Assembly (NCBI GenBank): GCA_003136895.1
Contig: PLDY01000054.1
Location: 18,537 to 70,139 of the forward strand
Direction of reading: 5' to 3'
DNA: 51,603 bases
DNA from: Candidatus Erabacter solicola
GTDB lineage: Bacteria > Vulcanimicrobiota > Vulcanimicrobiia > Vulcanimicrobiales > Vulcanimicrobiaceae
Shown here one piece after another: positions 1 through 51,603 of this stretch. Under the pieces are notes generated by a model, which made no database searches, was not told the DNA's origin, and worked only from the letters and a program-made list of their open reading frames with translations. The position numbers and the translations under genes were made by a program. The first letter of the stretch is position 1. Every line of letters begins with the position of its first letter.

Positions 1-1070
1 GCGCGGCCGACGCTGTTCGATTTCGGTGCGGTCGCGAGATAGAGCGTCGCGTGCGCGAGCGGATAGAAGGCCTCCGGCATTCCGACGAAGTGCGCGGCCT
101 GTTGCGCCGCGAGCGCGACTTGGAGGCCGCGCGAATCGGCCAGCCCGACGTCTTCCGAGGCAAGAATCACGAGCCGCCGCGCGACGAACATCAGGTCTTC
201 TCCGGCGTCGAGCATCCGCGCGAGCCAGTAGACGGCGGCATCCGGATCGCTGCCGCGAATCGACTTGATGAAAGCACTGATGACGTCGTAGTGGTTCTCG
301 CCCTTCTTGTCATAGGCGATCATGCGGCGCTGCATTGCGTCGGCGATCAGCGCCTTGTCGATGCGCTTGATGCCGGCCGCGTCGAGTTGTGCGGCGGCGG
401 CCGCGAATTCGAGCGTACCGAGCGCGACGCGTGCGTCGCCGTTCGAGAGTTGCGCGAGCGCGGTCATCGCGTCGTCGTCGAGGGCGATCTGCTCGTTGCC
501 GAGGCCGCGCTCGCGGTCGCCGAGCGCGCGCCGGACGAGCAGCGCGACTTCATCGTCGCCCAGCGCGTGCAGCACGAAGACGCGCGAGCGCGAAAGCAGC
601 GCCGAGTTGACTTCAAACGACGGGTTCTCGGTCGTGGCGCCGATCAGCGTGATCGTCCCGTCCTCGACGTAGGGGAGCACAGCGTCCTGCTGCGACTTAT
701 TGAAGCGGTGAATCTCGTCAACGAAGAGCACGCTTCGCTTTCCAACTTTGCGCGCTTGGCGCGCATCGGCCACGACCGCACGCAGGTCGGCGACGCCGGC
801 GCTCACCGCGGAGAGCGCGACGAAGTTCGCGCCGGTCGCGCGCGCAATCACTTCGCCGAGCGTCGTCTTGCCGGTCCCGGGCGGACCCCACAAGATCATC
901 GATGGAACGACGTCGCTTTCGATCGCGCGGCGCAGCGCGCGGCCCTCGCCGACGATCTGCGCTTGGCCGACGAACTCGGCCAACGTGCGCGGCCGCATGC
1001 GCGCTGCGAGCGGCGCCGGTGCATCGTGCTCGAAGAGGCCGACGTTCTCGCCGGACCGCCGCGCGCTCAA
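1..1070 (-). CDS. rarA: Replication-associated recombination protein A (RarA/MgsA), 3'-truncated by window edge
   Basis: This is an AAA+ ATPase of the clamp-loader-like RarA/MgsA/WRNIP1 family, which acts at stalled replication forks. About 356 residues are visible and the C-terminus lies beyond position 1. The N-terminus carries the family signature PLAARMRP..LAEFVGQ. Walker A (GPPGTGKTT) is at residues 62-70, Walker B (VLFVDEIHRF) near 114-123, and a sensor-1-like segment (IGATTENPSF) follows. The chosen start is TTG at 1070, whose last two bases are shared with the TGA stop of the upstream OstA-like gene (TTGA overlap), so translation is probably coupled. The next in-frame ATG would remove conserved residues. 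The family call is firm; the exact start is inferred. Confidence 0.93.
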   Translation of the reverse strand, partial: MSARRSGENVGLFEHDAPAPLAARMRPRTLAEFVGQAQIVGEGRALRRAIESDVVPSMILWGPPGTGKTTLGEVIARATGANFVALSAVSAGVADLRAVVADARQARKVGKRSVLFVDEIHRFNKSQQDAVLPYVEDGTITLIGATTENPSFEVNSALLSRSRVFVLHALGDDEVALLVRRALGDRERGLGNEQIALDDDAMTALAQLSNGDARVALGTLEFAAAAAQLDAAGIKRIDKALIADAMQRRMIAYDKKGENHYDVISAFIKSIRGSDPDAAVYWLARMLDAGEDLMFVARRLVILASEDVGLADSRGLQVALAAQQAAHFVGMPEAFYPLAHATLYLATAPKSNSVGR

Positions 1071-2224
1071 CGTCCCTTCTTCGGCTTCTTCGTCGCTTGA
1101 GTCTTGGGCGCGGCGGGAGCCGGCGATTCGACGGGAAGGCGGATTTTGGCAGGGGCGCCGTGCATATCGACGTTCCCCGTCTGCGTGTTATAGTCGACTG
1201 TATCGGCGTCGATGTAGTTGCTCTTGTCGCGGATGTGGACGTCGCCCTCGAGGTGCAACAGGTGGTTTGCATCGTCGAGCGTGCCGGACTTGGCCGTCAT
1301 ATCCCGATTGACTTGCGTGAAATGCACGTTGCCGGTGGCCACGTAGTATTTGCGCGAGCCGTCCGCATCGAGTTTGTCGCACGTCAGCGTCGACGCTTCT
1401 TGCGTGACCTTGGCGACATCGTTACCGGTGCCGAACTGTTTCTCTTGGTGAACGACCACGTGGCCGGTCGCGTGGAGAATCTTTCCTCTGGAGTTGCCGT
1501 CGCCTTCGTCGGCGCTGATCTCGGTGCCCGAGCGGACGGCCGTGAAACGAGTGGGAATCTCGAAGTCGCCACCCGTCATATTCCAATTGATCGTCGTGGC
1601 CTGGATGTGATCGTAGCCGGCCGGCGCGGGCGATTCGGCGGGCAGACGCATCGTGGCCGGCGTGCCGTGGAGATTGAGTTCGCCCGTCTGTGTATTGTAG
1701 TCGAGCACGTCGGCGTCGACGTATTGATCCTTATCGCGGACGTGCACGTCGCCTTCGAGATGCAACACGTGGTTCACGTCGTCGAGCGTTCCGCCGTTGC
1801 TCGTCATGTCGCGATTGGTCTGCGTGAAATGGACGCTGCCGGTCGCGACGTAGAACTTACGCGTACCGTCCGCATCGAGTTTGTCGCAGGTGAGCGTCGA
1901 CGGTTCTTGCGTCACCTTCGTGGCGTCGGCGCCCGTGCCGAACTGCTTGTTTTGGTGAACGAGCACGTGGCCGATCGCGTGCAGAATCTTCTTCTTGGAG
2001 TTGCCCGCGCCGATGTCGGCGGTGATATCGGTGCCCGAACGCACCGCCGTGAAGCGGCTGGGAATCTTGAAATCGCCGGTGCCCATGTTCATCTGGATGT
2101 CGGCGGCCTGGATGTGATCGAAGCCCGAAAAGTGGTCGATGCCGCGATTGGGCTGCGACGAGACCGTCCCACCGGCGGCCAAGACCAGCGCGAGCGCAAA
2201 GAGGGTAAGGCCCGAGAACTTCAT
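1067..2224 (-). CDS. Exported LptA/OstA-like protein with two tandem OstA-type domains
   Basis: This is a 385-residue exported protein. An N-terminal signal peptide (residues 1 to about 23, hydrophobic core LTLFALALVLAAGG) is followed by two near-identical 169-residue units (35-203 and 204-372) and a short Lys-rich tail (KKPKKGR). Each unit has the beta-strand pattern of OstA/LptA domains: a DHIQA start, GHVLVH/GHVVVH strands, ATGSVHFTQ/ATGNVHFTQ, LHLEGDVH and DYNTQTG. LptA-type proteins form the periplasmic bridge that carries LPS to LptD, and an lptC-like gene and lptD lie at the other end of this window. Each unit has one Cys (LTCDKLDADG). It sits between tsaC and rarA in the minus-strand run. 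A role in LPS or glycolipid transport is inferred from the fold. Confidence 0.82.
   Translation of the reverse strand: MKFSGLTLFALALVLAAGGTVSSQPNRGIDHFSGFDHIQAADIQMNMGTGDFKIPSRFTAVRSGTDITADIGAGNSKKKILHAIGHVLVHQNKQFGTGADATKVTQEPSTLTCDKLDADGTRKFYVATGSVHFTQTNRDMTSNGGTLDDVNHVLHLEGDVHVRDKDQYVDADVLDYNTQTGELNLHGTPATMRLPAESPAPAGYDHIQATTINWNMTGGDFEIPTRFTAVRSGTEISADEGDGNSRGKILHATGHVVVHQEKQFGTGNDVAKVTQEASTLTCDKLDADGSRKYYVATGNVHFTQVNRDMTAKSGTLDDANHLLHLEGDVHIRDKSNYIDADTVDYNTQTGNVDMHGAPAKIRLPVESPAPAAPKTQATKKPKKGR
1109..2122 (-). repeat. Intragenic tandem duplication, 2 x 507 bp, within the OstA-like gene
   Basis: Codons 35-203 (2122-1616) and 204-372 (1615-1109) encode two 169-residue units that align end to end without any insertion or deletion. 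Long stretches are identical in protein, for example TLTCDKLDADG, FTAVRSGT and DYNTQTG. The equal length and high identity point to a fairly recent internal duplication or to ongoing gene conversion. Confidence 0.85.
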
Positions 2225-2267
2225 CCGGACGCGCTCTTCTCCGAAGGGCGGCTGCCCGCCCGCAGGC

Positions 2268-2882
2268 TCAAATGAGGGTCGCGAAGATCCGCGCGAACGG
2301 CACCGCGCCCTCGCGAATCAAGCGCGCTTCGTGCTGCGAAACGTCGATCACCGTCGACTCGATACCGTGCGGCGCCGGGCCCGCGTCCACGAACAGGTCA
2401 GCCGGGGGCAGATCGAAAGAGGACTCACGTCCTGTATACGCCGCGCGGCCGCTAAAATTGGCACTCGTCGCGGCGAACGGGCCGCATCGCTCCAACAGTT
2501 GCGTGCAGAGTTGATGATCGGGTACGCGCAGACCGATCGAGCCAAGCCCGGCTGTCACGCCGGCATCGACAAATGTCGGGCGACGGACGATAACCGTCAG
2601 TGGGCCGGGTAGAAACGCGCGTGCGAGCTTGCGAGCCCGCAGATTGTCGGCCGTATATTCGAGAAACTCCGCAACGCCGGCTAGGTGCAAAGCGAGCGGT
2701 TTGTCGCGAGGACGGTCCTTGAGCTCGAAGATTCTCTCCACGGCTTCAAGGCGCGACGGATCGCAGCCGATGCCGTAGACCGTGTCGGTCGGAAAGATGA
2801 CGACGCCGCCGCCGAGGATGACGGCGGCGACTTCTTCGACGACGCGCTCGACCGTCTCGGCGCGCACGTCGATCGTCTGCAC
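2268..2882 (-). CDS. tsaC: L-threonylcarbamoyladenylate synthase (TsaC/YrdC/Sua5 family)
   Basis: This is a 204-residue YrdC-domain enzyme that makes threonylcarbamoyl-AMP from Thr, bicarbonate and ATP, the first step of tRNA t6A37 modification. Visible motifs are FPTDTVYGIGCDP near residues 30-42, the KxR-type nucleotide segment KDRPRDKPLALHL, and the ATSANFSG loop. Length matches the YrdC domain alone, without the extra Sua5 C-terminal domain. The ATG start lies 4 bases after the mreB stop, so the genes are probably co-transcribed. It could be a YciO-type paralogue, but no second copy is in the window. Confidence 0.9.
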   Translation of the reverse strand: MQTIDVRAETVERVVEEVAAVILGGGVVIFPTDTVYGIGCDPSRLEAVERIFELKDRPRDKPLALHLAGVAEFLEYTADNLRARKLARAFLPGPLTVIVRRPTFVDAGVTAGLGSIGLRVPDHQLCTQLLERCGPFAATSANFSGRAAYTGRESSFDLPPADLFVDAGPAPHGIESTVIDVSQHEARLIREGAVPFARIFATLI

Positions 2883-2886
2883 GAAC

Positions 2887-3888
<1,002 letters not shown>

Positions 3889-3891
3889 CTA

Positions 3892-3926
3892 GGCCCGGCG
3901 CCGCTCGCAGGGCGCCCCGAGCCGGG
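3892..3926 (-). promoter_or_regulatory. GC-rich hairpin in the leader just upstream of mreB
   Basis: CCCGGC at 3894-3899 can pair with GCCGGG at 3921-3926, and the palindromic GGCGCC elements lie inside. On the minus strand the structure ends about 6 nt before the possible ATT start (3888) and 27 nt before CTG 3867. It would hinder initiation at ATT more than at CTG. There is no U-run, so a simple terminator is unlikely. A regulatory role is speculative. Confidence 0.3.
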
Positions 3927-3979
3927 TAATTATGCCAAGGGGAAAGACCGATTCGACGGCGGCAGCCAAAGGCCGCCCG

Positions 3980-5329
3980 TCAACCGACGGTTGGGTTGGC
4001 CGCCGTTTCGAAGGTTCCGATCGGCTCGAGCAACGGCGTCACGCCGCTGGAACGCTGGACTTGGCCGCCGAGAACCGAGAGCATATCTTCCAGGCGCTCA
4101 TAGCCGCGGTCGATATACTCGAGCCCGATGATCTCGGTCTCACCTTGCGCCGCGAGACCCGCCACCACCAGGGCCGCGCCGGCACGAATGTCGGGTGCTT
4201 CGACGGGGGCTCCCGAGAGCGGGTTGCCGCCTTTGACGAGCGCCGTGTTGTTTTCCATTGCGACCCGGACGTCGGCGCCCATGCGAACCAATTCGTTGAC
4301 GTACGAGAAGCGCGCGTTGAAGATCGTCTCTTCGACGACGCTGGTTCCGGGCGCGGTGCACAAGAAGCTCAACATCTGTGGTTGCAGGTCAGTCGGAAAT
4401 CCCGGATGGGGTGCGGTCAAAATGTCGGTGCCGCCGGTGATGCGTTCCGCCTGCACGCGAATCCAATCGGTGCCGTTGGTCACTTTCACACCGCACTCGC
4501 CGAGTTTGAGCATGAAGGCCGCAAGTTGCTCGGGACGGCAGCGGTTGACGGTGACGTCGCCGCGCGTTGCAACGCCGCTCAGCAAGAGCGTACCGGCGAC
4601 GATTCGATCGGGAATGATCTCGTATTCGACGCCGTGCAGTTCGCGTACGCCCTCGACCACGAGCGTGTCGGTACCCTGGCCCTTGATCCGAGCGCCCATC
4701 GCGACGAGAAAATCTGCGAGGTCCACGACTTCAGGTTCCATCGCGACGTTGACGATCGTCGACGTACCTTCGGCCAGCACCGCCGCGAGCATCGCATTCT
4801 TGGTCGCGCCGACGCTCGGCATGCGGAAGTCGATCGTCGCGCCGCGCAGGCGGCCGCGCTTCGTTTCGGCGATCAGATAGCCGTGCGCGTTCGAAACTTT
4901 TGCGCCGAGCGCGCGAAAGGCTTGCTCGTGCATATCGGTCGCTCGCGTTCCCAGAATGCAGCCGCCGGGCAATGGCACCTCGGCCCGGCCGAAGCGTCCG
5001 AGCAGCGGTCCGACCAAGTCGAATGACGCCGCAAGCTTTCGCACCAGCGTGTAGGGTGCCCGATTCGAGGCGACGTTGGAACTGTCGATCGTGATCGTCT
5101 CGGCATCTTCCGAACGTAAGCGCGCGCCGAGCGCTTCGAGCAGCGACCACATGACCGAGACATCGGTGATGCGCGGCACGCGGCGCAGCGTGACCGGCGT
5201 TTTCGCCAGCAGCGCCGCGGCCATGATCGGCAGCGCCGCATTCTTTGCGCCGTGCGTATCGACGCTGCCGGTGAGCGTGTGTCCTCCGCGGACGCGCAGC
5301 GTTGTCTCGAGTCGATCGAGTACGTTCAC
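3980..5329 (-). CDS. murA: UDP-N-acetylglucosamine 1-carboxyvinyltransferase (MurA)
   Basis: This is the first committed enzyme of peptidoglycan synthesis; it transfers enolpyruvate from PEP to UDP-GlcNAc in the cytoplasm. The 449-residue protein has the EPT fold (inside-out alpha/beta barrel). The substrate-binding GAKNAALP motif is at residues 27-34. The catalytic loop PGGCILG carries Cys124, equivalent to the Cys of fosfomycin-sensitive MurA. The C-terminal DIRAGAALVVAGLAA and YIDRGYERL segments are also family hallmarks. The start is GTG at 5329, one base after the MFS gene stop (TAG-c-GTG), which suggests coupling. About 90 bp with a hairpin separate it from mreB. It is slightly longer than the usual 420 residues because of both termini. 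Confidence 0.97.
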   Translation of the reverse strand: MNVLDRLETTLRVRGGHTLTGSVDTHGAKNAALPIMAAALLAKTPVTLRRVPRITDVSVMWSLLEALGARLRSEDAETITIDSSNVASNRAPYTLVRKLAASFDLVGPLLGRFGRAEVPLPGGCILGTRATDMHEQAFRALGAKVSNAHGYLIAETKRGRLRGATIDFRMPSVGATKNAMLAAVLAEGTSTIVNVAMEPEVVDLADFLVAMGARIKGQGTDTLVVEGVRELHGVEYEIIPDRIVAGTLLLSGVATRGDVTVNRCRPEQLAAFMLKLGECGVKVTNGTDWIRVQAERITGGTDILTAPHPGFPTDLQPQMLSFLCTAPGTSVVEETIFNARFSYVNELVRMGADVRVAMENNTALVKGGNPLSGAPVEAPDIRAGAALVVAGLAAQGETEIIGLEYIDRGYERLEDMLSVLGGQVQRSSGVTPLLEPIGTFETAANPTVG

Positions 5330-5330
5330 G

Positions 5331-6527
5331 CTAGCCTGTATTCGCAGGCTCGGCCCGGCTCTCCGCCAACGCGGCCGGCCCCCGGCGTTGGGCCAACAGC
5401 CCGAGCACGAGCGCGATGAAACAGAAGAACGCCGAGATGGCGCCGGTCCAGCTCGTGCCGTAGGTCGCGAGGATCGCGGTCGAGATCGCCGGCATCACGA
5501 TGCCGGCGATCGATTCGAGCGACGACCCGACGCCCAGAACCGTGCCGCGCACGTGTTCGGGTGAGGCTTCGGTAAGCAACGCCGGCAAGGTTGCATTGGT
5601 AAAGCCGAGCGCGACTGCGAAGATGACCATAGCGAGCACGAGCGTCAGCACGCTATGCGCGAGCGGCACGACCAGAAAGAAGAGACATGCCGCGGCAAAT
5701 CCGAGATTTGAGACGCGCCGCACGCCGAGTCCGTCGGTCGCGCGGCCGACTCCGCCAAGCTGTACGACGATACTGAGAACGCCGAACGTCGCGAAGAGAT
5801 AGCTCGTCTGCGAAGCGCCGAAGCCGAGTAACGAGCGGATGACGAGCGCGAAGACGGCGAACCATGCATAGAGGCCGAGCGAGTAGGCAAGTTTCTGAAT
5901 GAGAATCGGCGAGATCTTTTTGTCGCCGAGGTAGCGGAAGATATCGGCGAACGTCGCGGATTTCGCGGTCTCGGCTTTTGCGGCGACCTTTTCGGGCAAG
6001 GTGAAGATCGTCAGCAGCAGCGTTACCACTTGCAAGCCGGCGGCGAACAGAAACGGCGTCGTGTATCCGTACTTCGCGAGCAGCAAACCGCCGGCTGCGG
6101 GTCCCAGCACGAATCCGGCGCTGAACGCCGCGCCGACATACGCGAACGCGCGCGCGCGTTGCCCGGGATCGACGCGGTCGGAGACGTAGGCCTGGGTCAC
6201 GCTGATGTTCCCGCCCGAGAAACCTTCGACGATGCGCGCCACGAAGACCCAGACGAGCGTAGGCGCGAAGGCGAGCATCGCCCAGCCGATCGTCGCGCCG
6301 ATCTGACTGACGATCAGCACGGATTTGCGCCCGATGCGATCGCTCAGATTTCCCCACAGGGGCCCGCCGATGAACTGACAGAACGCAAAGGTCGCAAACA
6401 GGATGCCGACCGTAACGTCCGACGCGCCGAAGTGCAGCACGTAGTACGGCAGGATCGGGATAAGGATCGAGAAGCCGAGGATATCGACGAAGGTGATGCC
6501 GAGAATCGGCAACAGTGTTTTGAACAA
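5331..6527 (-). CDS. MFS transporter, TetA/TCR-like drug efflux type
   Basis: This 398-residue protein has about 12 predicted transmembrane helices. The N-terminus (ITFVDILGFSILIPILPYY) matches the TetA-like drug:H+ antiporter subgroup, including the acidic residue in TM1. The MFS motif A, GNLSDRIGRKSVL, lies in the TM2-TM3 loop, and an antiporter motif-C-like stretch (GAAFSAGFVLGPAAGGLL) lies in TM5. It probably exports a small molecule, but the substrate cannot be read from sequence. It sits 3 bases after the SDR gene and 1 base before murA, so it is part of one transcript. Linkage to murA may be accidental. Confidence 0.85.
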   Translation of the reverse strand: MFKTLLPILGITFVDILGFSILIPILPYYVLHFGASDVTVGILFATFAFCQFIGGPLWGNLSDRIGRKSVLIVSQIGATIGWAMLAFAPTLVWVFVARIVEGFSGGNISVTQAYVSDRVDPGQRARAFAYVGAAFSAGFVLGPAAGGLLLAKYGYTTPFLFAAGLQVVTLLLTIFTLPEKVAAKAETAKSATFADIFRYLGDKKISPILIQKLAYSLGLYAWFAVFALVIRSLLGFGASQTSYLFATFGVLSIVVQLGGVGRATDGLGVRRVSNLGFAAACLFFLVVPLAHSVLTLVLAMVIFAVALGFTNATLPALLTEASPEHVRGTVLGVGSSLESIAGIVMPAISTAILATYGTSWTGAISAFFCFIALVLGLLAQRRGPAALAESRAEPANTG

Positions 6528-6530
6528 AGG

Positions 6531-7469
6531 CTAGCCGCGCCGGCCGGCGAGGCTGCGTTCTCCCCGTTTTTTGGTCATGCCGAATGCCGTCATCACGATC
6601 AGATCGCGCACGGGTTCGGGCAGACGTGCCACGAGCAGGCGAATCCGGGCGTCGCTCCCAACCAGATACCGCGCGCGCGGCCGTCGCGCGAAGAGCGCGC
6701 GCTCGATCACGCGCGCGACCGCTTCGGGCAGGATCGCATTCGCCTCATGGCGCTCCGCCAAGCGCACGACGCTGCGAATCATTGCGTCGTACTCCGAACG
6801 CGTCTCCGGCGCGGCCCCGTACATGATCTTGAGGCTCGCCTCGGCCGAGCGACGCCAGAACGGGGTCTTGACCGAACCGGGTTCGACGATCGAGACGGCG
6901 ACGCCGAACGGGCGCAGTTCGAGGCGCAGCGCGTCGCTCGCAGCTTCCAGGGCAAACTTCGATGCGGAGTAGGCACCCATGAACGGTGCGGCGAGTTTTC
7001 CGCCGATCGAACTGACGTTCACGATACGTCCGCCGCTCTCGCGCAAGAGCGGCAAGAACGTTTGGATCGCTGCGATCGCGCCGAAGAAATTGACGTCGAA
7101 CTGTTTGCGCAGTTCCTCGAGCGGTAAGAGTTCGAACGGGCCTCCGAGTGCGACGCCGGCGTTGTTGACCAATCCGTCGAGACGGTACTCGCGCAGACTC
7201 TCGATCTTGGCGCGCGCGCGGAGGAGCGAACCTTGATCGACGACGTCGATCAGCATCGGCCGAATATTACCGGCGCCTTCGCGCAAGAGCTTCTCACCGT
7301 CGATTTGGCGACGGATTCCAGCGAAGACGATCGTCCCACGACGCGCCATGCGCAGCGCGGTCGCAAAGCCGATGCCGCTCGAAGCGCCGGTAATGAGCAC
7401 GGCCGCCTGGCGGCGCAAACTCGAACCATGCTCCTTCGTCGAGCCGTTGGACGTCGTGATAGCCATCAT
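6531..7469 (-). CDS. Short-chain dehydrogenase/reductase (classical SDR, retinol-dehydrogenase-like)
   Basis: This is a 312-residue NAD(P)-dependent oxidoreductase. It has the Rossmann motif TGASSGIG near residues 28-35, NNAG, the catalytic Ser in VNVSSIGG, and YSASK with the Tyr-Lys pair. An Arg pair near the cofactor loop (AGIRRQ) hints at NADP. The C-terminal part beyond the core (about 60 residues) resembles the longer 11-beta-HSD or retinol-dehydrogenase-type SDRs. Its ATG overlaps the TGA of the MaoC gene (ATGA), implying coupled translation with a hydratase. The two may act on the same acyl or hydroxyacyl substrate, but that is inference. Confidence 0.85.
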   Translation of the reverse strand: MMAITTSNGSTKEHGSSLRRQAAVLITGASSGIGFATALRMARRGTIVFAGIRRQIDGEKLLREGAGNIRPMLIDVVDQGSLLRARAKIESLREYRLDGLVNNAGVALGGPFELLPLEELRKQFDVNFFGAIAAIQTFLPLLRESGGRIVNVSSIGGKLAAPFMGAYSASKFALEAASDALRLELRPFGVAVSIVEPGSVKTPFWRRSAEASLKIMYGAAPETRSEYDAMIRSVVRLAERHEANAILPEAVARVIERALFARRPRARYLVGSDARIRLLVARLPEPVRDLIVMTAFGMTKKRGERSLAGRRG

Positions 7470-7921
7470 GCGCGCGAGCCCTCGGGACGGCGCGGCAGCA
7501 TCACAATCGCGATCTGGGACATGACCGGGTCTCCGTCCTGGTTAAGCGTCTGCATCGAAAAGTGTGCGATGCCGCTCGGTTTGTCGGGCTTGGCGTGCAT
7601 TCTTGTCACTTCAACCTCGACCCGCAGGGTATCGTTTGCGAAGACCGGCTTGAGCCAGCGCAAACCGTCGACGCCCATCCCAACGCCGCCGCGCGAACCG
7701 AAGACGCCGCTTTCGACGATGAGCCGCATCGTGATGGCGGTCGTCTGCCAGCCGCTCGCGATCAGCCGGCCGAAGATCGTCGCCTTCGCCGCCTCGGGAT
7801 CGAGATGGAAGACCTGCGGGTCGTATTCGCGAGCGAAGGCGATGATGTGCTCTTGCGTCAGCGTGAACATACCCGTCTCCAGACGTTCGCCGACGGTCCA
7901 ATCTTCGAAGTACCGGTCCAC
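7466..7921 (-). CDS. MaoC-family (hot-dog) hydratase/dehydratase
   Basis: This is a 151-residue single hot-dog domain. The typical MaoC N-terminus YFEDWTVGERLETG is followed by the R-hydratase-like segment AFAREYDPQVFHLDPEAA with Asp and His at catalytic positions, then GWQTTAI. Family members hydrate or dehydrate (R)-3-hydroxyacyl-CoA or related thioesters. The start is GTG at 7921. The gene overlaps the next SDR by 4 bases. A 45-base gap separates it from the epimerase-like gene upstream. The substrate is unknown. Confidence 0.82.
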   Translation of the reverse strand: MDRYFEDWTVGERLETGMFTLTQEHIIAFAREYDPQVFHLDPEAAKATIFGRLIASGWQTTAITMRLIVESGVFGSRGGVGMGVDGLRWLKPVFANDTLRVEVEVTRMHAKPDKPSGIAHFSMQTLNQDGDPVMSQIAIVMLPRRPEGSRA

Positions 7922-7966
7922 GGCCAGTGCTTGCCCGCCCGCCGGACGCGTCCTGCGTGCGCTAGA

Positions 7967-8854
7967 CTATGACGCGAGTTTGGCCGGGAGGTACGAACCG
8001 TGTTCCAGTTCGTCGACGATCGTGGGTGCAGTTGGCGACCAGCCCAGATCGCGCTTGGCGCGCGCGGCGCTGACGCGTTGATCGAGCATCAAGCACTCAC
8101 CGAACGGACCGAGCAACTCGGGTTGGACCATCGTGGTCTTGCCGCCGGCGCCCGCACCGCGGCTCGCCGCTTCGGCGATCTCGCGCACGCTGAATGAAGA
8201 GTCGTCGACCGCGTTGTAGACCGCGCCCGGCTTGCCGCGTTCGGCGACGAGGGCGGTCAGGAGCGCCAAATCTTGGCGTCCGATCGTGGCCCAGGAGTTG
8301 AGACCCGGACCAACCATCGTCGTCGCTCCCCGGTCGCGCGCCGATTGTGCGAACATCGCCGGAATCCCGCCGCCATCGCCATAGACGATGCCGGCGCGAA
8401 CGACGTGTCCGCGAATTCCGATCTTCACCATGTTCTGCACCATGCGTTCCAAGTCGGGGCGCTTGGCGACGAGGGCCGGTGGTTCGAGCGGCGCCGCTTC
8501 GTCGGCGACGTCACGCGTGTTTCCGTAAACCCACGCGCCGCTCATGAAAAGAAACGTACGCTCCATGCCGGCCATCGTGCGCGCAATCGTCCGCACCGCG
8601 TGCAGATCGACGGTGTACGGATCGGCATCGGTGGACTGAACGCAGTAGATCACCATCTCGGCCGCTTTGACCGGTTCGATCAGCGTGTGCGGGCGCGCCG
8701 CGTCGCCGGCCACGACTTGCGCGCCCGAGGCTTGCAGCTTCATCCTGGCGACATCGCTGCGCGCGGTCGCCACGGTTTGGTGACCGCGCAACCGGAAAGC
8801 GCGCTCGACGGCGCTCCCGACGTAGCCCGTCGCCCCGATGATGAGGACATTCAT
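7967..8854 (-). CDS. NAD(P)-binding epimerase/dehydratase-like (extended SDR)
   Basis: This is a 295-residue atypical or extended SDR. The glycine motif GATGYVGSAV is at residues 7-16, and ATARSD follows strand 2. The catalytic Tyr position appears as SGAWVYGN, and a C-terminal substrate domain includes VYNAVDD and LGWSPTAP, as in nucleoside-diphosphate-sugar epimerase-like proteins. The usual YxxxK Lys is not obvious, so activity may differ from true epimerases. The gene diverges from the EamA transporter across an 80-110 bp gap that carries repeated GTTTTGG elements. Function beyond the fold is unknown. Confidence 0.75.
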   Translation of the reverse strand: MNVLIIGATGYVGSAVERAFRLRGHQTVATARSDVARMKLQASGAQVVAGDAARPHTLIEPVKAAEMVIYCVQSTDADPYTVDLHAVRTIARTMAGMERTFLFMSGAWVYGNTRDVADEAAPLEPPALVAKRPDLERMVQNMVKIGIRGHVVRAGIVYGDGGGIPAMFAQSARDRGATTMVGPGLNSWATIGRQDLALLTALVAERGKPGAVYNAVDDSSFSVREIAEAASRGAGAGGKTTMVQPELLGPFGECLMLDQRVSAARAKRDLGWSPTAPTIVDELEHGSYLPAKLAS

Positions 8855-8874
8855 ACCTCATTGTCTTCGGCCAA

Positions 8875-8930
8875 TCCGAACCGGTTTTGGAGCGTTTTGG
8901 CTGAAACCGCTCGGTTTGGATGCAGGTTGG
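8875..8930. promoter_or_regulatory. Candidate operator: repeated GTTTTGG-like elements between divergent genes
   Basis: The divergent gap holds GGTTTTGG (8883-8890), CGTTTTGG (8893-8900), CGGTTTGG (8912-8919) and AGGTTGGG (from 8924). It also holds an imperfect inverted pair TCCGAACCG (8875-8883) / CGGTTTGGA (8912-8920) and a perfect AACCGGTT palindrome (8879-8886). Such clustering in a divergent promoter gap suggests a binding site, but no regulator gene adjoins. Confidence 0.35.
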
Positions 8931-8962
8931 GCCGGATGATGGGCGTGGGGGGACGCGGTCCG

Positions 8963-9814
8963 ATGGCCGCTGCGATCGCGGTTTTCTACATCTTTTTGTG
9001 GGCTTCGGCGTACGTTCCCAGCAAAATCGCCTCGATCGAGAGCCCGCCGCTCTGGTTCTTGGTGGCACGCTTCGGGGTGGCCGGGATTGTTCTCGGGGTG
9101 GTCGCGCTCGGGCTGCACAAGCCGGCGCCGGGCTCCCCGCGCGCCTGGCTCGTGGCTTGTGTGCTCGGCATCCTGGCCAATGCGCTCTACCTCGGCCTGA
9201 CGTACACGGCGATGCACCGGCTCTCGGCCGGGATGGCGGCGATCGTCGCCAGCACCAATCCGCTCGTGCTCGGACTGCTCGCCCCGCGCCTCTTAGGCGA
9301 GCGGATGACCTGGCTAAAGGCGGCCGGCTTGGTCCTCGGTTTCGGCGGCGTGGCCGGCATCGTGCTGGCCCGCGCCGGGTTGCCGTCAGCGTTGCCGTTC
9401 GACGCGGGGCTGGCGTTTTGCGGTGTGCTTTCGAGCGTTGCCTCGACGTTGCTCTTCAAGCGCTGGGGCACGCAACAGAGTCTGGTCGCGATCAACGCGA
9501 TTCAATTGCTGGCCGCGGCGGTCGTCTTGATACCGGTCGCGGTCGTCGTCTCGGGCGCTCCGCACCTAACGCTTACGCCGGAGTTGGTTGCATCCTTCGT
9601 GTATCTGGTTCTCGTGTTAAGCGTCGGAGCGTCGCTGATCTGGTTTTGGCTCTTGCGCCACGGCGAGGCCAGTCGCGTCAGCGCCTACTACTATCTGACG
9701 CCGATCTTCGGGCTCGCGCTCAGCGCGCTGATGTTGCACGAACCGGTCGGGCTGCGCGACCTCTTCGGCCTGGCGGCGATCGCCGGCGGGATCGCCCTCG
9801 TGCAACGCAGTTGA
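8963..9814 (+). CDS. EamA/DMT-family transporter
   Basis: This protein of about 283 residues has ten predicted transmembrane helices in two EamA repeats. FYIFLWASAYVPSK opens repeat 1, and the second half ends with a typical PIFGLALSALMLHEP segment. Drug/metabolite transporters of this family export amino acids, nucleotides or other small metabolites; the substrate cannot be told here. The start is ATG at 8963, with GGGGGGA about 9 nt upstream; ATG 8936 or 8939 is possible. The stop TGA overlaps a TTG start of the next transporter (TTGA). Confidence 0.85.
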   Translation: MAAAIAVFYIFLWASAYVPSKIASIESPPLWFLVARFGVAGIVLGVVALGLHKPAPGSPRAWLVACVLGILANALYLGLTYTAMHRLSAGMAAIVASTNPLVLGLLAPRLLGERMTWLKAAGLVLGFGGVAGIVLARAGLPSALPFDAGLAFCGVLSSVASTLLFKRWGTQQSLVAINAIQLLAAAVVLIPVAVVVSGAPHLTLTPELVASFVYLVLVLSVGASLIWFWLLRHGEASRVSAYYYLTPIFGLALSALMLHEPVGLRDLFGLAAIAGGIALVQRS

Positions 9815-11037
9815 ACATCCTCGGGGGCGCGCGGACGCGTTACGGTATTCTGGCGCTGGTGACGACCGCCCAAGTCGGTGCATCGCTCGTACAACAAGGG
9901 CTTGGTTCGCTCGGACCGTTTCTGACGTCGGCGTTTAGGCTCAGTCACGTGCAGCTCGGTTTGCTCACCGGTTTGATGATGGCGGGAGCGACGGGCGCCG
10001 TTGCGTTCTCCGGACTGGCGGTCGACAAGTACGGCGAACGCCGGGTCATTTTAGCGAGCGGTCTGTTGATGGGTTGGGCCCTGATCATGGCCGCGCTCGT
10101 GCAGTCGTACGTCTGGCTGGTTGCGTGGATGGCCGTCGTCGGCGCCGGTTATGCGGCGTCGACGCCGGCCGGAGGCCGCGCGATCTTGTTGTGGTTCGCG
10201 CGCGATCGCGGGGCCGCGATGGGGATTCGCCAGATGGGCGTTCCGCTCGGAGGTTTTCTGGGGGCACTCATTCTGCCGGCATTGGCTACGACGGGTGGAT
10301 ACCAAAACGCGCTCGTCGCGGGCGGCGTCTTGACCGCGCTTCCGTCGGTGGCGGCTGCGATCTGGTATCGCGAGCCGGAGGGCCATGCGTTCGGCACCCG
10401 CCGCATGCGGGCGTTGCTCATTTCGATGTTCGCGATCGCGCGCGACACGCGGTTGGTCTACGTCACGCTGACCTGCATGGCCCTCGGCGTCGCGCAGGCG
10501 AACCTGCTGACGTTTCTCGCCTTGACGCTGGTGCACGATGCGAAGTTCGGCATCGCGCTGGCGGCTGCCGGGCTTGCCGTCGCACAACTGGGAGCGATGG
10601 TCGGACGCGGCGGCTGGGGCGTATTGAGCGACCGAGTCTTCGGCGGAGATCGCATCGTGCCGCTCATGTGCTCCTGCGTGATCGTAACGATCGCGGCGTC
10701 GACGATTTCGTCGCTGCCGGAGCACGCCGTCGCACTTGCGTTCAGCGCCGCATTCGTGCTCGGGTTTAGCGGCGCCGGCTGGAACGGACTGTTCTCGGCC
10801 GCGCTGGTCGAAATCGGTGGACCGGAACGAGCCGGCAGCGCGCTCGGCATCGCGCTGACCGGGATCTACGGGATGGGAATCGTCGCGCCACCCCTGTTCG
10901 GGGCGCTGGCGGATGCCCGCGGTTTTCATACCGCGTGGTTGGCGCTGGCCGCGATCGCACTGCTCGGACTCGTCCCGGCGTTGTTCGCCAGGCGTGCGAT
11001 CGCGCGGTACGGAGTCAGTTTGAAGTTGGAGGTTTGA
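9811..11037 (+). CDS. MFS transporter (organic-anion/cyanate-type)
   Basis: This 408-residue protein has about 12 predicted transmembrane segments. It shows the MFS motif A-like loop (GLAVDKYGERRVI) after TM2 and a second copy (GWGVLSDRVFGG) in the middle. The TTG start at 9811 shares two bases with the EamA stop codon; no ATG follows for about 55 codons, and TTG keeps TM1 intact. The general pattern (SLGPFLTSAFRLSHVQLGLLTG) resembles transporters of the CynX/oxalate-formate type rather than the drug pumps at 5.3 kb. The substrate is unknown. It is followed with a 1-base overlap by an SDR gene. Confidence 0.83.
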   Translation: MNILGGARTRYGILALVTTAQVGASLVQQGLGSLGPFLTSAFRLSHVQLGLLTGLMMAGATGAVAFSGLAVDKYGERRVILASGLLMGWALIMAALVQSYVWLVAWMAVVGAGYAASTPAGGRAILLWFARDRGAAMGIRQMGVPLGGFLGALILPALATTGGYQNALVAGGVLTALPSVAAAIWYREPEGHAFGTRRMRALLISMFAIARDTRLVYVTLTCMALGVAQANLLTFLALTLVHDAKFGIALAAAGLAVAQLGAMVGRGGWGVLSDRVFGGDRIVPLMCSCVIVTIAASTISSLPEHAVALAFSAAFVLGFSGAGWNGLFSAALVEIGGPERAGSALGIALTGIYGMGIVAPPLFGALADARGFHTAWLALAAIALLGLVPALFARRAIARYGVSLKLEV

Positions 11038-11810
11038 TGGAGATCGATTTGAGCGGACGTACCGCACTCGTCACCGGGGGGTCGCGCGGCATCGGTGCCG
11101 CGATCGTTCGCGCGCTACACGGCTGCGGCGCTTCGGTCTACTTCACGTACGTTGCGGAACGCGAACGCGCGGAGGAGCTGGCGCGCGAGCTGGGCGAGCG
11201 CGTGACGACGGCACGCTGCGATATCGCCGACGGCGCGTCACTGCCCGCGTTGATCGACGATTGCGTGAGGCGCTTTGGCCGGCTCGACGTCCTCGTCAAC
11301 AATGCGGCGAGCTTCGAGGAGAACCCGTTCGACGGCGACGATTACGAACGCTGGCGTGCCGGTTGGCAGCGAACCTTCGCGATCAACCTCTTCGGCGCTG
11401 CGGACCTCACGTTTCTGGCACTGCGCAAAATGCGGGCCGCGCAAGCGGGCCCAAACGGCGTACGCGGCCGGATCGTCAATATCACGTCGCGGGCCGCGCA
11501 TCGCGGGGAGCTCTCATTTGCGGATTACGGCGCGAGCAAAGCCGCGCTCGTCAACCTCACGAAGTCGCTCGCACGCGCGTGCGCCCTGGACGGCATCGTT
11601 GCCTTTTCGGTCGCGCCCGGTTTCATTGCGACCGAGATGGCCGAGGTCGAGCTCGCGCGCCGCCGCGCGGAGGTCGAGGCCGAGATTCCTTCCGGACGGA
11701 TCGGCACGCCCGAGGAAGTCGCGAACCTCGTCGCATTTCTCGCGTCGGGTTTGGGCGACTACGCGACCGGCACGACGCTCGATATCAACGGCGCTTCGTA
11801 CGTGCGCTGA
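11037..11810 (+). CDS. SDR family oxidoreductase (FabG-like)
   Basis: This is a 257-residue classical SDR. Motifs are TGGSRGIG near residues 13-20, NNAA, ITSRA with the catalytic Ser, YGASK, and the C-terminal GTTLDINGASYVR characteristic of FabG-like 3-oxoacyl reductases. Homology suggests NADPH-dependent reduction of a ketone, but the family is broad. ATG 11037 overlaps the TGA of the MFS gene (TGATG), and GGAGG lies 5 nt upstream. It is the last protein gene before tRNA-Leu. Confidence 0.85.
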   Translation: MEIDLSGRTALVTGGSRGIGAAIVRALHGCGASVYFTYVAERERAEELARELGERVTTARCDIADGASLPALIDDCVRRFGRLDVLVNNAASFEENPFDGDDYERWRAGWQRTFAINLFGAADLTFLALRKMRAAQAGPNGVRGRIVNITSRAAHRGELSFADYGASKAALVNLTKSLARACALDGIVAFSVAPGFIATEMAEVELARRRAEVEAEIPSGRIGTPEEVANLVAFLASGLGDYATGTTLDINGASYVR

Positions 11811-11850
11811 GCCAGGGACCGGCCACCACTCGGCGAACTGTCGCGCTCTT

Positions 11851-11934
11851 GCCCTGGTGGCGGAATTGGTAGACGCGCTGGTTTCAGGTACCAGTACTCG
11901 CAAGGGTGTGGGGGTTCGAGTCCCTTCCTGGGCA
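11851..11934 (+). tRNA. tRNA-Leu (anticodon CAG)
   Basis: This cloverleaf with a long variable arm is a class II tRNA. The acceptor 5' strand is GCCCTGG, the D-arm GGCGGAATTGGTAGACGCG, and the anticodon stem CTGGT/ACCAG encloses loop TTCAGGT, giving anticodon CAG. The variable arm TACTCGCAAGGGTGT and the T-loop TTCGAGT follow. The 3' strand is CCTGGGC plus discriminator A; CCA is not encoded. Acceptor position 5 is U opposite U68, an unusual mismatch in an otherwise paired stem. Confidence 0.95.
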
Positions 11935-11937
11935 TAG

Positions 11938-11978
11938 AACGTGGCGGTGTCGATACTGGTATCGTCTGCCACGTTTTT
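11938..11978 (+). terminator. Rho-independent terminator of tRNA-Leu
   Basis: AACGTGGC (11938-11945) pairs with GCCACGTT (11968-11975), followed by further T residues. A second inner hairpin CGATAC-TG-GTATCG sits in the loop. It lies 3 bases after the tRNA 3' end and in the plus orientation only. Confidence 0.85.
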
Positions 11979-12009
11979 GATGTAGCGTCACCGTCCGATC
12001 CGGAGTAGC

Positions 12010-12399
12010 CTACTTCGCGTCGTCCGCGGCCCTGACGATGACCTTGGCTTTCATGAACGCGTGGTACGCGCAGGAGTACTGATACGTTCCCGGCGTCTTG
12101 AAAGTGAACGTCCACTTGGCGTTCTTGTCCATGTTGCCGGAATCAAAGGCCTTCGGCGTATCGGAAGACGTGACGGTGTGCGCGACGTCGTCGTCATTGG
12201 CGAAGGTGACGGTCGTGCCGGCCAGGATCGTCAAGGTCGCCGGTTTATACGCGAAGTCTTTGGTGCGCACGACGATCGGCGCGGCGCTGGCCGCGGGCGC
12301 CGGCGCATCGGCGGCCCGAGCGGCGTTCGGGGCGGCGTGCATCGTCCACAGGCCGGCCGCGAGCGCCGTGCCGATGAACGCGAACAATAGTCTCTTCAC
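12010..12399 (-). CDS. Periplasmic cupredoxin (plastocyanin/amicyanin-like)
   Basis: This is a 129-residue secreted type I blue-copper protein. The signal peptide spans about residues 1-29 and an Ala/Pro-rich linker follows. The four copper ligands are visible: His74 (VAHTV), Cys110, His113 and Met116 in the C-x2-H-x2-M array typical of amicyanin-like domains. Such proteins shuttle electrons in the periplasm. It lies 81 bp downstream of the sulfite dehydrogenase cytochrome gene in the same direction, so it may carry electrons from SorAB to a terminal oxidase. That link is inferred from position. Confidence 0.87.
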   Translation of the reverse strand: MKRLLFAFIGTALAAGLWTMHAAPNAARAADAPAPAASAAPIVVRTKDFAYKPATLTILAGTTVTFANDDDVAHTVTSSDTPKAFDSGNMDKNAKWTFTFKTPGTYQYSCAYHAFMKAKVIVRAADDAK

Positions 12400-12480
12400 G
12401 ATCGATGAGGGCTCCTGTGGAAAACGGGCGTGTTCCCATTGAACGTCACCCGAGGCGAAATGGTTTGCGTGCGATCCGAA

Positions 12481-12816
12481 CTACGTCTTGCCGTTCGCAG
12501 ACATCAGGTAGTCGACGATCTTGTCGACGTCGCCGTCGGCGATCGTTGCCTTGTAGGCGTTGCGCATCTTGTTGACTTCGGCGGTCCACTGCGTCCTCGA
12601 GAGCGCCGGCTGGTTGTAGACGTAGTCGGCGCCGTGACAGATCAAGCAGTTGGTTTGCGCGGTGGCGACGTTCGGTCCCGGTTTGAAGTCGACCGTGGTG
12701 GCCGGTAACTTGATCGTGACGACCTGTGGATTCGAGGCCGCATGCGCACGCAGCGAAAGTAGTCCTGCCGCAGCGAGCCCTACGGCGAGCGCGATCCCTG
12801 CAATCGGCGCGCGCAT
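12481..12816 (-). CDS. sorB: Mono-haem cytochrome c, SorB-like subunit of sulfite dehydrogenase
   Basis: This 111-residue protein has a Sec signal peptide (to about residue 27) and one haem c site, C57-x2-C60-H61 (CLICH). Met84 (VNKM) is a candidate distal ligand. Its ATG overlaps the stop of the Moco subunit gene (TGATG), as expected for co-translated subunits of a sulfite:cytochrome c oxidoreductase. It would take the two electrons from the Mo centre one at a time. The symbol is given on context and domain match; a generic class I cytochrome is the alternative. Confidence 0.85.
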   Translation of the reverse strand: MRAPIAGIALAVGLAAAGLLSLRAHAASNPQVVTIKLPATTVDFKPGPNVATAQTNCLICHGADYVYNQPALSRTQWTAEVNKMRNAYKATIADGDVDKIVDYLMSANGKT

Positions 12817-14021
12817 CAGACGGTCACCTTGTAGGTCTCGATGTTGCTGCGCAGATAGCCGGATGGATTCCAGACCGGCACGTTCGTCTGTGTCTCGCCG
12901 CTATTCGTCGTGGCGCGACACGCGAGCGTATACGGTCCCGCGCCGGGCGGCGTCCAGGCGATCTGCCATTTTCGGAAGCTATAGGGTCCGAGATCGCGAC
13001 CGAGGATCGCCGGCATCCACGTCGCGCCGCCGTCGGACGAAAGTTCGACCGTCTTGATTCCTCTGCCCGAATCAAACGCGATGCCGCGCACCGTCTGAAC
13101 TCCGGCCGGCAGCTTGTCGCCGTCCGCGAAGTTGGTCACGAACGAGCGAACGCGAAGTGTATTGATGGGAATCGTCGGATACCCGGTTTGATCGGGCGTG
13201 ACCGTGTTGCCCGGCGTGTCCGGTATGCGGTACGCAGTCTTCATCCAGAAGTTGTCGTCGACGTGGTCGATGACTTCGATATTCGCGAGCATCTTCACCC
13301 AATACGTGGCGAACCAGCCTGGCACGATCAGCCGAACCGGAAAACCGTTGAGCAGCGGAAGCGGTGCTCCATTCATATCGTATGCGACGATGATATCGGG
13401 ATTCGTCGCAAAGTTGATGTCGAGCGCTTTCATGAACTGCGGCGTCGCCGGCAGTATGCCGTGATCGAGCCCGGTGAAGCGAACTTGTTTCGCGTTGGCG
13501 CCGACACCGGCTTTGGTCAGAAGATCTTTCAAACGCACGCCGCGCCAGCGCGCGTTGCCCATCCCGCCGTTGGCCCATTCGCCGCCGGCGACGCGTGGCG
13601 CGAAAAAACCGCGGCTGTTGCCCGAGCATTGATTGACGGCGACGACCTCGGTCGCCGGAAAATCGCGGCGCAGTTGGTCGACGGTAAACGTCAGCGGCAT
13701 TGTGACCAACCCGCCGACGTTGAGCCGGAACGTGCCGAGATCGACGGTATCCGGAACTCCCGCGAGATGCCAGCGTACGTAAAAGGCATCGTTGGGCGTT
13801 AGTTCCGAGCCGTCGAAGACATTGAACGGCGTTTCGAGGATCGGTGGTCGCGTCGACTGCACGATCAGTTCCCGCTTCTGCGGAAACTTCGCGAGCGGGC
13901 GCCGTCCGTTCGTCATCGGGAGATCGACGAAGCCGCCGGCCGCGATGGCTGCGGATCCGCTCGCGACGAGCGTGCCGGTCGCGGCGGCGGAAGCGAGGAA
14001 TCTGCGACGAGATTGCGTCAT
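12816..14021 (-). CDS. sorA: Tat-exported molybdopterin sulfite dehydrogenase subunit (SorA-like)
   Basis: This is a 401-residue sulfite-oxidase-family protein. It starts with a Tat signal (SRRRFLAS at residues 4-11) and has the sulfite oxidase Moco domain with Cys132 in VNQCSGNSRGFF, the Mo thiolate ligand. The C-terminal Moco-dimerisation domain includes VELSSDGGATW and WNPSGY. The start ATG 14021 is supported by GGAGGT 7 nt upstream; the frame is open further upstream but lacks a signal there. It probably oxidises sulfite to sulfate in the periplasm and reduces the adjacent cytochrome. A YedY/MsrP-type role is less likely because the CSGNSR motif and cytochrome partner fit SorAB. Confidence 0.9.
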   Translation of the reverse strand: MTQSRRRFLASAAATGTLVASGSAAIAAGGFVDLPMTNGRRPLAKFPQKRELIVQSTRPPILETPFNVFDGSELTPNDAFYVRWHLAGVPDTVDLGTFRLNVGGLVTMPLTFTVDQLRRDFPATEVVAVNQCSGNSRGFFAPRVAGGEWANGGMGNARWRGVRLKDLLTKAGVGANAKQVRFTGLDHGILPATPQFMKALDINFATNPDIIVAYDMNGAPLPLLNGFPVRLIVPGWFATYWVKMLANIEVIDHVDDNFWMKTAYRIPDTPGNTVTPDQTGYPTIPINTLRVRSFVTNFADGDKLPAGVQTVRGIAFDSGRGIKTVELSSDGGATWMPAILGRDLGPYSFRKWQIAWTPPGAGPYTLACRATTNSGETQTNVPVWNPSGYLRSNIETYKVTV

Positions 14022-14164
14022 TCGGCTACCTCCGTTTGCGTTGGATTTGTCCGAATGCGGGGGAGACCCTGTGCCGCGAGTCCCCGGCACCCGACGTAGT
14101 GGGCAGGCGGGTTCCCCGCTGTGCATTAGAATGGTAGGCATCGTGGTGAAGCGAGAGTTCGGGC

Positions 14165-17100
14165 GTGCCTGAGACCATCGTCAAGGTGACCCTCCCCGAG
14201 ATGGGCGAGTCGGTCACGGAGGGCTCGATTGTCGAGTGGCGGGTCAAGCCGGGCCAGTGGATCGAGGCCGGCGAGACGCTGGTCGATATCACGACGGACA
14301 AAGTCGACGTCGAAGTGCCCGCCCCTGCGGCCGGCGTCGTCAAAACGCTGCTCGCCGAAGAAGGCGCGACGCTCGCCGTCGGCGCAGGGCTCGCCGAGAT
14401 CGATACAGCCGCACCCAAACCAGAGGGTGCCGCCCAAGCGGCCCCGGCGCCAAGAGCCGACTCGCCGAAACCTCAGAACCCTTTGCCAAGCCCCGCCGCG
14501 ACGAATGGGGCGTCGCGGACGGGCGGTGCGGCATCCTACGGCGCGCGCCGTCTGGCCGAACGCGAACAGCTCGACATCACGAAAATTGCCGGCAGCGGAC
14601 CCGACGGTCTGATTCTGCGCGCGGATGTTCTGCGCGCGATGGCTTCGCCCGCAGTCCGGGCTGCAGCGCCCCAACCGCCCCTCGCGCGCGGTGCGAAGGT
14701 GACGCCGCTGCGGGGTCCGGCCGCGTCGCTGGTCGGGTACATGGAAGCGAGTCTCACTATTCCGACCGCGACGAGTTTGCGTACGTTGCAAGTCGCCGCG
14801 CTCGAACTGCGCCGCGCCGAACTCAACGCGGCGCTCAAGGCTGCCGGCCGCGGCGAGAAGGTCTCGTTCACGCACTTGATCGCGTTCGCGCTCGTGCAGG
14901 CTGCGCGCCAAGAGCCGGCGATCGTCGCGTCGTTCCGGCGCGACGATGGCACGCCGAGCCGCGTCGAGAGTGGCATCCATCTCGGGCTCGCCGTCGACAC
15001 GCAGCGTAAGGACGGCGCGCGCTTTCTGGTCGTGCCGGTCGTCAAGAACGCCGACACATTGGATTTCGCCGCATTTCGCGCCGCCTACGAAGATCTGGTC
15101 GCGAAGGCGCGCGATAACAAACTTGCGGCCGACGATCTGAGCGGAGCGAGCTTTACGCTGACCAATCCCGGCGGCATCGGGACCGTCGCCTCGGTGCCGC
15201 GTTTGATGCCGGGACAGGGCGCCATTATCGCCGCGGGCGCGATCGGCTATCCGGCCGGCTTCCAACACGCGAAGGAACCGGCTCTCAAGCAACTTGGCGT
15301 CGAGAAGACGATGACCTTGACGAGCACCTACGATCACCGCGTGATTGCGGGCGCGCAGTCGGGCGAGTATCTGAGGCGGGTCGACGAGTTGCTGCAAGGC
15401 GCGAACGGTTTTTACGATTCGATCTTTGCAAGCCTCGGGCTCGAGCCGGGTCGTGCCGCGCGCGCCGCGCAAGCGGCGGCACCGGTCGCCGTGACGGAGT
15501 TGGCTCCGGCCGCGCCGCGCGAGATGGAAGCGTACTCCGATGAACTCTTGCGCGCCGTTGCGGCCGGGATGTCGATCGTTTCGTCGTATCGCCGTCACGG
15601 GCACTTGGCCGCGACGCTCGATCCGCTCGGAGCGCAGCCACCGGGCGATCCGGCGCTCGACGCGCACACGTACGGTCTGACGCCGTCGATCATGTCGGCG
15701 ATCCCTGCGTCGATTCTGCGCACGAAGTTGAAGGGCAGCACGCTGGCCGAGATCGTCGGCGAGTTGCGACGCACATACAGCTCCACGATCGCGTACGAGA
15801 TCGAGCACATAGCGAACATCGAACAACGCGAGTGGCTGCGCGACTACATCGAGTCGGGAATGCACGTCGTTCCGCTTTCACCGGAGAACGCGCGCAACGT
15901 GCTCGCGCGCTTGACGAGAGTCGAGACGTTCGAACGGTATCTGCGTAAGACGTACTTGGGCCAGAAGACATTTTCGATCGAGGGTCTGGATATCACGGTC
16001 GCGATGCTCGAAGAGATGGTCAGCGCGCTCGCCGACGACGGAACGCAGACGGCGGTCGTCGGCATGGCGCATCGCGGCCGCCTCTCGACGATCACCCACG
16101 TGGTCAATCGGCCCTACGAAGAAATTTTGGCGGAGTTCGAAGCCGCCGACGGGCGCGGCGAGGGCGACGACGATCAGGATGCGACCGGCGATGTCAAGTA
16201 CCACCACGGCGCGAGCGGAACGTATCTCACCGCCGGCGGGCGCGAGATCGCGGTCGAGTTGGCCGCAAACCCGAGCCATCTCGAGGCCGTCGACGGCGTG
16301 GTCGAGGGACGAACGCGCGCGCGCCAGACCAATCACACTACACCGCAGGCGACGCTCGAGATCGGCCGGGCCGCTCCGATTCTGATCCACGGCGACGCGG
16401 CGTTCAGCGCTCAGGGCGTCGTCGCGGAAGTCCTCAACCTGCAAGGGCTCGCCGGATATGCGACCGGCGGCACGCTGCACATCATCGCCAACAACCAGAT
16501 CGGCTTCACGACCGATCCGAGCGATGCGCGTTCGACGCGTTACGCCTCCGATTTGGCAAAAGGTTTCGACGTTCCGATCGTTCACGTCAACGCCGACGAC
16601 GTCGAGGCGTGCATCGCTGCCGTTCGCTTGACGCTCGATTTCCGCCGCCGCTTCGGCCACGACGCCATCATCGACGTGATCGGTTACCGCCGCTTCGGGC
16701 ACAACGAGACCGACGAGCCCGCATACACCCAGCCCGACATGTACGAGCGCATCAAGACGCACCCGACGGTACGCGAACTGTACGCGCAGCGTCTGATCGC
16801 GCAGAGCATCATTACCTCGGAAGAAGTGAACGCGCTGGTCGCGCAAGCGACGGCGCGGATAACCGAAGCACAGAAGACCGTGAAGACCGGCGTCTGGCGT
16901 CCCGCGGCAAACCCCGTCGCGCCGAATGGTGCGGCCACGTCTTCGGCCGTGCTCGACACCACGGTGTCGCGCGAGAAACTGCTGGCTTGGAATGACGATC
17001 TGGTTGCGGTGCCGGCGACCTTTACGGTACATCCGAAGCTCGCTCGCCAACTCGAGCGCCGTAAGGCCGCATTCGCGAGCGAGGGCGAAGCCGATTGGGG

Positions 17101-18127
17101 TCTGGCGGAGTCGCTCGCGTTCGCCTCGCTGCTCGCGGAAGGCACGCCGATCCGTCTGACCGGTCAAGACACGCAGCGCGGCACGTTCAGCCACCGTCAC
17201 ATCATGCTGCACGATCCCAAGACCGATCTGACCTACGCGCCGATTCAGCATCTCGCCGGCGGCCTCGCATCGTTCGAAGTCTACAACAGTCCGCTCTCGG
17301 AGTACGCGTGTCTCGGTTTCGAATACGGCTACAGCGTCGAGCTGCCGAAGGCGCTCGTTCTGTGGGAAGCGCAGTTCGGCGATTTTATGAACGGCGCGCA
17401 GATCATCATCGATCAATTCATCGCGGCCGGGCAGGCCAAGTGGGGCGAGACTTCGCGTCTGGTCTTACTGTTGCCGCACGGCTACGAAGGCGCGGGACCC
17501 GAACATTCGAGCGCTCGCATCGAACGCTTTCTGCAGCTTTCGGCCGAAGGCAACGTGCGCGTCGCCAACTGCTCGAACGCCGCGCAGTACTTTCACTTAT
17601 TGCGCCTGCAAGCGCTCACTCCGAAAGCTTTGCCGCTCGTCATCTTCACGCCGAAGAGCCTGCTGCGGCTCAAGGCCGCATCGGCCGGCATCGACGAGTT
17701 GAGCGGCGGCCGCTTCCGGCCCCTCATCGACGACCCGCGCTTCGCGCAGGACCGCTCGGCGGTCGAGCGCGTCTTGATGTGTTCGGGTAAGATCTATTAC
17801 GATCTGATCGGTAACGCAGCGTACGACGCGATGAAGAAAACCGCGCTCGTTCGCTTGGACCTGCTCTCGCCGCTGCCGCTCGATGAGATCCTGGAACTGC
17901 TCGGCTCGTATCCGAATCGCAAGCGCGTGGTTTGGGTTCAGGAAGAACCGAAGAACATGGGCGCGCGCGCGCACGTTCGGCGCCGGCTGGTCGAGCGCTT
18001 ACCGGACGGCGTCGCCGACGTCGAGTACGTCGGCCGCTCCTACCGCGCGAGCCCGAGTGAAGGGTATGGCGGGGCTCACGCGGTGGAGCAAGAGCGCATC
18101 GTCAAAGAAGCGCTCACCGAAACGTAG
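14165..18127 (+). CDS. Fused 2-oxoglutarate dehydrogenase: lipoyl-E3BD-E2 succinyltransferase-E1
   Basis: This 1320-residue enzyme joins two subunits that are usually separate. Residues 1-80 are a lipoyl domain with Lys46 in TTDKVDVEV, followed by an Ala/Pro linker. Residues 124-160 are a peripheral-subunit (E3)-binding domain, and 180-430 the E2 transferase with His391 in STYDHRVIAGA. Residues 450-1320 are ThDP-dependent E1 (GDAAFSAQG, NNQIGF, HRHIMLHDP). The order E2-E1 is that of actinobacterial OdhA/Kgd, but those lack the lipoyl and E3-binding domains. As in OdhA, the E2 catalytic Asp after DHR is absent (IAG). The start is GTG at 14165. It converts 2-oxoglutarate to succinyl-CoA; no E3 (lpd) gene is nearby. 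Confidence 0.95.
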   Translation: MPETIVKVTLPEMGESVTEGSIVEWRVKPGQWIEAGETLVDITTDKVDVEVPAPAAGVVKTLLAEEGATLAVGAGLAEIDTAAPKPEGAAQAAPAPRADSPKPQNPLPSPAATNGASRTGGAASYGARRLAEREQLDITKIAGSGPDGLILRADVLRAMASPAVRAAAPQPPLARGAKVTPLRGPAASLVGYMEASLTIPTATSLRTLQVAALELRRAELNAALKAAGRGEKVSFTHLIAFALVQAARQEPAIVASFRRDDGTPSRVESGIHLGLAVDTQRKDGARFLVVPVVKNADTLDFAAFRAAYEDLVAKARDNKLAADDLSGASFTLTNPGGIGTVASVPRLMPGQGAIIAAGAIGYPAGFQHAKEPALKQLGVEKTMTLTSTYDHRVIAGAQSGEYLRRVDELLQGANGFYDSIFASLGLEPGRAARAAQAAAPVAVTELAPAAPREMEAYSDELLRAVAAGMSIVSSYRRHGHLAATLDPLGAQPPGDPALDAHTYGLTPSIMSAIPASILRTKLKGSTLAEIVGELRRTYSSTIAYEIEHIANIEQREWLRDYIESGMHVVPLSPENARNVLARLTRVETFERYLRKTYLGQKTFSIEGLDITVAMLEEMVSALADDGTQTAVVGMAHRGRLSTITHVVNRPYEEILAEFEAADGRGEGDDDQDATGDVKYHHGASGTYLTAGGREIAVELAANPSHLEAVDGVVEGRTRARQTNHTTPQATLEIGRAAPILIHGDAAFSAQGVVAEVLNLQGLAGYATGGTLHIIANNQIGFTTDPSDARSTRYASDLAKGFDVPIVHVNADDVEACIAAVRLTLDFRRRFGHDAIIDVIGYRRFGHNETDEPAYTQPDMYERIKTHPTVRELYAQRLIAQSIITSEEVNALVAQATARITEAQKTVKTGVWRPAANPVAPNGAATSSAVLDTTVSREKLLAWNDDLVAVPATFTVHPKLARQLERRKAAFASEGEADWGLAESLAFASLLAEGTPIRLTGQDTQRGTFSHRHIMLHDPKTDLTYAPIQHLAGGLASFEVYNSPLSEYACLGFEYGYSVELPKALVLWEAQFGDFMNGAQIIIDQFIAAGQAKWGETSRLVLLLPHGYEGAGPEHSSARIERFLQLSAEGNVRVANCSNAAQYFHLLRLQALTPKALPLVIFTPKSLLRLKAASAGIDELSGGRFRPLIDDPRFAQDRSAVERVLMCSGKIYYDLIGNAAYDAMKKTALVRLDLLSPLPLDEILELLGSYPNRKRVVWVQEEPKNMGARAHVRRRLVERLPDGVADVEYVGRSYRASPSEGYGGAHAVEQERIVKEALTET

Positions 18128-18598
18128 CTAGCTCGCGGGGCGGCGCATCGCGCGCAGTTTGTCCGGCGATGCTAGCAACTGCAGGACCGTGCGTCCGGCA
18201 TCGAGTTGCCCGCCGCCGCCGGGTCCCGGCGAGCGCATCGCATCCGGCGCTGCACTCGGCTCGGTCGGGGGTAAGAGCCCGCGGCGCGTCTCGTTCAGTC
18301 TTGCTTGGATGTCGAGTACCGATTTGGTTTCGCTCGGCGACAACACGGCGTCGATCGTCTTGATGGTGTCGAGCGCCGGCAGGGTCCCGGCGTTGAATTG
18401 ATCGATGCTGGCTTGCACCTTGGTCAGATGGTCCGGACTCAAGGCTTTGATCAAGACTGCCTTCGCGTCGGCGCGAGCGGCTTCCATTTTGGCGCGAACG
18501 TCGGTCGGCGGGCCGGCGGGTGCCGGCGGGGGGTCGGCTGATACGGCGATCGGCGCGAGCATGAGAGCGAGCGCGATGGCGGCAAGTATTTTACGCAT
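18128..18598 (-). CDS. Secreted protein of unknown function
   Basis: This is a 156-residue protein with a clear Sec signal peptide (residues 1 to about 21, ending VSADPP). The mature part is helical and charged: VRAKMEAARADAKAVLIKAL and a Leu-rich ASIDQF...LPALDTI, then a Pro/Gly-rich stretch and TVLQLLASPDKLRAMRR. It resembles small periplasmic helical proteins of the Spy/CpxP or heavy-metal-sensor type only in general character. The stop abuts the stop of the OGDH gene in a TAGCTA palindrome, so the genes converge with no spacer. A promoter-like TATAAG lies upstream. Confidence 0.72.
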   Translation of the reverse strand: MRKILAAIALALMLAPIAVSADPPPAPAGPPTDVRAKMEAARADAKAVLIKALSPDHLTKVQASIDQFNAGTLPALDTIKTIDAVLSPSETKSVLDIQARLNETRRGLLPPTEPSAAPDAMRSPGPGGGGQLDAGRTVLQLLASPDKLRAMRRPAS

Positions 18599-18644
18599 AA
18601 CCCGACGGTAACCCGAGACCCTTATACAATCCTGGGAGCGGCCA

Positions 18645-18665
18645 CGAACCTAACGCGAACCTAAC
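18645..18665. repeat. Tandem CGAACCTAAC repeat, 11-bp period
   Basis: CGAACCTAAC occurs at 18645-18654 and again at 18656-18665, one DNA turn apart. The copies overlap the paiB stop and lie upstream of the secreted-protein gene, whose possible -10 element (TATAAG on the minus strand) is about 25 bp away. The layout is that of an activator or response-regulator direct-repeat site. Confidence 0.35.
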
Positions 18666-19317
18666 CTTCGGGATTTTCGCGTTGCGCCAAGAGCGAGCTC
18701 ATGATCTGCGCCGTCGAGCGATCTTCCTGACGCTCTGAAACGGCGAGCGCATCGATCGCGCCCGCGACATCGGCGGCCGGGCGGTTTTGGCTCATCTTCC
18801 ATTTACCGACCAAGCGCTCGATCGGCATGCGCAGGCCGACGATGCCTTTCAATTGCGAATCGATGAATTCGCGCGGCGCGTCCGCCACCGCCCAGGGCGC
18901 TGGCCGGCCCTGCTCGTTCGTCTCGGTCAAGCGCGTCACCAGATCGCGCAAACGTTCGGCATCCTCGAAGATCTCGGCGCGACCGTGCGCGTGGATCGCG
19001 ACGTAGTTCCACGTCGGCACGACCTTCCCGGTCTCGCGCGTGGTCGCATACCACGCGGGCGATACATATGCGTGCGGCCCCAGGAAGATCGCGAGTGCTT
19101 CGGTCTGCGGCGTCAGCACGCGCCAGTGTGGATTCGCGCGCGCGAAATGAAAGAGCAGCGTGCCGTTTGCACCGGGACCGGATTCCAGCAGCATCGGAAC
19201 GTGACTTGCGATCAGCCCATCGGCGCTTTGAGTGACGATCGTGGCAAACGGAGATTGCCGGATGGCCTCGTGCAGCTGCGCGATGTCATCGAGCGCGAAG
19301 TGCGCGGGGACGTACAC
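18661..19317 (-). CDS. PaiB-like FMN-binding transcriptional regulator
   Basis: This is a 218-residue protein of the PaiB/FMN-binding split-barrel family. Segments typical of the family are the N-terminal MYVPAHFAL, SHVPMLLE, HFARANPHW, VSPAWYATT, VPTWNYVAIHAHGRAE and QLKGIVGLRMPIERL. In Bacillus, PaiB affects sporulation and protease gene expression; here its role is unknown. The start is GTG at 19317, two bases past the oligopeptidase B stop, so it is probably translated from the same mRNA. The frame is open further upstream, but that extension overlaps the peptidase and lacks family similarity. Confidence 0.85.
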   Translation of the reverse strand: MYVPAHFALDDIAQLHEAIRQSPFATIVTQSADGLIASHVPMLLESGPGANGTLLFHFARANPHWRVLTPQTEALAIFLGPHAYVSPAWYATTRETGKVVPTWNYVAIHAHGRAEIFEDAERLRDLVTRLTETNEQGRPAPWAVADAPREFIDSQLKGIVGLRMPIERLVGKWKMSQNRPAADVAGAIDALAVSERQEDRSTAQIMSSLLAQRENPEG

Positions 19318-19318
19318 G

Positions 19319-21445
19319 TCAGCGCGCCGCTGCGGGCGTGATCTCCGAGAGGATGAAGGCGTAGTTGAACGCGGTCTCCTTGAGCGCGTCGTAGCGTCCG
19401 GATGCCCCACCGTGACCCGCTCCGAAGTTGACCTCGAGCAGCAACGGATTGTGGCCGGTATTGAGCGCGCGTATCTTAGCGACGAGTTTCGAGCCTTCCC
19501 AGTACGGGACTTGGCTATCGTTGATCGAGACGCGCACCAGCATCGCCGGATACGCTTGCGCCGTGACGTTGTCGTAGGGCGAGTAGCGCATCATGTAGTC
19601 GTAGTCGGCCTTCACGTTCGGATTGCCCCACTCGAGATACTCGGCCGTCGTCAGCGGCAGGCTTGGGTCGAGCATCGTGTTCATCACGTCGACGAACGGG
19701 ACGGCCGCGACGACTGCTTTAAAGAGGTCGGGCCGCATATTCGTCACCGCGCCCATCAGCAGACCGCCGGCGCTGCCGCCCAGAATCGCGAGCCGGTCCT
19801 TCGAGGTATAATGCGCGCCGACCAGATACTCCGTGCAGTCGATGAAGTCGGTGAAGGTGTTCAGCTTATGCATCAGGTGACCCGACGTGCGCCAAGCCTC
19901 GCCCAATTCTCCGCCGCCGCGGATCATCGCGTTAGCATAGACAACTCCGCGATCGAGCAGCACCAGACGCGAGGCCGCGAACGTCGGATCGGTCGAACTC
20001 CCGTACGAACCGTAGCCATAGAGGAGCATCGGCGCCGAGCCGTCAAGCATGGTGCCGCGCTTATAGACGAGCGCGATCGGAACGTGCGTGCCGTCGCGCG
20101 CGGTCGCGTACTTCAACTCCGAGACGTACGCTGAAGCGTCGTAGCCGGGAACCTCGGTTTGCTTGAGGAGCGTGCGTTTGCCGGTCTTCAAATCCAGATC
20201 GAAGACCGAATTCGGCGTGACGAGCGACGTGTAGCTATAGCGGAACGTCGTGCTGGAATGTTCACGGTTCGCCGAGGGAAATGCGGTATGCACTATCTCG
20301 GGAAACTCGACCTGCGAGCGTTTACCCGTTTTGAAATCGAGCAACTCGAGGCTCGCGAAGCCGCCCGTGCGCTCGGAGATGACGGCATAGTCGTCGAAAA
20401 CGGTTAAGCCGGTGAGGTGCACGCCGGCACGCTGCGGGACGATTTCGCTCCAGTGCGCTTCGTCCGGCGTCCGTAGGGGCGCGCTAACGACCCGGTAGTC
20501 CTCGGCTCCGCGGTTGGTCAGGATCAACCAGCGGTCGCCGTGATGCTCCACATGATAGCGATGGTCGATTTGCCGCGCGATCAGGACCTTGAGCGGGTCC
20601 GCCGGCCGATCGGCCTGGATATAGCGGGACTCGGTCGTCGACTTGCTGGCGGCGTCCAAGAAGATGAATTTCCCGTCGAGCGAACGATGCACGCCGATGT
20701 CGTAGAGCTCGTCCTTCTCGGTGTAGAGCACATCGCTTGAGGGAGCGCCCAACGTATGGCGCCAGAACGTGTCGTTGCGTTTGCTGACCTCATCCTCGGT
20801 GACGTAGAAGAGCGTCTTGTTATCCGACGCCCAGGCCGCGTCGTCAACGCGCGGGATACTCTCGCCCAGGCCGGCGCCCGTCGCCAGATTCTTCACGTGG
20901 AGCGTGTACTGGCGGTAACCGGTCGTATCGAGCGAGTACGCGAGGAGGTTGCCGTCGTCGCTGACCTCGTACAGGCCGAGTCCTAAGAACTTTTTGCCTT
21001 GCGCTAAGACGTTGAGATCGAGCGTGATCTCCTCGGGCGCATCGAGGCTGCCGCGCTTGCGCGCCAAGATCGGGTACTGTTTGCCCTCTTCCGTGCGCGA
21101 ATAATAGTAGTAGTCTCCGTACTTATACGGAACTTGCAGGTCGCTCTGTTTGATGTGCGAGAGCATCTCGTCGTAGAGTCGCTGCTGCAACGCTTCCGTC
21201 GGTTTCATGACGGCGGCCGTGTAGGCGGTTTCCGCCTGCAAGTAGCTCGTGACCGCCGGATCGCTCTTCTGGCGGAGCCAGAAGTAGTCGTCGGCACGTT
21301 TATATCCGTTGATTTCGCTCGGATGTGCGATCCTCGCCGCGACGGGGGGCGTGGCGACCGCGGGATCGAGTGTGGCCGCGGCGGCCGTGCTAAAGGGAGA
21401 CGACATCAAGACACCCGTGATGAGCAGCGAACATACAAAGCGCAT
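19319..21445 (-). CDS. ptrB: Secreted oligopeptidase B / prolyl oligopeptidase family serine peptidase (S9A)
   Basis: This 708-residue serine peptidase has a signal peptide (residues 1 to about 24), a seven-bladed propeller region (about 90-420) and a C-terminal alpha/beta hydrolase domain. The catalytic triad is visible as Ser558 (GGSAGG), Asp643 (NDSQVPYWE) and His678 (GAGHGGASGR). The NDSQVPYWE and GAGHGG contexts are those of oligopeptidase B, which cuts short peptides after Lys or Arg. Most oligopeptidase B proteins are cytosolic, so the signal peptide suggests a periplasmic role. It follows the lysine catabolism genes in the same direction with a gap of 49 bp and could supply lysine from peptides (inference). 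Confidence 0.92.
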   Translation of the reverse strand: MRFVCSLLITGVLMSSPFSTAAAATLDPAVATPPVAARIAHPSEINGYKRADDYFWLRQKSDPAVTSYLQAETAYTAAVMKPTEALQQRLYDEMLSHIKQSDLQVPYKYGDYYYYSRTEEGKQYPILARKRGSLDAPEEITLDLNVLAQGKKFLGLGLYEVSDDGNLLAYSLDTTGYRQYTLHVKNLATGAGLGESIPRVDDAAWASDNKTLFYVTEDEVSKRNDTFWRHTLGAPSSDVLYTEKDELYDIGVHRSLDGKFIFLDAASKSTTESRYIQADRPADPLKVLIARQIDHRYHVEHHGDRWLILTNRGAEDYRVVSAPLRTPDEAHWSEIVPQRAGVHLTGLTVFDDYAVISERTGGFASLELLDFKTGKRSQVEFPEIVHTAFPSANREHSSTTFRYSYTSLVTPNSVFDLDLKTGKRTLLKQTEVPGYDASAYVSELKYATARDGTHVPIALVYKRGTMLDGSAPMLLYGYGSYGSSTDPTFAASRLVLLDRGVVYANAMIRGGGELGEAWRTSGHLMHKLNTFTDFIDCTEYLVGAHYTSKDRLAILGGSAGGLLMGAVTNMRPDLFKAVVAAVPFVDVMNTMLDPSLPLTTAEYLEWGNPNVKADYDYMMRYSPYDNVTAQAYPAMLVRVSINDSQVPYWEGSKLVAKIRALNTGHNPLLLEVNFGAGHGGASGRYDALKETAFNYAFILSEITPAAAR

Positions 21446-21494
21446 AGCTCCGGGCTTACGCGGTCGCCACGGAAAATCTTTGAACTCGAGCGGC

Positions 21495-21905
21495 CTAGGG
21501 CGGCTGCGCCGCGAGAGCGACTTCCTGGCCGAATGAAATCTCGAGCATGTGTCCGTCGGGATCGGCGATGAGGGCCCAATATCCGACCGGATACCCGGAG
21601 TCGGTCGGTCCGCTCTTCAGGCGTTTCTCATCGCGCGCCAAGGCGCAGCGCTCGTCAACCGCCGCGCGGCTCGGAAGACCGATCCCGAGGTGCGCGTTTG
21701 GTCCGAGCGGGTTGCGAACCGGATCGGCCGCCTCGATCAGGACCAGGACGAAGGGTCGCGTCCGATCGCTGAGCCACACGACCCGTTTGCCGTCGTCACG
21801 CCGGCTGTGCACGATTCCCATCCGGGCGTAGCGCGCGTAAAAATCGACGCTAGCATCGATATCGTGCGCGTAGAGTGCGATGTGGGTAAAGCCGATATCG
21901 CTCAC
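21495..21905 (-). CDS. VOC-superfamily (glyoxalase/dioxygenase-fold) protein
   Basis: This is a 136-residue protein with one vicinal-oxygen-chelate fold. It has FTHIALYAHDIDASVDFYARY at the N-terminus (metal-ligand His in THIAL) and DPDGHMLEISFG at the C-terminus (Glu ligand). Family members include glyoxalase I, epimerases and extradiol dioxygenases; the reaction cannot be assigned. The start is GTG at 21905. It is 7 bases downstream of the ABM gene in the lrp-kdd-kamA run, so it may take part in the same pathway. Confidence 0.82.
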   Translation of the reverse strand: MSDIGFTHIALYAHDIDASVDFYARYARMGIVHSRRDDGKRVVWLSDRTRPFVLVLIEAADPVRNPLGPNAHLGIGLPSRAAVDERCALARDEKRLKSGPTDSGYPVGYWALIADPDGHMLEISFGQEVALAAQPP

Positions 21906-21912
21906 GCGGGCT

Positions 21913-22203
21913 CTATTCGGCGAACGGGATGTAAAGTTCCGGCTCGCGGCGCTCGGCGATTTTCTGGATGCCGTTCTTCCCGTAGCGCTCGAAGTGCGGG
22001 GCCGAGCGGTGAGCCTCGAGCGCGGCCTCGTCGTCGTACTGCTCGTAGATGAAGAACTTCGCCGGATCGTTCTTAGCGCGATGCACGACGTACATCCGGC
22101 AGCCGGACTCCCGGCGCGAGGCTGGGATCAACTCGCGGAAGTAGCCCGCGGCTTCCTCTTCGTGCCCGGCTTTGAAGACGTAGGTGACGGCCAGGGCGAT
22201 CAT
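21913..22203 (-). CDS. Antibiotic biosynthesis monooxygenase (ABM) domain protein
   Basis: This is a 96-residue ABM/dimeric alpha-beta barrel protein. Segments are LAVTYVFKAGHEEEAAGYFREL, SGCRMYVVHRAKNDP, FFIYEQYDDEAALEAH and SAPHFERYG, with the characteristic EQYDDEAALEAHRSAPHF block. Homologues include quinol monooxygenase YgiN and LsrG isomerase; the catalytic role here is unknown. Its ATG overlaps the kamA TGA (TGATG), so it is translated with lysine aminomutase. This linkage is not a known part of lysine degradation. Confidence 0.83.
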   Translation of the reverse strand: MIALAVTYVFKAGHEEEAAGYFRELIPASRRESGCRMYVVHRAKNDPAKFFIYEQYDDEAALEAHRSAPHFERYGKNGIQKIAERREPELYIPFAE

Positions 22204-23594
22204 CAGGCGGGCACGTACGTTCGCGGGCCGCCCGCGGCGACGATGGCGTCGGCGATCATGCGCTCGGCTTCCCCCGGATGACGCCAGCGGGATTGTGCGT
22301 CGGGATCGAGCGTATCGATTGGATCGAAGTAGACGAAGTGTTTGCCGGGCTTCACGCTCGGCGCGGAATAGACCGCGATGCCGTTCGAGCGATCGTAGTG
22401 ATCGAAACTGTGGACGTCGCGCTTTCCGCCGCCGCCCGGAGCGTCGCAGATAAAGGTCGGCGTGTTGAAGCCGGCCGTCGAACCGCGCACGAATTTCTCG
22501 ACGTCGATCGCGGTCGCAATCGAGGTGCGCAAGTCCTCGACGCCTTTCACAAGATCGTGCATGTAGACGTAGTAAGCGTGCACGTTGAGGTAGCCGAGGC
22601 GCTTCACCAGCAACTGCATCACTTCGGGATCGTCGTTCACGCCGCGGATCAGGACCGTCTGGTTGCGTACGGTGATACCGCGTTCGAAGAGCAGCCGCAT
22701 CGCCTTCTCGGTGATCCAACTGACCTCGTTCGGGTTGTTGAAATGCGTGTGGATGACGACTTCCTTGCCGAGCGCGCGACCGCTGTCGACGACAGCGGTC
22801 ACCGCATCCGTCCAAGCGTGATCGGTCAAAATCTTCATCGGCATGACGGCCGGCCCTTTGGTCGCGAACCGCATGCGGCGCACGTGCGGAATCGACAGGA
22901 GGGCGTCGCCGATCGTCGCGATCGATTTCGGCGCAAGCTGGTAGACGTCGCCACCGGAGATCACGATATCTTCGAGTTCCGGCCGCGAAGCTATGTAGTC
23001 GAATGCGTCCTGCCACTGTTTGGGGGTACGCGCCAGCGGAACTTTGTCGACGGATTCCGTGTCGGCGCCGATTGCGTACGAGCGCGTGCAGAAGCGACAG
23101 TATACCGGGCAGACGTTCAGCGGCAGAAACAACGCTTTGTCGACGTAGCGGTGCGTCAGGCCCGGCACCGGTGAATCCTCGAGTTCGTGGAGCGAGTCGA
23201 GCGTCAAGCGCGGATGATCGGGGAGCAGTTTCGACGCCAGCGGAATGAACTGCGTGCGGATCGGGTCGCTGTAGGGCCGCTCCCAATCGATCGACGCGAT
23301 CATGTACGGCGAGACGCGCACCGCCATGGGCGCGCGCCGAAACCCTTCGCGCGCATCGCTGAAGAACGATGGTTCGACCAGCTCTTTGACGGTGGCGAGT
23401 AGCTCGTCCGCCGATTTGACGGAGTTCTGCCCTTGCCAGATGTGATCGAGGAACGTCGCCTCATCGATCTCGCGATACTTGGGAATCGAGCGCCAGAACT
23501 CGCCCTGACGCCAATTCGTGTGCGCGAACGCTTCCGGCCCGGCCGGCGGTTTGAGGTGGTGTTCGCGAACGACTGGTTCCATGTGGTCTTTCAT
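22203..23594 (-). CDS. kamA: L-lysine 2,3-aminomutase (radical SAM, PLP)
   Basis: This 463-residue enzyme converts L-lysine to L-beta-lysine. The [4Fe-4S]/SAM motif C162-x3-C166-x2-C169 (CPVYCRFC) is present, as is the SAM-loop SGGDVYQL. The PLP lysine is Lys391 in PGGGGK. Two acidic residues that recognise the lysine side chain in the clostridial enzyme (its Asp293 and Asp330) are matched by Asp347 (MHDL) and Asp384 (CDAPG) with the same spacing of 37. This favours true lysine specificity over the EpmB or glutamate type. The start ATG 23594 overlaps the kdd TGA by 4 bases (ATGA). It lies in a run with kdd and an Lrp-type regulator. Confidence 0.95.
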   Translation of the reverse strand: MKDHMEPVVREHHLKPPAGPEAFAHTNWRQGEFWRSIPKYREIDEATFLDHIWQGQNSVKSADELLATVKELVEPSFFSDAREGFRRAPMAVRVSPYMIASIDWERPYSDPIRTQFIPLASKLLPDHPRLTLDSLHELEDSPVPGLTHRYVDKALFLPLNVCPVYCRFCTRSYAIGADTESVDKVPLARTPKQWQDAFDYIASRPELEDIVISGGDVYQLAPKSIATIGDALLSIPHVRRMRFATKGPAVMPMKILTDHAWTDAVTAVVDSGRALGKEVVIHTHFNNPNEVSWITEKAMRLLFERGITVRNQTVLIRGVNDDPEVMQLLVKRLGYLNVHAYYVYMHDLVKGVEDLRTSIATAIDVEKFVRGSTAGFNTPTFICDAPGGGGKRDVHSFDHYDRSNGIAVYSAPSVKPGKHFVYFDPIDTLDPDAQSRWRHPGEAERMIADAIVAAGGPRTYVPA

Positions 23595-24655
23595 GCGATG
23601 GGGGACGGAGAGACAAAGCGGTCGAGAAAATATGCCAAGACGGGTGGATGGTCGCGCAACATTTGCAACGCGATCGCCGCATGGTCCTTGGCGTACCCGT
23701 TGCCGACGATCATCGTGACGTCTTTCCCCACGCCTTCGGCGCCGAGCGCGGCGGCCGTGAACGAGGTGCACATCGAGAAGAAGTAGATCGTCCCGGCGTC
23801 TCTGGTGCAGAGGATCGATGCGAGTTCCGTTCCGGGCACGTTGACGCAGCTGATCGTCAGATCGGCGAGTTCGGGGAGCGTGGAAGCGACGCTCTCGAAT
23901 GCGGCGAGCGGCTCGCGCGCGTCGGCGGCGACGAACGCGTCGACGTAGCCGTGGTCGAGCAACAGTCGTGCGCCGGCGGTCGCCGCATCGGGTGCGATAC
24001 CGACGACGCGGCCGCTCGGGCCGACGCGTTCGCGCGCTGCAACGCAGGCAAGTATGCCGGATTTTCCGTCGGCGCCGAAGACGGCGACCGTCGCGCCAAG
24101 TGTCGCCAAGCGCCGAACCTGGGCCGGCGCACCGGCGACATCGAGAACGGCGAGCGCGACGTCGGCCGGAATATCGTCGGGCAAGATCGCGTATGTCCCG
24201 CTCGCGAAGAGCACGGCGCTGCCGCGAATCCAGATGCGGCCGCAGGCAGGATCCACGCGCAGAACTTCATCGATATGGAGCGGCGTCAGGGTGAGCGAGA
24301 CGAGCGAGGCGATGCGATCGCCTTCGCGTAGATCGATCCGCTCGCGCAGCGCTGCGCCGATCGTTCGGACGCGGCCGATGAACATGCCGCCGCTTCCGGT
24401 CGCCGGATTGTGCTGCTTGCCGCGTTCGGCAACGAGCGCGATGACGTTCGCGGCGATGCGCGAGGGGTCGCCGTCGCACGCGCCGGCGATCTGCCTGAAC
24501 GAAGCCGAGTCGATGTTGAGCGCATCGACATCGCAGAGGATCTCGTTCTCGTAGGCGACCGCGGTGGCGTCGAGACGCCACGCGCTCTGAGGCAAGACGC
24601 CCACAGGTTCGAGCACTCGGTGGCTTCCGAGGCGGCAGGCCTTTTCGCGTCTCAC
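23591..24655 (-). CDS. kdd: L-erythro-3,5-diaminohexanoate dehydrogenase
   Basis: This is a 354-residue NAD-dependent oxidative deaminase of the lysine fermentation pathway. It converts 3,5-diaminohexanoate to 5-amino-3-oxohexanoate. The family signature is visible: GSHRVLEPVGVLPQSAWRL, ENEILCDVDALNIDSASF, GKQHNPATGSGG and a Rossmann-type VFGADGKSG. It shares stop/start overlaps with both lrp (upstream, ATGA) and kamA (downstream, ATGA). The intermediate mutase kamDE (beta-lysine 5,6-aminomutase) and kce/kal are not in the window, so they must lie elsewhere or be replaced. Confidence 0.93.
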   Translation of the reverse strand: MRREKACRLGSHRVLEPVGVLPQSAWRLDATAVAYENEILCDVDALNIDSASFRQIAGACDGDPSRIAANVIALVAERGKQHNPATGSGGMFIGRVRTIGAALRERIDLREGDRIASLVSLTLTPLHIDEVLRVDPACGRIWIRGSAVLFASGTYAILPDDIPADVALAVLDVAGAPAQVRRLATLGATVAVFGADGKSGILACVAARERVGPSGRVVGIAPDAATAGARLLLDHGYVDAFVAADAREPLAAFESVASTLPELADLTISCVNVPGTELASILCTRDAGTIYFFSMCTSFTAAALGAEGVGKDVTMIVGNGYAKDHAAIALQMLRDHPPVLAYFLDRFVSPSPIA

Positions 24656-25146
24656 GCTGCGGGCGCGCGTTCGCCGACGAGATCGGCGAGCGGCAGACCT
24701 TCGCGCTCGAACGGCGTCGAGAGTACGATCGTCGTTTTGGTGCGCGCGATGCCGGCGACCACCTTGAGCCGCGACAGAAACGCGTCGAGGTGACCGGTCG
24801 AGCGAGTCAATACTTTGAGAACGAACGACTCCTCGCCCGCGACGCTGTGCACTTCCGCAACCTCGGGCAACGCCGCGACCGCCGATTGAAATGCGTCGTA
24901 ACGAACTTCGGAAGTCGTGTAGACGCTAACGAACGCGGTCAATGCGATGCCGAGACGGCGTGCGTCGAGACGAGCTGTATAGCCTTTAAGATAACCGCGC
25001 GATTCCAAGCGCTTCACGCGATCGTGGACCGCCGACGAACCCAGACCGACGACAGCCGCCAATTCGGCGAAGGTCGAGCGCGCATTACGCTGGAGGCCTT
25101 CCAGCAGACGAAGGTCGAGCTCGTCGAGCTCAGGGTGATCGAACAT
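24652..25146 (-). CDS. Lrp/AsnC-family transcriptional regulator
   Basis: This is a 164-residue Lrp/AsnC protein. The N-terminal helix-turn-helix LDELDLRLLEGLQRNARSTF...VGLGSSAVHDRVKRLESRGYL is at residues 4-55, and the C-terminal RAM ligand-binding domain contains EVAEVHSVAGEESFVLKV. Family members sense amino acids. Here it leads the kdd-kamA run with an ATGA overlap, so it probably senses lysine or a degradation intermediate and controls the operon (inference). The start ATG 25146 has GGGAG upstream. A promoter and direct TTATCCGG repeats lie 40-90 bp upstream. Confidence 0.9.
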   Translation of the reverse strand: MFDHPELDELDLRLLEGLQRNARSTFAELAAVVGLGSSAVHDRVKRLESRGYLKGYTARLDARRLGIALTAFVSVYTTSEVRYDAFQSAVAALPEVAEVHSVAGEESFVLKVLTRSTGHLDAFLSRLKVVAGIARTKTTIVLSTPFEREGLPLADLVGERAPAA

Positions 25147-25184
25147 GGGCTCCCGCCTGAACGTATCTTTGGTAGTGTCGATAT

Positions 25185-25212
25185 ATTCTAGCCGTTTATC
25201 CGGGAAAAGCAA
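25185..25212 (-). promoter_or_regulatory. Candidate sigma-70-type promoter of lrp-kdd-kamA
   Basis: On the minus strand, TTGCTT (25212-25207) and TAGAAT (25190-25185) are spaced by 16 bp. They would start transcription near 25178, about 32 nt before the lrp ATG. The surroundings are notably AT-rich for this genome. Confidence 0.55.
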
Positions 25213-25234
25213 GGAAGGGACGGTTGTTATCCGG
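25196..25234. promoter_or_regulatory. Direct repeat TTATCCGG x2, 31-bp spacing: candidate Lrp operator
   Basis: TTATCCGG occurs at 25196-25203 (inside the promoter spacer) and again at 25227-25234. The 31-bp distance is about three helical turns, as expected for wrapped Lrp-type octamers. A site this close to the promoter fits autoregulation, but this is sequence pattern only. Confidence 0.4.
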
Positions 25235-25292
25235 TTCTAGATAGAAATCTCCGGCCAATTTTCGCAATCAGGCCGGCCTCCGGCGGCGCCGG

Positions 25293-26948
25293 ATGAGCAG
25301 GCGCCCGGGAGAGCGCGGCGCACGTATCGCCGCGATGCTCGGCCTCTGGACTCGTCGGCTCGGCGTGGCGTTCGGCCTGATCGCGCTTCCTCTCGCCGCC
25401 GGCTGCGGCCGGCAGCCGCCGCCCGTTTCGACCGTACGCTTCGATATCTCCGCGGACCCCGGGACGCTCGATCCGCTCTTCGCACATGCGGATGCAGCCA
25501 ACGTCGAGCAGCAGCTGGCGCACCTTGTCTTCGAACCATTCTTCGATCTCGATCCGCGCGGACGTCTGGTTCCCGAACTCGTCACGACCGTTCCAAGCGT
25601 GACGAACGGTGGAGTCTCGCCCGATGGGCGCACGATCGTCTACCACTTGCGGCGTGCCGTACGCTGGAGCGACGGCGAGCCCGTCACCGCGCGCGACGTA
25701 CTGTTCACGCTGCACGCCCTGCTCGACCCGGCCAACCCGGTCGGTTCGCGCGAAGGATACGAATTGATCGATCGCGCCGAGGCGCTCGATCGGTACACCG
25801 TCCGCTTTCATCTCAAGCGCGCGTGGGCGCCGGCCGTCGCCACGTTCTTCGCATACGGCACCGCACCGCAATACGTTCTGCCCGAACATGTCCTCGCGCA
25901 GCAGGCGCCGCTGGCACGCGCACCGTTTGCGGCCGCGCCGAACGTCGGCGACGGACCGTATGCGTTTGTCGAATGGCGGCGCGGCGATCGCCTCGTCTAT
26001 CGCTCCAACCCACGCTACTGGCGCGGCGCGCCGAAGGTCGCGCGGCTCGAGGTCGCTATCGTTCCCGACCCGCAGACGAACCTGACGCTGTTGCGTTCGG
26101 GCGCGATCGACTTCAATCTGATCGCACCGTCGCAGATCGCAACGTTGCGCGACGCGAGCGACATTGCCTACGCTGAGGTGCCGACCGCGCTCGTCGCCGG
26201 CATCGCCCTCAACGTATCGCATCCGCCGCTCGACGACGTGCGCGTCCGGCGGGCGATCGCGGCCGGCATCGATCGCGCCGGCATCAGCGCCAAGATCACG
26301 CTCGGTAAATATCCCGTCGCCGATTCGGACCGGCCGCGTTTTTCATGGGCGTACGATCCGGCGATCCGGCAGCCGCGCTACGACCCCGTGCGCGCCGATG
26401 CGCTGCTCGACGCCGCGGGATGGCATCGCGACGCCGGCGGCATGCGACGTAAGAGTGGCAAGTCGCTCTCGCTTACGTACGTGCAGTTTCCGGAGACGAC
26501 GACCGGCGTGCGCGTCGCCGCGCTCGTACAGCGCGAGTTGAGCGAGCGTGGTTTCGACGTAACGATCAAGCAGATCTCGAACGCGCAGCTCTTTCTCCCG
26601 ACGACGGGCGCCCTGGCCGCCGGCGCATTCGACATGGCCTACGTACCCTGGTCGATGGGCGCCGATCCGGACGACCGTTTTTTACTGGCATGTTCCGGCG
26701 CGGCCAAGAACTACATGCGCTACTGCGCGCGGGCGATCGAGCGGCTCGAAGAAGATGCGGTCGCCCGAGTCGGGCAAGCGGCGCGCCGCGCCGATTACAT
26801 CGCGATCGATCGCATCGTCGCCCGCGACGTTCCGATCGTCTATCTTTATAATCCCAGCTACGTCTATGCGTACCGGCAGCGTTTGCACGGGTTCGCGCCG
26901 AACGCGTTTTCTCCAACCTGGAACGCCTACGCCTGGAGCCTCGAATGA
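25293..26948 (+). CDS. ABC-type peptide/nickel substrate-binding lipoprotein (SBP family 5)
   Basis: This 551-residue protein carries a lipoprotein signal (LIALPLAAGC, Cys near residue 38) and a family 5 solute-binding fold. Visible blocks are FDISADPGTLDPLF, HLRRAVRWSDGEPVTARDVLFTL, NVGDGPYAFVEWRRGDRL and PPLDDVRVRRAIAAGIDR. Such proteins deliver peptides, metals or other solutes to Dpp/Opp/Nik permeases, but no permease or ATPase gene adjoins here. The downstream aldehyde dehydrogenase overlaps by 4 bases (ATGA). A later ATG at 25335 would give a tighter signal peptide; neither start has a strong ribosome site. Confidence 0.87.
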   Translation: MSRRPGERGARIAAMLGLWTRRLGVAFGLIALPLAAGCGRQPPPVSTVRFDISADPGTLDPLFAHADAANVEQQLAHLVFEPFFDLDPRGRLVPELVTTVPSVTNGGVSPDGRTIVYHLRRAVRWSDGEPVTARDVLFTLHALLDPANPVGSREGYELIDRAEALDRYTVRFHLKRAWAPAVATFFAYGTAPQYVLPEHVLAQQAPLARAPFAAAPNVGDGPYAFVEWRRGDRLVYRSNPRYWRGAPKVARLEVAIVPDPQTNLTLLRSGAIDFNLIAPSQIATLRDASDIAYAEVPTALVAGIALNVSHPPLDDVRVRRAIAAGIDRAGISAKITLGKYPVADSDRPRFSWAYDPAIRQPRYDPVRADALLDAAGWHRDAGGMRRKSGKSLSLTYVQFPETTTGVRVAALVQRELSERGFDVTIKQISNAQLFLPTTGALAAGAFDMAYVPWSMGADPDDRFLLACSGAAKNYMRYCARAIERLEEDAVARVGQAARRADYIAIDRIVARDVPIVYLYNPSYVYAYRQRLHGFAPNAFSPTWNAYAWSLE

Positions 26949-28372
26949 TCGTCGAGCCCGTCGCGCCGGTCGACGCGGAGTTACAACGCCTCTTCGGCGA
27001 GCAGCGCCGTTGCTATCTCGCCGCACCGTCGCCGTCGCTCGGCGAGCGGCGTGCCAAACTCGACGCGCTGGAGCGCGCGATTCGAGCCCACCGCGAGGAC
27101 GTGATCGCGGCTCTGGCGGCCGACTTCAGTAAGCCGCGCGAAGAGGTCGAGGCGACCGAGATCCTTCCGACGCTCTCCGAACTCAAGCACGCGCGCTCGC
27201 ATATGGCCGCTTGGAGCCGGCCCCTGCGGGTCGCGACGCCGCCCACGCTGCTCGGTTCGCGCAGCGAGGTCCGCTACGAGCCGAAGGGCATCGTGCTGAT
27301 TCTCGCGCCGTGGAATTATCCGTTCTATCTCCTGATGACGCCGCTGATCGCGGCGCTCGCGGCCGGAAATCGCGCGATCGTGCGCTCGTCGGAGAAGGTT
27401 CCGCACGCGACGGCCGCCATGGCCACGATCGTACGCGAGGCGTTCGGCGCGCAGGACGTCGCGTTCGCCGAGGGCGGTATCGACGTCGCCGAACAACTGC
27501 TGCGCCTGCCCTTCGATCATATCTTTTTCACGGGAAGTACGCGGGTCGGGAAAATCGTCATGCGCGCCGCGGCCGAACATCTCGCCGGCGTGACGCTCGA
27601 ACTTGGCGGGAAATCGCCGGCATTCGTGAGCGCTGACGGCGACGTGCAACTCGCGGCCGAACGTATCGCGTGGGGCAAGTTCATGAACGCGGGCCAAACC
27701 TGCGTCGCCCCCGACTACGTGCTGGTGCACGAATCGCAAGAACGCGCCTTCGTCGAGCGCACGATAGCCTGTGTCGAGAAGATGTACGGTCGCAGCGAAG
27801 AGGATCGCGCGCACACCCCGGATCTCTGCCGCCTCGTGAACGACGGCGCATTCGAACGTCTCGAGGGCCTGCTCGAAGCAACGGTCGCGGAGGGGGCGCG
27901 CGTCGAACTCGGCGGGGCGCGCGATCGCGCGCAGCGCTACATCGCGCCGACGATTTTGACCGGCGTTCGCTTTACCTCACCGATGATGGCCGACGAAATC
28001 TTCGGCCCGATCTTGCCGGTCCTGACGTATCGCTCGCTGGACGAGGCGATCGCGCAAGTGAACTCGAGGCCCAAACCGCTGGCGCTCTACGCATTTGCCG
28101 CAAAACGGACGGCGCGGCGGATCGTCGAGGGGACGAGCGCCGGCGGGACGGCGATCAACGACGTCGTCGTGCACCTGGCCAACCCGAACCTGCCGTTCGG
28201 CGGTATCGGTGCGAGCGGCGTCGGAAACTATCACGGTCATTTCGGTTTCCGCGCCTTCTCGCACGAACGTGCGGTCCTGTACCAGGGGCGGCGCAGCGCG
28301 GTCGCGCTGCTCTATCCGCCGTATCGTAAAGCGACGCGAACGGTCCTCGCGCTGATGGACCGCTTCTTCTAA
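26945..28372 (+). CDS. Aldehyde dehydrogenase (ALDH3/coniferyl-type)
   Basis: This is a 475-residue NAD(P)-dependent aldehyde dehydrogenase. It has APWNYPF at residues 121-127 with the Asn of the oxyanion hole, the base Glu219 in LELGGKSP, the nucleophile Cys253 in NAGQTCVAP, and FTGSTRVGK for cofactor binding. Length and the PWNYP-GQTC pattern place it in the ALDH3/coniferyl or fatty-aldehyde group. It is translationally coupled to the peptide-binding lipoprotein, an unusual pairing. Its stop is 1 base from the convergent pntB stop. Confidence 0.9.
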   Translation: MIVEPVAPVDAELQRLFGEQRRCYLAAPSPSLGERRAKLDALERAIRAHREDVIAALAADFSKPREEVEATEILPTLSELKHARSHMAAWSRPLRVATPPTLLGSRSEVRYEPKGIVLILAPWNYPFYLLMTPLIAALAAGNRAIVRSSEKVPHATAAMATIVREAFGAQDVAFAEGGIDVAEQLLRLPFDHIFFTGSTRVGKIVMRAAAEHLAGVTLELGGKSPAFVSADGDVQLAAERIAWGKFMNAGQTCVAPDYVLVHESQERAFVERTIACVEKMYGRSEEDRAHTPDLCRLVNDGAFERLEGLLEATVAEGARVELGGARDRAQRYIAPTILTGVRFTSPMMADEIFGPILPVLTYRSLDEAIAQVNSRPKPLALYAFAAKRTARRIVEGTSAGGTAINDVVVHLANPNLPFGGIGASGVGNYHGHFGFRAFSHERAVLYQGRRSAVALLYPPYRKATRTVLALMDRFF

Positions 28373-28373
28373 C

Positions 28374-29792
28374 TTAGAGCGCCTTCACCGCGCCGATCAG
28401 GTTGTCGATCGAGGCCTTGGCATCGCCAAAGAGCATCATCGTATTCGGCAGTTCGTAGAGCGGATTGTCGATGCCGGCGAAGCCGGGTTTCATCGAGCGT
28501 TTCAGCACGACGACGTTGTGCGCCTTATCGACGTCCAGGATCGGCATGCCGTAGATCGGGCTGGACGGAACGTTGCGCGCGGCCGGATTGGTTACGTCGT
28601 TCGCACCGATGACGAGCGCGACGTCGGTGCGCGGAAACTCGGGATTGATGTCTTCCATATCGCAGAGTGCCGGGTACGGCACGTTGGCTTCGGCCAGCAG
28701 CACGTTCATATGGCCCGGCATGCGGCCGGCGACCGGATGGATCGCGTATTTGACCTCGACGCCTTTCTTCTCCAGTTGATCGGCCAACTCGCGCACGCTG
28801 TGCTGCGCCTGCGCGACGGCCATCCCGTAGCCGGGAACGATGACGACATGTTTGGCGTACGCCAGCATCGTCGCGACGTCGTCGACGGTTGCTTCGCGAA
28901 CGGTTCCCGAACCGCCCGAGCCTTGCGTGGGGCCCGCGTCGGTCGAGACCTTGCCGAACGCGCCGAAGAGAACGTTGGCAATCGAACGGTTCATCGCTTT
29001 GCTCATCAGCATCGTAAGCAGGGTGCCGGAGGCGCCGACGAGTGCGCCGCTGATGATCAACACGTTATTACCGAGCACGAAGCCGGTCATCGCCGCAGCC
29101 AGACCCGTGAACGAATTGAGCAGCGAAATGATGACCGGCATATCCGCGCCGCCGATCGGCAGGACGAAGAGTATACCGAGCAGCGCCGCGGCCGCGAGCG
29201 CGACGAAGTAGGCGGGCACCGCGTCGACGTTGGCGATCGTCATGCCGGCGGCGACGACGATGGCGAGCGCGATCGCCCCGTTCACAACTTGCTGCGCGGG
29301 GTACGTGATCGGCCGCCCCGTCATCAGCTCTTGCAGTTTGAGGAAAGCGACGATGCTGCCGGTGAAACTGATCGCGCCGATGATTGTCGAGAGCACTACG
29401 GCTAGGGACTGATCCCACGAGACGGGATTGAGACCGGGGTTCTCGCGCAGAAATTCGGCCGTGGCGACCATCGCCGCAGCGCCGCCGCCGGCGCCGTTGA
29501 AGAGCGCGACCATCTGCGGCATAGCCGTCATCTTGACCGCGCGCGCGGAGTAGATGCCGACCGCCGCGCCGCCGCCGAGACCGACGGCGAGAATCCACCA
29601 CGCGGCGCCGAAATCGAGCTGGAATCCGGTTGCGATGAGCGCGAGCGCCATGCCGGCCATCGAGATCGTGTTGCCCAGACGCGCGGTCTTCGGATTGCTC
29701 AGAAAGCGCAGGCCCAGAATGAACGCGATGCCGGTCACGAGATATGCGGCGTCGATCGCGATTTGATTGGCGCCGGTAATCTCCGCCGGCAC
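28374..29792 (-). CDS. pntB: NAD(P) transhydrogenase subunit beta (PntB)
   Basis: This 472-residue protein has about nine transmembrane helices and the C-terminal NADP(H)-binding domain III. The domain III motifs GYGMAVAQAQH and AIHPVAGRMPGHMNVLLAEA are clear, as are VIGANDVTNP and SSPIYGMPILDVD. The enzyme couples proton flow to NADP+ reduction by NADH. The start is GTG at 29792, sharing one base with the stop of pntAB (TAGTG). It is the last gene of the three-gene operon. Confidence 0.96.
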   Translation of the reverse strand: MPAEITGANQIAIDAAYLVTGIAFILGLRFLSNPKTARLGNTISMAGMALALIATGFQLDFGAAWWILAVGLGGGAAVGIYSARAVKMTAMPQMVALFNGAGGGAAAMVATAEFLRENPGLNPVSWDQSLAVVLSTIIGAISFTGSIVAFLKLQELMTGRPITYPAQQVVNGAIALAIVVAAGMTIANVDAVPAYFVALAAAALLGILFVLPIGGADMPVIISLLNSFTGLAAAMTGFVLGNNVLIISGALVGASGTLLTMLMSKAMNRSIANVLFGAFGKVSTDAGPTQGSGGSGTVREATVDDVATMLAYAKHVVIVPGYGMAVAQAQHSVRELADQLEKKGVEVKYAIHPVAGRMPGHMNVLLAEANVPYPALCDMEDINPEFPRTDVALVIGANDVTNPAARNVPSSPIYGMPILDVDKAHNVVVLKRSMKPGFAGIDNPLYELPNTMMLFGDAKASIDNLIGAVKAL

Positions 29793-30103
29793 TAGCGCTT
29801 CGCTCCGTCGCGCGGCCCGGACGCGCGCGTCTTGAACATCGCGAGCATGCGCTGGGTGACGACGTACCCGCCAAAGACGTTCAGCGAAGCCAAAAAGACG
29901 ACGATGACCGAAAGCGCGGGTCCCAATTTCGGCGCCGCGACGATCGCCACCAAGAGCGCGCCGACGAGGACGATACCATGAATCGCGTTGGTCGCCGACA
30001 TCAGCGGCGTGTGCAACGTGGTCGGCACCTTCGAGATGACTTCGAAGCCGACGAAGACGGCCAAGACGAAGACGGTGAGTTCGGCGAGAAGATGTGCGCT
30101 CAC
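29792..30103 (-). CDS. pntAB: NAD(P) transhydrogenase subunit alpha part 2, membrane (PntAB)
   Basis: This 103-residue membrane protein has three hydrophobic helices, with VFVGFEVISKVPTTLHTPLMSATNAIHGIVLVGA typical of the small alpha-2 subunit. Split alpha subunits are found in Rhodospirillum and many non-enteric bacteria; enteric bacteria have a single PntA. The ATG overlaps the pntAA stop by ATGA. Confidence 0.93.
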   Translation of the reverse strand: MSAHLLAELTVFVLAVFVGFEVISKVPTTLHTPLMSATNAIHGIVLVGALLVAIVAAPKLGPALSVIVVFLASLNVFGGYVVTQRMLAMFKTRASGPRDGAKR

Positions 30104-31236
30104 GCTTTGCTCCCGATGGCGGCGAGGGTCGGCGGGTGAAGGATCTCGCCGTCCTTGGTCAAGGTCGCGCCCTTCACGATTTCGTCGTTCATATCGAGGT
30201 TCACTACGCCGTCCTTGATCAAGAGCTGCAACAGAGCGTAGACGTTACGCGAATACAATTGACTGGCGTGATACGGCATCGTCGACGGGAGATTGGTCGT
30301 GCCGACGATCGTGACGCCGTGTGCGACGGTCACCTCGCCCGGCGTCGTCGACGCGCAGTTGCCGCCGGTCTCGGCGGCCAGGTCGACGATCACCGAACCA
30401 GGCTTCATGCCCTGCACGGCAGCCTCGGTGACGAGCAGCGGCGCGCGGCGTCCCGGCACGGCCGCGGTCGTGATGACGACGTCCATGCCGGCGATCGTCT
30501 TGGCGAGCAACTCTTGCTGCAGCGTCTCTTGCTCCGCGCTGAGCGCCTTCGCGTAGCCGCCCGCGCCTTCGGCATCGATGCCGAGATCCAATTCGAGGAA
30601 GGTCGCGCCGAGGCTTTGCACCTGTTCCTTGACGACGGTGCGCGTATCGTATCCCGAGACGACGGCGCCGAGCCGGCGCGCAGTCGCGATCGCTTGCAAG
30701 CCGGCGACGCCGGCACCGAGGATCAGCACCTTGGCGGGCGGGATCGTGCCGGCCGCGGTTGTCAGCATCGGAAAGAAGCGCGGCAGATGCTCGGCTGCGA
30801 ACAACACTGCTTTGTATCCGCTGATATTCGCTTGCGACGACAGCACGTCCATCGACTGCGCGCGCGCGATGCGCGGGATCGAATCCATCGAAAGCGCCGT
30901 GACTTTGTGCCCTGCCAGCTTTTCGACCGAGGCCGGATCGCCGAGCGGCGCGAGGAGCGCCAACAGGGTCTGCCCGTCGCGCAGCATCGCCGACTCGGCA
31001 TCGCTCGGACGCTGCACCTTCACGATCAAATCGGCGACGCTGTAGACGGCGGCCGCATCGGCAGCCAGCGTCGCGCCGGCCGATTCGTACGCGCTATCGA
31101 GAAACGCGGCCGCGGTTCCCGCGCCGCGTTGGACGGTTACGTTCGACCCGGATTTTGTCAGCCGCGCGACCGTCTCGGGGACAAGCGCGACGCGCCGTTC
31201 GCCCGGCTCGATCTCGGTCGGGACGCCGATGACCAT
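30100..31236 (-). CDS. pntAA: NAD(P) transhydrogenase subunit alpha part 1, soluble (PntAA)
   Basis: This 378-residue protein is the soluble NAD(H)-binding domain I. It begins MVIGVPTEIEPGERRVALVP, as in alanine dehydrogenase-like domains. The Rossmann segment LILGAGVAGLQAIATARRLGAVVSGYD lies mid-protein, and the mobile-loop region follows. GGAGAG lies about 8 nt upstream of ATG 31236; an in-frame extension upstream to 31296 lacks family similarity. It is the first gene of the three-gene operon. Confidence 0.95.
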   Translation of the reverse strand: MVIGVPTEIEPGERRVALVPETVARLTKSGSNVTVQRGAGTAAAFLDSAYESAGATLAADAAAVYSVADLIVKVQRPSDAESAMLRDGQTLLALLAPLGDPASVEKLAGHKVTALSMDSIPRIARAQSMDVLSSQANISGYKAVLFAAEHLPRFFPMLTTAAGTIPPAKVLILGAGVAGLQAIATARRLGAVVSGYDTRTVVKEQVQSLGATFLELDLGIDAEGAGGYAKALSAEQETLQQELLAKTIAGMDVVITTAAVPGRRAPLLVTEAAVQGMKPGSVIVDLAAETGGNCASTTPGEVTVAHGVTIVGTTNLPSTMPYHASQLYSRNVYALLQLLIKDGVVNLDMNDEIVKGATLTKDGEILHPPTLAAIGSKA

Positions 31237-31332
31237 TGGGGGCTCTCCTACGTAAGGAAATGAGTGCGCTGACTCCGGTTGTGGAAATGCGTTCATATCC
31301 CTGCGCGCGCCGCACGCGGTCTCGGATGCGCG

Positions 31333-32181
31333 CTACGTGATCGAAACGAAATTCCTCAGCACGCCGATACCGCCGATCTCGACCTCCATCTCGTCGCCGT
31401 CTTTGAGGAACTCGGGCGGCATGCGGGCGAATCCGACGCCGTCCGGCGTACCCGTGGCGATGACGTCGCCAGCTTCGAGCGTCATGCCGCGCGAGAGCGA
31501 TGCGATGATCGCGGCGACGTTGAAGATCAGTTGACTCGTGTTGGCGCGCTGCTTGGTGACGCCGTTGACGCGCAACGCGATCTCGAGATTTCCAGGATCG
31601 GAGATCTCATCGCTGCCGACAATCGTTGGTCCGATCGGGCAGCAATCGTCGAGGCTCTTCCCTTTGAACCATTGTTTGTGGTCGCGTTGCAGATCGCGAG
31701 CCGTAACGTCGTTGAGGCAGGTGTAGCCGAAAACGACCGAGAGCGCATCCGCTACTGGAACGTCTTTGCAACGTTGACCGATCACGACGGCCAATTCGGC
31801 TTCCCAATCCCACTCTGAGGAAACCGCCGGCGATAGCCGGAGGGTCGAGAGCGGATCGGCAACCGATGTGGGCGCTTTACTGAAGAACGTGGGCACGTTC
31901 GGGAGACGCAGCTCGGCGCCGCGCGAGCGCGCGATCTCTTCGGCATGGCCGAGGTAGTTGAGCCCGACCGCGAACACGTTCTTGCGAGGCCGCAGCGGCG
32001 CGAGCGGCGTCGCGAGATGAAATGGAATCGCCGCTTCGGTCGCGATCGTCGTCCGCAGGGCCGGATCGAGCCCGATATAATCGAGCATCGTCGCGATGCT
32101 GCGTGGAAACGGACGAATCCCGTCATCGTCGATCAAGCCGGGGCGAACTTCATCGCCGTACCTAAACGTCACGTAGCGCAC
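31333..32181 (-). CDS. Fumarylacetoacetate hydrolase (FAH) family protein
   Basis: This 282-residue protein has the FAH catalytic domain: VFAVGLNYLGHAEE, SSEWDWEAELAVVIG with the metal-binding Glu pair, GYTCLNDVTARDLQ, KSLDDCCPIGP, and a GTPDGVGFAR loop. Members cleave carbon-carbon bonds or decarboxylate and isomerise beta-keto acids. Aromatic-degradation or acylpyruvase activities are common; the substrate is undetermined. The start is GTG at 32181, which shares one base with the stop of the small gene upstream (TAGTG). The frame is open to 32226, but the extension lies inside the preceding gene. Confidence 0.87.
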   Translation of the reverse strand: MRYVTFRYGDEVRPGLIDDDGIRPFPRSIATMLDYIGLDPALRTTIATEAAIPFHLATPLAPLRPRKNVFAVGLNYLGHAEEIARSRGAELRLPNVPTFFSKAPTSVADPLSTLRLSPAVSSEWDWEAELAVVIGQRCKDVPVADALSVVFGYTCLNDVTARDLQRDHKQWFKGKSLDDCCPIGPTIVGSDEISDPGNLEIALRVNGVTKQRANTSQLIFNVAAIIASLSRGMTLEAGDVIATGTPDGVGFARMPPEFLKDGDEMEVEIGGIGVLRNFVSIT

Positions 32182-32396
32182 TACGCCGGTCTCCGCGTCA
32201 GATGCCACATGTCGCAATAGCGGCAATGGTACGTGTAGAGCACGCCGGACATCCCGTTCATCGCTGCGTGCGCGCGAGCCTCATCCTCGCTGCGATAGCC
32301 GTCCTTCGACGTGCAACTGCGTTCCAGATCGCGATCGGTCGCATCGTCCACGCCTTGGCGGCTCGCCAGCCACCATTTCAGCGGATCGAACGTCAC
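32181..32396 (-). CDS. Small zinc-ribbon-like protein
   Basis: This is a 71-residue protein with four potential metal ligands: Cys in RSCTSKDGY and the C-terminal YHCRYCDMWHLT, giving CxxC plus an additional Cys/His. It resembles short proteins of the CTSK...CRYCxxWHLT type that occur next to metabolic genes and in phages, whose function is unknown. The TAG overlaps the GTG of the FAH gene. Confidence 0.7.
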   Translation of the reverse strand: MTFDPLKWWLASRQGVDDATDRDLERSCTSKDGYRSEDEARAHAAMNGMSGVLYTYHCRYCDMWHLTRRPA

Positions 32397-32397
32397 C

Positions 32398-32892
32398 CTA
32401 CGATCCGGTTCGCGTCGCTGCCGGCAGCGGCACTTTCTCGAGTGCCTTTTTCATGCGCTCGAGGCTGGCCCGGTTGATCGCGCCGAAGACTTCGACGATG
32501 CCGGGCGCGGCCGCGTTGACGCCGCCGGCCTGAAGCTGTTTGACCGAGCGATGCACGAGCAGCGACGCCGGATCGTAGTCATACGAAAGCAGGTAGAGAC
32601 CGGGAATTGACTTTCCCTCACGCGTGCGGATGAACGTTTGCACGACGTTGCCGTACGTGATCGCATCGAAGCGCTTATCGTGCGAATGCTTGCCCGAGCG
32701 AACTTTGCTGACTTGACCTTTTTGGTTGACTTCGACGACGAACTCGGTGTGCTGCGCTTGCTTCGGCGCGACCGCGCGAAACTTGCGCAAATCGCCGGCC
32801 GGCAAGGGGCTCGGGCGGGGTGCGGCGGTCGCCGGCACACTCGACCAGAGGGCGAGGCCCAGAGCGAGCGCCGAGCAGAGGCGGGCGGCCAT
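32398..32892 (-). CDS. Secreted protein of unknown function
   Basis: This 164-residue protein has a Sec signal peptide (residues 1 to about 23, LALGLALWSSVPATA). The mature part has a beta-rich N-terminal region (HTEFVVEVNQKGQVSKVRSG) and LYLLSYDYDP in the middle. Then a helical tail RMKKALEKVPLP follows. Its start ATG 32892 overlaps no gene; an in-frame extension to 32979 lacks a signal. The divergent gene on the plus strand is a lipoprotein whose start lies about 60 bp away, so the two could share a promoter gap. Confidence 0.7.
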   Translation of the reverse strand: MAARLCSALALGLALWSSVPATAAPRPSPLPAGDLRKFRAVAPKQAQHTEFVVEVNQKGQVSKVRSGKHSHDKRFDAITYGNVVQTFIRTREGKSIPGLYLLSYDYDPASLLVHRSVKQLQAGGVNAAAPGIVEVFGAINRASLERMKKALEKVPLPAATRTGS

Positions 32893-32951
32893 GCATTGCG
32901 GGTTCCGTTCCGTGCGGGGGATGCCTGCGGGTACCGCCGAAGCCCGAATGC

Positions 32952-33368
32952 GTGAAGCGCCTACTCGTTCTGATCGCAATCGTATCCGTCGCCGCCTTCG
33001 CGGGGTGCAAAGACTCGGGGCCGACCAGCGGAGCCAACAGTTTCGTGCGTCCGAGCGCGGACATCGTCGTCAAGTCCGTTCGCATCGTCGGCGCGCCCGA
33101 GAACTCGGTGCAATTCAACACGATTTATATCGTGAATTTCACGTTCACCAATCATTTTGGAATCGATTTCGTTCCCAAGATCTCGCATTTCATCTTCGAG
33201 GATCAAGATAAGATCCGTCACGCCGGGATCGATTCGGGGAGTACGGCGCTCGCCGGCGCGTTTTCGAATTCGATCGAGACCTTGCCGAAAAATGAGTCAC
33301 GCGACTACACCGCCGCGTTTCTTGTTTCCCCGAACACAACGGGGCTAATCCTCTACGATCCGACGTAG
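32952..33368 (+). CDS. Small lipoprotein of unknown function
   Basis: This is a 138-residue lipoprotein. The signal peptide ends in the lipobox VAAFAGC (Cys at about residue 19). The mature protein is beta-strand-rich: VKSVRIVGAPENSVQFNTI, FTFTNHFGIDFVPKI, and DYTAAFLVSP. The pattern is like an immunoglobulin-like domain with DUF4352-type spacing, but no family is recognised. The start is GTG at 32952. It overlaps the 5' end of the macroglobulin-domain gene by 11 bases if that gene starts at the ATC discussed there. Confidence 0.68.
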   Translation: MKRLLVLIAIVSVAAFAGCKDSGPTSGANSFVRPSADIVVKSVRIVGAPENSVQFNTIYIVNFTFTNHFGIDFVPKISHFIFEDQDKIRHAGIDSGSTALAGAFSNSIETLPKNESRDYTAAFLVSPNTTGLILYDPT

Positions 33369-35736
33369 GCTCGGCGCGCTCTGCGTTGCTTTAGCGATCG
33401 CATTCGCGGCCGCGCAGCCCGCGTATGCGGCGCGACCGCTGCTCGACAAAGGCCAATGGGACGCCTACTTCGCGCTATTCGCACGCGACGTCAGCGTTCC
33501 GTGGAAGCCTGCGACCGTCCGGCTCGACACGTATTCGGGTGCGCCGGTCGAATTCGCGGCGTACAACGTCGATCCGGCCGACGTGATCATCGCGGGACAG
33601 AGTCGCCGGCCGCGCGCGATCGACACGGCGCATCGCAAGCCGCTCGTTCGCTGGAGATTCTCGCCGCCGCCCGGGTTTCGTTTCGAATCGAGCGACGTCG
33701 CGGTTCCGATCGGCGATCAAGAGGGCTTTTACGTCGTTGAAGCGCGCCGCGGCGACGCGGTGCAACAGGTCTGGCTCAACCGTACGCACATCGGCTTATT
33801 GACTAAGGAGAGTGCCGAAGGGCTGTTGCTGTGGGGCGTGGATCTGCGCAGCGGCAAGGCTCTGGGCGGAATGAGCGTCGACTTTCTCGTCGGTTTGCAT
33901 CTGCTCGAGCGCAAGACCGATACAAACGGCGTGATCGTCTGGCGCGACATGCGCACTCGGCCGACGTTCGCGCTGGCCGAGCACAACGCGGCGCGCGCCT
34001 TCGTCTCGATCCTCCCGCAGGCGCCGCTGCCCGGCGCGATCGTCGGCATGCGTCTCGAATCCGCGGCGGTGCGCGCCGGCTCGACGGTACGGTTCGCCGG
34101 CTTCGCGCGGCATCGCGTCGGCGAAACGTACAAACTCGCGAGCGGCGACGTTCGCGTTACGCTCGCGGGGCAAGGAAAGACGATCGCGGCTGCGACCGCG
34201 CGGCTCGATACGGCCGGCGCGTTCGCCGGTTCGATCGTCGTGCCCGCGAACGCCGCCGGCGACTACGCGATCTTGGCGAGTGTGGCGGGCGGGGTCGGCG
34301 GCACGAGCCTTCACGTCGATGCGGCGGGCGATCTCGCGCTCGAAATCCGCGCCGGATGTCCGTGCGATGCCGCTCGGGGCGTTCCGCTCGCGTTCGCCGC
34401 CTCGCGCGCCGGGGCGGGCGTCGCCGGCGTTCCGATCGATGTTGAAGTGGTGCGCACTCCGCATATCGTTCCGCCGGGAGCGGCCGAGGACGCGCCGCGC
34501 TGGGGCACGACCATCGTCTATCAAGGGACGCTGCGTACGGGCGCCGACGGCCGCGCGCAACTCGTATTGCCGGCGCCGACCGATGGCCTCGATTCGACAT
34601 ACGGCGTTCGCGCGACCACCACCGGCGCCACGGCCACGACGCGCGTCGCGGTTCCGAACGCGCGCATCGCGCTCGCCGTCGAACCCGCCTCCCCGAGCGC
34701 CGATGTCGGCGCTCCGGTCGCGATCGAGGTTCGAGGGTTCGATCCGGCCGATGGTTCGCCGGCGAACGGGCTCGCGGTTCGCCTGCGTCTGTCACACGGA
34801 TCGACGATCTCGGATCAAGCGATCACACTTGACGAGCACGGCCGCGCCCATGCGATCTTCCGTCAGACAAGCCTCGGTTCGAATCTGGTGCTCGCCGAAG
34901 CCGATGTCGACGGGCATCACGTCATCGATGCGGCGACCGTCGTCGTCGAGCCGAGCGCGCTCTCGGGCTCGACCGCAGCCGATACGTCCGATGTGACGTT
35001 GGCGCTCGACAAGACCCGCTACCGCCCCGGCGAAAAGATCGTCGTCCGCGCCAGCGCACCGGGTGCCGTCGGTGAGGCGCTGCTCACGCTCGACGGTGCG
35101 CGCGTCTATACGACGCGCCTCGCCTTGGCGACACGCGGTGAGGCCGCGGCCACGCTCGAGCTGGGCGATCCGCAAGGCGACGTTCGCGTCTCGGCGGCAT
35201 TCGTTCGCGACGGAGCGATCGCCCTCGGCACGGCCGAGGTTCACCTCGATGGTCCCGGCCGCGCGCGCACGACCGAGATCACGCTCGAGCGCACGGCTTA
35301 CGCGGCCGGCGACGCCGCGCACGTGACCGTTCACGACGGCGGAGGGCACGGTCCGGCCACGCTCGTGATTCGGCTCGCCGACGGGCGCGAGAGCGGCCCG
35401 GCGCTCTTCGATGACGCACCCGCGGTCCTCTCGAGCGGCGGCACGAGTTCGCAGAATCCCGCATCCGAGAGCCCGGCCTGGCATGCGTACGTCGCGCCGG
35501 AGAGTTCGAAGGCGAGCGATATCTTCGCGGCCGAGCAACCGCGTAAGGTTCCGACCGAGCCGCCTTCGATCGGCGTCGCCGCGCCGCGCACGATGCTGTG
35601 GCGCGTCGACCGCGGCGACGCCGAGTCGTTCGACGTGCCGGTGCCCAGGGAGCCGGGTCACTACGTTCTCTCGATTCTCAAAATCAGCGACGACGGCGAT
35701 GTCGGTGCGGCGTCTGCGAGTTTCGGCGTCCAATGA
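33358..35736 (+). CDS. Secreted macroglobulin (MG)-domain protein without a canonical start
   Basis: This is a 792-residue beta-sandwich protein. A textbook Sec signal peptide is encoded from ATC 33358: RRR, then LGALCVALAIAFAAA and a QPAYA-A cleavage site. The first canonical start in the frame is GTG 33583, which would remove the signal and the first domain. A TAA at 33346-33348 bounds the frame. The body has alpha-2-macroglobulin-like MG2 features (FYVVEA, LLTKESAEGLLLWGVDLRSGKALGG), repeated Ig-like units, and no thioester CxEQ motif. Such proteins may trap proteases or form adhesion structures. It precedes polA with an ATGA overlap. The start codon is an inference. Confidence 0.75.
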   Translation: MRRRLGALCVALAIAFAAAQPAYAARPLLDKGQWDAYFALFARDVSVPWKPATVRLDTYSGAPVEFAAYNVDPADVIIAGQSRRPRAIDTAHRKPLVRWRFSPPPGFRFESSDVAVPIGDQEGFYVVEARRGDAVQQVWLNRTHIGLLTKESAEGLLLWGVDLRSGKALGGMSVDFLVGLHLLERKTDTNGVIVWRDMRTRPTFALAEHNAARAFVSILPQAPLPGAIVGMRLESAAVRAGSTVRFAGFARHRVGETYKLASGDVRVTLAGQGKTIAAATARLDTAGAFAGSIVVPANAAGDYAILASVAGGVGGTSLHVDAAGDLALEIRAGCPCDAARGVPLAFAASRAGAGVAGVPIDVEVVRTPHIVPPGAAEDAPRWGTTIVYQGTLRTGADGRAQLVLPAPTDGLDSTYGVRATTTGATATTRVAVPNARIALAVEPASPSADVGAPVAIEVRGFDPADGSPANGLAVRLRLSHGSTISDQAITLDEHGRAHAIFRQTSLGSNLVLAEADVDGHHVIDAATVVVEPSALSGSTAADTSDVTLALDKTRYRPGEKIVVRASAPGAVGEALLTLDGARVYTTRLALATRGEAAATLELGDPQGDVRVSAAFVRDGAIALGTAEVHLDGPGRARTTEITLERTAYAAGDAAHVTVHDGGGHGPATLVIRLADGRESGPALFDDAPAVLSSGGTSSQNPASESPAWHAYVAPESSKASDIFAAEQPRKVPTEPPSIGVAAPRTMLWRVDRGDAESFDVPVPREPGHYVLSILKISDDGDVGAASASFGVQ

Positions 35737-38366
35737 ACGGCGCGCCCGTGAGCCTGATGCTGCTCGACACGTACGGGTTGGTCTATCGCGCGTTTTTCGC
35801 GCTGCCGATGCTCACCACGACCAAAGGCGTGCCGATCAATGCGGCCTACGGTTTCACGATGATGCTGAGCAAGCTGATTGCCGATGAGAAACCGACGCAC
35901 GTGATCGCCGCGTTCGACAAGGGGCTGCCCCAGGCGCGGGTCGCGATGTATAAGGAATACAAGGCGCAGCGGGAGACGATGCCCGACGACCTGCGCTCGC
36001 AGTTCGCGCTGGTGCGGCGCATTCTCGGCGTCTATCGCATTCCAGCGATGGAGATCGAAGGCGAAGAGGCCGACGACGTGATCGCGACCTTGGCGCGCCA
36101 GGCGGCGAGCGAGGGCCGGCGCGCTGAAGTGGTGACCGGGGACCTCGATTTGCTGCAGATCGTCGACGAGTACACGACCGTATTGACGACGCGGCGCGGC
36201 ATCACCGACCTCGGCCGTTACGATCCCGCCGCCGTGCGCGAGCGATTCGATCTCGAGCCATCGCAACTGCCCGATTACCGCGGCCTCAAGGGCGATCCAT
36301 CCGACAACTTGCCCGGCATCCCCGGCGTCGGCGAAAAGACGGCGATCAAATTGATCAAGGCGGCCGGTTCGCTCGACGCGCTACTCGCCGATCCAAAGCT
36401 CGCCGGCACGCCGAAACTCGAAGCGCTGATCCGCGAGCACGGCGAGACGGCGCGCATCTGCCGCGATGTCTCGATCGTCTCGCGCGACTTGCCTCTCGCC
36501 GTTCCGTGGGAAGAGGCGCGCTACACGCCGCCCTCGCCCGAAGAGCTGTATGTCCTGTATCGCGATTTGGAATTCAAAACGTTGCTAGCGCGTCTCTCCG
36601 TACCGAAAGATGATGCCACGCTCTTTCCGCTCGACGACGCCGAACGGGTCGAGGGCAAGTACCGCTCGTTCGCGGCCGCGGTCGATCCGCCGGAGTTCGC
36701 GCTCTTGGCCGGTTTGCTGCGCGAGGCCGCAGCGCGCGAGACGAGTGCTCTCGCTTTACATGGGAGCGAGATCGGCGTCAGCGATTCCGAGGCATCGGGG
36801 TTTTCATTTCCGCTCGCGGCGCTCGCGCAAGCGGAGACCGGCGCGGCCTTTGGCGCGCTGTGGGATGACGGATCGCACCTGACGGCGCACGACTGGAAGA
36901 GCTTGCACGCCGCCTTGCGCGCGCACGGTCGGGCTGCGGGAAGTGCCCCGCACGACGATACGATGGTCGCCGCGCATCTGCTCAATCCGTCGCGCAGTTA
37001 TGCGAACCTCGACGACGTCGCGGCCGAATATCTCGACAAGCGTTTGGGTGACGAGACCGCGGCGTACGCCGATGCGGCCGGCCGGCTGCGCGGGGTCTTG
37101 CGCGAACGCCTCGCCCTGCGCGAGCAGCTGTCACTCTACGAGGATGTGGAACTGCCGTTGGTCGAGATATTGGCGCGCATGGAAGCGAGCGGAATCGCGG
37201 TCGATCCTGCGGCGCTCGACGAACTCTCGCACGAGGTCGATGCATCCTCGGCGCGTCTGCAAGCGGAGATCTACGAGGCCGCCGGCGGCGACTTCAACAT
37301 CGGTTCGCCGCAGCAGCTCGGTACCGTGCTCTTCGAACGGCTCGGATTGCCGAACGGCGGTCGCACCAAGACCGGCTGGGCGACCGGCATCGAAGTGTTG
37401 CAACCGCTCGCCCGCGAACACGCGATCGTCGCCAAGGTCCTCGAGTACCGCGAGGTGACCAAACTCAAGAACACCTACATCGACGTGATCCCGAAGTTGC
37501 TCGCGAGCGACGGCCGTTTACACACGGCCTTTAACCAAACCTCGACGGCAACCGGACGACTCTCGTCGACGAATCCGAACCTTCAGAATATTCCGGTCCG
37601 CACCGAGTTAGGCCGTCGCGTGCGGCGCGCGTTCGTCGCCGGGCCCGGGCGCGTGCTGCTTGCGGCCGACTACAGTCAGATCGAGTTGCGCATCATGGCG
37701 CACATCTCGGGCGACGCGGCGATGCGCGCCGCCTTCGTGCGCGGCGACGACATCCACGATGTGACCGCGCGCGGCATCTTCGGTATCGTCGAAAGTGAGA
37801 AGGCGACGGCCAACCAACGCCGCATCGCGAAGTCGGTCAACTTCGGCCTGCTGTACGGCATGTCCGACTTCGGACTCGCCCAACGGCTCGCTATCGAGCG
37901 CATCGAAGCGCGCGCGATGACCGAGGCCTACTTCGCCCGTTTTTCCGGCGTGCGCGGCTGGATCGAGAGCAACCTCGAGTTCGGACGCGAGCACGGCTAC
38001 GTCGTCACGGTCCTCGGCCGGCGTCGGTATTTTCCGGACCTGCGCGCGCGCAACCACGCGATGCGCTCGGCCGCCGAGCGTGAGGCGACCAACGCGCCGA
38101 TGCAAGGCAGCGCCGCCGACCTGATGAAGCTTGCGATGGTGCGGGTCGATCGCGCGTTGCGCGAGTTCGACGCGACGATGCTCTTGCAGATCCACGACGA
38201 GCTGATCTTCGAGGTGGCGAGCGCCTCCGTCGATGCGGTCGCCGCGATCGTGAAGCGGGAGATGGAACGCGCCTTCGAGCTGAGCGTGCCGCTGGAGGCG
38301 ACGCTCAAGACCGGTCGCACGTGGTACGACGTCGAACCATTGAGCATGGACGCGATCGATGTTTGA
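35733..38366 (+). CDS. polA: DNA polymerase I (PolA)
   Basis: This 877-residue family A polymerase has an N-terminal 5'-3' exonuclease (LLDTYGLVYRAFFALP, EADDVIATLAR, VTGDLDLLQIVD, GLKGDPSDNLPG). A middle 3'-5' exonuclease-like domain has lost key acidic residues: the DxE motif reads HGSE. The C-terminal polymerase has motif A (DYSQIELRIMAH), motif B (RRIAKSVNFGLLYG) and motif C (QIHDELIFE). Proofreading is therefore probably absent, as in Taq. ATG 35733 overlaps the upstream TGA. The gene is followed by a DUF192 gene with an 8-base overlap. Confidence 0.97.
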   Translation: MNGAPVSLMLLDTYGLVYRAFFALPMLTTTKGVPINAAYGFTMMLSKLIADEKPTHVIAAFDKGLPQARVAMYKEYKAQRETMPDDLRSQFALVRRILGVYRIPAMEIEGEEADDVIATLARQAASEGRRAEVVTGDLDLLQIVDEYTTVLTTRRGITDLGRYDPAAVRERFDLEPSQLPDYRGLKGDPSDNLPGIPGVGEKTAIKLIKAAGSLDALLADPKLAGTPKLEALIREHGETARICRDVSIVSRDLPLAVPWEEARYTPPSPEELYVLYRDLEFKTLLARLSVPKDDATLFPLDDAERVEGKYRSFAAAVDPPEFALLAGLLREAAARETSALALHGSEIGVSDSEASGFSFPLAALAQAETGAAFGALWDDGSHLTAHDWKSLHAALRAHGRAAGSAPHDDTMVAAHLLNPSRSYANLDDVAAEYLDKRLGDETAAYADAAGRLRGVLRERLALREQLSLYEDVELPLVEILARMEASGIAVDPAALDELSHEVDASSARLQAEIYEAAGGDFNIGSPQQLGTVLFERLGLPNGGRTKTGWATGIEVLQPLAREHAIVAKVLEYREVTKLKNTYIDVIPKLLASDGRLHTAFNQTSTATGRLSSTNPNLQNIPVRTELGRRVRRAFVAGPGRVLLAADYSQIELRIMAHISGDAAMRAAFVRGDDIHDVTARGIFGIVESEKATANQRRIAKSVNFGLLYGMSDFGLAQRLAIERIEARAMTEAYFARFSGVRGWIESNLEFGREHGYVVTVLGRRRYFPDLRARNHAMRSAAEREATNAPMQGSAADLMKLAMVRVDRALREFDATMLLQIHDELIFEVASASVDAVAAIVKREMERAFELSVPLEATLKTGRTWYDVEPLSMDAIDV

Positions 38367-38922
38367 GCGCGTCGCGCGGCTCGTGCTGTTACCGCTGGCG
38401 TCACTCTGCGCTGCCGCCGCGCCGCCGCCCGTTGCGACGGTGCCATGCGCGAACGTACGGCTGCCGCAGTCCATTCTAGATGGAATCTCTGCCCGGCCGT
38501 TGAGCGATCCGCTCCCAACGATCGAGGTGCGCGCGACGCAGGCGGCCTTGCATCTTGCGGTCGTCGACAGCGAGCCCGACCGCGAGTTCGGCTTGATGTG
38601 CGTGACGCGCTTGCGATCGCATGCCGGTATGCTTTTCGTCTTCGAACGTGACGCGAACTGGGAGTTCTGGATGAAGAACACGCTGATCCCGCTCGACATG
38701 ATCTGGCTCGAGCGCGACGGCCGCGTCAGCGCGCTCGCGCTCAACGTCCCCGAATCGACCCTGGAGACGTCCGACGATGCGGTTGCGCGCCGTACCGGAC
38801 ACGGCCGCTACGTGATCGAGCTACCCGCCGGTGAGGCGCTCGGCGACGGATTGAAAGTCGGGCGGGTTCTGCACTTGCCGCGCCTCCCGTCGACCGCGCC
38901 GACGAAGGACTTGATGCGCTAA
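38359..38922 (+). CDS. DUF192-family exported protein
   Basis: This is a 187-residue protein with an N-terminal signal segment (LVLLPLASLCAAAAPPP). The DUF192 core begins near residue 55 and has LHLAVVDSEPDREFGLMCVT, GMLFVFERDANWEFWMKNTLIPLDMIWL, GRYVIELPAGEA and KVGRVL. The WMKNTLIPLDMIW block is the family hallmark; the function is unknown. It overlaps the end of polA by 8 bases, so it is translated from the polA mRNA. Confidence 0.85.
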   Translation: MFERVARLVLLPLASLCAAAAPPPVATVPCANVRLPQSILDGISARPLSDPLPTIEVRATQAALHLAVVDSEPDREFGLMCVTRLRSHAGMLFVFERDANWEFWMKNTLIPLDMIWLERDGRVSALALNVPESTLETSDDAVARRTGHGRYVIELPAGEALGDGLKVGRVLHLPRLPSTAPTKDLMR

Positions 38923-38940
38923 AGCAGGGAGAACGCGGCT

Positions 38941-39354
38941 ATGGCGCTCGTCTTACTCGTCGCCTTCATGCTCGGCGTAGCCTGCGGCCTGCGCACCTTC
39001 ACCGGACCTGCCGTGCTCTTCCTCATGCGTGGTATCAGCGTGATCAGCCTCGCGCTCGGCGTAGCGGCGCTGGTGGAGTATGCCTTCGATATGCATCCGA
39101 AGGCGCCACCGCGCACGGCGCTGCCGTCGCCGATCGTGCGCATGCTCAGCGGCGCGTTCGTCGGCTGGACGATCGCGGGCGATGCGTATGTCGCCGGTGC
39201 GATCGCGGGTCTCGCCGGTGCGGCGGTCGGCCTGTACGGCGGCCTGCCGCTTCGGCTGGCGGCGATCGCTCGGATCGGCGCGATTCCGGCCGCATTACTC
39301 GGCGACGCGGCTGCGATCGGTCTCGCCGTCTTCGCCGTTACGCGGATTCCGTAA
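38941..39354 (+). CDS. DUF4126-like membrane protein
   Basis: This is a 137-residue protein with about four hydrophobic segments. The N-terminal LGVACGLRTFTGPAVLFL and the later LSGAFVGWTIAGDAYVAGAIAG follow the DUF4126 pattern also seen in the 197-residue protein at 44.0 kb. Ribosome site AGGGAG lies upstream of ATG. The role is unknown; the second copy in the window suggests a small membrane family. Confidence 0.7.
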   Translation: MALVLLVAFMLGVACGLRTFTGPAVLFLMRGISVISLALGVAALVEYAFDMHPKAPPRTALPSPIVRMLSGAFVGWTIAGDAYVAGAIAGLAGAAVGLYGGLPLRLAAIARIGAIPAALLGDAAAIGLAVFAVTRIP

Positions 39355-39420
39355 ACGCTCTTCGCGGCACTCGCTCTCTCGACCGCGCTCTTCGGCGCCG
39401 ATCTACCTTCGCCGCCGGCG

Positions 39421-40182
39421 ATGAGCGCGGACGCGATGTTGGCGCGAGCCCGCGCAACGTTCCGCGCGCACGAGCGCCCGCGCTTCGTTGAATACACGAT
39501 CGCGCGGCGTGAGTTCATGTACGATATTCCGGATTTCGAGAACACGTACAGCTTGCGCATCTGGTACCGCGCGACCGATCGCGCGGCACTCTCGCGCCGC
39601 TTGGATCGAAAACGCGCGACCGGCGCGTTGCACTTCATTCACCCGGCCTTCAACGAAGCGGTCGACCCGGGCCCGCCGACGGCCGATATCTTCGAGCCCG
39701 CGCCGGAGCCTGCCGGCGCGACGCCGGAACCGGCGCCGAGCGCGCCGCTGCGAACGATCGCGACGATCGCGATTGCGGGCGAGCTCGACTATCACGCGCG
39801 CTTCGCGGGCATAGAAGAGGGTGCATACCACCTCGAACTGACCGCGTACCGCGATCCCGAGCGCAATCGTCTGCGCGATATTTGGATCGATCCGCTTACC
39901 TTCGAAACGCGGCGCGTCCGCGCCAACGACCGGCTCTTCTTGTTGCCGAGCGGGATGTGGGTTCCCGATCTTTTTGACGTGTACCTAGAGATGAAAGACG
40001 GCCTGCCCGTGATCCGGCGCATCGAATCGACGACCGATGTCGACTCGGCCGCTGCGTTGCACGGGCCACACTTTCGCGCTGAATACCGCTTCGAGGATGT
40101 GGTATTTCCGGGGCTGCTCCCCAATTGGTACTTCGAGCCGAAAACGTATCGCAGGCACGCGGACGAGGCGCCCGCCGGCTGA
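39421..40182 (+). CDS. Exported protein of unknown function (start uncertain)
   Basis: From ATG 39421 the protein is 253 residues. The frame is open back to the stop of the preceding gene (TAA 39352-39354). The upstream 22 codons encode LFAALALSTALFGADLPSPP, a signal-like hydrophobic segment with no ATG, GTG or TTG; the first codon after the stop is ACG. An n-terminal basic stretch (RGFRKR) exists in another frame, so a frameshift is also possible. The body has MLARARATFRAHERPRFVEY and beta-rich segments (WIDPLTFETRRVR, LFDVYLEMKDGLPVIRRIE) suggestive of a LolA-like fold. No family is certain. Confidence 0.62.
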   Translation: MSADAMLARARATFRAHERPRFVEYTIARREFMYDIPDFENTYSLRIWYRATDRAALSRRLDRKRATGALHFIHPAFNEAVDPGPPTADIFEPAPEPAGATPEPAPSAPLRTIATIAIAGELDYHARFAGIEEGAYHLELTAYRDPERNRLRDIWIDPLTFETRRVRANDRLFLLPSGMWVPDLFDVYLEMKDGLPVIRRIESTTDVDSAAALHGPHFRAEYRFEDVVFPGLLPNWYFEPKTYRRHADEAPAG

Positions 40183-40239
40183 GCGAGTTTGGCGCATGCT
40201 GCAACTTTTGGCGCCAGGGCTACGTTATTAAGACTTGAC

Positions 40240-41052
40240 GTGCCGGAGCTCCCCGAAGTCGAGACGATCGCCCGCGGCCTCCAAAAGGCGCTGGCGGGCA
40301 AGCAGATCGTCTCCGCGGAGGTGCGCCTCCCCAAGGTCGTCTCGCCGGAGCGTTCGCGCTTCATGGCCGAGATCGCCGGGGAGACGATCGACTCCGTCGG
40401 CCGGCGCGGCAAGTTCGTGGTCGTCTCGCTCGCGTCTGGGCGATCGCTCGTCGTTCATCTCAGGATGACCGGGCGACTCATCGTTCAGACCGCGGGGACC
40501 ACGAACCCGGAGCCCTACACCAACGTGCTGTTGGCGTTTGGCGATGGGACGCGTCTTGCTTTCGCCGACGTCCGTCAGTTCGGCAGGATGCGCCTGGTCG
40601 GGCCTGAAGAACCGTGGGCTGCCGAGGTCGGCTTGGAGCCCCTCTCTGACGATTTCACGTTCGAGCGGTTCTCCGGCCTGTTGGACGGGCGAAGCACACC
40701 GATAAAAGTGTTCTTGCTCGACCAGCGTCGCGTTGCGGGAATCGGCAATATCTACGCCTGCGAGGCGCTCTGGGAAGCGAAAATCCATCCTGGCCGCCCG
40801 GCGGGGTCGCTCTCAAGAGAACGGCGCCGTCGCTTACACGCCTCGATTCAGTCCGTGCTCCGGCGCGCGATCGACCAGCGTGGAACCAGCGTAGACGATT
40901 ACGTGGACGCCGAAGGGCTGCGGGGCGGCTTTCAAAACCAACTGAGCGTCTACAGCCGGGACGGCCAAGGTTGTCTCCGCTGCGGACGCAGCATCGTTCG
41001 AACGGTACTCGCCCAACGGGGCACGTGGTCGTGTCGAACCTGTCAACGCTAA
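40240..41052 (+). CDS. mutM: Formamidopyrimidine-DNA glycosylase (MutM/Fpg)
   Basis: This is a 270-residue base-excision repair glycosylase/AP lyase that removes 8-oxoguanine. The N-terminus PELPEVETIA (after start-Met) supplies catalytic Pro and Glu. Lys in GRRGKFVVV and the FADVRQFGRM loop follow. The C-terminal zinc finger is CLRC...CRTC, and NIYACEALW is the helix-two-turn-helix hallmark. The start is GTG at 40240, because translation from 40189 would add 17 residues that break the PELPE requirement for a free N-terminal Pro. Confidence 0.95.
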   Translation: MPELPEVETIARGLQKALAGKQIVSAEVRLPKVVSPERSRFMAEIAGETIDSVGRRGKFVVVSLASGRSLVVHLRMTGRLIVQTAGTTNPEPYTNVLLAFGDGTRLAFADVRQFGRMRLVGPEEPWAAEVGLEPLSDDFTFERFSGLLDGRSTPIKVFLLDQRRVAGIGNIYACEALWEAKIHPGRPAGSLSRERRRRLHASIQSVLRRAIDQRGTSVDDYVDAEGLRGGFQNQLSVYSRDGQGCLRCGRSIVRTVLAQRGTWSCRTCQR

Positions 41053-41153
41053 ACGGTATTCTTCAATAATTTTTGCCTCGTAAGAGGAACTGCGCAAAGC
41101 GCGGGGATGTGACCGGGCGATTCGATCCGGCGCATCGAGTAAAGGGGAAACGC
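41053..41153 (+). promoter_or_regulatory. Structured leader upstream of rpsA
   Basis: The 101-nt mutM-rpsA gap contains hairpin CCTC-GTAA-GAGG (41076-41087) and hairpin TCGAT-N7-ATCGA (41122-41138). The ribosome-binding AAAGGGG (41141-41147) follows, 6 nt before the ATT at 41154. S1 mRNA leaders in other bacteria are folded and autoregulated. AT-rich CAATAATTTTTG near 41064 may hold a -10 element. The regulatory role is an inference. Confidence 0.4.
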
Positions 41154-42374
41154 ATTACTATCACCGACATCGCTCCGCCGCAGGCGGAAGAACTCGAAGA
41201 CCAACTCGCGCTCGAGCAGCGCATGTATGAGGAAAGCCTCAAAGTTCTCGACGAAGGGCAAGTCCTCACCGGCGTCATCGTCGCGAAGTATCAAGACGAG
41301 TTACTCGTCGATATCGGGGGTAAGTCGGAAGGCATTCTGAGCTTTCGCGAACTTTCGCTCGCGATCGAGCCCAAAGAACTGAAGGTCGGCGATAAGCTCG
41401 AGGTCATGATCCACCGGATCGACGACCAAGACGGAACGCTGTTTCTCTCCGAGCGCCGGGCGCGCGCGCTCAAGACCTGGGAAAAGGTCATCCAGGCGCA
41501 CGAGAACGACGAAGTGATCGAAGCCACCGTGACGCAAGTCGTCAAGGGCGGCGTCCTCGTCGACCTCGGCATGCGCGGTTTCGTTCCGGCCTCGCAGATC
41601 CGTCGCCAGCCCGTCGGCAATCTCGACGAATTGGTCGGCAGGCATCTGCGCCTCAAGGTGATCGATCTCGACCACAAGCGGCACCGTGTCGTTCTTTCGC
41701 AGCGGTTAGTGCTCGAGGAAGAACTCAACGCCAAGAAGACCGAACTGCTCGGCACGCTCGCAGTCGGGCAGATCCGCGAAGGCGTCGTCGTCCGGCTCGC
41801 GGAGTTCGGCGCGTTCGTCGACCTCGGGGGCATCGACGGCCTGATCCACAACAGTGAACTTTCGTACGCGCGGATCAAGCATCCGAGCGAAGTGGTGAAG
41901 ATCGGCGACATCGTCCAAGTCGAAGTGATGAAGTTCGACCCGGAAGCGAAGAAGGTTTCGCTCTCGCTCAAGCACGCGTTGCCCGATCCGTGGGTCGAAC
42001 ACGCCGACAAGCTGGTCGAAGGTCAGCGGCTGATCGCTCAAGTCGTCAAGGTGACGCCGAACTACTTACTCGTCGAAATCATCCCGGGCGTGCTCGCGAT
42101 GGTTCCGAAGGGCGAGTTCGAGCCGACCAAGCAGTACAGCCCCGGCGAAGAAGTCGAGGTCACGATCCTCACGGTGAACCATTCCACGCGGCGCATCACG
42201 GGCTCGATCCAGCACGTGATGGATATCCCGCCGGAAGAGTTCGCTGCGTTCGCGGTCGACGGCGAAGTCGGCACCCTCGGCGAAGCGCTCGACATTCCAA
42301 CCGCCGACCCGCTGGAAGCAAGCGCCGAACCGATGGACGCCATCGTCGAACCGATGGAGCCGGCGGTCGAGTAA
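41154..42374 (+). CDS. rpsA: 30S ribosomal protein S1, four S1 domains; likely ATT start
   Basis: This is a 406-residue protein if started at ATT 41154, in which AAAGGGG lies 6 nt upstream. Alternatives with canonical codons (TTG 41073, GTG 41109) lack a Shine-Dalgarno match and add basic residues unlike S1. Four S1 (OB-fold) domains are visible near residues 36-105, 120-188, 205-275 and 290-357, each with a GxxxxG...GAFVDLGG-type signature. An acidic tail (EPMDAIVEPMEPAVE) ends it. S1 is the ribosomal RNA-binding protein for initiation. The domain count matches Firmicute- and cyanobacterial-type S1 rather than six-domain enteric S1. Confidence 0.93.
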   Translation: MTITDIAPPQAEELEDQLALEQRMYEESLKVLDEGQVLTGVIVAKYQDELLVDIGGKSEGILSFRELSLAIEPKELKVGDKLEVMIHRIDDQDGTLFLSERRARALKTWEKVIQAHENDEVIEATVTQVVKGGVLVDLGMRGFVPASQIRRQPVGNLDELVGRHLRLKVIDLDHKRHRVVLSQRLVLEEELNAKKTELLGTLAVGQIREGVVVRLAEFGAFVDLGGIDGLIHNSELSYARIKHPSEVVKIGDIVQVEVMKFDPEAKKVSLSLKHALPDPWVEHADKLVEGQRLIAQVVKVTPNYLLVEIIPGVLAMVPKGEFEPTKQYSPGEEVEVTILTVNHSTRRITGSIQHVMDIPPEEFAAFAVDGEVGTLGEALDIPTADPLEASAEPMDAIVEPMEPAVE

Positions 42375-42471
42375 GCCTTCCACCCGGTCCAATCGAACGG
42401 CGGATCTCGGATGATGGCCGCCGCTTTCGTTTTGCATGGAAGTCGCTGCGCCGCAGGGCAGTAGAAATAGC

Positions 42472-43077
42472 GTGAAGCTGCGCGTTGGGCTTACGGGCGG
42501 GATCGGAGCGGGGAAGAGCGAGGTTGCGCGCGCGTTCGACGGGTTGGGTGCGCTCACGATCGATGCCGACGAGTTGGCGCGGCGTGCCGTCGAGCCGGGC
42601 AGTGAAGGTCTCGCGCAGATCCGCGCGCGTTGGCCGCAGTCCGTGCTCGCCGATGGAAGGCTCGACCGCGCGGCGCTGGCTGCCCTCGTCTTCAATGACG
42701 TCGCGCAGCGCGAGTACTTGAACGCGATCGTTCACCCGATCGTGCGCCGGCTCGCCGCCGAACGCGAAGCGAGCGCCGGCGCGGACCAGATCGTCGTGCA
42801 CGAAGTCCCGCTGTTGTTCGAGACCGGATTCGCGGATCGATGCGACGCGACGATCGTGGTCGTCGCGCCGGCCGAACTCCGCATCGAGCGTACAATGTCG
42901 CGTAGCGGGCTTTCGCGAGAAGAGATCGAGCGGCGCATGGCGGCGCAGATCGATCCGGCCCAAGCGCGCGAGCGCACGGATTTCACGATCGAAAACGATG
43001 GAACGCTCGAGGAATTGCGCGCGCGCACCGAGCGCATCTATCGTGCGCTCGCCGGCGTGGAGCGCGCGAAACCTTAA
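42472..43077 (+). CDS. coaE: Dephospho-CoA kinase (CoaE)
   Basis: This is a 201-residue P-loop kinase catalysing the last step of CoA synthesis (3'-phosphorylation of dephospho-CoA). It has the P-loop GLTGGIGAGKS near residues 6-16, DADELARRAVEPGS, the HPIVRR segment and the VVHEVPLLFETG lid. GTG 42472 gives the family-typical VKLRVGLTGG N-terminus; ATG 42436 would add 12 residues. Its stop overlaps the TonB-C gene stop on the other strand in a TTAA palindrome. Confidence 0.94.
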   Translation: MKLRVGLTGGIGAGKSEVARAFDGLGALTIDADELARRAVEPGSEGLAQIRARWPQSVLADGRLDRAALAALVFNDVAQREYLNAIVHPIVRRLAAEREASAGADQIVVHEVPLLFETGFADRCDATIVVVAPAELRIERTMSRSGLSREEIERRMAAQIDPAQARERTDFTIENDGTLEELRARTERIYRALAGVERAKP

Positions 43078-43925
43078 CTCTGCGGCAGCAGAAACCCGAC
43101 TCGGAAGAGGTACGTGCTCGCGACCGGCTGACACCGAAAGAGTTCGGGGGCATAGGTCGTGGCCTTGGCGGCCTTGAGGGCTTCCTGCGTCAGGGCATCG
43201 TTCGCCGTCGAACTGACGATATTCGTATTCTCGATGGCGCCCGCCGGCGAAAGATCGACGGCGATGACCACGACTCCAGTCTCACCGTTCGCCCGCTGAT
43301 CCACCGGATAGTTCGCCGCCGTCATGCGCAGCGTGTGCGCGATCGCGTACGGTTCCGCACACGCGAGTTCGGGCTGAGCGGCAACCACGCTGGCGGGAGC
43401 CTTCGGCGTCGCTGAGTTGAACGAAGCGACGATGACGCGGCCCTCGGCCGAGGAGCCGGCGGATGGGACAAATTTCTCACCGAAGCGATAGAGATCGAGT
43501 TCGAGCGTGTACGCGTATGTGGGATTGCATCCGGGGGGCGCGTCACCGACGCCGGGATCCGCCCGGGCAGCGATCAGCAAGTCGGCTCGCGGCAGTGTAA
43601 CGAAGACGGGATCGGTGGTAAAGCGCGCCAACGCGCGCATGAGCGGATACGGATTGTCGGGCATCTTGCGTGCGAAGGGGACGGCCGGCAGCGTAATCGT
43701 GTAGGACCACTCCGTGGAGTACACGGTCAGCCGGACGTCAGCGGTGCGCTTGATATCGGAGTTGAGCAAGACCGCATACGTCTTGCCGTCGGGCATGGCG
43801 AGCAAACTCTGCGTCCTGACGGGGCAGGTGGCGGCATCGGCCCGCGCCGCCCATAGGAGCACGACGCCGGCGACGATCGCCAGGACGGTGGCCGGGCGCA
43901 ACGCCCGGCGGATCATTCGGTACAT
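43074..43925 (-). CDS. Secreted protein with TonB C-terminal-like domain
   Basis: This is a 283-residue protein. A hydrophobic N-terminus (LAIVAGVVLLWAARADA) acts as signal or anchor; the middle part is beta-rich without a known domain. The last ~90 residues match the TonB C-terminal fold: GVVVIAVDLSPAGAIENTNIVSSTANDALTQEALKAAKATTYAPE and STYLFRVGF. No Pro-rich TonB stalk is present, so energy transduction is not assured; it may be a TonB-box-like periplasmic protein. The gene diverges from the DUF4126 gene across a gap with a CTGCGAA palindrome. Confidence 0.8.
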   Translation of the reverse strand: MYRMIRRALRPATVLAIVAGVVLLWAARADAATCPVRTQSLLAMPDGKTYAVLLNSDIKRTADVRLTVYSTEWSYTITLPAVPFARKMPDNPYPLMRALARFTTDPVFVTLPRADLLIAARADPGVGDAPPGCNPTYAYTLELDLYRFGEKFVPSAGSSAEGRVIVASFNSATPKAPASVVAAQPELACAEPYAIAHTLRMTAANYPVDQRANGETGVVVIAVDLSPAGAIENTNIVSSTANDALTQEALKAAKATTYAPELFRCQPVASTYLFRVGFLLPQS

Positions 43926-43966
43926 GCCGTCTTCGTTTTGGCCGCGCCGCGAAATCCCCGTGCCAG

Positions 43967-43982
43967 CTGCGAAACTTCGCAG
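43967..43982. promoter_or_regulatory. Palindrome CTGCGAA-AC-TTCGCAG in a divergent gap
   Basis: A perfect 7-bp inverted repeat with a 2-bp spacer lies between the TonB-C gene (minus) and the DUF4126 gene (plus). A TAGTAA-type -10 (43994-43999) for the plus gene follows it, so a regulator bound here would cover the -35 area. No regulator gene adjoins. Confidence 0.45.
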
Positions 43983-44029
43983 GAGACAGCGAATAGTAAT
44001 CCGAGGCTACCCGGACGGGAGGCGAACGA

Positions 44030-44623
44030 ATGGACCCGACACAGTTTGCAACAGCCTATGCACTCAGCACGAGTATCGGCATCCGGCCGTTCCTTACGCT
44101 CGCGCTAGCGTCGATTGCGATGCACTTTGGCTACTTGCACCCCTCCCATCCCTTCGCGTACCTGGGCAGCGACGGCGTGACGATAACGCTCGGGATTCTG
44201 GCGATTCTCGAATTCGTCGGCGAGAAGATTCCGGTCGTCGACCACACGCTTCATTTGCTGCATTTCGCAAGTAAGCCGATCGCGGCGGCACTGCTGGTCG
44301 GCAGCGTGGTTCCCGAAATGGGTCCGGCCGACGCCTACACGTACGCGCTGATGGGTGCGGGCGCGTTGAACGCGCTCGGCGTGCACTCGGGCGTGGCAAC
44401 CTTGCGCGGCGTCTCGAGCGTGACGACGCTCGGAATCGCCAATCCGTTCGTCAGCCTGATCGAGGACGTGCTGACGGGCATCGCCGTCTTTCTCGCTTTC
44501 ATGGCGCCGATCATCGGTGCGGCGCTGGCCGTGCTTCTCACGGTGCTGCTGTTCGTCATCGCGCGAGCGCTCGTCCGGCACCTGCGGACTCAGGCTCCCG
44601 CGTTAGCCGCGCCCGCCCCGTAG
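44030..44623 (+). CDS. DUF4126 membrane protein
   Basis: This is a 197-residue membrane protein with about five hydrophobic segments and the DUF4126 pattern TSIGIRPFLTLALASIA, LGILAILEFVGEKIPVVDHTL and NPFVSLIEDVLTGIAVFLAF. GGGAGG lies 7 nt upstream of ATG 44030. The function is unknown. The 3' end overlaps the D-aminoacylase gene tail-to-tail by 21 bases. Confidence 0.83.
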   Translation: MDPTQFATAYALSTSIGIRPFLTLALASIAMHFGYLHPSHPFAYLGSDGVTITLGILAILEFVGEKIPVVDHTLHLLHFASKPIAAALLVGSVVPEMGPADAYTYALMGAGALNALGVHSGVATLRGVSSVTTLGIANPFVSLIEDVLTGIAVFLAFMAPIIGAALAVLLTVLLFVIARALVRHLRTQAPALAAPAP

Positions 44624-46189
44624 GACGCGGCCGCCGCGCGAGCCGGTCGGCGTGCCGTCGCGCAATGCCGCTACGCCGTTGACCCAGACGGCTTCGATGC
44701 CGCGCGGGTACGCGTAGGGCCGCTCGTAGGTCGCGGTGTCGACGATGCGCTCGGGATCGAAGAGCACGAGATCCGCAAAGGCTCCGGTCTCGATGCGTCC
44801 GCGTCCGGCCAAGCCGAAGATATCGGCCGGAAGCGAGGTCATGCGCCGGATCGCTTCGCCAATCTCGAGCGTACGCCGGCCGCGCACGAAGCGCCCGAAG
44901 ACGCGCGGAAAACATCCGAACGTGCGCGGGTGCGGAACGCCGCGCGCGGTTGGTCCCGCGAGCGCGCGCGCGGATGCGTCGCTTCCGATGCAGGTGAACG
45001 GCGCGCTCAGGACCGCCGCGACGTCGTCCTCGTTCATCGTGAAAAAGATCGCTTGCGGTGCGAGCCGTTCCTCGATCAGCAGACGCAACGCCGCGCGCGC
45101 CGGGGTGAGGCCCCACTCGCGCGCGATCTCGTCCATGCGCATACCGGCCAGCTCGGCATTGCGTTCGCTTTCCACCGTCGTGATCAGAATATCGTTCCAG
45201 AGCCCGGCCCAGTCCAATTCGATGCGTAGCGCAATCGCCGTCGCCGTCGGCGCGTCCTCCAAACGCGCGAGCGTCGCTTCGCGGCCGCCGTCGCGCACGT
45301 CGTCGGGCAAGATCGTTGCGAGATCCGTCCAACTGGCGGTGTACGGGTAGACGTCGGCGTTGACCGCAAGTCCGGAGCGTTCGCGCGCGCGTGCGATCGT
45401 CGCCAGCGTGCGATGCACTTTGCCCCAGTTCTTCTTGCCGGCGGCCTTGTGATGCGAGAACTGCACCGCGACGCCCGCGCGGCGTCCGACGTCGATGCCT
45501 TCCTCAATAGCTTCGAGCAAGGCGTCGCCTTCGCTGCGGACGTGCGAGACATAGAGCCTGGCCCCGGCGGCCGCGGCTGCAGCGGCGCACGCCGACAACT
45601 CGTCGAGATCGGCGTAGCGCGACGGCGTGTAGATAAGTCCGCTCGAGACGCCGAGCGCGCCGCGTTCGATGCTCTCGCGAACGAGCACGGTCTCGGCGTG
45701 CAATTCGTCGCCGTCGAGCCGTCCTTCGCGATCGCCGCGCACGCAGCGCCGCGTCGTTCCGAGCCCGACGAGAGTCGCGACATTCAGCGCGACGCCGTTA
45801 CGCTCGACCAAGCCGAAGAACTCGTCGAGGTCGCGCCAGTCGGCGTCGAGCCGGTAGCTCGCGCTCTCCTCGCGTTTGCGCTCGTGCGCCAAGCCGCGCA
45901 GCGGGGCGACCGAACTGCCGCAGTTTCCGCCGATCTCGGTCGTGACGCCCTGCGCGATTTTTCCTTCGCAGCGTGGATCGACCAGCCACAGTTCGTCGCT
46001 GTGGGAATGAACGTCGATGAAACCGGGCGCCAGCGCCAGGCCGCGGCCGTCGATTCGGGTGACGGCCTCACGCTCGCCCAGGGCTCCGATGAGAACGATT
46101 CGCGCCTCGACGAGGGCAACGTCGGCCCGGACCGGCAGCCCCCCCAACCCATCATAAATGGCCGCTCCCTCGACGATCGTGTCGATCAT
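44603..46189 (-). CDS. N-acyl-D-amino-acid deacylase (D-aminoacylase, amidohydrolase family)
   Basis: This is a 528-residue zinc amidohydrolase. Metal ligands of the D-aminoacylase type are visible: HSH in DVHSHSDE, the bridging Cys in GGNCGSS, His in YVSHVRSEGD, and His in QFSHHKAAG. The Asp in GSDAS completes the site. It releases D-amino acids from N-acyl or peptidyl forms. It could be a dihydroorotase-like or other AH3 enzyme, but NCG and HSH favour the D-aminoacylase group. Start ATG 46189. It diverges from the KGG gene. Confidence 0.88.
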   Translation of the reverse strand: MIDTIVEGAAIYDGLGGLPVRADVALVEARIVLIGALGEREAVTRIDGRGLALAPGFIDVHSHSDELWLVDPRCEGKIAQGVTTEIGGNCGSSVAPLRGLAHERKREESASYRLDADWRDLDEFFGLVERNGVALNVATLVGLGTTRRCVRGDREGRLDGDELHAETVLVRESIERGALGVSSGLIYTPSRYADLDELSACAAAAAAAGARLYVSHVRSEGDALLEAIEEGIDVGRRAGVAVQFSHHKAAGKKNWGKVHRTLATIARARERSGLAVNADVYPYTASWTDLATILPDDVRDGGREATLARLEDAPTATAIALRIELDWAGLWNDILITTVESERNAELAGMRMDEIAREWGLTPARAALRLLIEERLAPQAIFFTMNEDDVAAVLSAPFTCIGSDASARALAGPTARGVPHPRTFGCFPRVFGRFVRGRRTLEIGEAIRRMTSLPADIFGLAGRGRIETGAFADLVLFDPERIVDTATYERPYAYPRGIEAVWVNGVAALRDGTPTGSRGGRVLRGGRG

Positions 46190-46230
46190 GCAAGTTTGAG
46201 CTCGCAGGCTTTGGGTACGACCAAGCAACG

Positions 46231-46251
46231 ACCGGTAAAATTTAGACCGGT
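46231..46251. promoter_or_regulatory. ACCGGT inverted repeat around a TAAAAT -10 element
   Basis: ACCGGT at 46231-46236 and 46246-46251 flank AAAATTTAG. The first copy joins a TAAAAT hexamer (46236-46241) placed 26 bp before the KGG gene ATG, so a repressor bound at the pair would block this promoter. TTGAGG, 9 bp before ATG, is the ribosome site. No good -35 is seen at 17 bp. Confidence 0.45.
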
Positions 46252-46266
46252 GTTGAGGTTCTTTAG

Positions 46267-46581
46267 ATGATTGATGAATCGTTGAAGCCGGACCAGAACG
46301 GCAAAGTCGGCGGCGAGATGTCGGTTCGCGAAGCCGGGAAAAAGGGCGGCGACACCGTGCGCGAGCGGTATGGGTCGGGCTTCTACGAGACGATCGGCCG
46401 CAAGGGTGGTCAGGCCACCCGCGAGCGCCACGGCGCCCAGTTCTACGAGGCGATCGGCCAAAAAGGCGGTCGCGTCGTTAAGGACAAGTACGGCACCGAT
46501 TTCTACGAAGAGATCGGCCACAAGGGCGGTCAGAAAGTCAAGCAGCTGATCGCCGAAGCGAAGAAGCTTTCCACGAAATAA
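46267..46581 (+). CDS. KGG-repeat general stress protein
   Basis: This is a 104-residue hydrophilic protein made of 20-residue repeats starting at residues 24, 44, 64 and 84. The unit is G(K/R/Q/H)KGG....(R/K)(E/D)(R/K)(Y/H)G..FYE.IG. It belongs to the KGG stress family (YciG, GsiB-like, plant Em-like), which are induced by starvation or desiccation. No signal or membrane segment is present. It probably protects proteins or membranes on drying (family knowledge). The regulated promoter upstream supports stress control. Confidence 0.9.
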   Translation: MIDESLKPDQNGKVGGEMSVREAGKKGGDTVRERYGSGFYETIGRKGGQATRERHGAQFYEAIGQKGGRVVKDKYGTDFYEEIGHKGGQKVKQLIAEAKKLSTK

Positions 46582-46612
46582 TCCGCGTCAAAGCGGCGCG
46601 CGCGGGCGATCT

Positions 46613-47152
46613 TCACTTGAAGTTCACCGCGCCGCCGACTTTGTGCAAGACGATCTCCCCGTGCGGGACGTCGACCGTGATGCTGCCGACCAGGAGCGGA
46701 AGCTCCGCACCGGTATCGACTTCGCACGGGTGCGGTAAGATCAAACGTCCGGGGCCTTCGCTCCAGGTCGCTTGATCGGTTTCGAACGTACGCTTCGGCC
46801 CCGCGTCGGCCGTCTCGATATGGATCGGCCCGGTTGCGGTGAAGTCGTGCGTGATCGTGTTGACGGTCATGTGCGCGGCGCGCACGCGCAAGTACGGCTT
46901 ACCGTCCTTGAAGATGACGGCGTGATGCACGCCGTCCAACTGCAGCGCCGTCTGATTGGTGTTGCTCACGATGCGGTCGAAATCGGCGGTCCAGGAACGA
47001 CCGGTCAACTTCTGACCGAGTGCTTGTCCGCCGGTAAAAATAACCGGCGAGTTCGGCGGCGGAGGAAGGGTCTCGTGCAGCCCGGCGAGATAGACGCCGG
47101 CGGCGAGGTAGATCACGAGGAGAATCCCGCCGGCCCAGGCCAGCGGTTTCAG
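46613..47152 (-). CDS. LptC-like LPS export protein with a CTG start
   Basis: This is a 179-residue protein with one N-terminal transmembrane helix (PLAWAGGILLVIYLAAGVYLAG) and a periplasmic beta-rich domain. Strands are NQTALQLDGVHHAVIFKDGKPYLRVRAAHMTV, HDFTATGPIHIETADG-like, and GSITVDVPHGEIVL, as in LptC/OstA-N folds. CTG 47152 overlaps the lnt TGA (CTGA); no ATG, GTG or TTG starts before the helix, and GTG 47116 would cut the helix in half. LptC hands LPS from LptFG to LptA. The fold call is moderately sure. Confidence 0.75.
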   Translation of the reverse strand: MKPLAWAGGILLVIYLAAGVYLAGLHETLPPPPNSPVIFTGGQALGQKLTGRSWTADFDRIVSNTNQTALQLDGVHHAVIFKDGKPYLRVRAAHMTVNTITHDFTATGPIHIETADAGPKRTFETDQATWSEGPGRLILPHPCEVDTGAELPLLVGSITVDVPHGEIVLHKVGGAVNFK

Positions 47153-48648
47153 CGGCGGACGCGTCGCCGTCCCCAGCCGAAGATTCCGCCGTACACGAGC
47201 GCCAATCCGAAAGCGATCCCGCCGGGACCGTAGGAGTCGTAGGCGGTGCGCACCGGCGGACCGATTGTGCCGGCCACGACGACCGCTTCGTTCAGTTGCG
47301 ACACTCGCACGTAACGTCCGTTCGGCGCGATGATGCCGCTGATCCCGGTCGAGGCGGCGCGCACGATCCAGCGGCCCGTTTCGAGCGCGCGCATCTGCGC
47401 GATCTGCGCGTGCTGATACGGCCCCGCGCTAACGCCGAACCAAGCATCGTCGGTTGCGATGATCAACGCGTCAGCTCCGTCGCGCACATCGCCATACGTC
47501 AAGCCGCTGAAGGCCGACTCCCAGCAGATGATCGGTCCGACGCGCACGCCGCCGGCCTCGACGACGCCGCTCGACGTTCCCATGCTGATGTGCGATGCGT
47601 TCTTCGTCCACGGAACCCATCCGAGCAGCGATTCGAACGGCGTGTGTTCGGCGAACGGAACGAGTTGGCGCTTGCGGTACACCTCATCCAGCAGGCCTTC
47701 GGCGCGGTAGAAATAGAGCGCGTTGTAGAAATCTGCGCCGTTGCGGTCGAAACCACCGACGATGATCTCGGCGTTAACGTTCTTGGCCAGATCGCCGAGG
47801 CGCTTTTGCAGCCACGGCACGCGGTTGATCTCCGCCGTCACGACGGTCTCCGGCCAGACGATCAGTGCCGGATGTCCGTGCGCCGCCTCGACCGTTAACG
47901 ACGTGTAACGTTCGAGCGCCGTATAGAACGACTCGGGTTTGAACTTGAGGCTCTGCGCGATGTTGCCTTGAATCGCGGCGACTTTGAGCGTCGCCGGCGC
48001 GAGCGTGCGCGCGGGCCACGTCAGCCACGCGAGCGCGACGGCGCCGACGATCAGCGCATACGCGATTCCGGCCGGTCGTAACGCGCGGCGCGAAAAACCT
48101 GAGCGAATCGCGAAGGCCGCGTACGCCGCGAGCAAACACAGAACGAATGTGATGCCGTACGTTCCCAGGAACGACGCGAGCGGCGCGAAGGGTGAATCGA
48201 CCTGCGTGTAGCCGAGGCTCCCAAACGGCGTCCCAAGCACGCCTATGCCCTCGGAGCGAAACCATTCGCCGAACGCAAAGACGGCTGCGGCCGCCGCGGG
48301 CACGAGCGCTGGATGAGCGCGCTCGCGCACGAGCGCAATCGCGGCTGCCGGCAAGGCGAACTCGAACAATGCCGCGCCGATTCCGGGCCCGAGCGTCATG
48401 AAGAAACCGAAGGGAGCGATTAGCGCACCGGCCGTCTCGCCGAACCATGCGAAATTGATCGCAAAGAAGACCGTTCCGGCAGCCCAACCGACCAAGAAGG
48501 CGCGCTTCGGCGAGAGCCCAAACCAGGCCCAGAAGAGTCCCACCGCGCCCAGCGGTGCCAGCACGACGGCGTTGGTTTTGGGGAAAGCTAACGCTACGAG
48601 CACCGCGCCCGCGATCGCAACCCCCAGCGCCGCCCACGAGGAACCCAT
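47149..48648 (-). CDS. lnt: Apolipoprotein N-acyltransferase (Lnt)
   Basis: This is a 499-residue inner-membrane enzyme that adds the third acyl chain to lipoproteins. About six to eight transmembrane helices fill residues 1-210, followed by a nitrilase-like domain. The catalytic triad is Glu in WPETVVTAE, Lys in YRKRQLVPFAEHTPFE and Cys in IICWESAFSG. The ATG at 48648 overlaps head-to-head (CATG) with the ATG of the plus-strand lipoprotein; a start at 48684 would overlap further. It is coupled to the lptC-like gene by CTGA. Confidence 0.95.
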   Translation of the reverse strand: MGSSWAALGVAIAGAVLVALAFPKTNAVVLAPLGAVGLFWAWFGLSPKRAFLVGWAAGTVFFAINFAWFGETAGALIAPFGFFMTLGPGIGAALFEFALPAAAIALVRERAHPALVPAAAAAVFAFGEWFRSEGIGVLGTPFGSLGYTQVDSPFAPLASFLGTYGITFVLCLLAAYAAFAIRSGFSRRALRPAGIAYALIVGAVALAWLTWPARTLAPATLKVAAIQGNIAQSLKFKPESFYTALERYTSLTVEAAHGHPALIVWPETVVTAEINRVPWLQKRLGDLAKNVNAEIIVGGFDRNGADFYNALYFYRAEGLLDEVYRKRQLVPFAEHTPFESLLGWVPWTKNASHISMGTSSGVVEAGGVRVGPIICWESAFSGLTYGDVRDGADALIIATDDAWFGVSAGPYQHAQIAQMRALETGRWIVRAASTGISGIIAPNGRYVRVSQLNEAVVVAGTIGPPVRTAYDSYGPGGIAFGLALVYGGIFGWGRRRVRR

Positions 48649-49345
48649 GCCGCTGCGCCGCGTCCTATCCGCCGTCATCCTCATCCTGTTCGCTTCGGCA
48701 CTCGCCGCCTGTGGTCGTCAAGTTACGCCCGATCCCGTCACCAATAACCTTTCGGGCACGATGCTGATCAAGTTCCGCACCAAGGCTGCGATGGACTTCA
48801 ACAATTTCAATTACGTGATCGTGTTCAATACGTGTTCCCTCGGGGGCGAACCCTACCCGAACGTGTTTACCACGACCTTCACCAACTACTCGTACGCGTT
48901 CGCGGTCGGAGCGGACTTCGGCGGGGGAGCGGTGCAGCCGACCCTGATCCAATACATCCTGACGCCGGGGACGAGTAATCAGCTCAATCCGCAGACCGTC
49001 CAATACAACCCCGCGACCACGCAATTCACGCCCAACGACAACGGCTCGAACAACGAATTTACCTTGATTTTTCCGATCATGCAGCTGAGCAACCCGCTCA
49101 ACGTAAACCCCGCTTGTCCGAACGGCGCGACGCAATCGAGCACCTGGTTCATCAACTTCTTCACGATCGACAAGACCTCGCACATACAAGATTCGCTCGG
49201 CGTCAACGGGGCCAACGACACCACCTTCACGTTCAGTATCAACACGACGGCCGTCTCGAATAACGCGCTCTTCCGGCCGTCGGGTATTCCGTTGCCGTCG
49301 AATCAGGCGGCGGCGATCGACGGCGGCGAGATCGACACGCACTGA
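48647..49345 (+). CDS. Lipoprotein of unknown function, Asn/Thr-rich
   Basis: This is a 232-residue lipoprotein with signal LILFASALAACG (Cys at about residue 22). The mature protein is rich in Asn, Thr and Phe (MDFNNFNYVIVFNTCS, SYAFAVGADFGGG) and has two further Cys (NTCSLGG, NPACPNG) that may form a disulfide. No family is recognised. Start ATG 48647 has GAGGA 5 nt upstream. It overlaps the start of lnt on the other strand. Confidence 0.72.
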   Translation: MPLRRVLSAVILILFASALAACGRQVTPDPVTNNLSGTMLIKFRTKAAMDFNNFNYVIVFNTCSLGGEPYPNVFTTTFTNYSYAFAVGADFGGGAVQPTLIQYILTPGTSNQLNPQTVQYNPATTQFTPNDNGSNNEFTLIFPIMQLSNPLNVNPACPNGATQSSTWFINFFTIDKTSHIQDSLGVNGANDTTFTFSINTTAVSNNALFRPSGIPLPSNQAAAIDGGEIDTH

Positions 49346-49375
49346 ACCCGGCGTTCCGCTTCCGGGCGGCGCACT

Positions 49376-51603
49376 CTAGAAGTTCAGGCTCTGCGGAATG
49401 ATCGAGGTCGGTTGACCACCTAGGCCCAAGCCGACGCTCTGATTCGGGAACGCGAGAATCACGACGTTGAAGTTGAATTGCTTGAGGTCTTGGTTGTAGG
49501 TGAGATCGACGCGGTAACAATCGCCGATGATCTTGCTCAGGTAGACGTTCTTGTTCTCGAGACGCCCCTTGTTCTTCCAATCGATGTTCGACGAGAACTG
49601 CAACGTCGTGTCGCGGCCAAACGGGGTGATTGCCTGCACGTTGGTCGTGTAGAATCCGGCTCCGGGCCCCGGCTGCCAGAAGCCGCCGATCACGATCATC
49701 GAGCGCGGCGACGGCCGCGCGTTAAGCTGGTATTGAACCGACTGAGCCTGGCGGTTGAACGCGGTGCCGGTCGAGAGTGAGAACGCGTAAATATCGCGAT
49801 TGAAGAAGCGCAACACGTCCGAAGCCTGATGCGAACCGCCGTCCAGCCGGTCGATCAATTGGAACGGAACGTTGGCCGGTCCGATCGGATGCTGTTCGTT
49901 GTACGTGATCGAATTGACGATATGGTCGCTGAGCGGCGTCGTGAACGACGCGTTCTGCGTCTCGAACGCTTTTTCATCGCCCGTTCCGTAGAAGTCTTGG
50001 ACGAGGTGCTCGGTCGCGGTGAAGTCGCTCACGCCAACCTTGAAGAAGAGCGGCTGATTGAAATCGATCTGAGCGCGCTGGGTCGAGAAATGATTCTGAG
50101 GTTCGGTGTATTCGCCGATCGTCAACTCTGTCGTGAACGGGAAGCGATAGCCGTGAAAGTTGATGTGCGGCATCACCGTCAGTTCGGGCACACGATCGTA
50201 GCCCGAGGTCGGCGCCGAGCTATCCGACTTGTCGTATTGCAGATTGAAGTCGGCGGCTTTGGTGAAATAATGCGTCTGCGATTGAAGATGCAGCGTGCTC
50301 GAGCTGCCGAACGACGAATCGAACTGCCCGTACGTCACCTGCAGCTGTTCGTTGACGTCCTTGGTGACGGCAATGATGTCGCTAAACCCGACGTTGGAGC
50401 TGCTCTGCGCCGAGCCTTGGGTCGTGCGCTGGTACGTCAACGTCTCGTTCATCGCCGTTCCGGTATGCGACAAGGTCGCGTTGATGTCGAGCCGCGCCGG
50501 CAGCGTGACGTCGGGCCCGAAGTCGCCCGTGTAGTTGACGCCGATCGAACTGCGCAAACGACTGTTGAAGTTCTCGATCTCCTGAAGGGAGACGTTCGTC
50601 AGGCGCGCGTTCTGAAGATGATCGGAGATCGTGTATGCGTCGATCGAGAGCGAGCGGCGATTGGTCTTCGAGCCGATGAAGGCCGTATATCCGAGGCCCA
50701 AGCCGCGCTTGCTGAAATACTCGATCCGATAGTAGCCGTAGTACGTATTGGAAGGGTTGAACCCGATCCGGGCTTTGACGTAATAGCCCTCGACCTCGGA
50801 ATAGCCGACGACCGGCAGGAAGCTCGTCTGGCGGCGCGGGTCCTTGACGTCGCGCAACGGGATAATGAGCAGCGGCAAATAGAAGATCGCGAGCGGACCG
50901 AGCCAGATCGTCGCCTTGCGCGCGATCAACTTATCGCCGGGCAGCACGTCGAGCTGGCGCGCTTCGACGTGGTACCCGCCGTGCGGATTGACGCAGGTCG
51001 TGAACGAGGCATGTTCGCCGTGCGTCACGCCGCTCGACGTGGTGGTCAGCTCGCGGGCCGTGTAGTAGACCTTCCCGCTCTGTACGCCCTCGGTCGTTTC
51101 GCCGCGCCCGTTCGCCAGGATCGCCCGGTTGTTTTTCGTGTCGAAAGTGATCGAGTCGGCGTAGAGAATCGCATCCTGATTCTTATTGATCAGGTAGGTG
51201 TGTCCGGTGATGAGCGCGGTGTGATCGCCGTCGAAGTGGCCCCGATCGCCGACGATCTGACCTTCTGAATAATACAGATGGACGTTGCCGAGCGCGTCCC
51301 ACTCGCCGTTCTCACGATTGGTGCCGGTGATATGATCGGCCAAGACCGCGATCTGGAAGGGAGCGAGCGTCGGTATGGGAGTCGGTCCGGCCGCCGTCGG
51401 CTGCGGCAGCGGTGAGGCGCTCGAACCGGCTGCCGGAATTGACGGCGGCGACCCCGTCGGATTGACGAGCGGCACTCCGCCAGTGGAGGCGGCGGCCGGT
51501 GGCGACGGCGTCGGCAGCGGCGGCGCGGTCGGCAGCGCCGTCCCGGTCGGCCGCGGGCTCGGCGGGACGAAGACGCCCGGTCCCGGCGGCGGCGGCGGAA
51601 GCG
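49376..51603 (-). CDS. lptD: LPS-assembly protein LptD (OstA domain plus beta-barrel), 5'-truncated
   Basis: This is an outer-membrane LPS translocon, at least 742 residues, continuing past position 51603. The visible N-terminus is Pro/Ala-rich (PPSPRP, PLPTPSPP) followed by an OstA-N jellyroll (VLADHITGTNRENGEWDALGNVHLYYSEGQIVGDRGHF, 60-150) and the OstA-C beta-barrel (LPVVGYSEVEGYYVKARIGF; strands through QSVGLGLGG). The signal peptide is outside the window. The protein inserts LPS into the outer leaflet with LptE. The long Pro-rich linker before OstA is unusual. GTG 51475 is an internal codon, not the start. Confidence 0.9.
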   Translation of the reverse strand, partial: LPPPPPGPGVFVPPSPRPTGTALPTAPPLPTPSPPAAASTGGVPLVNPTGSPPSIPAAGSSASPLPQPTAAGPTPIPTLAPFQIAVLADHITGTNRENGEWDALGNVHLYYSEGQIVGDRGHFDGDHTALITGHTYLINKNQDAILYADSITFDTKNNRAILANGRGETTEGVQSGKVYYTARELTTTSSGVTHGEHASFTTCVNPHGGYHVEARQLDVLPGDKLIARKATIWLGPLAIFYLPLLIIPLRDVKDPRRQTSFLPVVGYSEVEGYYVKARIGFNPSNTYYGYYRIEYFSKRGLGLGYTAFIGSKTNRRSLSIDAYTISDHLQNARLTNVSLQEIENFNSRLRSSIGVNYTGDFGPDVTLPARLDINATLSHTGTAMNETLTYQRTTQGSAQSSSNVGFSDIIAVTKDVNEQLQVTYGQFDSSFGSSSTLHLQSQTHYFTKAADFNLQYDKSDSSAPTSGYDRVPELTVMPHINFHGYRFPFTTELTIGEYTEPQNHFSTQRAQIDFNQPLFFKVGVSDFTATEHLVQDFYGTGDEKAFETQNASFTTPLSDHIVNSITYNEQHPIGPANVPFQLIDRLDGGSHQASDVLRFFNRDIYAFSLSTGTAFNRQAQSVQYQLNARPSPRSMIVIGGFWQPGPGAGFYTTNVQAITPFGRDTTLQFSSNIDWKNKGRLENKNVYLSKIIGDCYRVDLTYNQDLKQFNFNVVILAFPNQSVGLGLGGQPTSIIPQSLNF

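Follow-up and report, generated by a model that had tools for sequence, protein, structure and literature searches.

The genes lrp, kdd and kamA, together with the genes of an ABM-domain protein and a VOC protein that follow them, form a real, conserved operon for the opening part of lysine fermentation, a known pathway. The window, by which we mean the whole 51,603-nt stretch of DNA that was analyzed, belongs to contig C35 in a MAG of Candidatus Erabacter solicola (2.85 Mb, 92% complete), whose closest relatives with names in the genome collection are MAGs of Candidatus Eremiobacterota and UBP12. Very probably lrp-kdd-kamA is the entry operon of this pathway and is separated from the remaining genes in this family; this judgement concerns the pathway reading and does not extend to the role of ABM and VOC. 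An earlier note on this DNA had described a lysine degradation operon, and this is borne out by the identities of Kdd and KamA, by synteny and by the pathway genes that are found in the same MAG. The genes of this ‘anaerobic’ lysine fermentation are a family-wide trait in Eremiobacterota, whose cultured member, Vulcanimicrobium alpinus, is an aerobe (PMC9758169).

Gene order and junctions

All five genes are on the minus strand, in the order lrp-kdd-kamA-ABM-VOC. The first, lrp (24652..25146), encodes a 164 amino acid regulator of the Lrp/AsnC family, in which the Pfam AsnC_trans_reg and HTH_AsnC-type domains score above cut-off. It is followed by kdd (23591..24655; GTG start), for a 354 amino acid L-erythro-3,5-diaminohexanoate dehydrogenase (NCBIfam NF052381, 7dl3), and by kamA (22203..23594), for a 463 amino acid lysine 2,3-aminomutase (TIGR00238, 2a5h). 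Behind these are the gene of a 96 amino acid ABM-domain protein (21913..22203; PF03992, 68 bits), probably an accessory or clean-up protein, and that of a 136 amino acid protein with a VOC/glyoxalase fold (21495..21905; GTG start; PF00903, 38.8 bits).

The lrp and kdd genes overlap by 4 nt (GTGA), kdd and kamA by 4 nt (ATGA) and kamA and ABM by 1 nt (TGATG); ABM and VOC do not overlap and are separated by a 7-nt gap. The earlier note was right that all junctions from lrp to ABM are overlaps, but it had read the first as ATGA; its gene set is also right, but its start at 21913 omits VOC, the end of which is at 21495. The 4-nt overlap of lrp and kdd is seen again in 30 of 39 related loci and that of kdd and kamA in 13 of 33, and because these overlaps recur among relatives the coupling is not due to chance.

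Identity of Kdd and KamA

Kdd passes the curated equivalog model NF052381 (242 bits; cut-off 200), which spans only the N-terminal half, and its residues 4-348 align full-length with the solved KDD structure 7dl3 (E 9e-86), a comparison in which the Glu of the ‘ALGAEG’ motif is retained. In the kdd of some far relatives an in-frame TGA/TAA was flagged as possible recoding; since the kdd genes of L182 and L183 are intact frames of 345 amino acids, the flagged stop is merely the end of the gene and recoding was rejected.

KamA scores above the TIGR00238 cut-off and aligns with 2a5h (E 7e-64) such that Asp347, Asp384 and Lys391 fall on Asp293, Asp330 and Lys337, the two Asp residues of 2a5h being those that read the lysine side chain. 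The radical SAM CX3CX2C cysteines are C162, C166 and C169 and the PLP lysine is K391; these cysteines, D347, D384 and K391 are identical in every KamA of the family that covers the positions. The alignment to 2a5h and that of the family both confirm that the two Asp residues of lysine specificity are kept, as had been noted earlier. KamA is the sole KamA-family protein in its genome. Its score is far below the curated AblA equivalog TIGR03820 (241 of 525 bits), which counts against the pathway reading, and from its residues we describe it as a divergent KamA-family protein that bears the LAM residues and is predicted to be a lysine 2,3-aminomutase.

The low AblA score also fits the idea that KamA makes β-lysine for another use, such as the osmolyte N-epsilon-acetyl-beta-lysine or the modification of EF-P, and one genome (G140) has kamA without kdd. 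Yet the AblB acetyltransferase (TIGR03827) was not found in the MAG of the window and no family member exceeds its cut-off; for this reason the osmolyte route (AblA-AblB) is unlikely and was rejected. Furthermore, kamA is coupled to kdd, and the substrate of Kdd comes from β-lysine via KamDE, which is present. We consider such another use of β-lysine the least probable of all readings given here, and keep to lysine fermentation.

The remaining pathway genes in the same genome

The earlier note had stated that KamDE, Kce and Kal are absent. This is true of the window only, as a genome-wide search found all of them on other contigs of the MAG. The kamD gene is split across C53 and C50, with its fragments at the contig ends, and a second N-terminal kamD copy is on C130; kamE adjoins kamD on C50, whereas kamB, kamC and kce are together on C142. 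Two kal genes are located on C28 and C88 (KAL 191 bits; cut-off 160), and a 3-oxoacid CoA-transferase pair is on C176. Some of the products are under their curated cut-offs, which speaks against the pathway reading: Kce by 4 bits (378 of 382), KamC (293 of 300), KamB (166 of 210) and the fragmentary KamD. Judged from its genes, this MAG encodes every step from lysine to crotonyl-CoA plus the CoA-transferase, in a set that is complete but dispersed. A missing step is ruled out by the genome-wide searches, which found kamD, kamE, kce and kal, and the description of the operon as partial with unknown steps fails, the complete pathway being found elsewhere in the same MAG. Looking at a single window is thus misleading about the completeness of a pathway whose genes are merely dispersed.

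The kal region is present in two versions (L208, C28:1-3839; L209, C88:15000-25000), as is the kamD N-terminus (L163 on C130; L161/L162 on C53/C50), on short contigs. This doubling suggests that the assembly includes a related second strain, or else that the duplication is genuine.

In the direction of flux that we infer, KamA would convert L-lysine to L-β-lysine, KamDE would convert this to 3,5-diaminohexanoate and Kdd would oxidize the latter to 5-amino-3-oxohexanoate. Kce would then react 5-amino-3-oxohexanoate with acetyl-CoA to give 3-aminobutyryl-CoA and acetoacetate, Kal would yield crotonyl-CoA and the 3-oxoacid CoA-transferase would activate the acetoacetate, with KamDE, Kce and Kal all encoded outside the operon. 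Lrp is likely a local regulator that probably controls the operon in response to lysine, its presumed ligand. Peptides are suggested as the lysine source because the gene of a peptide-type ABC solute-binding protein (25293..26948, plus strand; PF00496, 259 bits) diverges from lrp and because oligopeptide-type permeases are found downstream of kce.

One observation on a relative stands against the pathway reading: V. alpinus did not use L-lysine when this was the only carbon source (PMC9758169). A single-contig genome (G008; 3,508,363 bp), which is probably that of V. alpinus, carries the lysine pathway genes.

Conservation across the phylum

Among 148 genomes of the phylum, kdd was found in 100, kamD in 97, BKACE in 111 and kal in 94, and these are largely the same genomes. 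The lrp-kdd-kamA order is conserved throughout the family, with lrp upstream of kdd in nearly all family loci, and almost all family loci that are long enough show the gene of the solute-binding protein (55-82% identical) divergent from lrp. In a sister family (L188, L189) the order lrp-kdd-kamA-(response regulator)-kamB-kamC-kce-permeases is still together, which suggests that the cluster was split in the family of the window.

Several other genes were observed around these loci. The solute-binding protein gene overlaps by ATGA an aldehyde dehydrogenase gene (26945-28372, plus strand), and a similar gene is near in L002. At 14165-18127 (plus strand) the window encodes a 1320 amino acid protein that reads as a fused 2-oxoglutarate dehydrogenase of E2/E1 type, and in several relatives long frames that resemble such a fusion were likewise read close to the kam operon. 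In Betaproteobacteria such as Azoarcus, Aromatoleum and Ideonella (L014, L023, L026, L027, L033 and L064), kdd and a KamA-like gene are accompanied by an lrp-like gene in opposite orientation; these bacteria are another setting, apparently an aerobic one, for the lysine pathway.

The ABM and VOC proteins

The predicted model of the ABM protein has a pLDDT of 97.5, and its nearest folds are 4hl9, PA3566 (1x7v) and LsrG (2gff, 3qmq), with PA0709/ArqI lower in the list; on this model the protein is confidently predicted to have the ABM fold, near the PA3566 and LsrG structures. In VOC, sequence and alignment show a four-ligand metal-site pattern (H8, E58, H72 and E122), and one relative has Q at positions 58 and 122. 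VOC matches the general PF00903, with no curated glyoxalase I model among its matches, and its AlphaFold model, built on four sequences, has a pLDDT of 51, which is too low for the model to be of use.

In 11 genomes of seven genera ABM shares its strand with kamA and follows it by no more than 81 nt, in two of them overlapping, and within about 1 kb of kamA in 5 further genomes. VOC was found in only 4 genomes, of four genera, and adjoins ABM or kamA wherever the contig extends far enough; in G036, kamA and ABM-VOC are near the ends of two contigs and their adjacency is only likely. The linkage, for which a synteny check had been proposed, therefore extends beyond this genome, to 16 genomes in all for ABM and to four genera for VOC. 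The linked genomes share ancestry within one family and do not count as independent events.

Many near-complete genomes, G016, G019, G022, G026, G030 and G034 among them, carry the set of kdd, kamD, kce and kal with neither ABM nor VOC; since the whole pathway is present there, this gene content indicates that the two proteins are not obligatory steps. ABM and/or VOC could still catalyze a step in an altered form of the lysine pathway; instead of Kce or Kal they might, for example, isomerize or cleave a product of Kdd. This would agree with the overlap of the kamA and ABM genes, the ABM linkage in about ten genera, the weak likeness of ABM to LsrG, which isomerizes a keto compound, and the full metal-ligand pattern in VOC. 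However, Kce and Kal are in the same genome and leave no step open, and with the near-complete genomes above such a step is very improbable. The earlier note had offered both modification of an intermediate and detoxification; the former is very improbable, with Kce and Kal present in the genome, and the latter stays the best guess.

ABM and VOC are lineage-specific add-ons, for which clean-up is favored over a new pathway step. The Kdd product is a β-keto acid with its amino group β to the ketone, and it can decarboxylate and can lose ammonia to give an enone. ABM, together with VOC in a few genera, may serve in carbonyl damage control by removing or repairing reactive side products, such as those that 5-amino-3-oxohexanoate would give on decarboxylation and deamination. 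To our knowledge, ABM and VOC proteins are common and few of them have a known function; clean-up would give them a concrete accessory role. We prefer this reading, tentatively, because of the reactive chemistry of the Kdd product and because of a precedent in P. aeruginosa, where the ABM-glyoxalase operon arqI-gloA2 answers glyoxal stress; fused ABM-glyoxalase proteins also exist (PMC12274486). Against it, ArqI itself conferred no appreciable resistance to glyoxal (PMC12274486). In the 93%-complete G140 (L230/L224, C8), ABM directly follows kamA, and kdd, kamD and kal were not detected; this argues against a link of ABM to the pathway, and ABM may belong with KamA instead.

The gene behind VOC (19319..21445, minus strand) encodes a 708 amino acid S9A peptidase with an N-terminal signal-like stretch; the PDB structures that match it best are those of oligopeptidase B (E 4e-170). 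It starts 49 nt after VOC and is possibly on the same transcript; by match coordinates, such a gene is 24-66 nt after ABM or VOC in 6 genomes. We call it only oligopeptidase-B-like because it scores 595 of 1313 on the E. coli-type oligopeptidase B model. Its ‘TTAEYLEWGNP’ aligns with TTGEYDEWGNP of the solved oligopeptidase B and both S1-pocket glutamates, which in oligopeptidase B confer Lys/Arg specificity at P1, are kept. Downstream of the peptidase is the gene of a PaiB-like FMN-binding protein (18661..19410, minus strand; PF04299, 213 bits), the real start of which is probably further in; such a gene comes after the peptidase in L171 and after ABM in L170.

ABM, VOC and the peptidase may also be passengers, neighbors that have stayed in place because rearrangement is slow and that are functionally unconnected to lysine, and this is a serious possibility that comes second in our ranking. 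The genes downstream of kamA vary by genus (MscL, LOG-type, FMN-binding), in G012 ABM is paired with the peptidase some 10 kb away from kdd, and the linked cases, all in one family, may represent one inherited event. What speaks against passengers is the position of ABM directly behind kamA in the 11 genomes given above, whilst many other neighbors change. Clean-up remains our preferred reading, and it can be extended to a wider scenario that we regard as rather unlikely. A radical lysine pathway of anaerobe type, nearly universal in one family of a phylum with an aerobic cultured member, would have gained a dedicated ABM (and VOC) clean-up module, either to protect KamA or to get rid of reactive carbonyls derived from the unstable 5-amino-3-oxohexanoate, and would be fed by a secreted Lys/Arg peptidase.

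Comparison with known systems

The lysine pathway itself is known, but its organization here and the linkage to ABM and VOC appear undescribed in the literature that we searched, where we found no paper that connects Eremiobacterota with genes of lysine degradation, or ABM with lysine aminomutase. As in arqI-gloA2 of P. aeruginosa (PMC12274486), an ABM-domain gene adjoins a VOC/glyoxalase gene and the ABM fold is shared, but the ABM protein is only about 21% identical to PA0709 (by structure) and its gene is linked here to lysine catabolism. Candidatus Cloacamonas acidaminovorans has a variant lysine fermentation with kat in place of kal (PMC3149608). The KamA, KamDE, Kdd and Kce steps are shared with this variant, and kal is present here twice.

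The lysine fermentation cluster of Fusobacterium and Clostridia has the order kamA-kamB-kamC-kamD-kamE-kdd-kce-kal plus CoA-transferase. All of its genes have counterparts here, and kdd and kamA are adjacent as in most of the far loci that were found. In contrast to that single cluster, the genes here are at no fewer than four or five places, lrp leads the operon, a peptide-binding protein gene is divergent from it, and ABM and VOC are added.

Follow-up and report, generated by a model that had tools for sequence, protein, structure and literature searches.

The rpsA locus of Candidatus Erabacter solicola raises the question at which codon translation of ribosomal protein S1 begins and whether this codon might itself be an element of control. 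The window, i.e., the whole stretch of 51,603 nucleotides analysed here, belongs to a 2.85-Mb draft genome of 176 contigs (G000; locus on contig C35). Its forward strand carries rpsA (41154..42374, stop codon 42372-42374), with mutM as its 5' neighbour and, on the 3' side, coaE for dephospho-CoA kinase (42436..43077, forward strand). The initial annotation had placed the start of rpsA at an ATT codon (41154..41156, forward strand). The reading favoured here, to which we assign a probability of about 0.72, is that throughout the order Vulcanimicrobiales, a group of soil bacteria, rpsA starts at AUU or AUC behind a strong Shine-Dalgarno (SD) sequence and is subject to discrimination by initiation factor IF3, with a folded leader RNA as an added layer in the sub-clade of the window.

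Assignment of the product to 30S ribosomal protein S1 (bS1; 406 aa, four S1 domains) is based on four above-cut-off matches to PF00575 at the locus (ribosomal S1 proteins usually have four to six) and on the alignment of residues 23-300 with E. coli bS1 (E 7e-84). The segment that marks the N-terminus of S1 proteins bound to the ribosome, in E. coli FEESL, is also found in the window protein, residues 23-29 (RMYEESL) corresponding to residues 7-13 of E. coli S1 (QLFEESL) within the longer stretches RMYEESLKVLD and QLFEESLKEIE. The NCBIfam equivalog cut-offs for 30S S1, which are tuned to longer S1 proteins or to those of other phyla, were missed (best 317.7 bits versus 524; nearest 307 versus 368). 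About nine genomes of the family harbour a second S1-like protein that matches domains 2-4 only (40-49 % identity; e.g., G008:C1:1464343-1465152, G015:C245 and G007:C61).

In the window, the SD sequence AAAGGGG (41141..41147, forward strand) ends 6 nt 5' of the ATT, an arrangement described in the initial annotation and verified here. The annotated N-terminus MTITDIAPPQ is correct provided that formylmethionine is inserted at ATT. The reading frame is open from 41070 to the stop codon, the preceding stop being TAA at 41067-41069, and contains only two canonical codons 5' of ATT, namely TTG 41073 and GTG 41109. Both lack an SD sequence, as had been stated at the outset; owing to the open frame, the window alone does not suffice to exclude them. 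The first canonical codon 3' of ATT is ATG 41223, likewise without an SD sequence.

The comparison was therefore extended to 60 relatives and to a scan of named genomes (metagenome-assembled genomes of 'Candidatus Eremiobacterota'), yielding 77 distinct rpsA loci, 63 of them in the order Vulcanimicrobiales and 14 in a sister family. The aligned start codon is ATC in 49, ATT in 13 and ATA in one of the 63 order loci, and ATG, GTG or TTG in none. Homologous SD sequences precede it in the relatives (AAGGTAGG, AAAGGATGG and similar). In 38 of the 63 loci, the frame is devoid of ATG, GTG and TTG from the upstream in-frame stop, 1-37 codons away, to at least codon 20 downstream of the start. In Vulcanimicrobium alpinum (L015), this stop precedes the start by nine codons and the next canonical codon lies 51 codons inside rpsA. 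Its genome (G008), a gap-free hybrid assembly in a single contig, very probably represents the cultured V. alpinum WC8-2, a member of the same family as the window (Vulcanimicrobiaceae) for which a chromosome has been published (PMC9758169).

The alignment profile displays the SD sequence, an invariant A and T, a third base that is C, T or A and never G, and from there on codon-type constraint. Conservation of the protein (EEDQLALEQRLYEESL) sets in 5' of the first canonical codon and includes S1 residues 1-22. The comparison of N-termini among homologues that had been proposed beforehand thus revealed codons conserved from 41154 onwards and none upstream. In the sister family, all 14 loci have ATG at the aligned position, preceded at similar spacing by SD sequences of the AAGGTGA type. 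Phylogenetic analysis separates the AUH and AUG groups with 100/100 support and implies about five start-codon changes overall. Since the changes are so few and ATC and ATT differ by a transition, the absence of ATG is strong evidence, but does not amount to 63 independent observations.

The precise choice of codon is less clear-cut at some loci. Two adjacent AUH codons are present in L014, L036, L037 and L114, and in L122, L125 and L139, where ATT directly follows the SD sequence, the start was assigned to an ATC nine bases further on. A TTG three codons downstream represents a possible alternative start in the second family of the order (f2; L040-L042, three loci of one genus), and a canonical codon occurs 4-8 codons downstream of AUH in L019, L020, L037, L126 and L127. 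These downstream alternatives leave the 38 strict cases untouched. As a separate observation, mini-ORFs of two to three codons (ATG GAA AGC TAA etc.) precede rpsA in L019, L023, L101, L104 and L105; they begin in or just after the SD sequence, end 1-4 nt before ATC and are not conserved elsewhere.

A sequencing or assembly error concealing a true ATG, as might be suspected from the draft state of the window genome, is of negligible probability, because all 63 loci agree, although the genomes are independent, come from many studies and include the finished G008 assembly. An N-terminally extended S1 starting at TTG 41073 or GTG 41109 would be compatible with the open frame of the window; neither codon, however, is conserved among the relatives (e.g., GTG 41109 is replaced by GCG in L008), and several of these have frame-shifting indels or in-frame stops in this region, the latter 1-9 codons before the start. 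Moreover, the region 5' of ATT behaves as a structured non-coding RNA (see below), so that an upstream start is most improbable. The same applies to a start at ATG 41223, which would yield a protein beginning MYEESL. The window shares this codon with some close relatives, and it lies near the position of the E. coli start relative to FEESL, E. coli S1 having just six residues ahead of the aligned stretch. It is replaced by CTC, CTG or CTT in most relatives, whose first canonical codon is located 20-100 codons into the gene and in many cases inside S1 domain 1; in addition, the SD sequence precedes ATT and residues 1-22 are conserved. Judged from these alignments, ATT 41154-41156 is almost certainly the true start codon of rpsA, as the initial annotation had proposed, and the fixed non-canonical start is a well-supported property of the whole order, i.e., of one clade.

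A relaxed start code of the entire lineage, e.g., due to an altered initiator tRNA or IF3, would deprive the rpsA codon of any special significance, and non-canonical starts are indeed also observed in infC, mreB and recR. Nevertheless, this explanation is very unlikely in view of the control genes. The start of mutM for formamidopyrimidine-DNA glycosylase (40237..41052, forward strand) is fixed by the N-terminus PELPEVE, the window gene having GTG as the codon before this motif; 47 of 48 loci have a canonical codon there, which varies between GTG and ATG. A survey of 385 orthologue pairs, for which about 1.2 Mb per genome of G008 and G005 were compared, retrieved 23 pairs in which neither genome has a canonical codon where the alignment begins or upstream of it. 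Upon inspection, nearly all of these proved to be short overruns of the alignment, leaving about three of 385 pairs, with rpsA, mreB and recR as the only convincing genes; these counts are lower bounds, since genes of the infC kind with an in-frame upstream canonical codon escape this strict survey. A broader screen by SD energy was set aside, as false positives inside genes predominated. The mutM control and the orthologue survey together argue against a relaxed genetic code in the lineage. Furthermore, the 16S rRNA 3' end carries a normal anti-SD sequence (CACCTCCTTTCT), and a gene with a normal IF3 N-terminal domain is present. Three CAU tRNA genes were read as candidates for the initiator. 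Separately from the normal tRNA set, more than 20 tRNA genes covering most specificities are densely packed within 4 kb of the window genome (G000:C52, 25867-29717; L187-L190), which suggests that this contig derives from a phage or another mobile element.

The exceptions among the other genes differ in kind. The mreB start drifts across the order (TTG 11, GTG 4, CTG 3, ATC 3 and ATG 1), and the window copy (2887-3867, reverse strand) has an apparent CTG start at 3865-3867 in the context GGGAGAGAACCTCAA-CTG-GATATCGGG. For recR, a probable ATC start adjoins the stop codon of ybaB at a distance of 1-4 nt (G008:C1 about 38890; G005:C3 about 687821), which possibly reflects re-initiation at a near-cognate codon. 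The infC start, in turn, is ATA in 21 and ATC in one of the 22 family loci, ATC being found also in three loci of f2; ATA accounts for 0.4 % of the isoleucine codons in V. alpinum. The IF3 N-terminus in the family reads IARPLRIN... (loci L063-L086; window genome copy L068, G000:C91 around 38719). In another family of the phylum, infC seemingly starts with ACG (GGGAGGTGAAAGGAT-ACG-AGTAAGGACTTC in L060), while other members of the phylum have ATA or ATT.

The SD sequences of the two rpsA groups also differ in predicted pairing strength, the median being about -7.8 kcal/mol in the AUH clade versus about -3.7 kcal/mol in the AUG clade. Combination of a weak codon with a strengthened SD sequence appears unlike simple down-tuning by drift and would be expected if the codon itself were useful.

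In the sub-clade of the window (8 genomes, all with ATT), the 80 bases 5' of ATT show conservation and are predicted to form hairpins: (i) P1 (41076..41087, forward strand; CCTC-GTAA-GAGG) with 41076-41079 pairing to 41084-41087, (ii) P2 (41090..41104, forward strand; CTGCGC-AAA-GCGCGG) with 41090-41095 pairing to 41099-41104, and (iii) P3 (41106..41136, forward strand; GATGTG-A-CCGGGCG...CG-A-TCCGG-CGCATC), which contains three compensatory pairs and holds the false start GTG 41109 in its stem. Across P1-P3, five pairs show compensatory changes among the eight related sequences of this one sub-clade. Of the alignment cells, 95.7 % are capable of pairing as compared to 29-47 % when the alignment is slid, and the covariation measures were reached by 1-4 of 500 shuffles, the pair-type count by 98 of 500. 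These eight related sequences provide moderate support for a conserved leader fold P1-P3; the comparative evidence is better than that from folding the window leader alone (z = -1.88, weak). A possible fourth hairpin, P4 (41139..41158, forward strand), would pair GTAA 41139-41142 with TTAC 41155-41158, thus engaging the last two bases of ATT and leaving the SD sequence mostly in the loop. P4 is nearly invariant, therefore provides no evidence from covariation and is unproven.

In the window genome and six sub-clade relatives, a covariance model of the leader had a single hit each, located before rpsA, and L014 gave a weak match. The sequences used for training necessarily match, so that the absence of matches at other sites is the informative result. 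A search of the leader against Rfam returned no match better than chance. In the remaining order, AU-rich spacers precede rpsA, in which leader structure is not detectable.

How such a start may be employed is suggested by known systems. IF3 represses initiation at codons other than AUG, GUG and UUG, and infC exploits this for feedback, having an AUU start with IF3 autoregulation in E. coli and ATC in Streptomyces (PMC5472188). The rpsA gene studied here resembles infC in that a translation-related gene is kept at a near-cognate AUH codon preceded by an SD sequence. S1, unlike IF3, is not the fidelity factor, and direct feedback of the product through the codon is therefore not expected; IF3 sensitivity of rpsA is presumed from E. 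coli and Streptomyces. A further parallel is sigR of Streptomyces, the GTC start of which is held down by IF3 as demonstrated experimentally (Feeney et al. 2017, PMC5472188). There, too, a gene other than infC is held at a non-canonical start, which limits its product relative to a partner, and the start is routinely misannotated; codon and gene differ, and repression by IF3 is a prediction in case of rpsA.

The rpsA gene of E. coli is itself controlled by its product, S1 repressing its own mRNA in a manner that requires the absence of a canonical SD sequence (PMC10931766). In gamma-proteobacterial rpsA, special control of translation goes along with folded elements of the leader at the initiation site, to which the putative hairpins of the window sub-clade may be a parallel. 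The design is reversed, however, since rpsA here combines a strong SD sequence with a weak codon, and the two leaders are unrelated as far as tested by the Rfam search. Among ribosomal protein genes, rpsT (S20) of E. coli starts with UUG. Leader and initiation codon of rpsT reportedly affect its autoregulation (Parsons et al., 1988). The likeness lies in a ribosomal protein gene for whose autoregulation the initiation codon matters; UUG is a standard alternative start, whereas AUU and AUC are not. A preprint by Gvozdjak and Samanta from 2020 is said to treat genes that prefer non-AUG starts. In the openly licensed literature searched, a link between rpsA and AUU or other non-AUG starts was not found, nor a relevant one between Eremiobacterota and start codons.

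For rpsA of Vulcanimicrobiales (Vulcanimicrobiota, formerly Eremiobacterota/WPS-2), it is proposed that initiator fMet-tRNA would read AUU or AUC behind the strong SD sequence, and that IF3 would destabilise the initiation complexes at these codons, keeping S1 synthesis below the level set by the SD sequence. Once 30S subunits exceed IF3, discrimination would relax and S1 synthesis would rise along with that of IF3. As infC starts with AUA or AUC in the same genomes, IF3 and S1 would be co-controlled. By analogy with the systems above, such IF3-sensitive control of rpsA appears probable. In the sub-clade of the window, the three-hairpin leader together with the possible P4, which would engage part of ATT, would probably constitute a second, rpsA-specific layer. 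S1 might, speculatively, bind to this leader of its own mRNA, and feedback by this route is doubtful. The fuller scheme, with S1 locked to AUU/AUC in a fidelity circuit shared with IF3 (infC at AUA) and an S1-bound leader over the start codon in the sub-clade, is plausible, with the odds somewhat against it. The inferred link between initiation fidelity and autoregulation, already suggested by the initial annotation, fits with the non-canonical infC start, the strengthened SD sequence and, in the sub-clade, a leader found only before rpsA.

The most serious competitor of this scheme accepts AUU or AUC as the real start, but attributes to it a constant low rate of initiation that tunes S1 stoichiometry, without feedback or a switch by IF3. 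Tolerance of weak starts in mreB of some species (CTG or ATC) without obvious regulatory reason speaks for this explanation, as do the restriction of detectable leader structure to one sub-clade and the unsupported pairing of P4. A constant rate could, however, be obtained with AUG and a weaker SD sequence; instead, the SD sequence is strengthened and the codon kept weak. Moreover, infC is arranged alike and in other bacteria is a known feedback device. Constant tuning is thus regarded as unlikely, and control of rpsA by IF3 discrimination at AUU/AUC as the preferred reading.

Conserved non-canonical starts of regulatory function have been described in very few cases (infC, sigR). In Vulcanimicrobiales, a non-canonical start is kept order-wide by the gene of a ribosomal protein that is essential and highly expressed. 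For genome annotation, this means that gene finders confined to ATG, GTG and TTG will misplace the starts of rpsA, infC and some mreB genes in Vulcanimicrobiota. Occurrence of the non-canonical rpsA start in a cultured species renders the proposal directly testable. The finding suggests that regulation by IF3 fidelity may extend beyond infC and, if true, S1 homeostasis in this order would be organized in a manner opposite to that of E. coli, with a strong SD sequence and a weak codon in place of a weak SD sequence and AUG.
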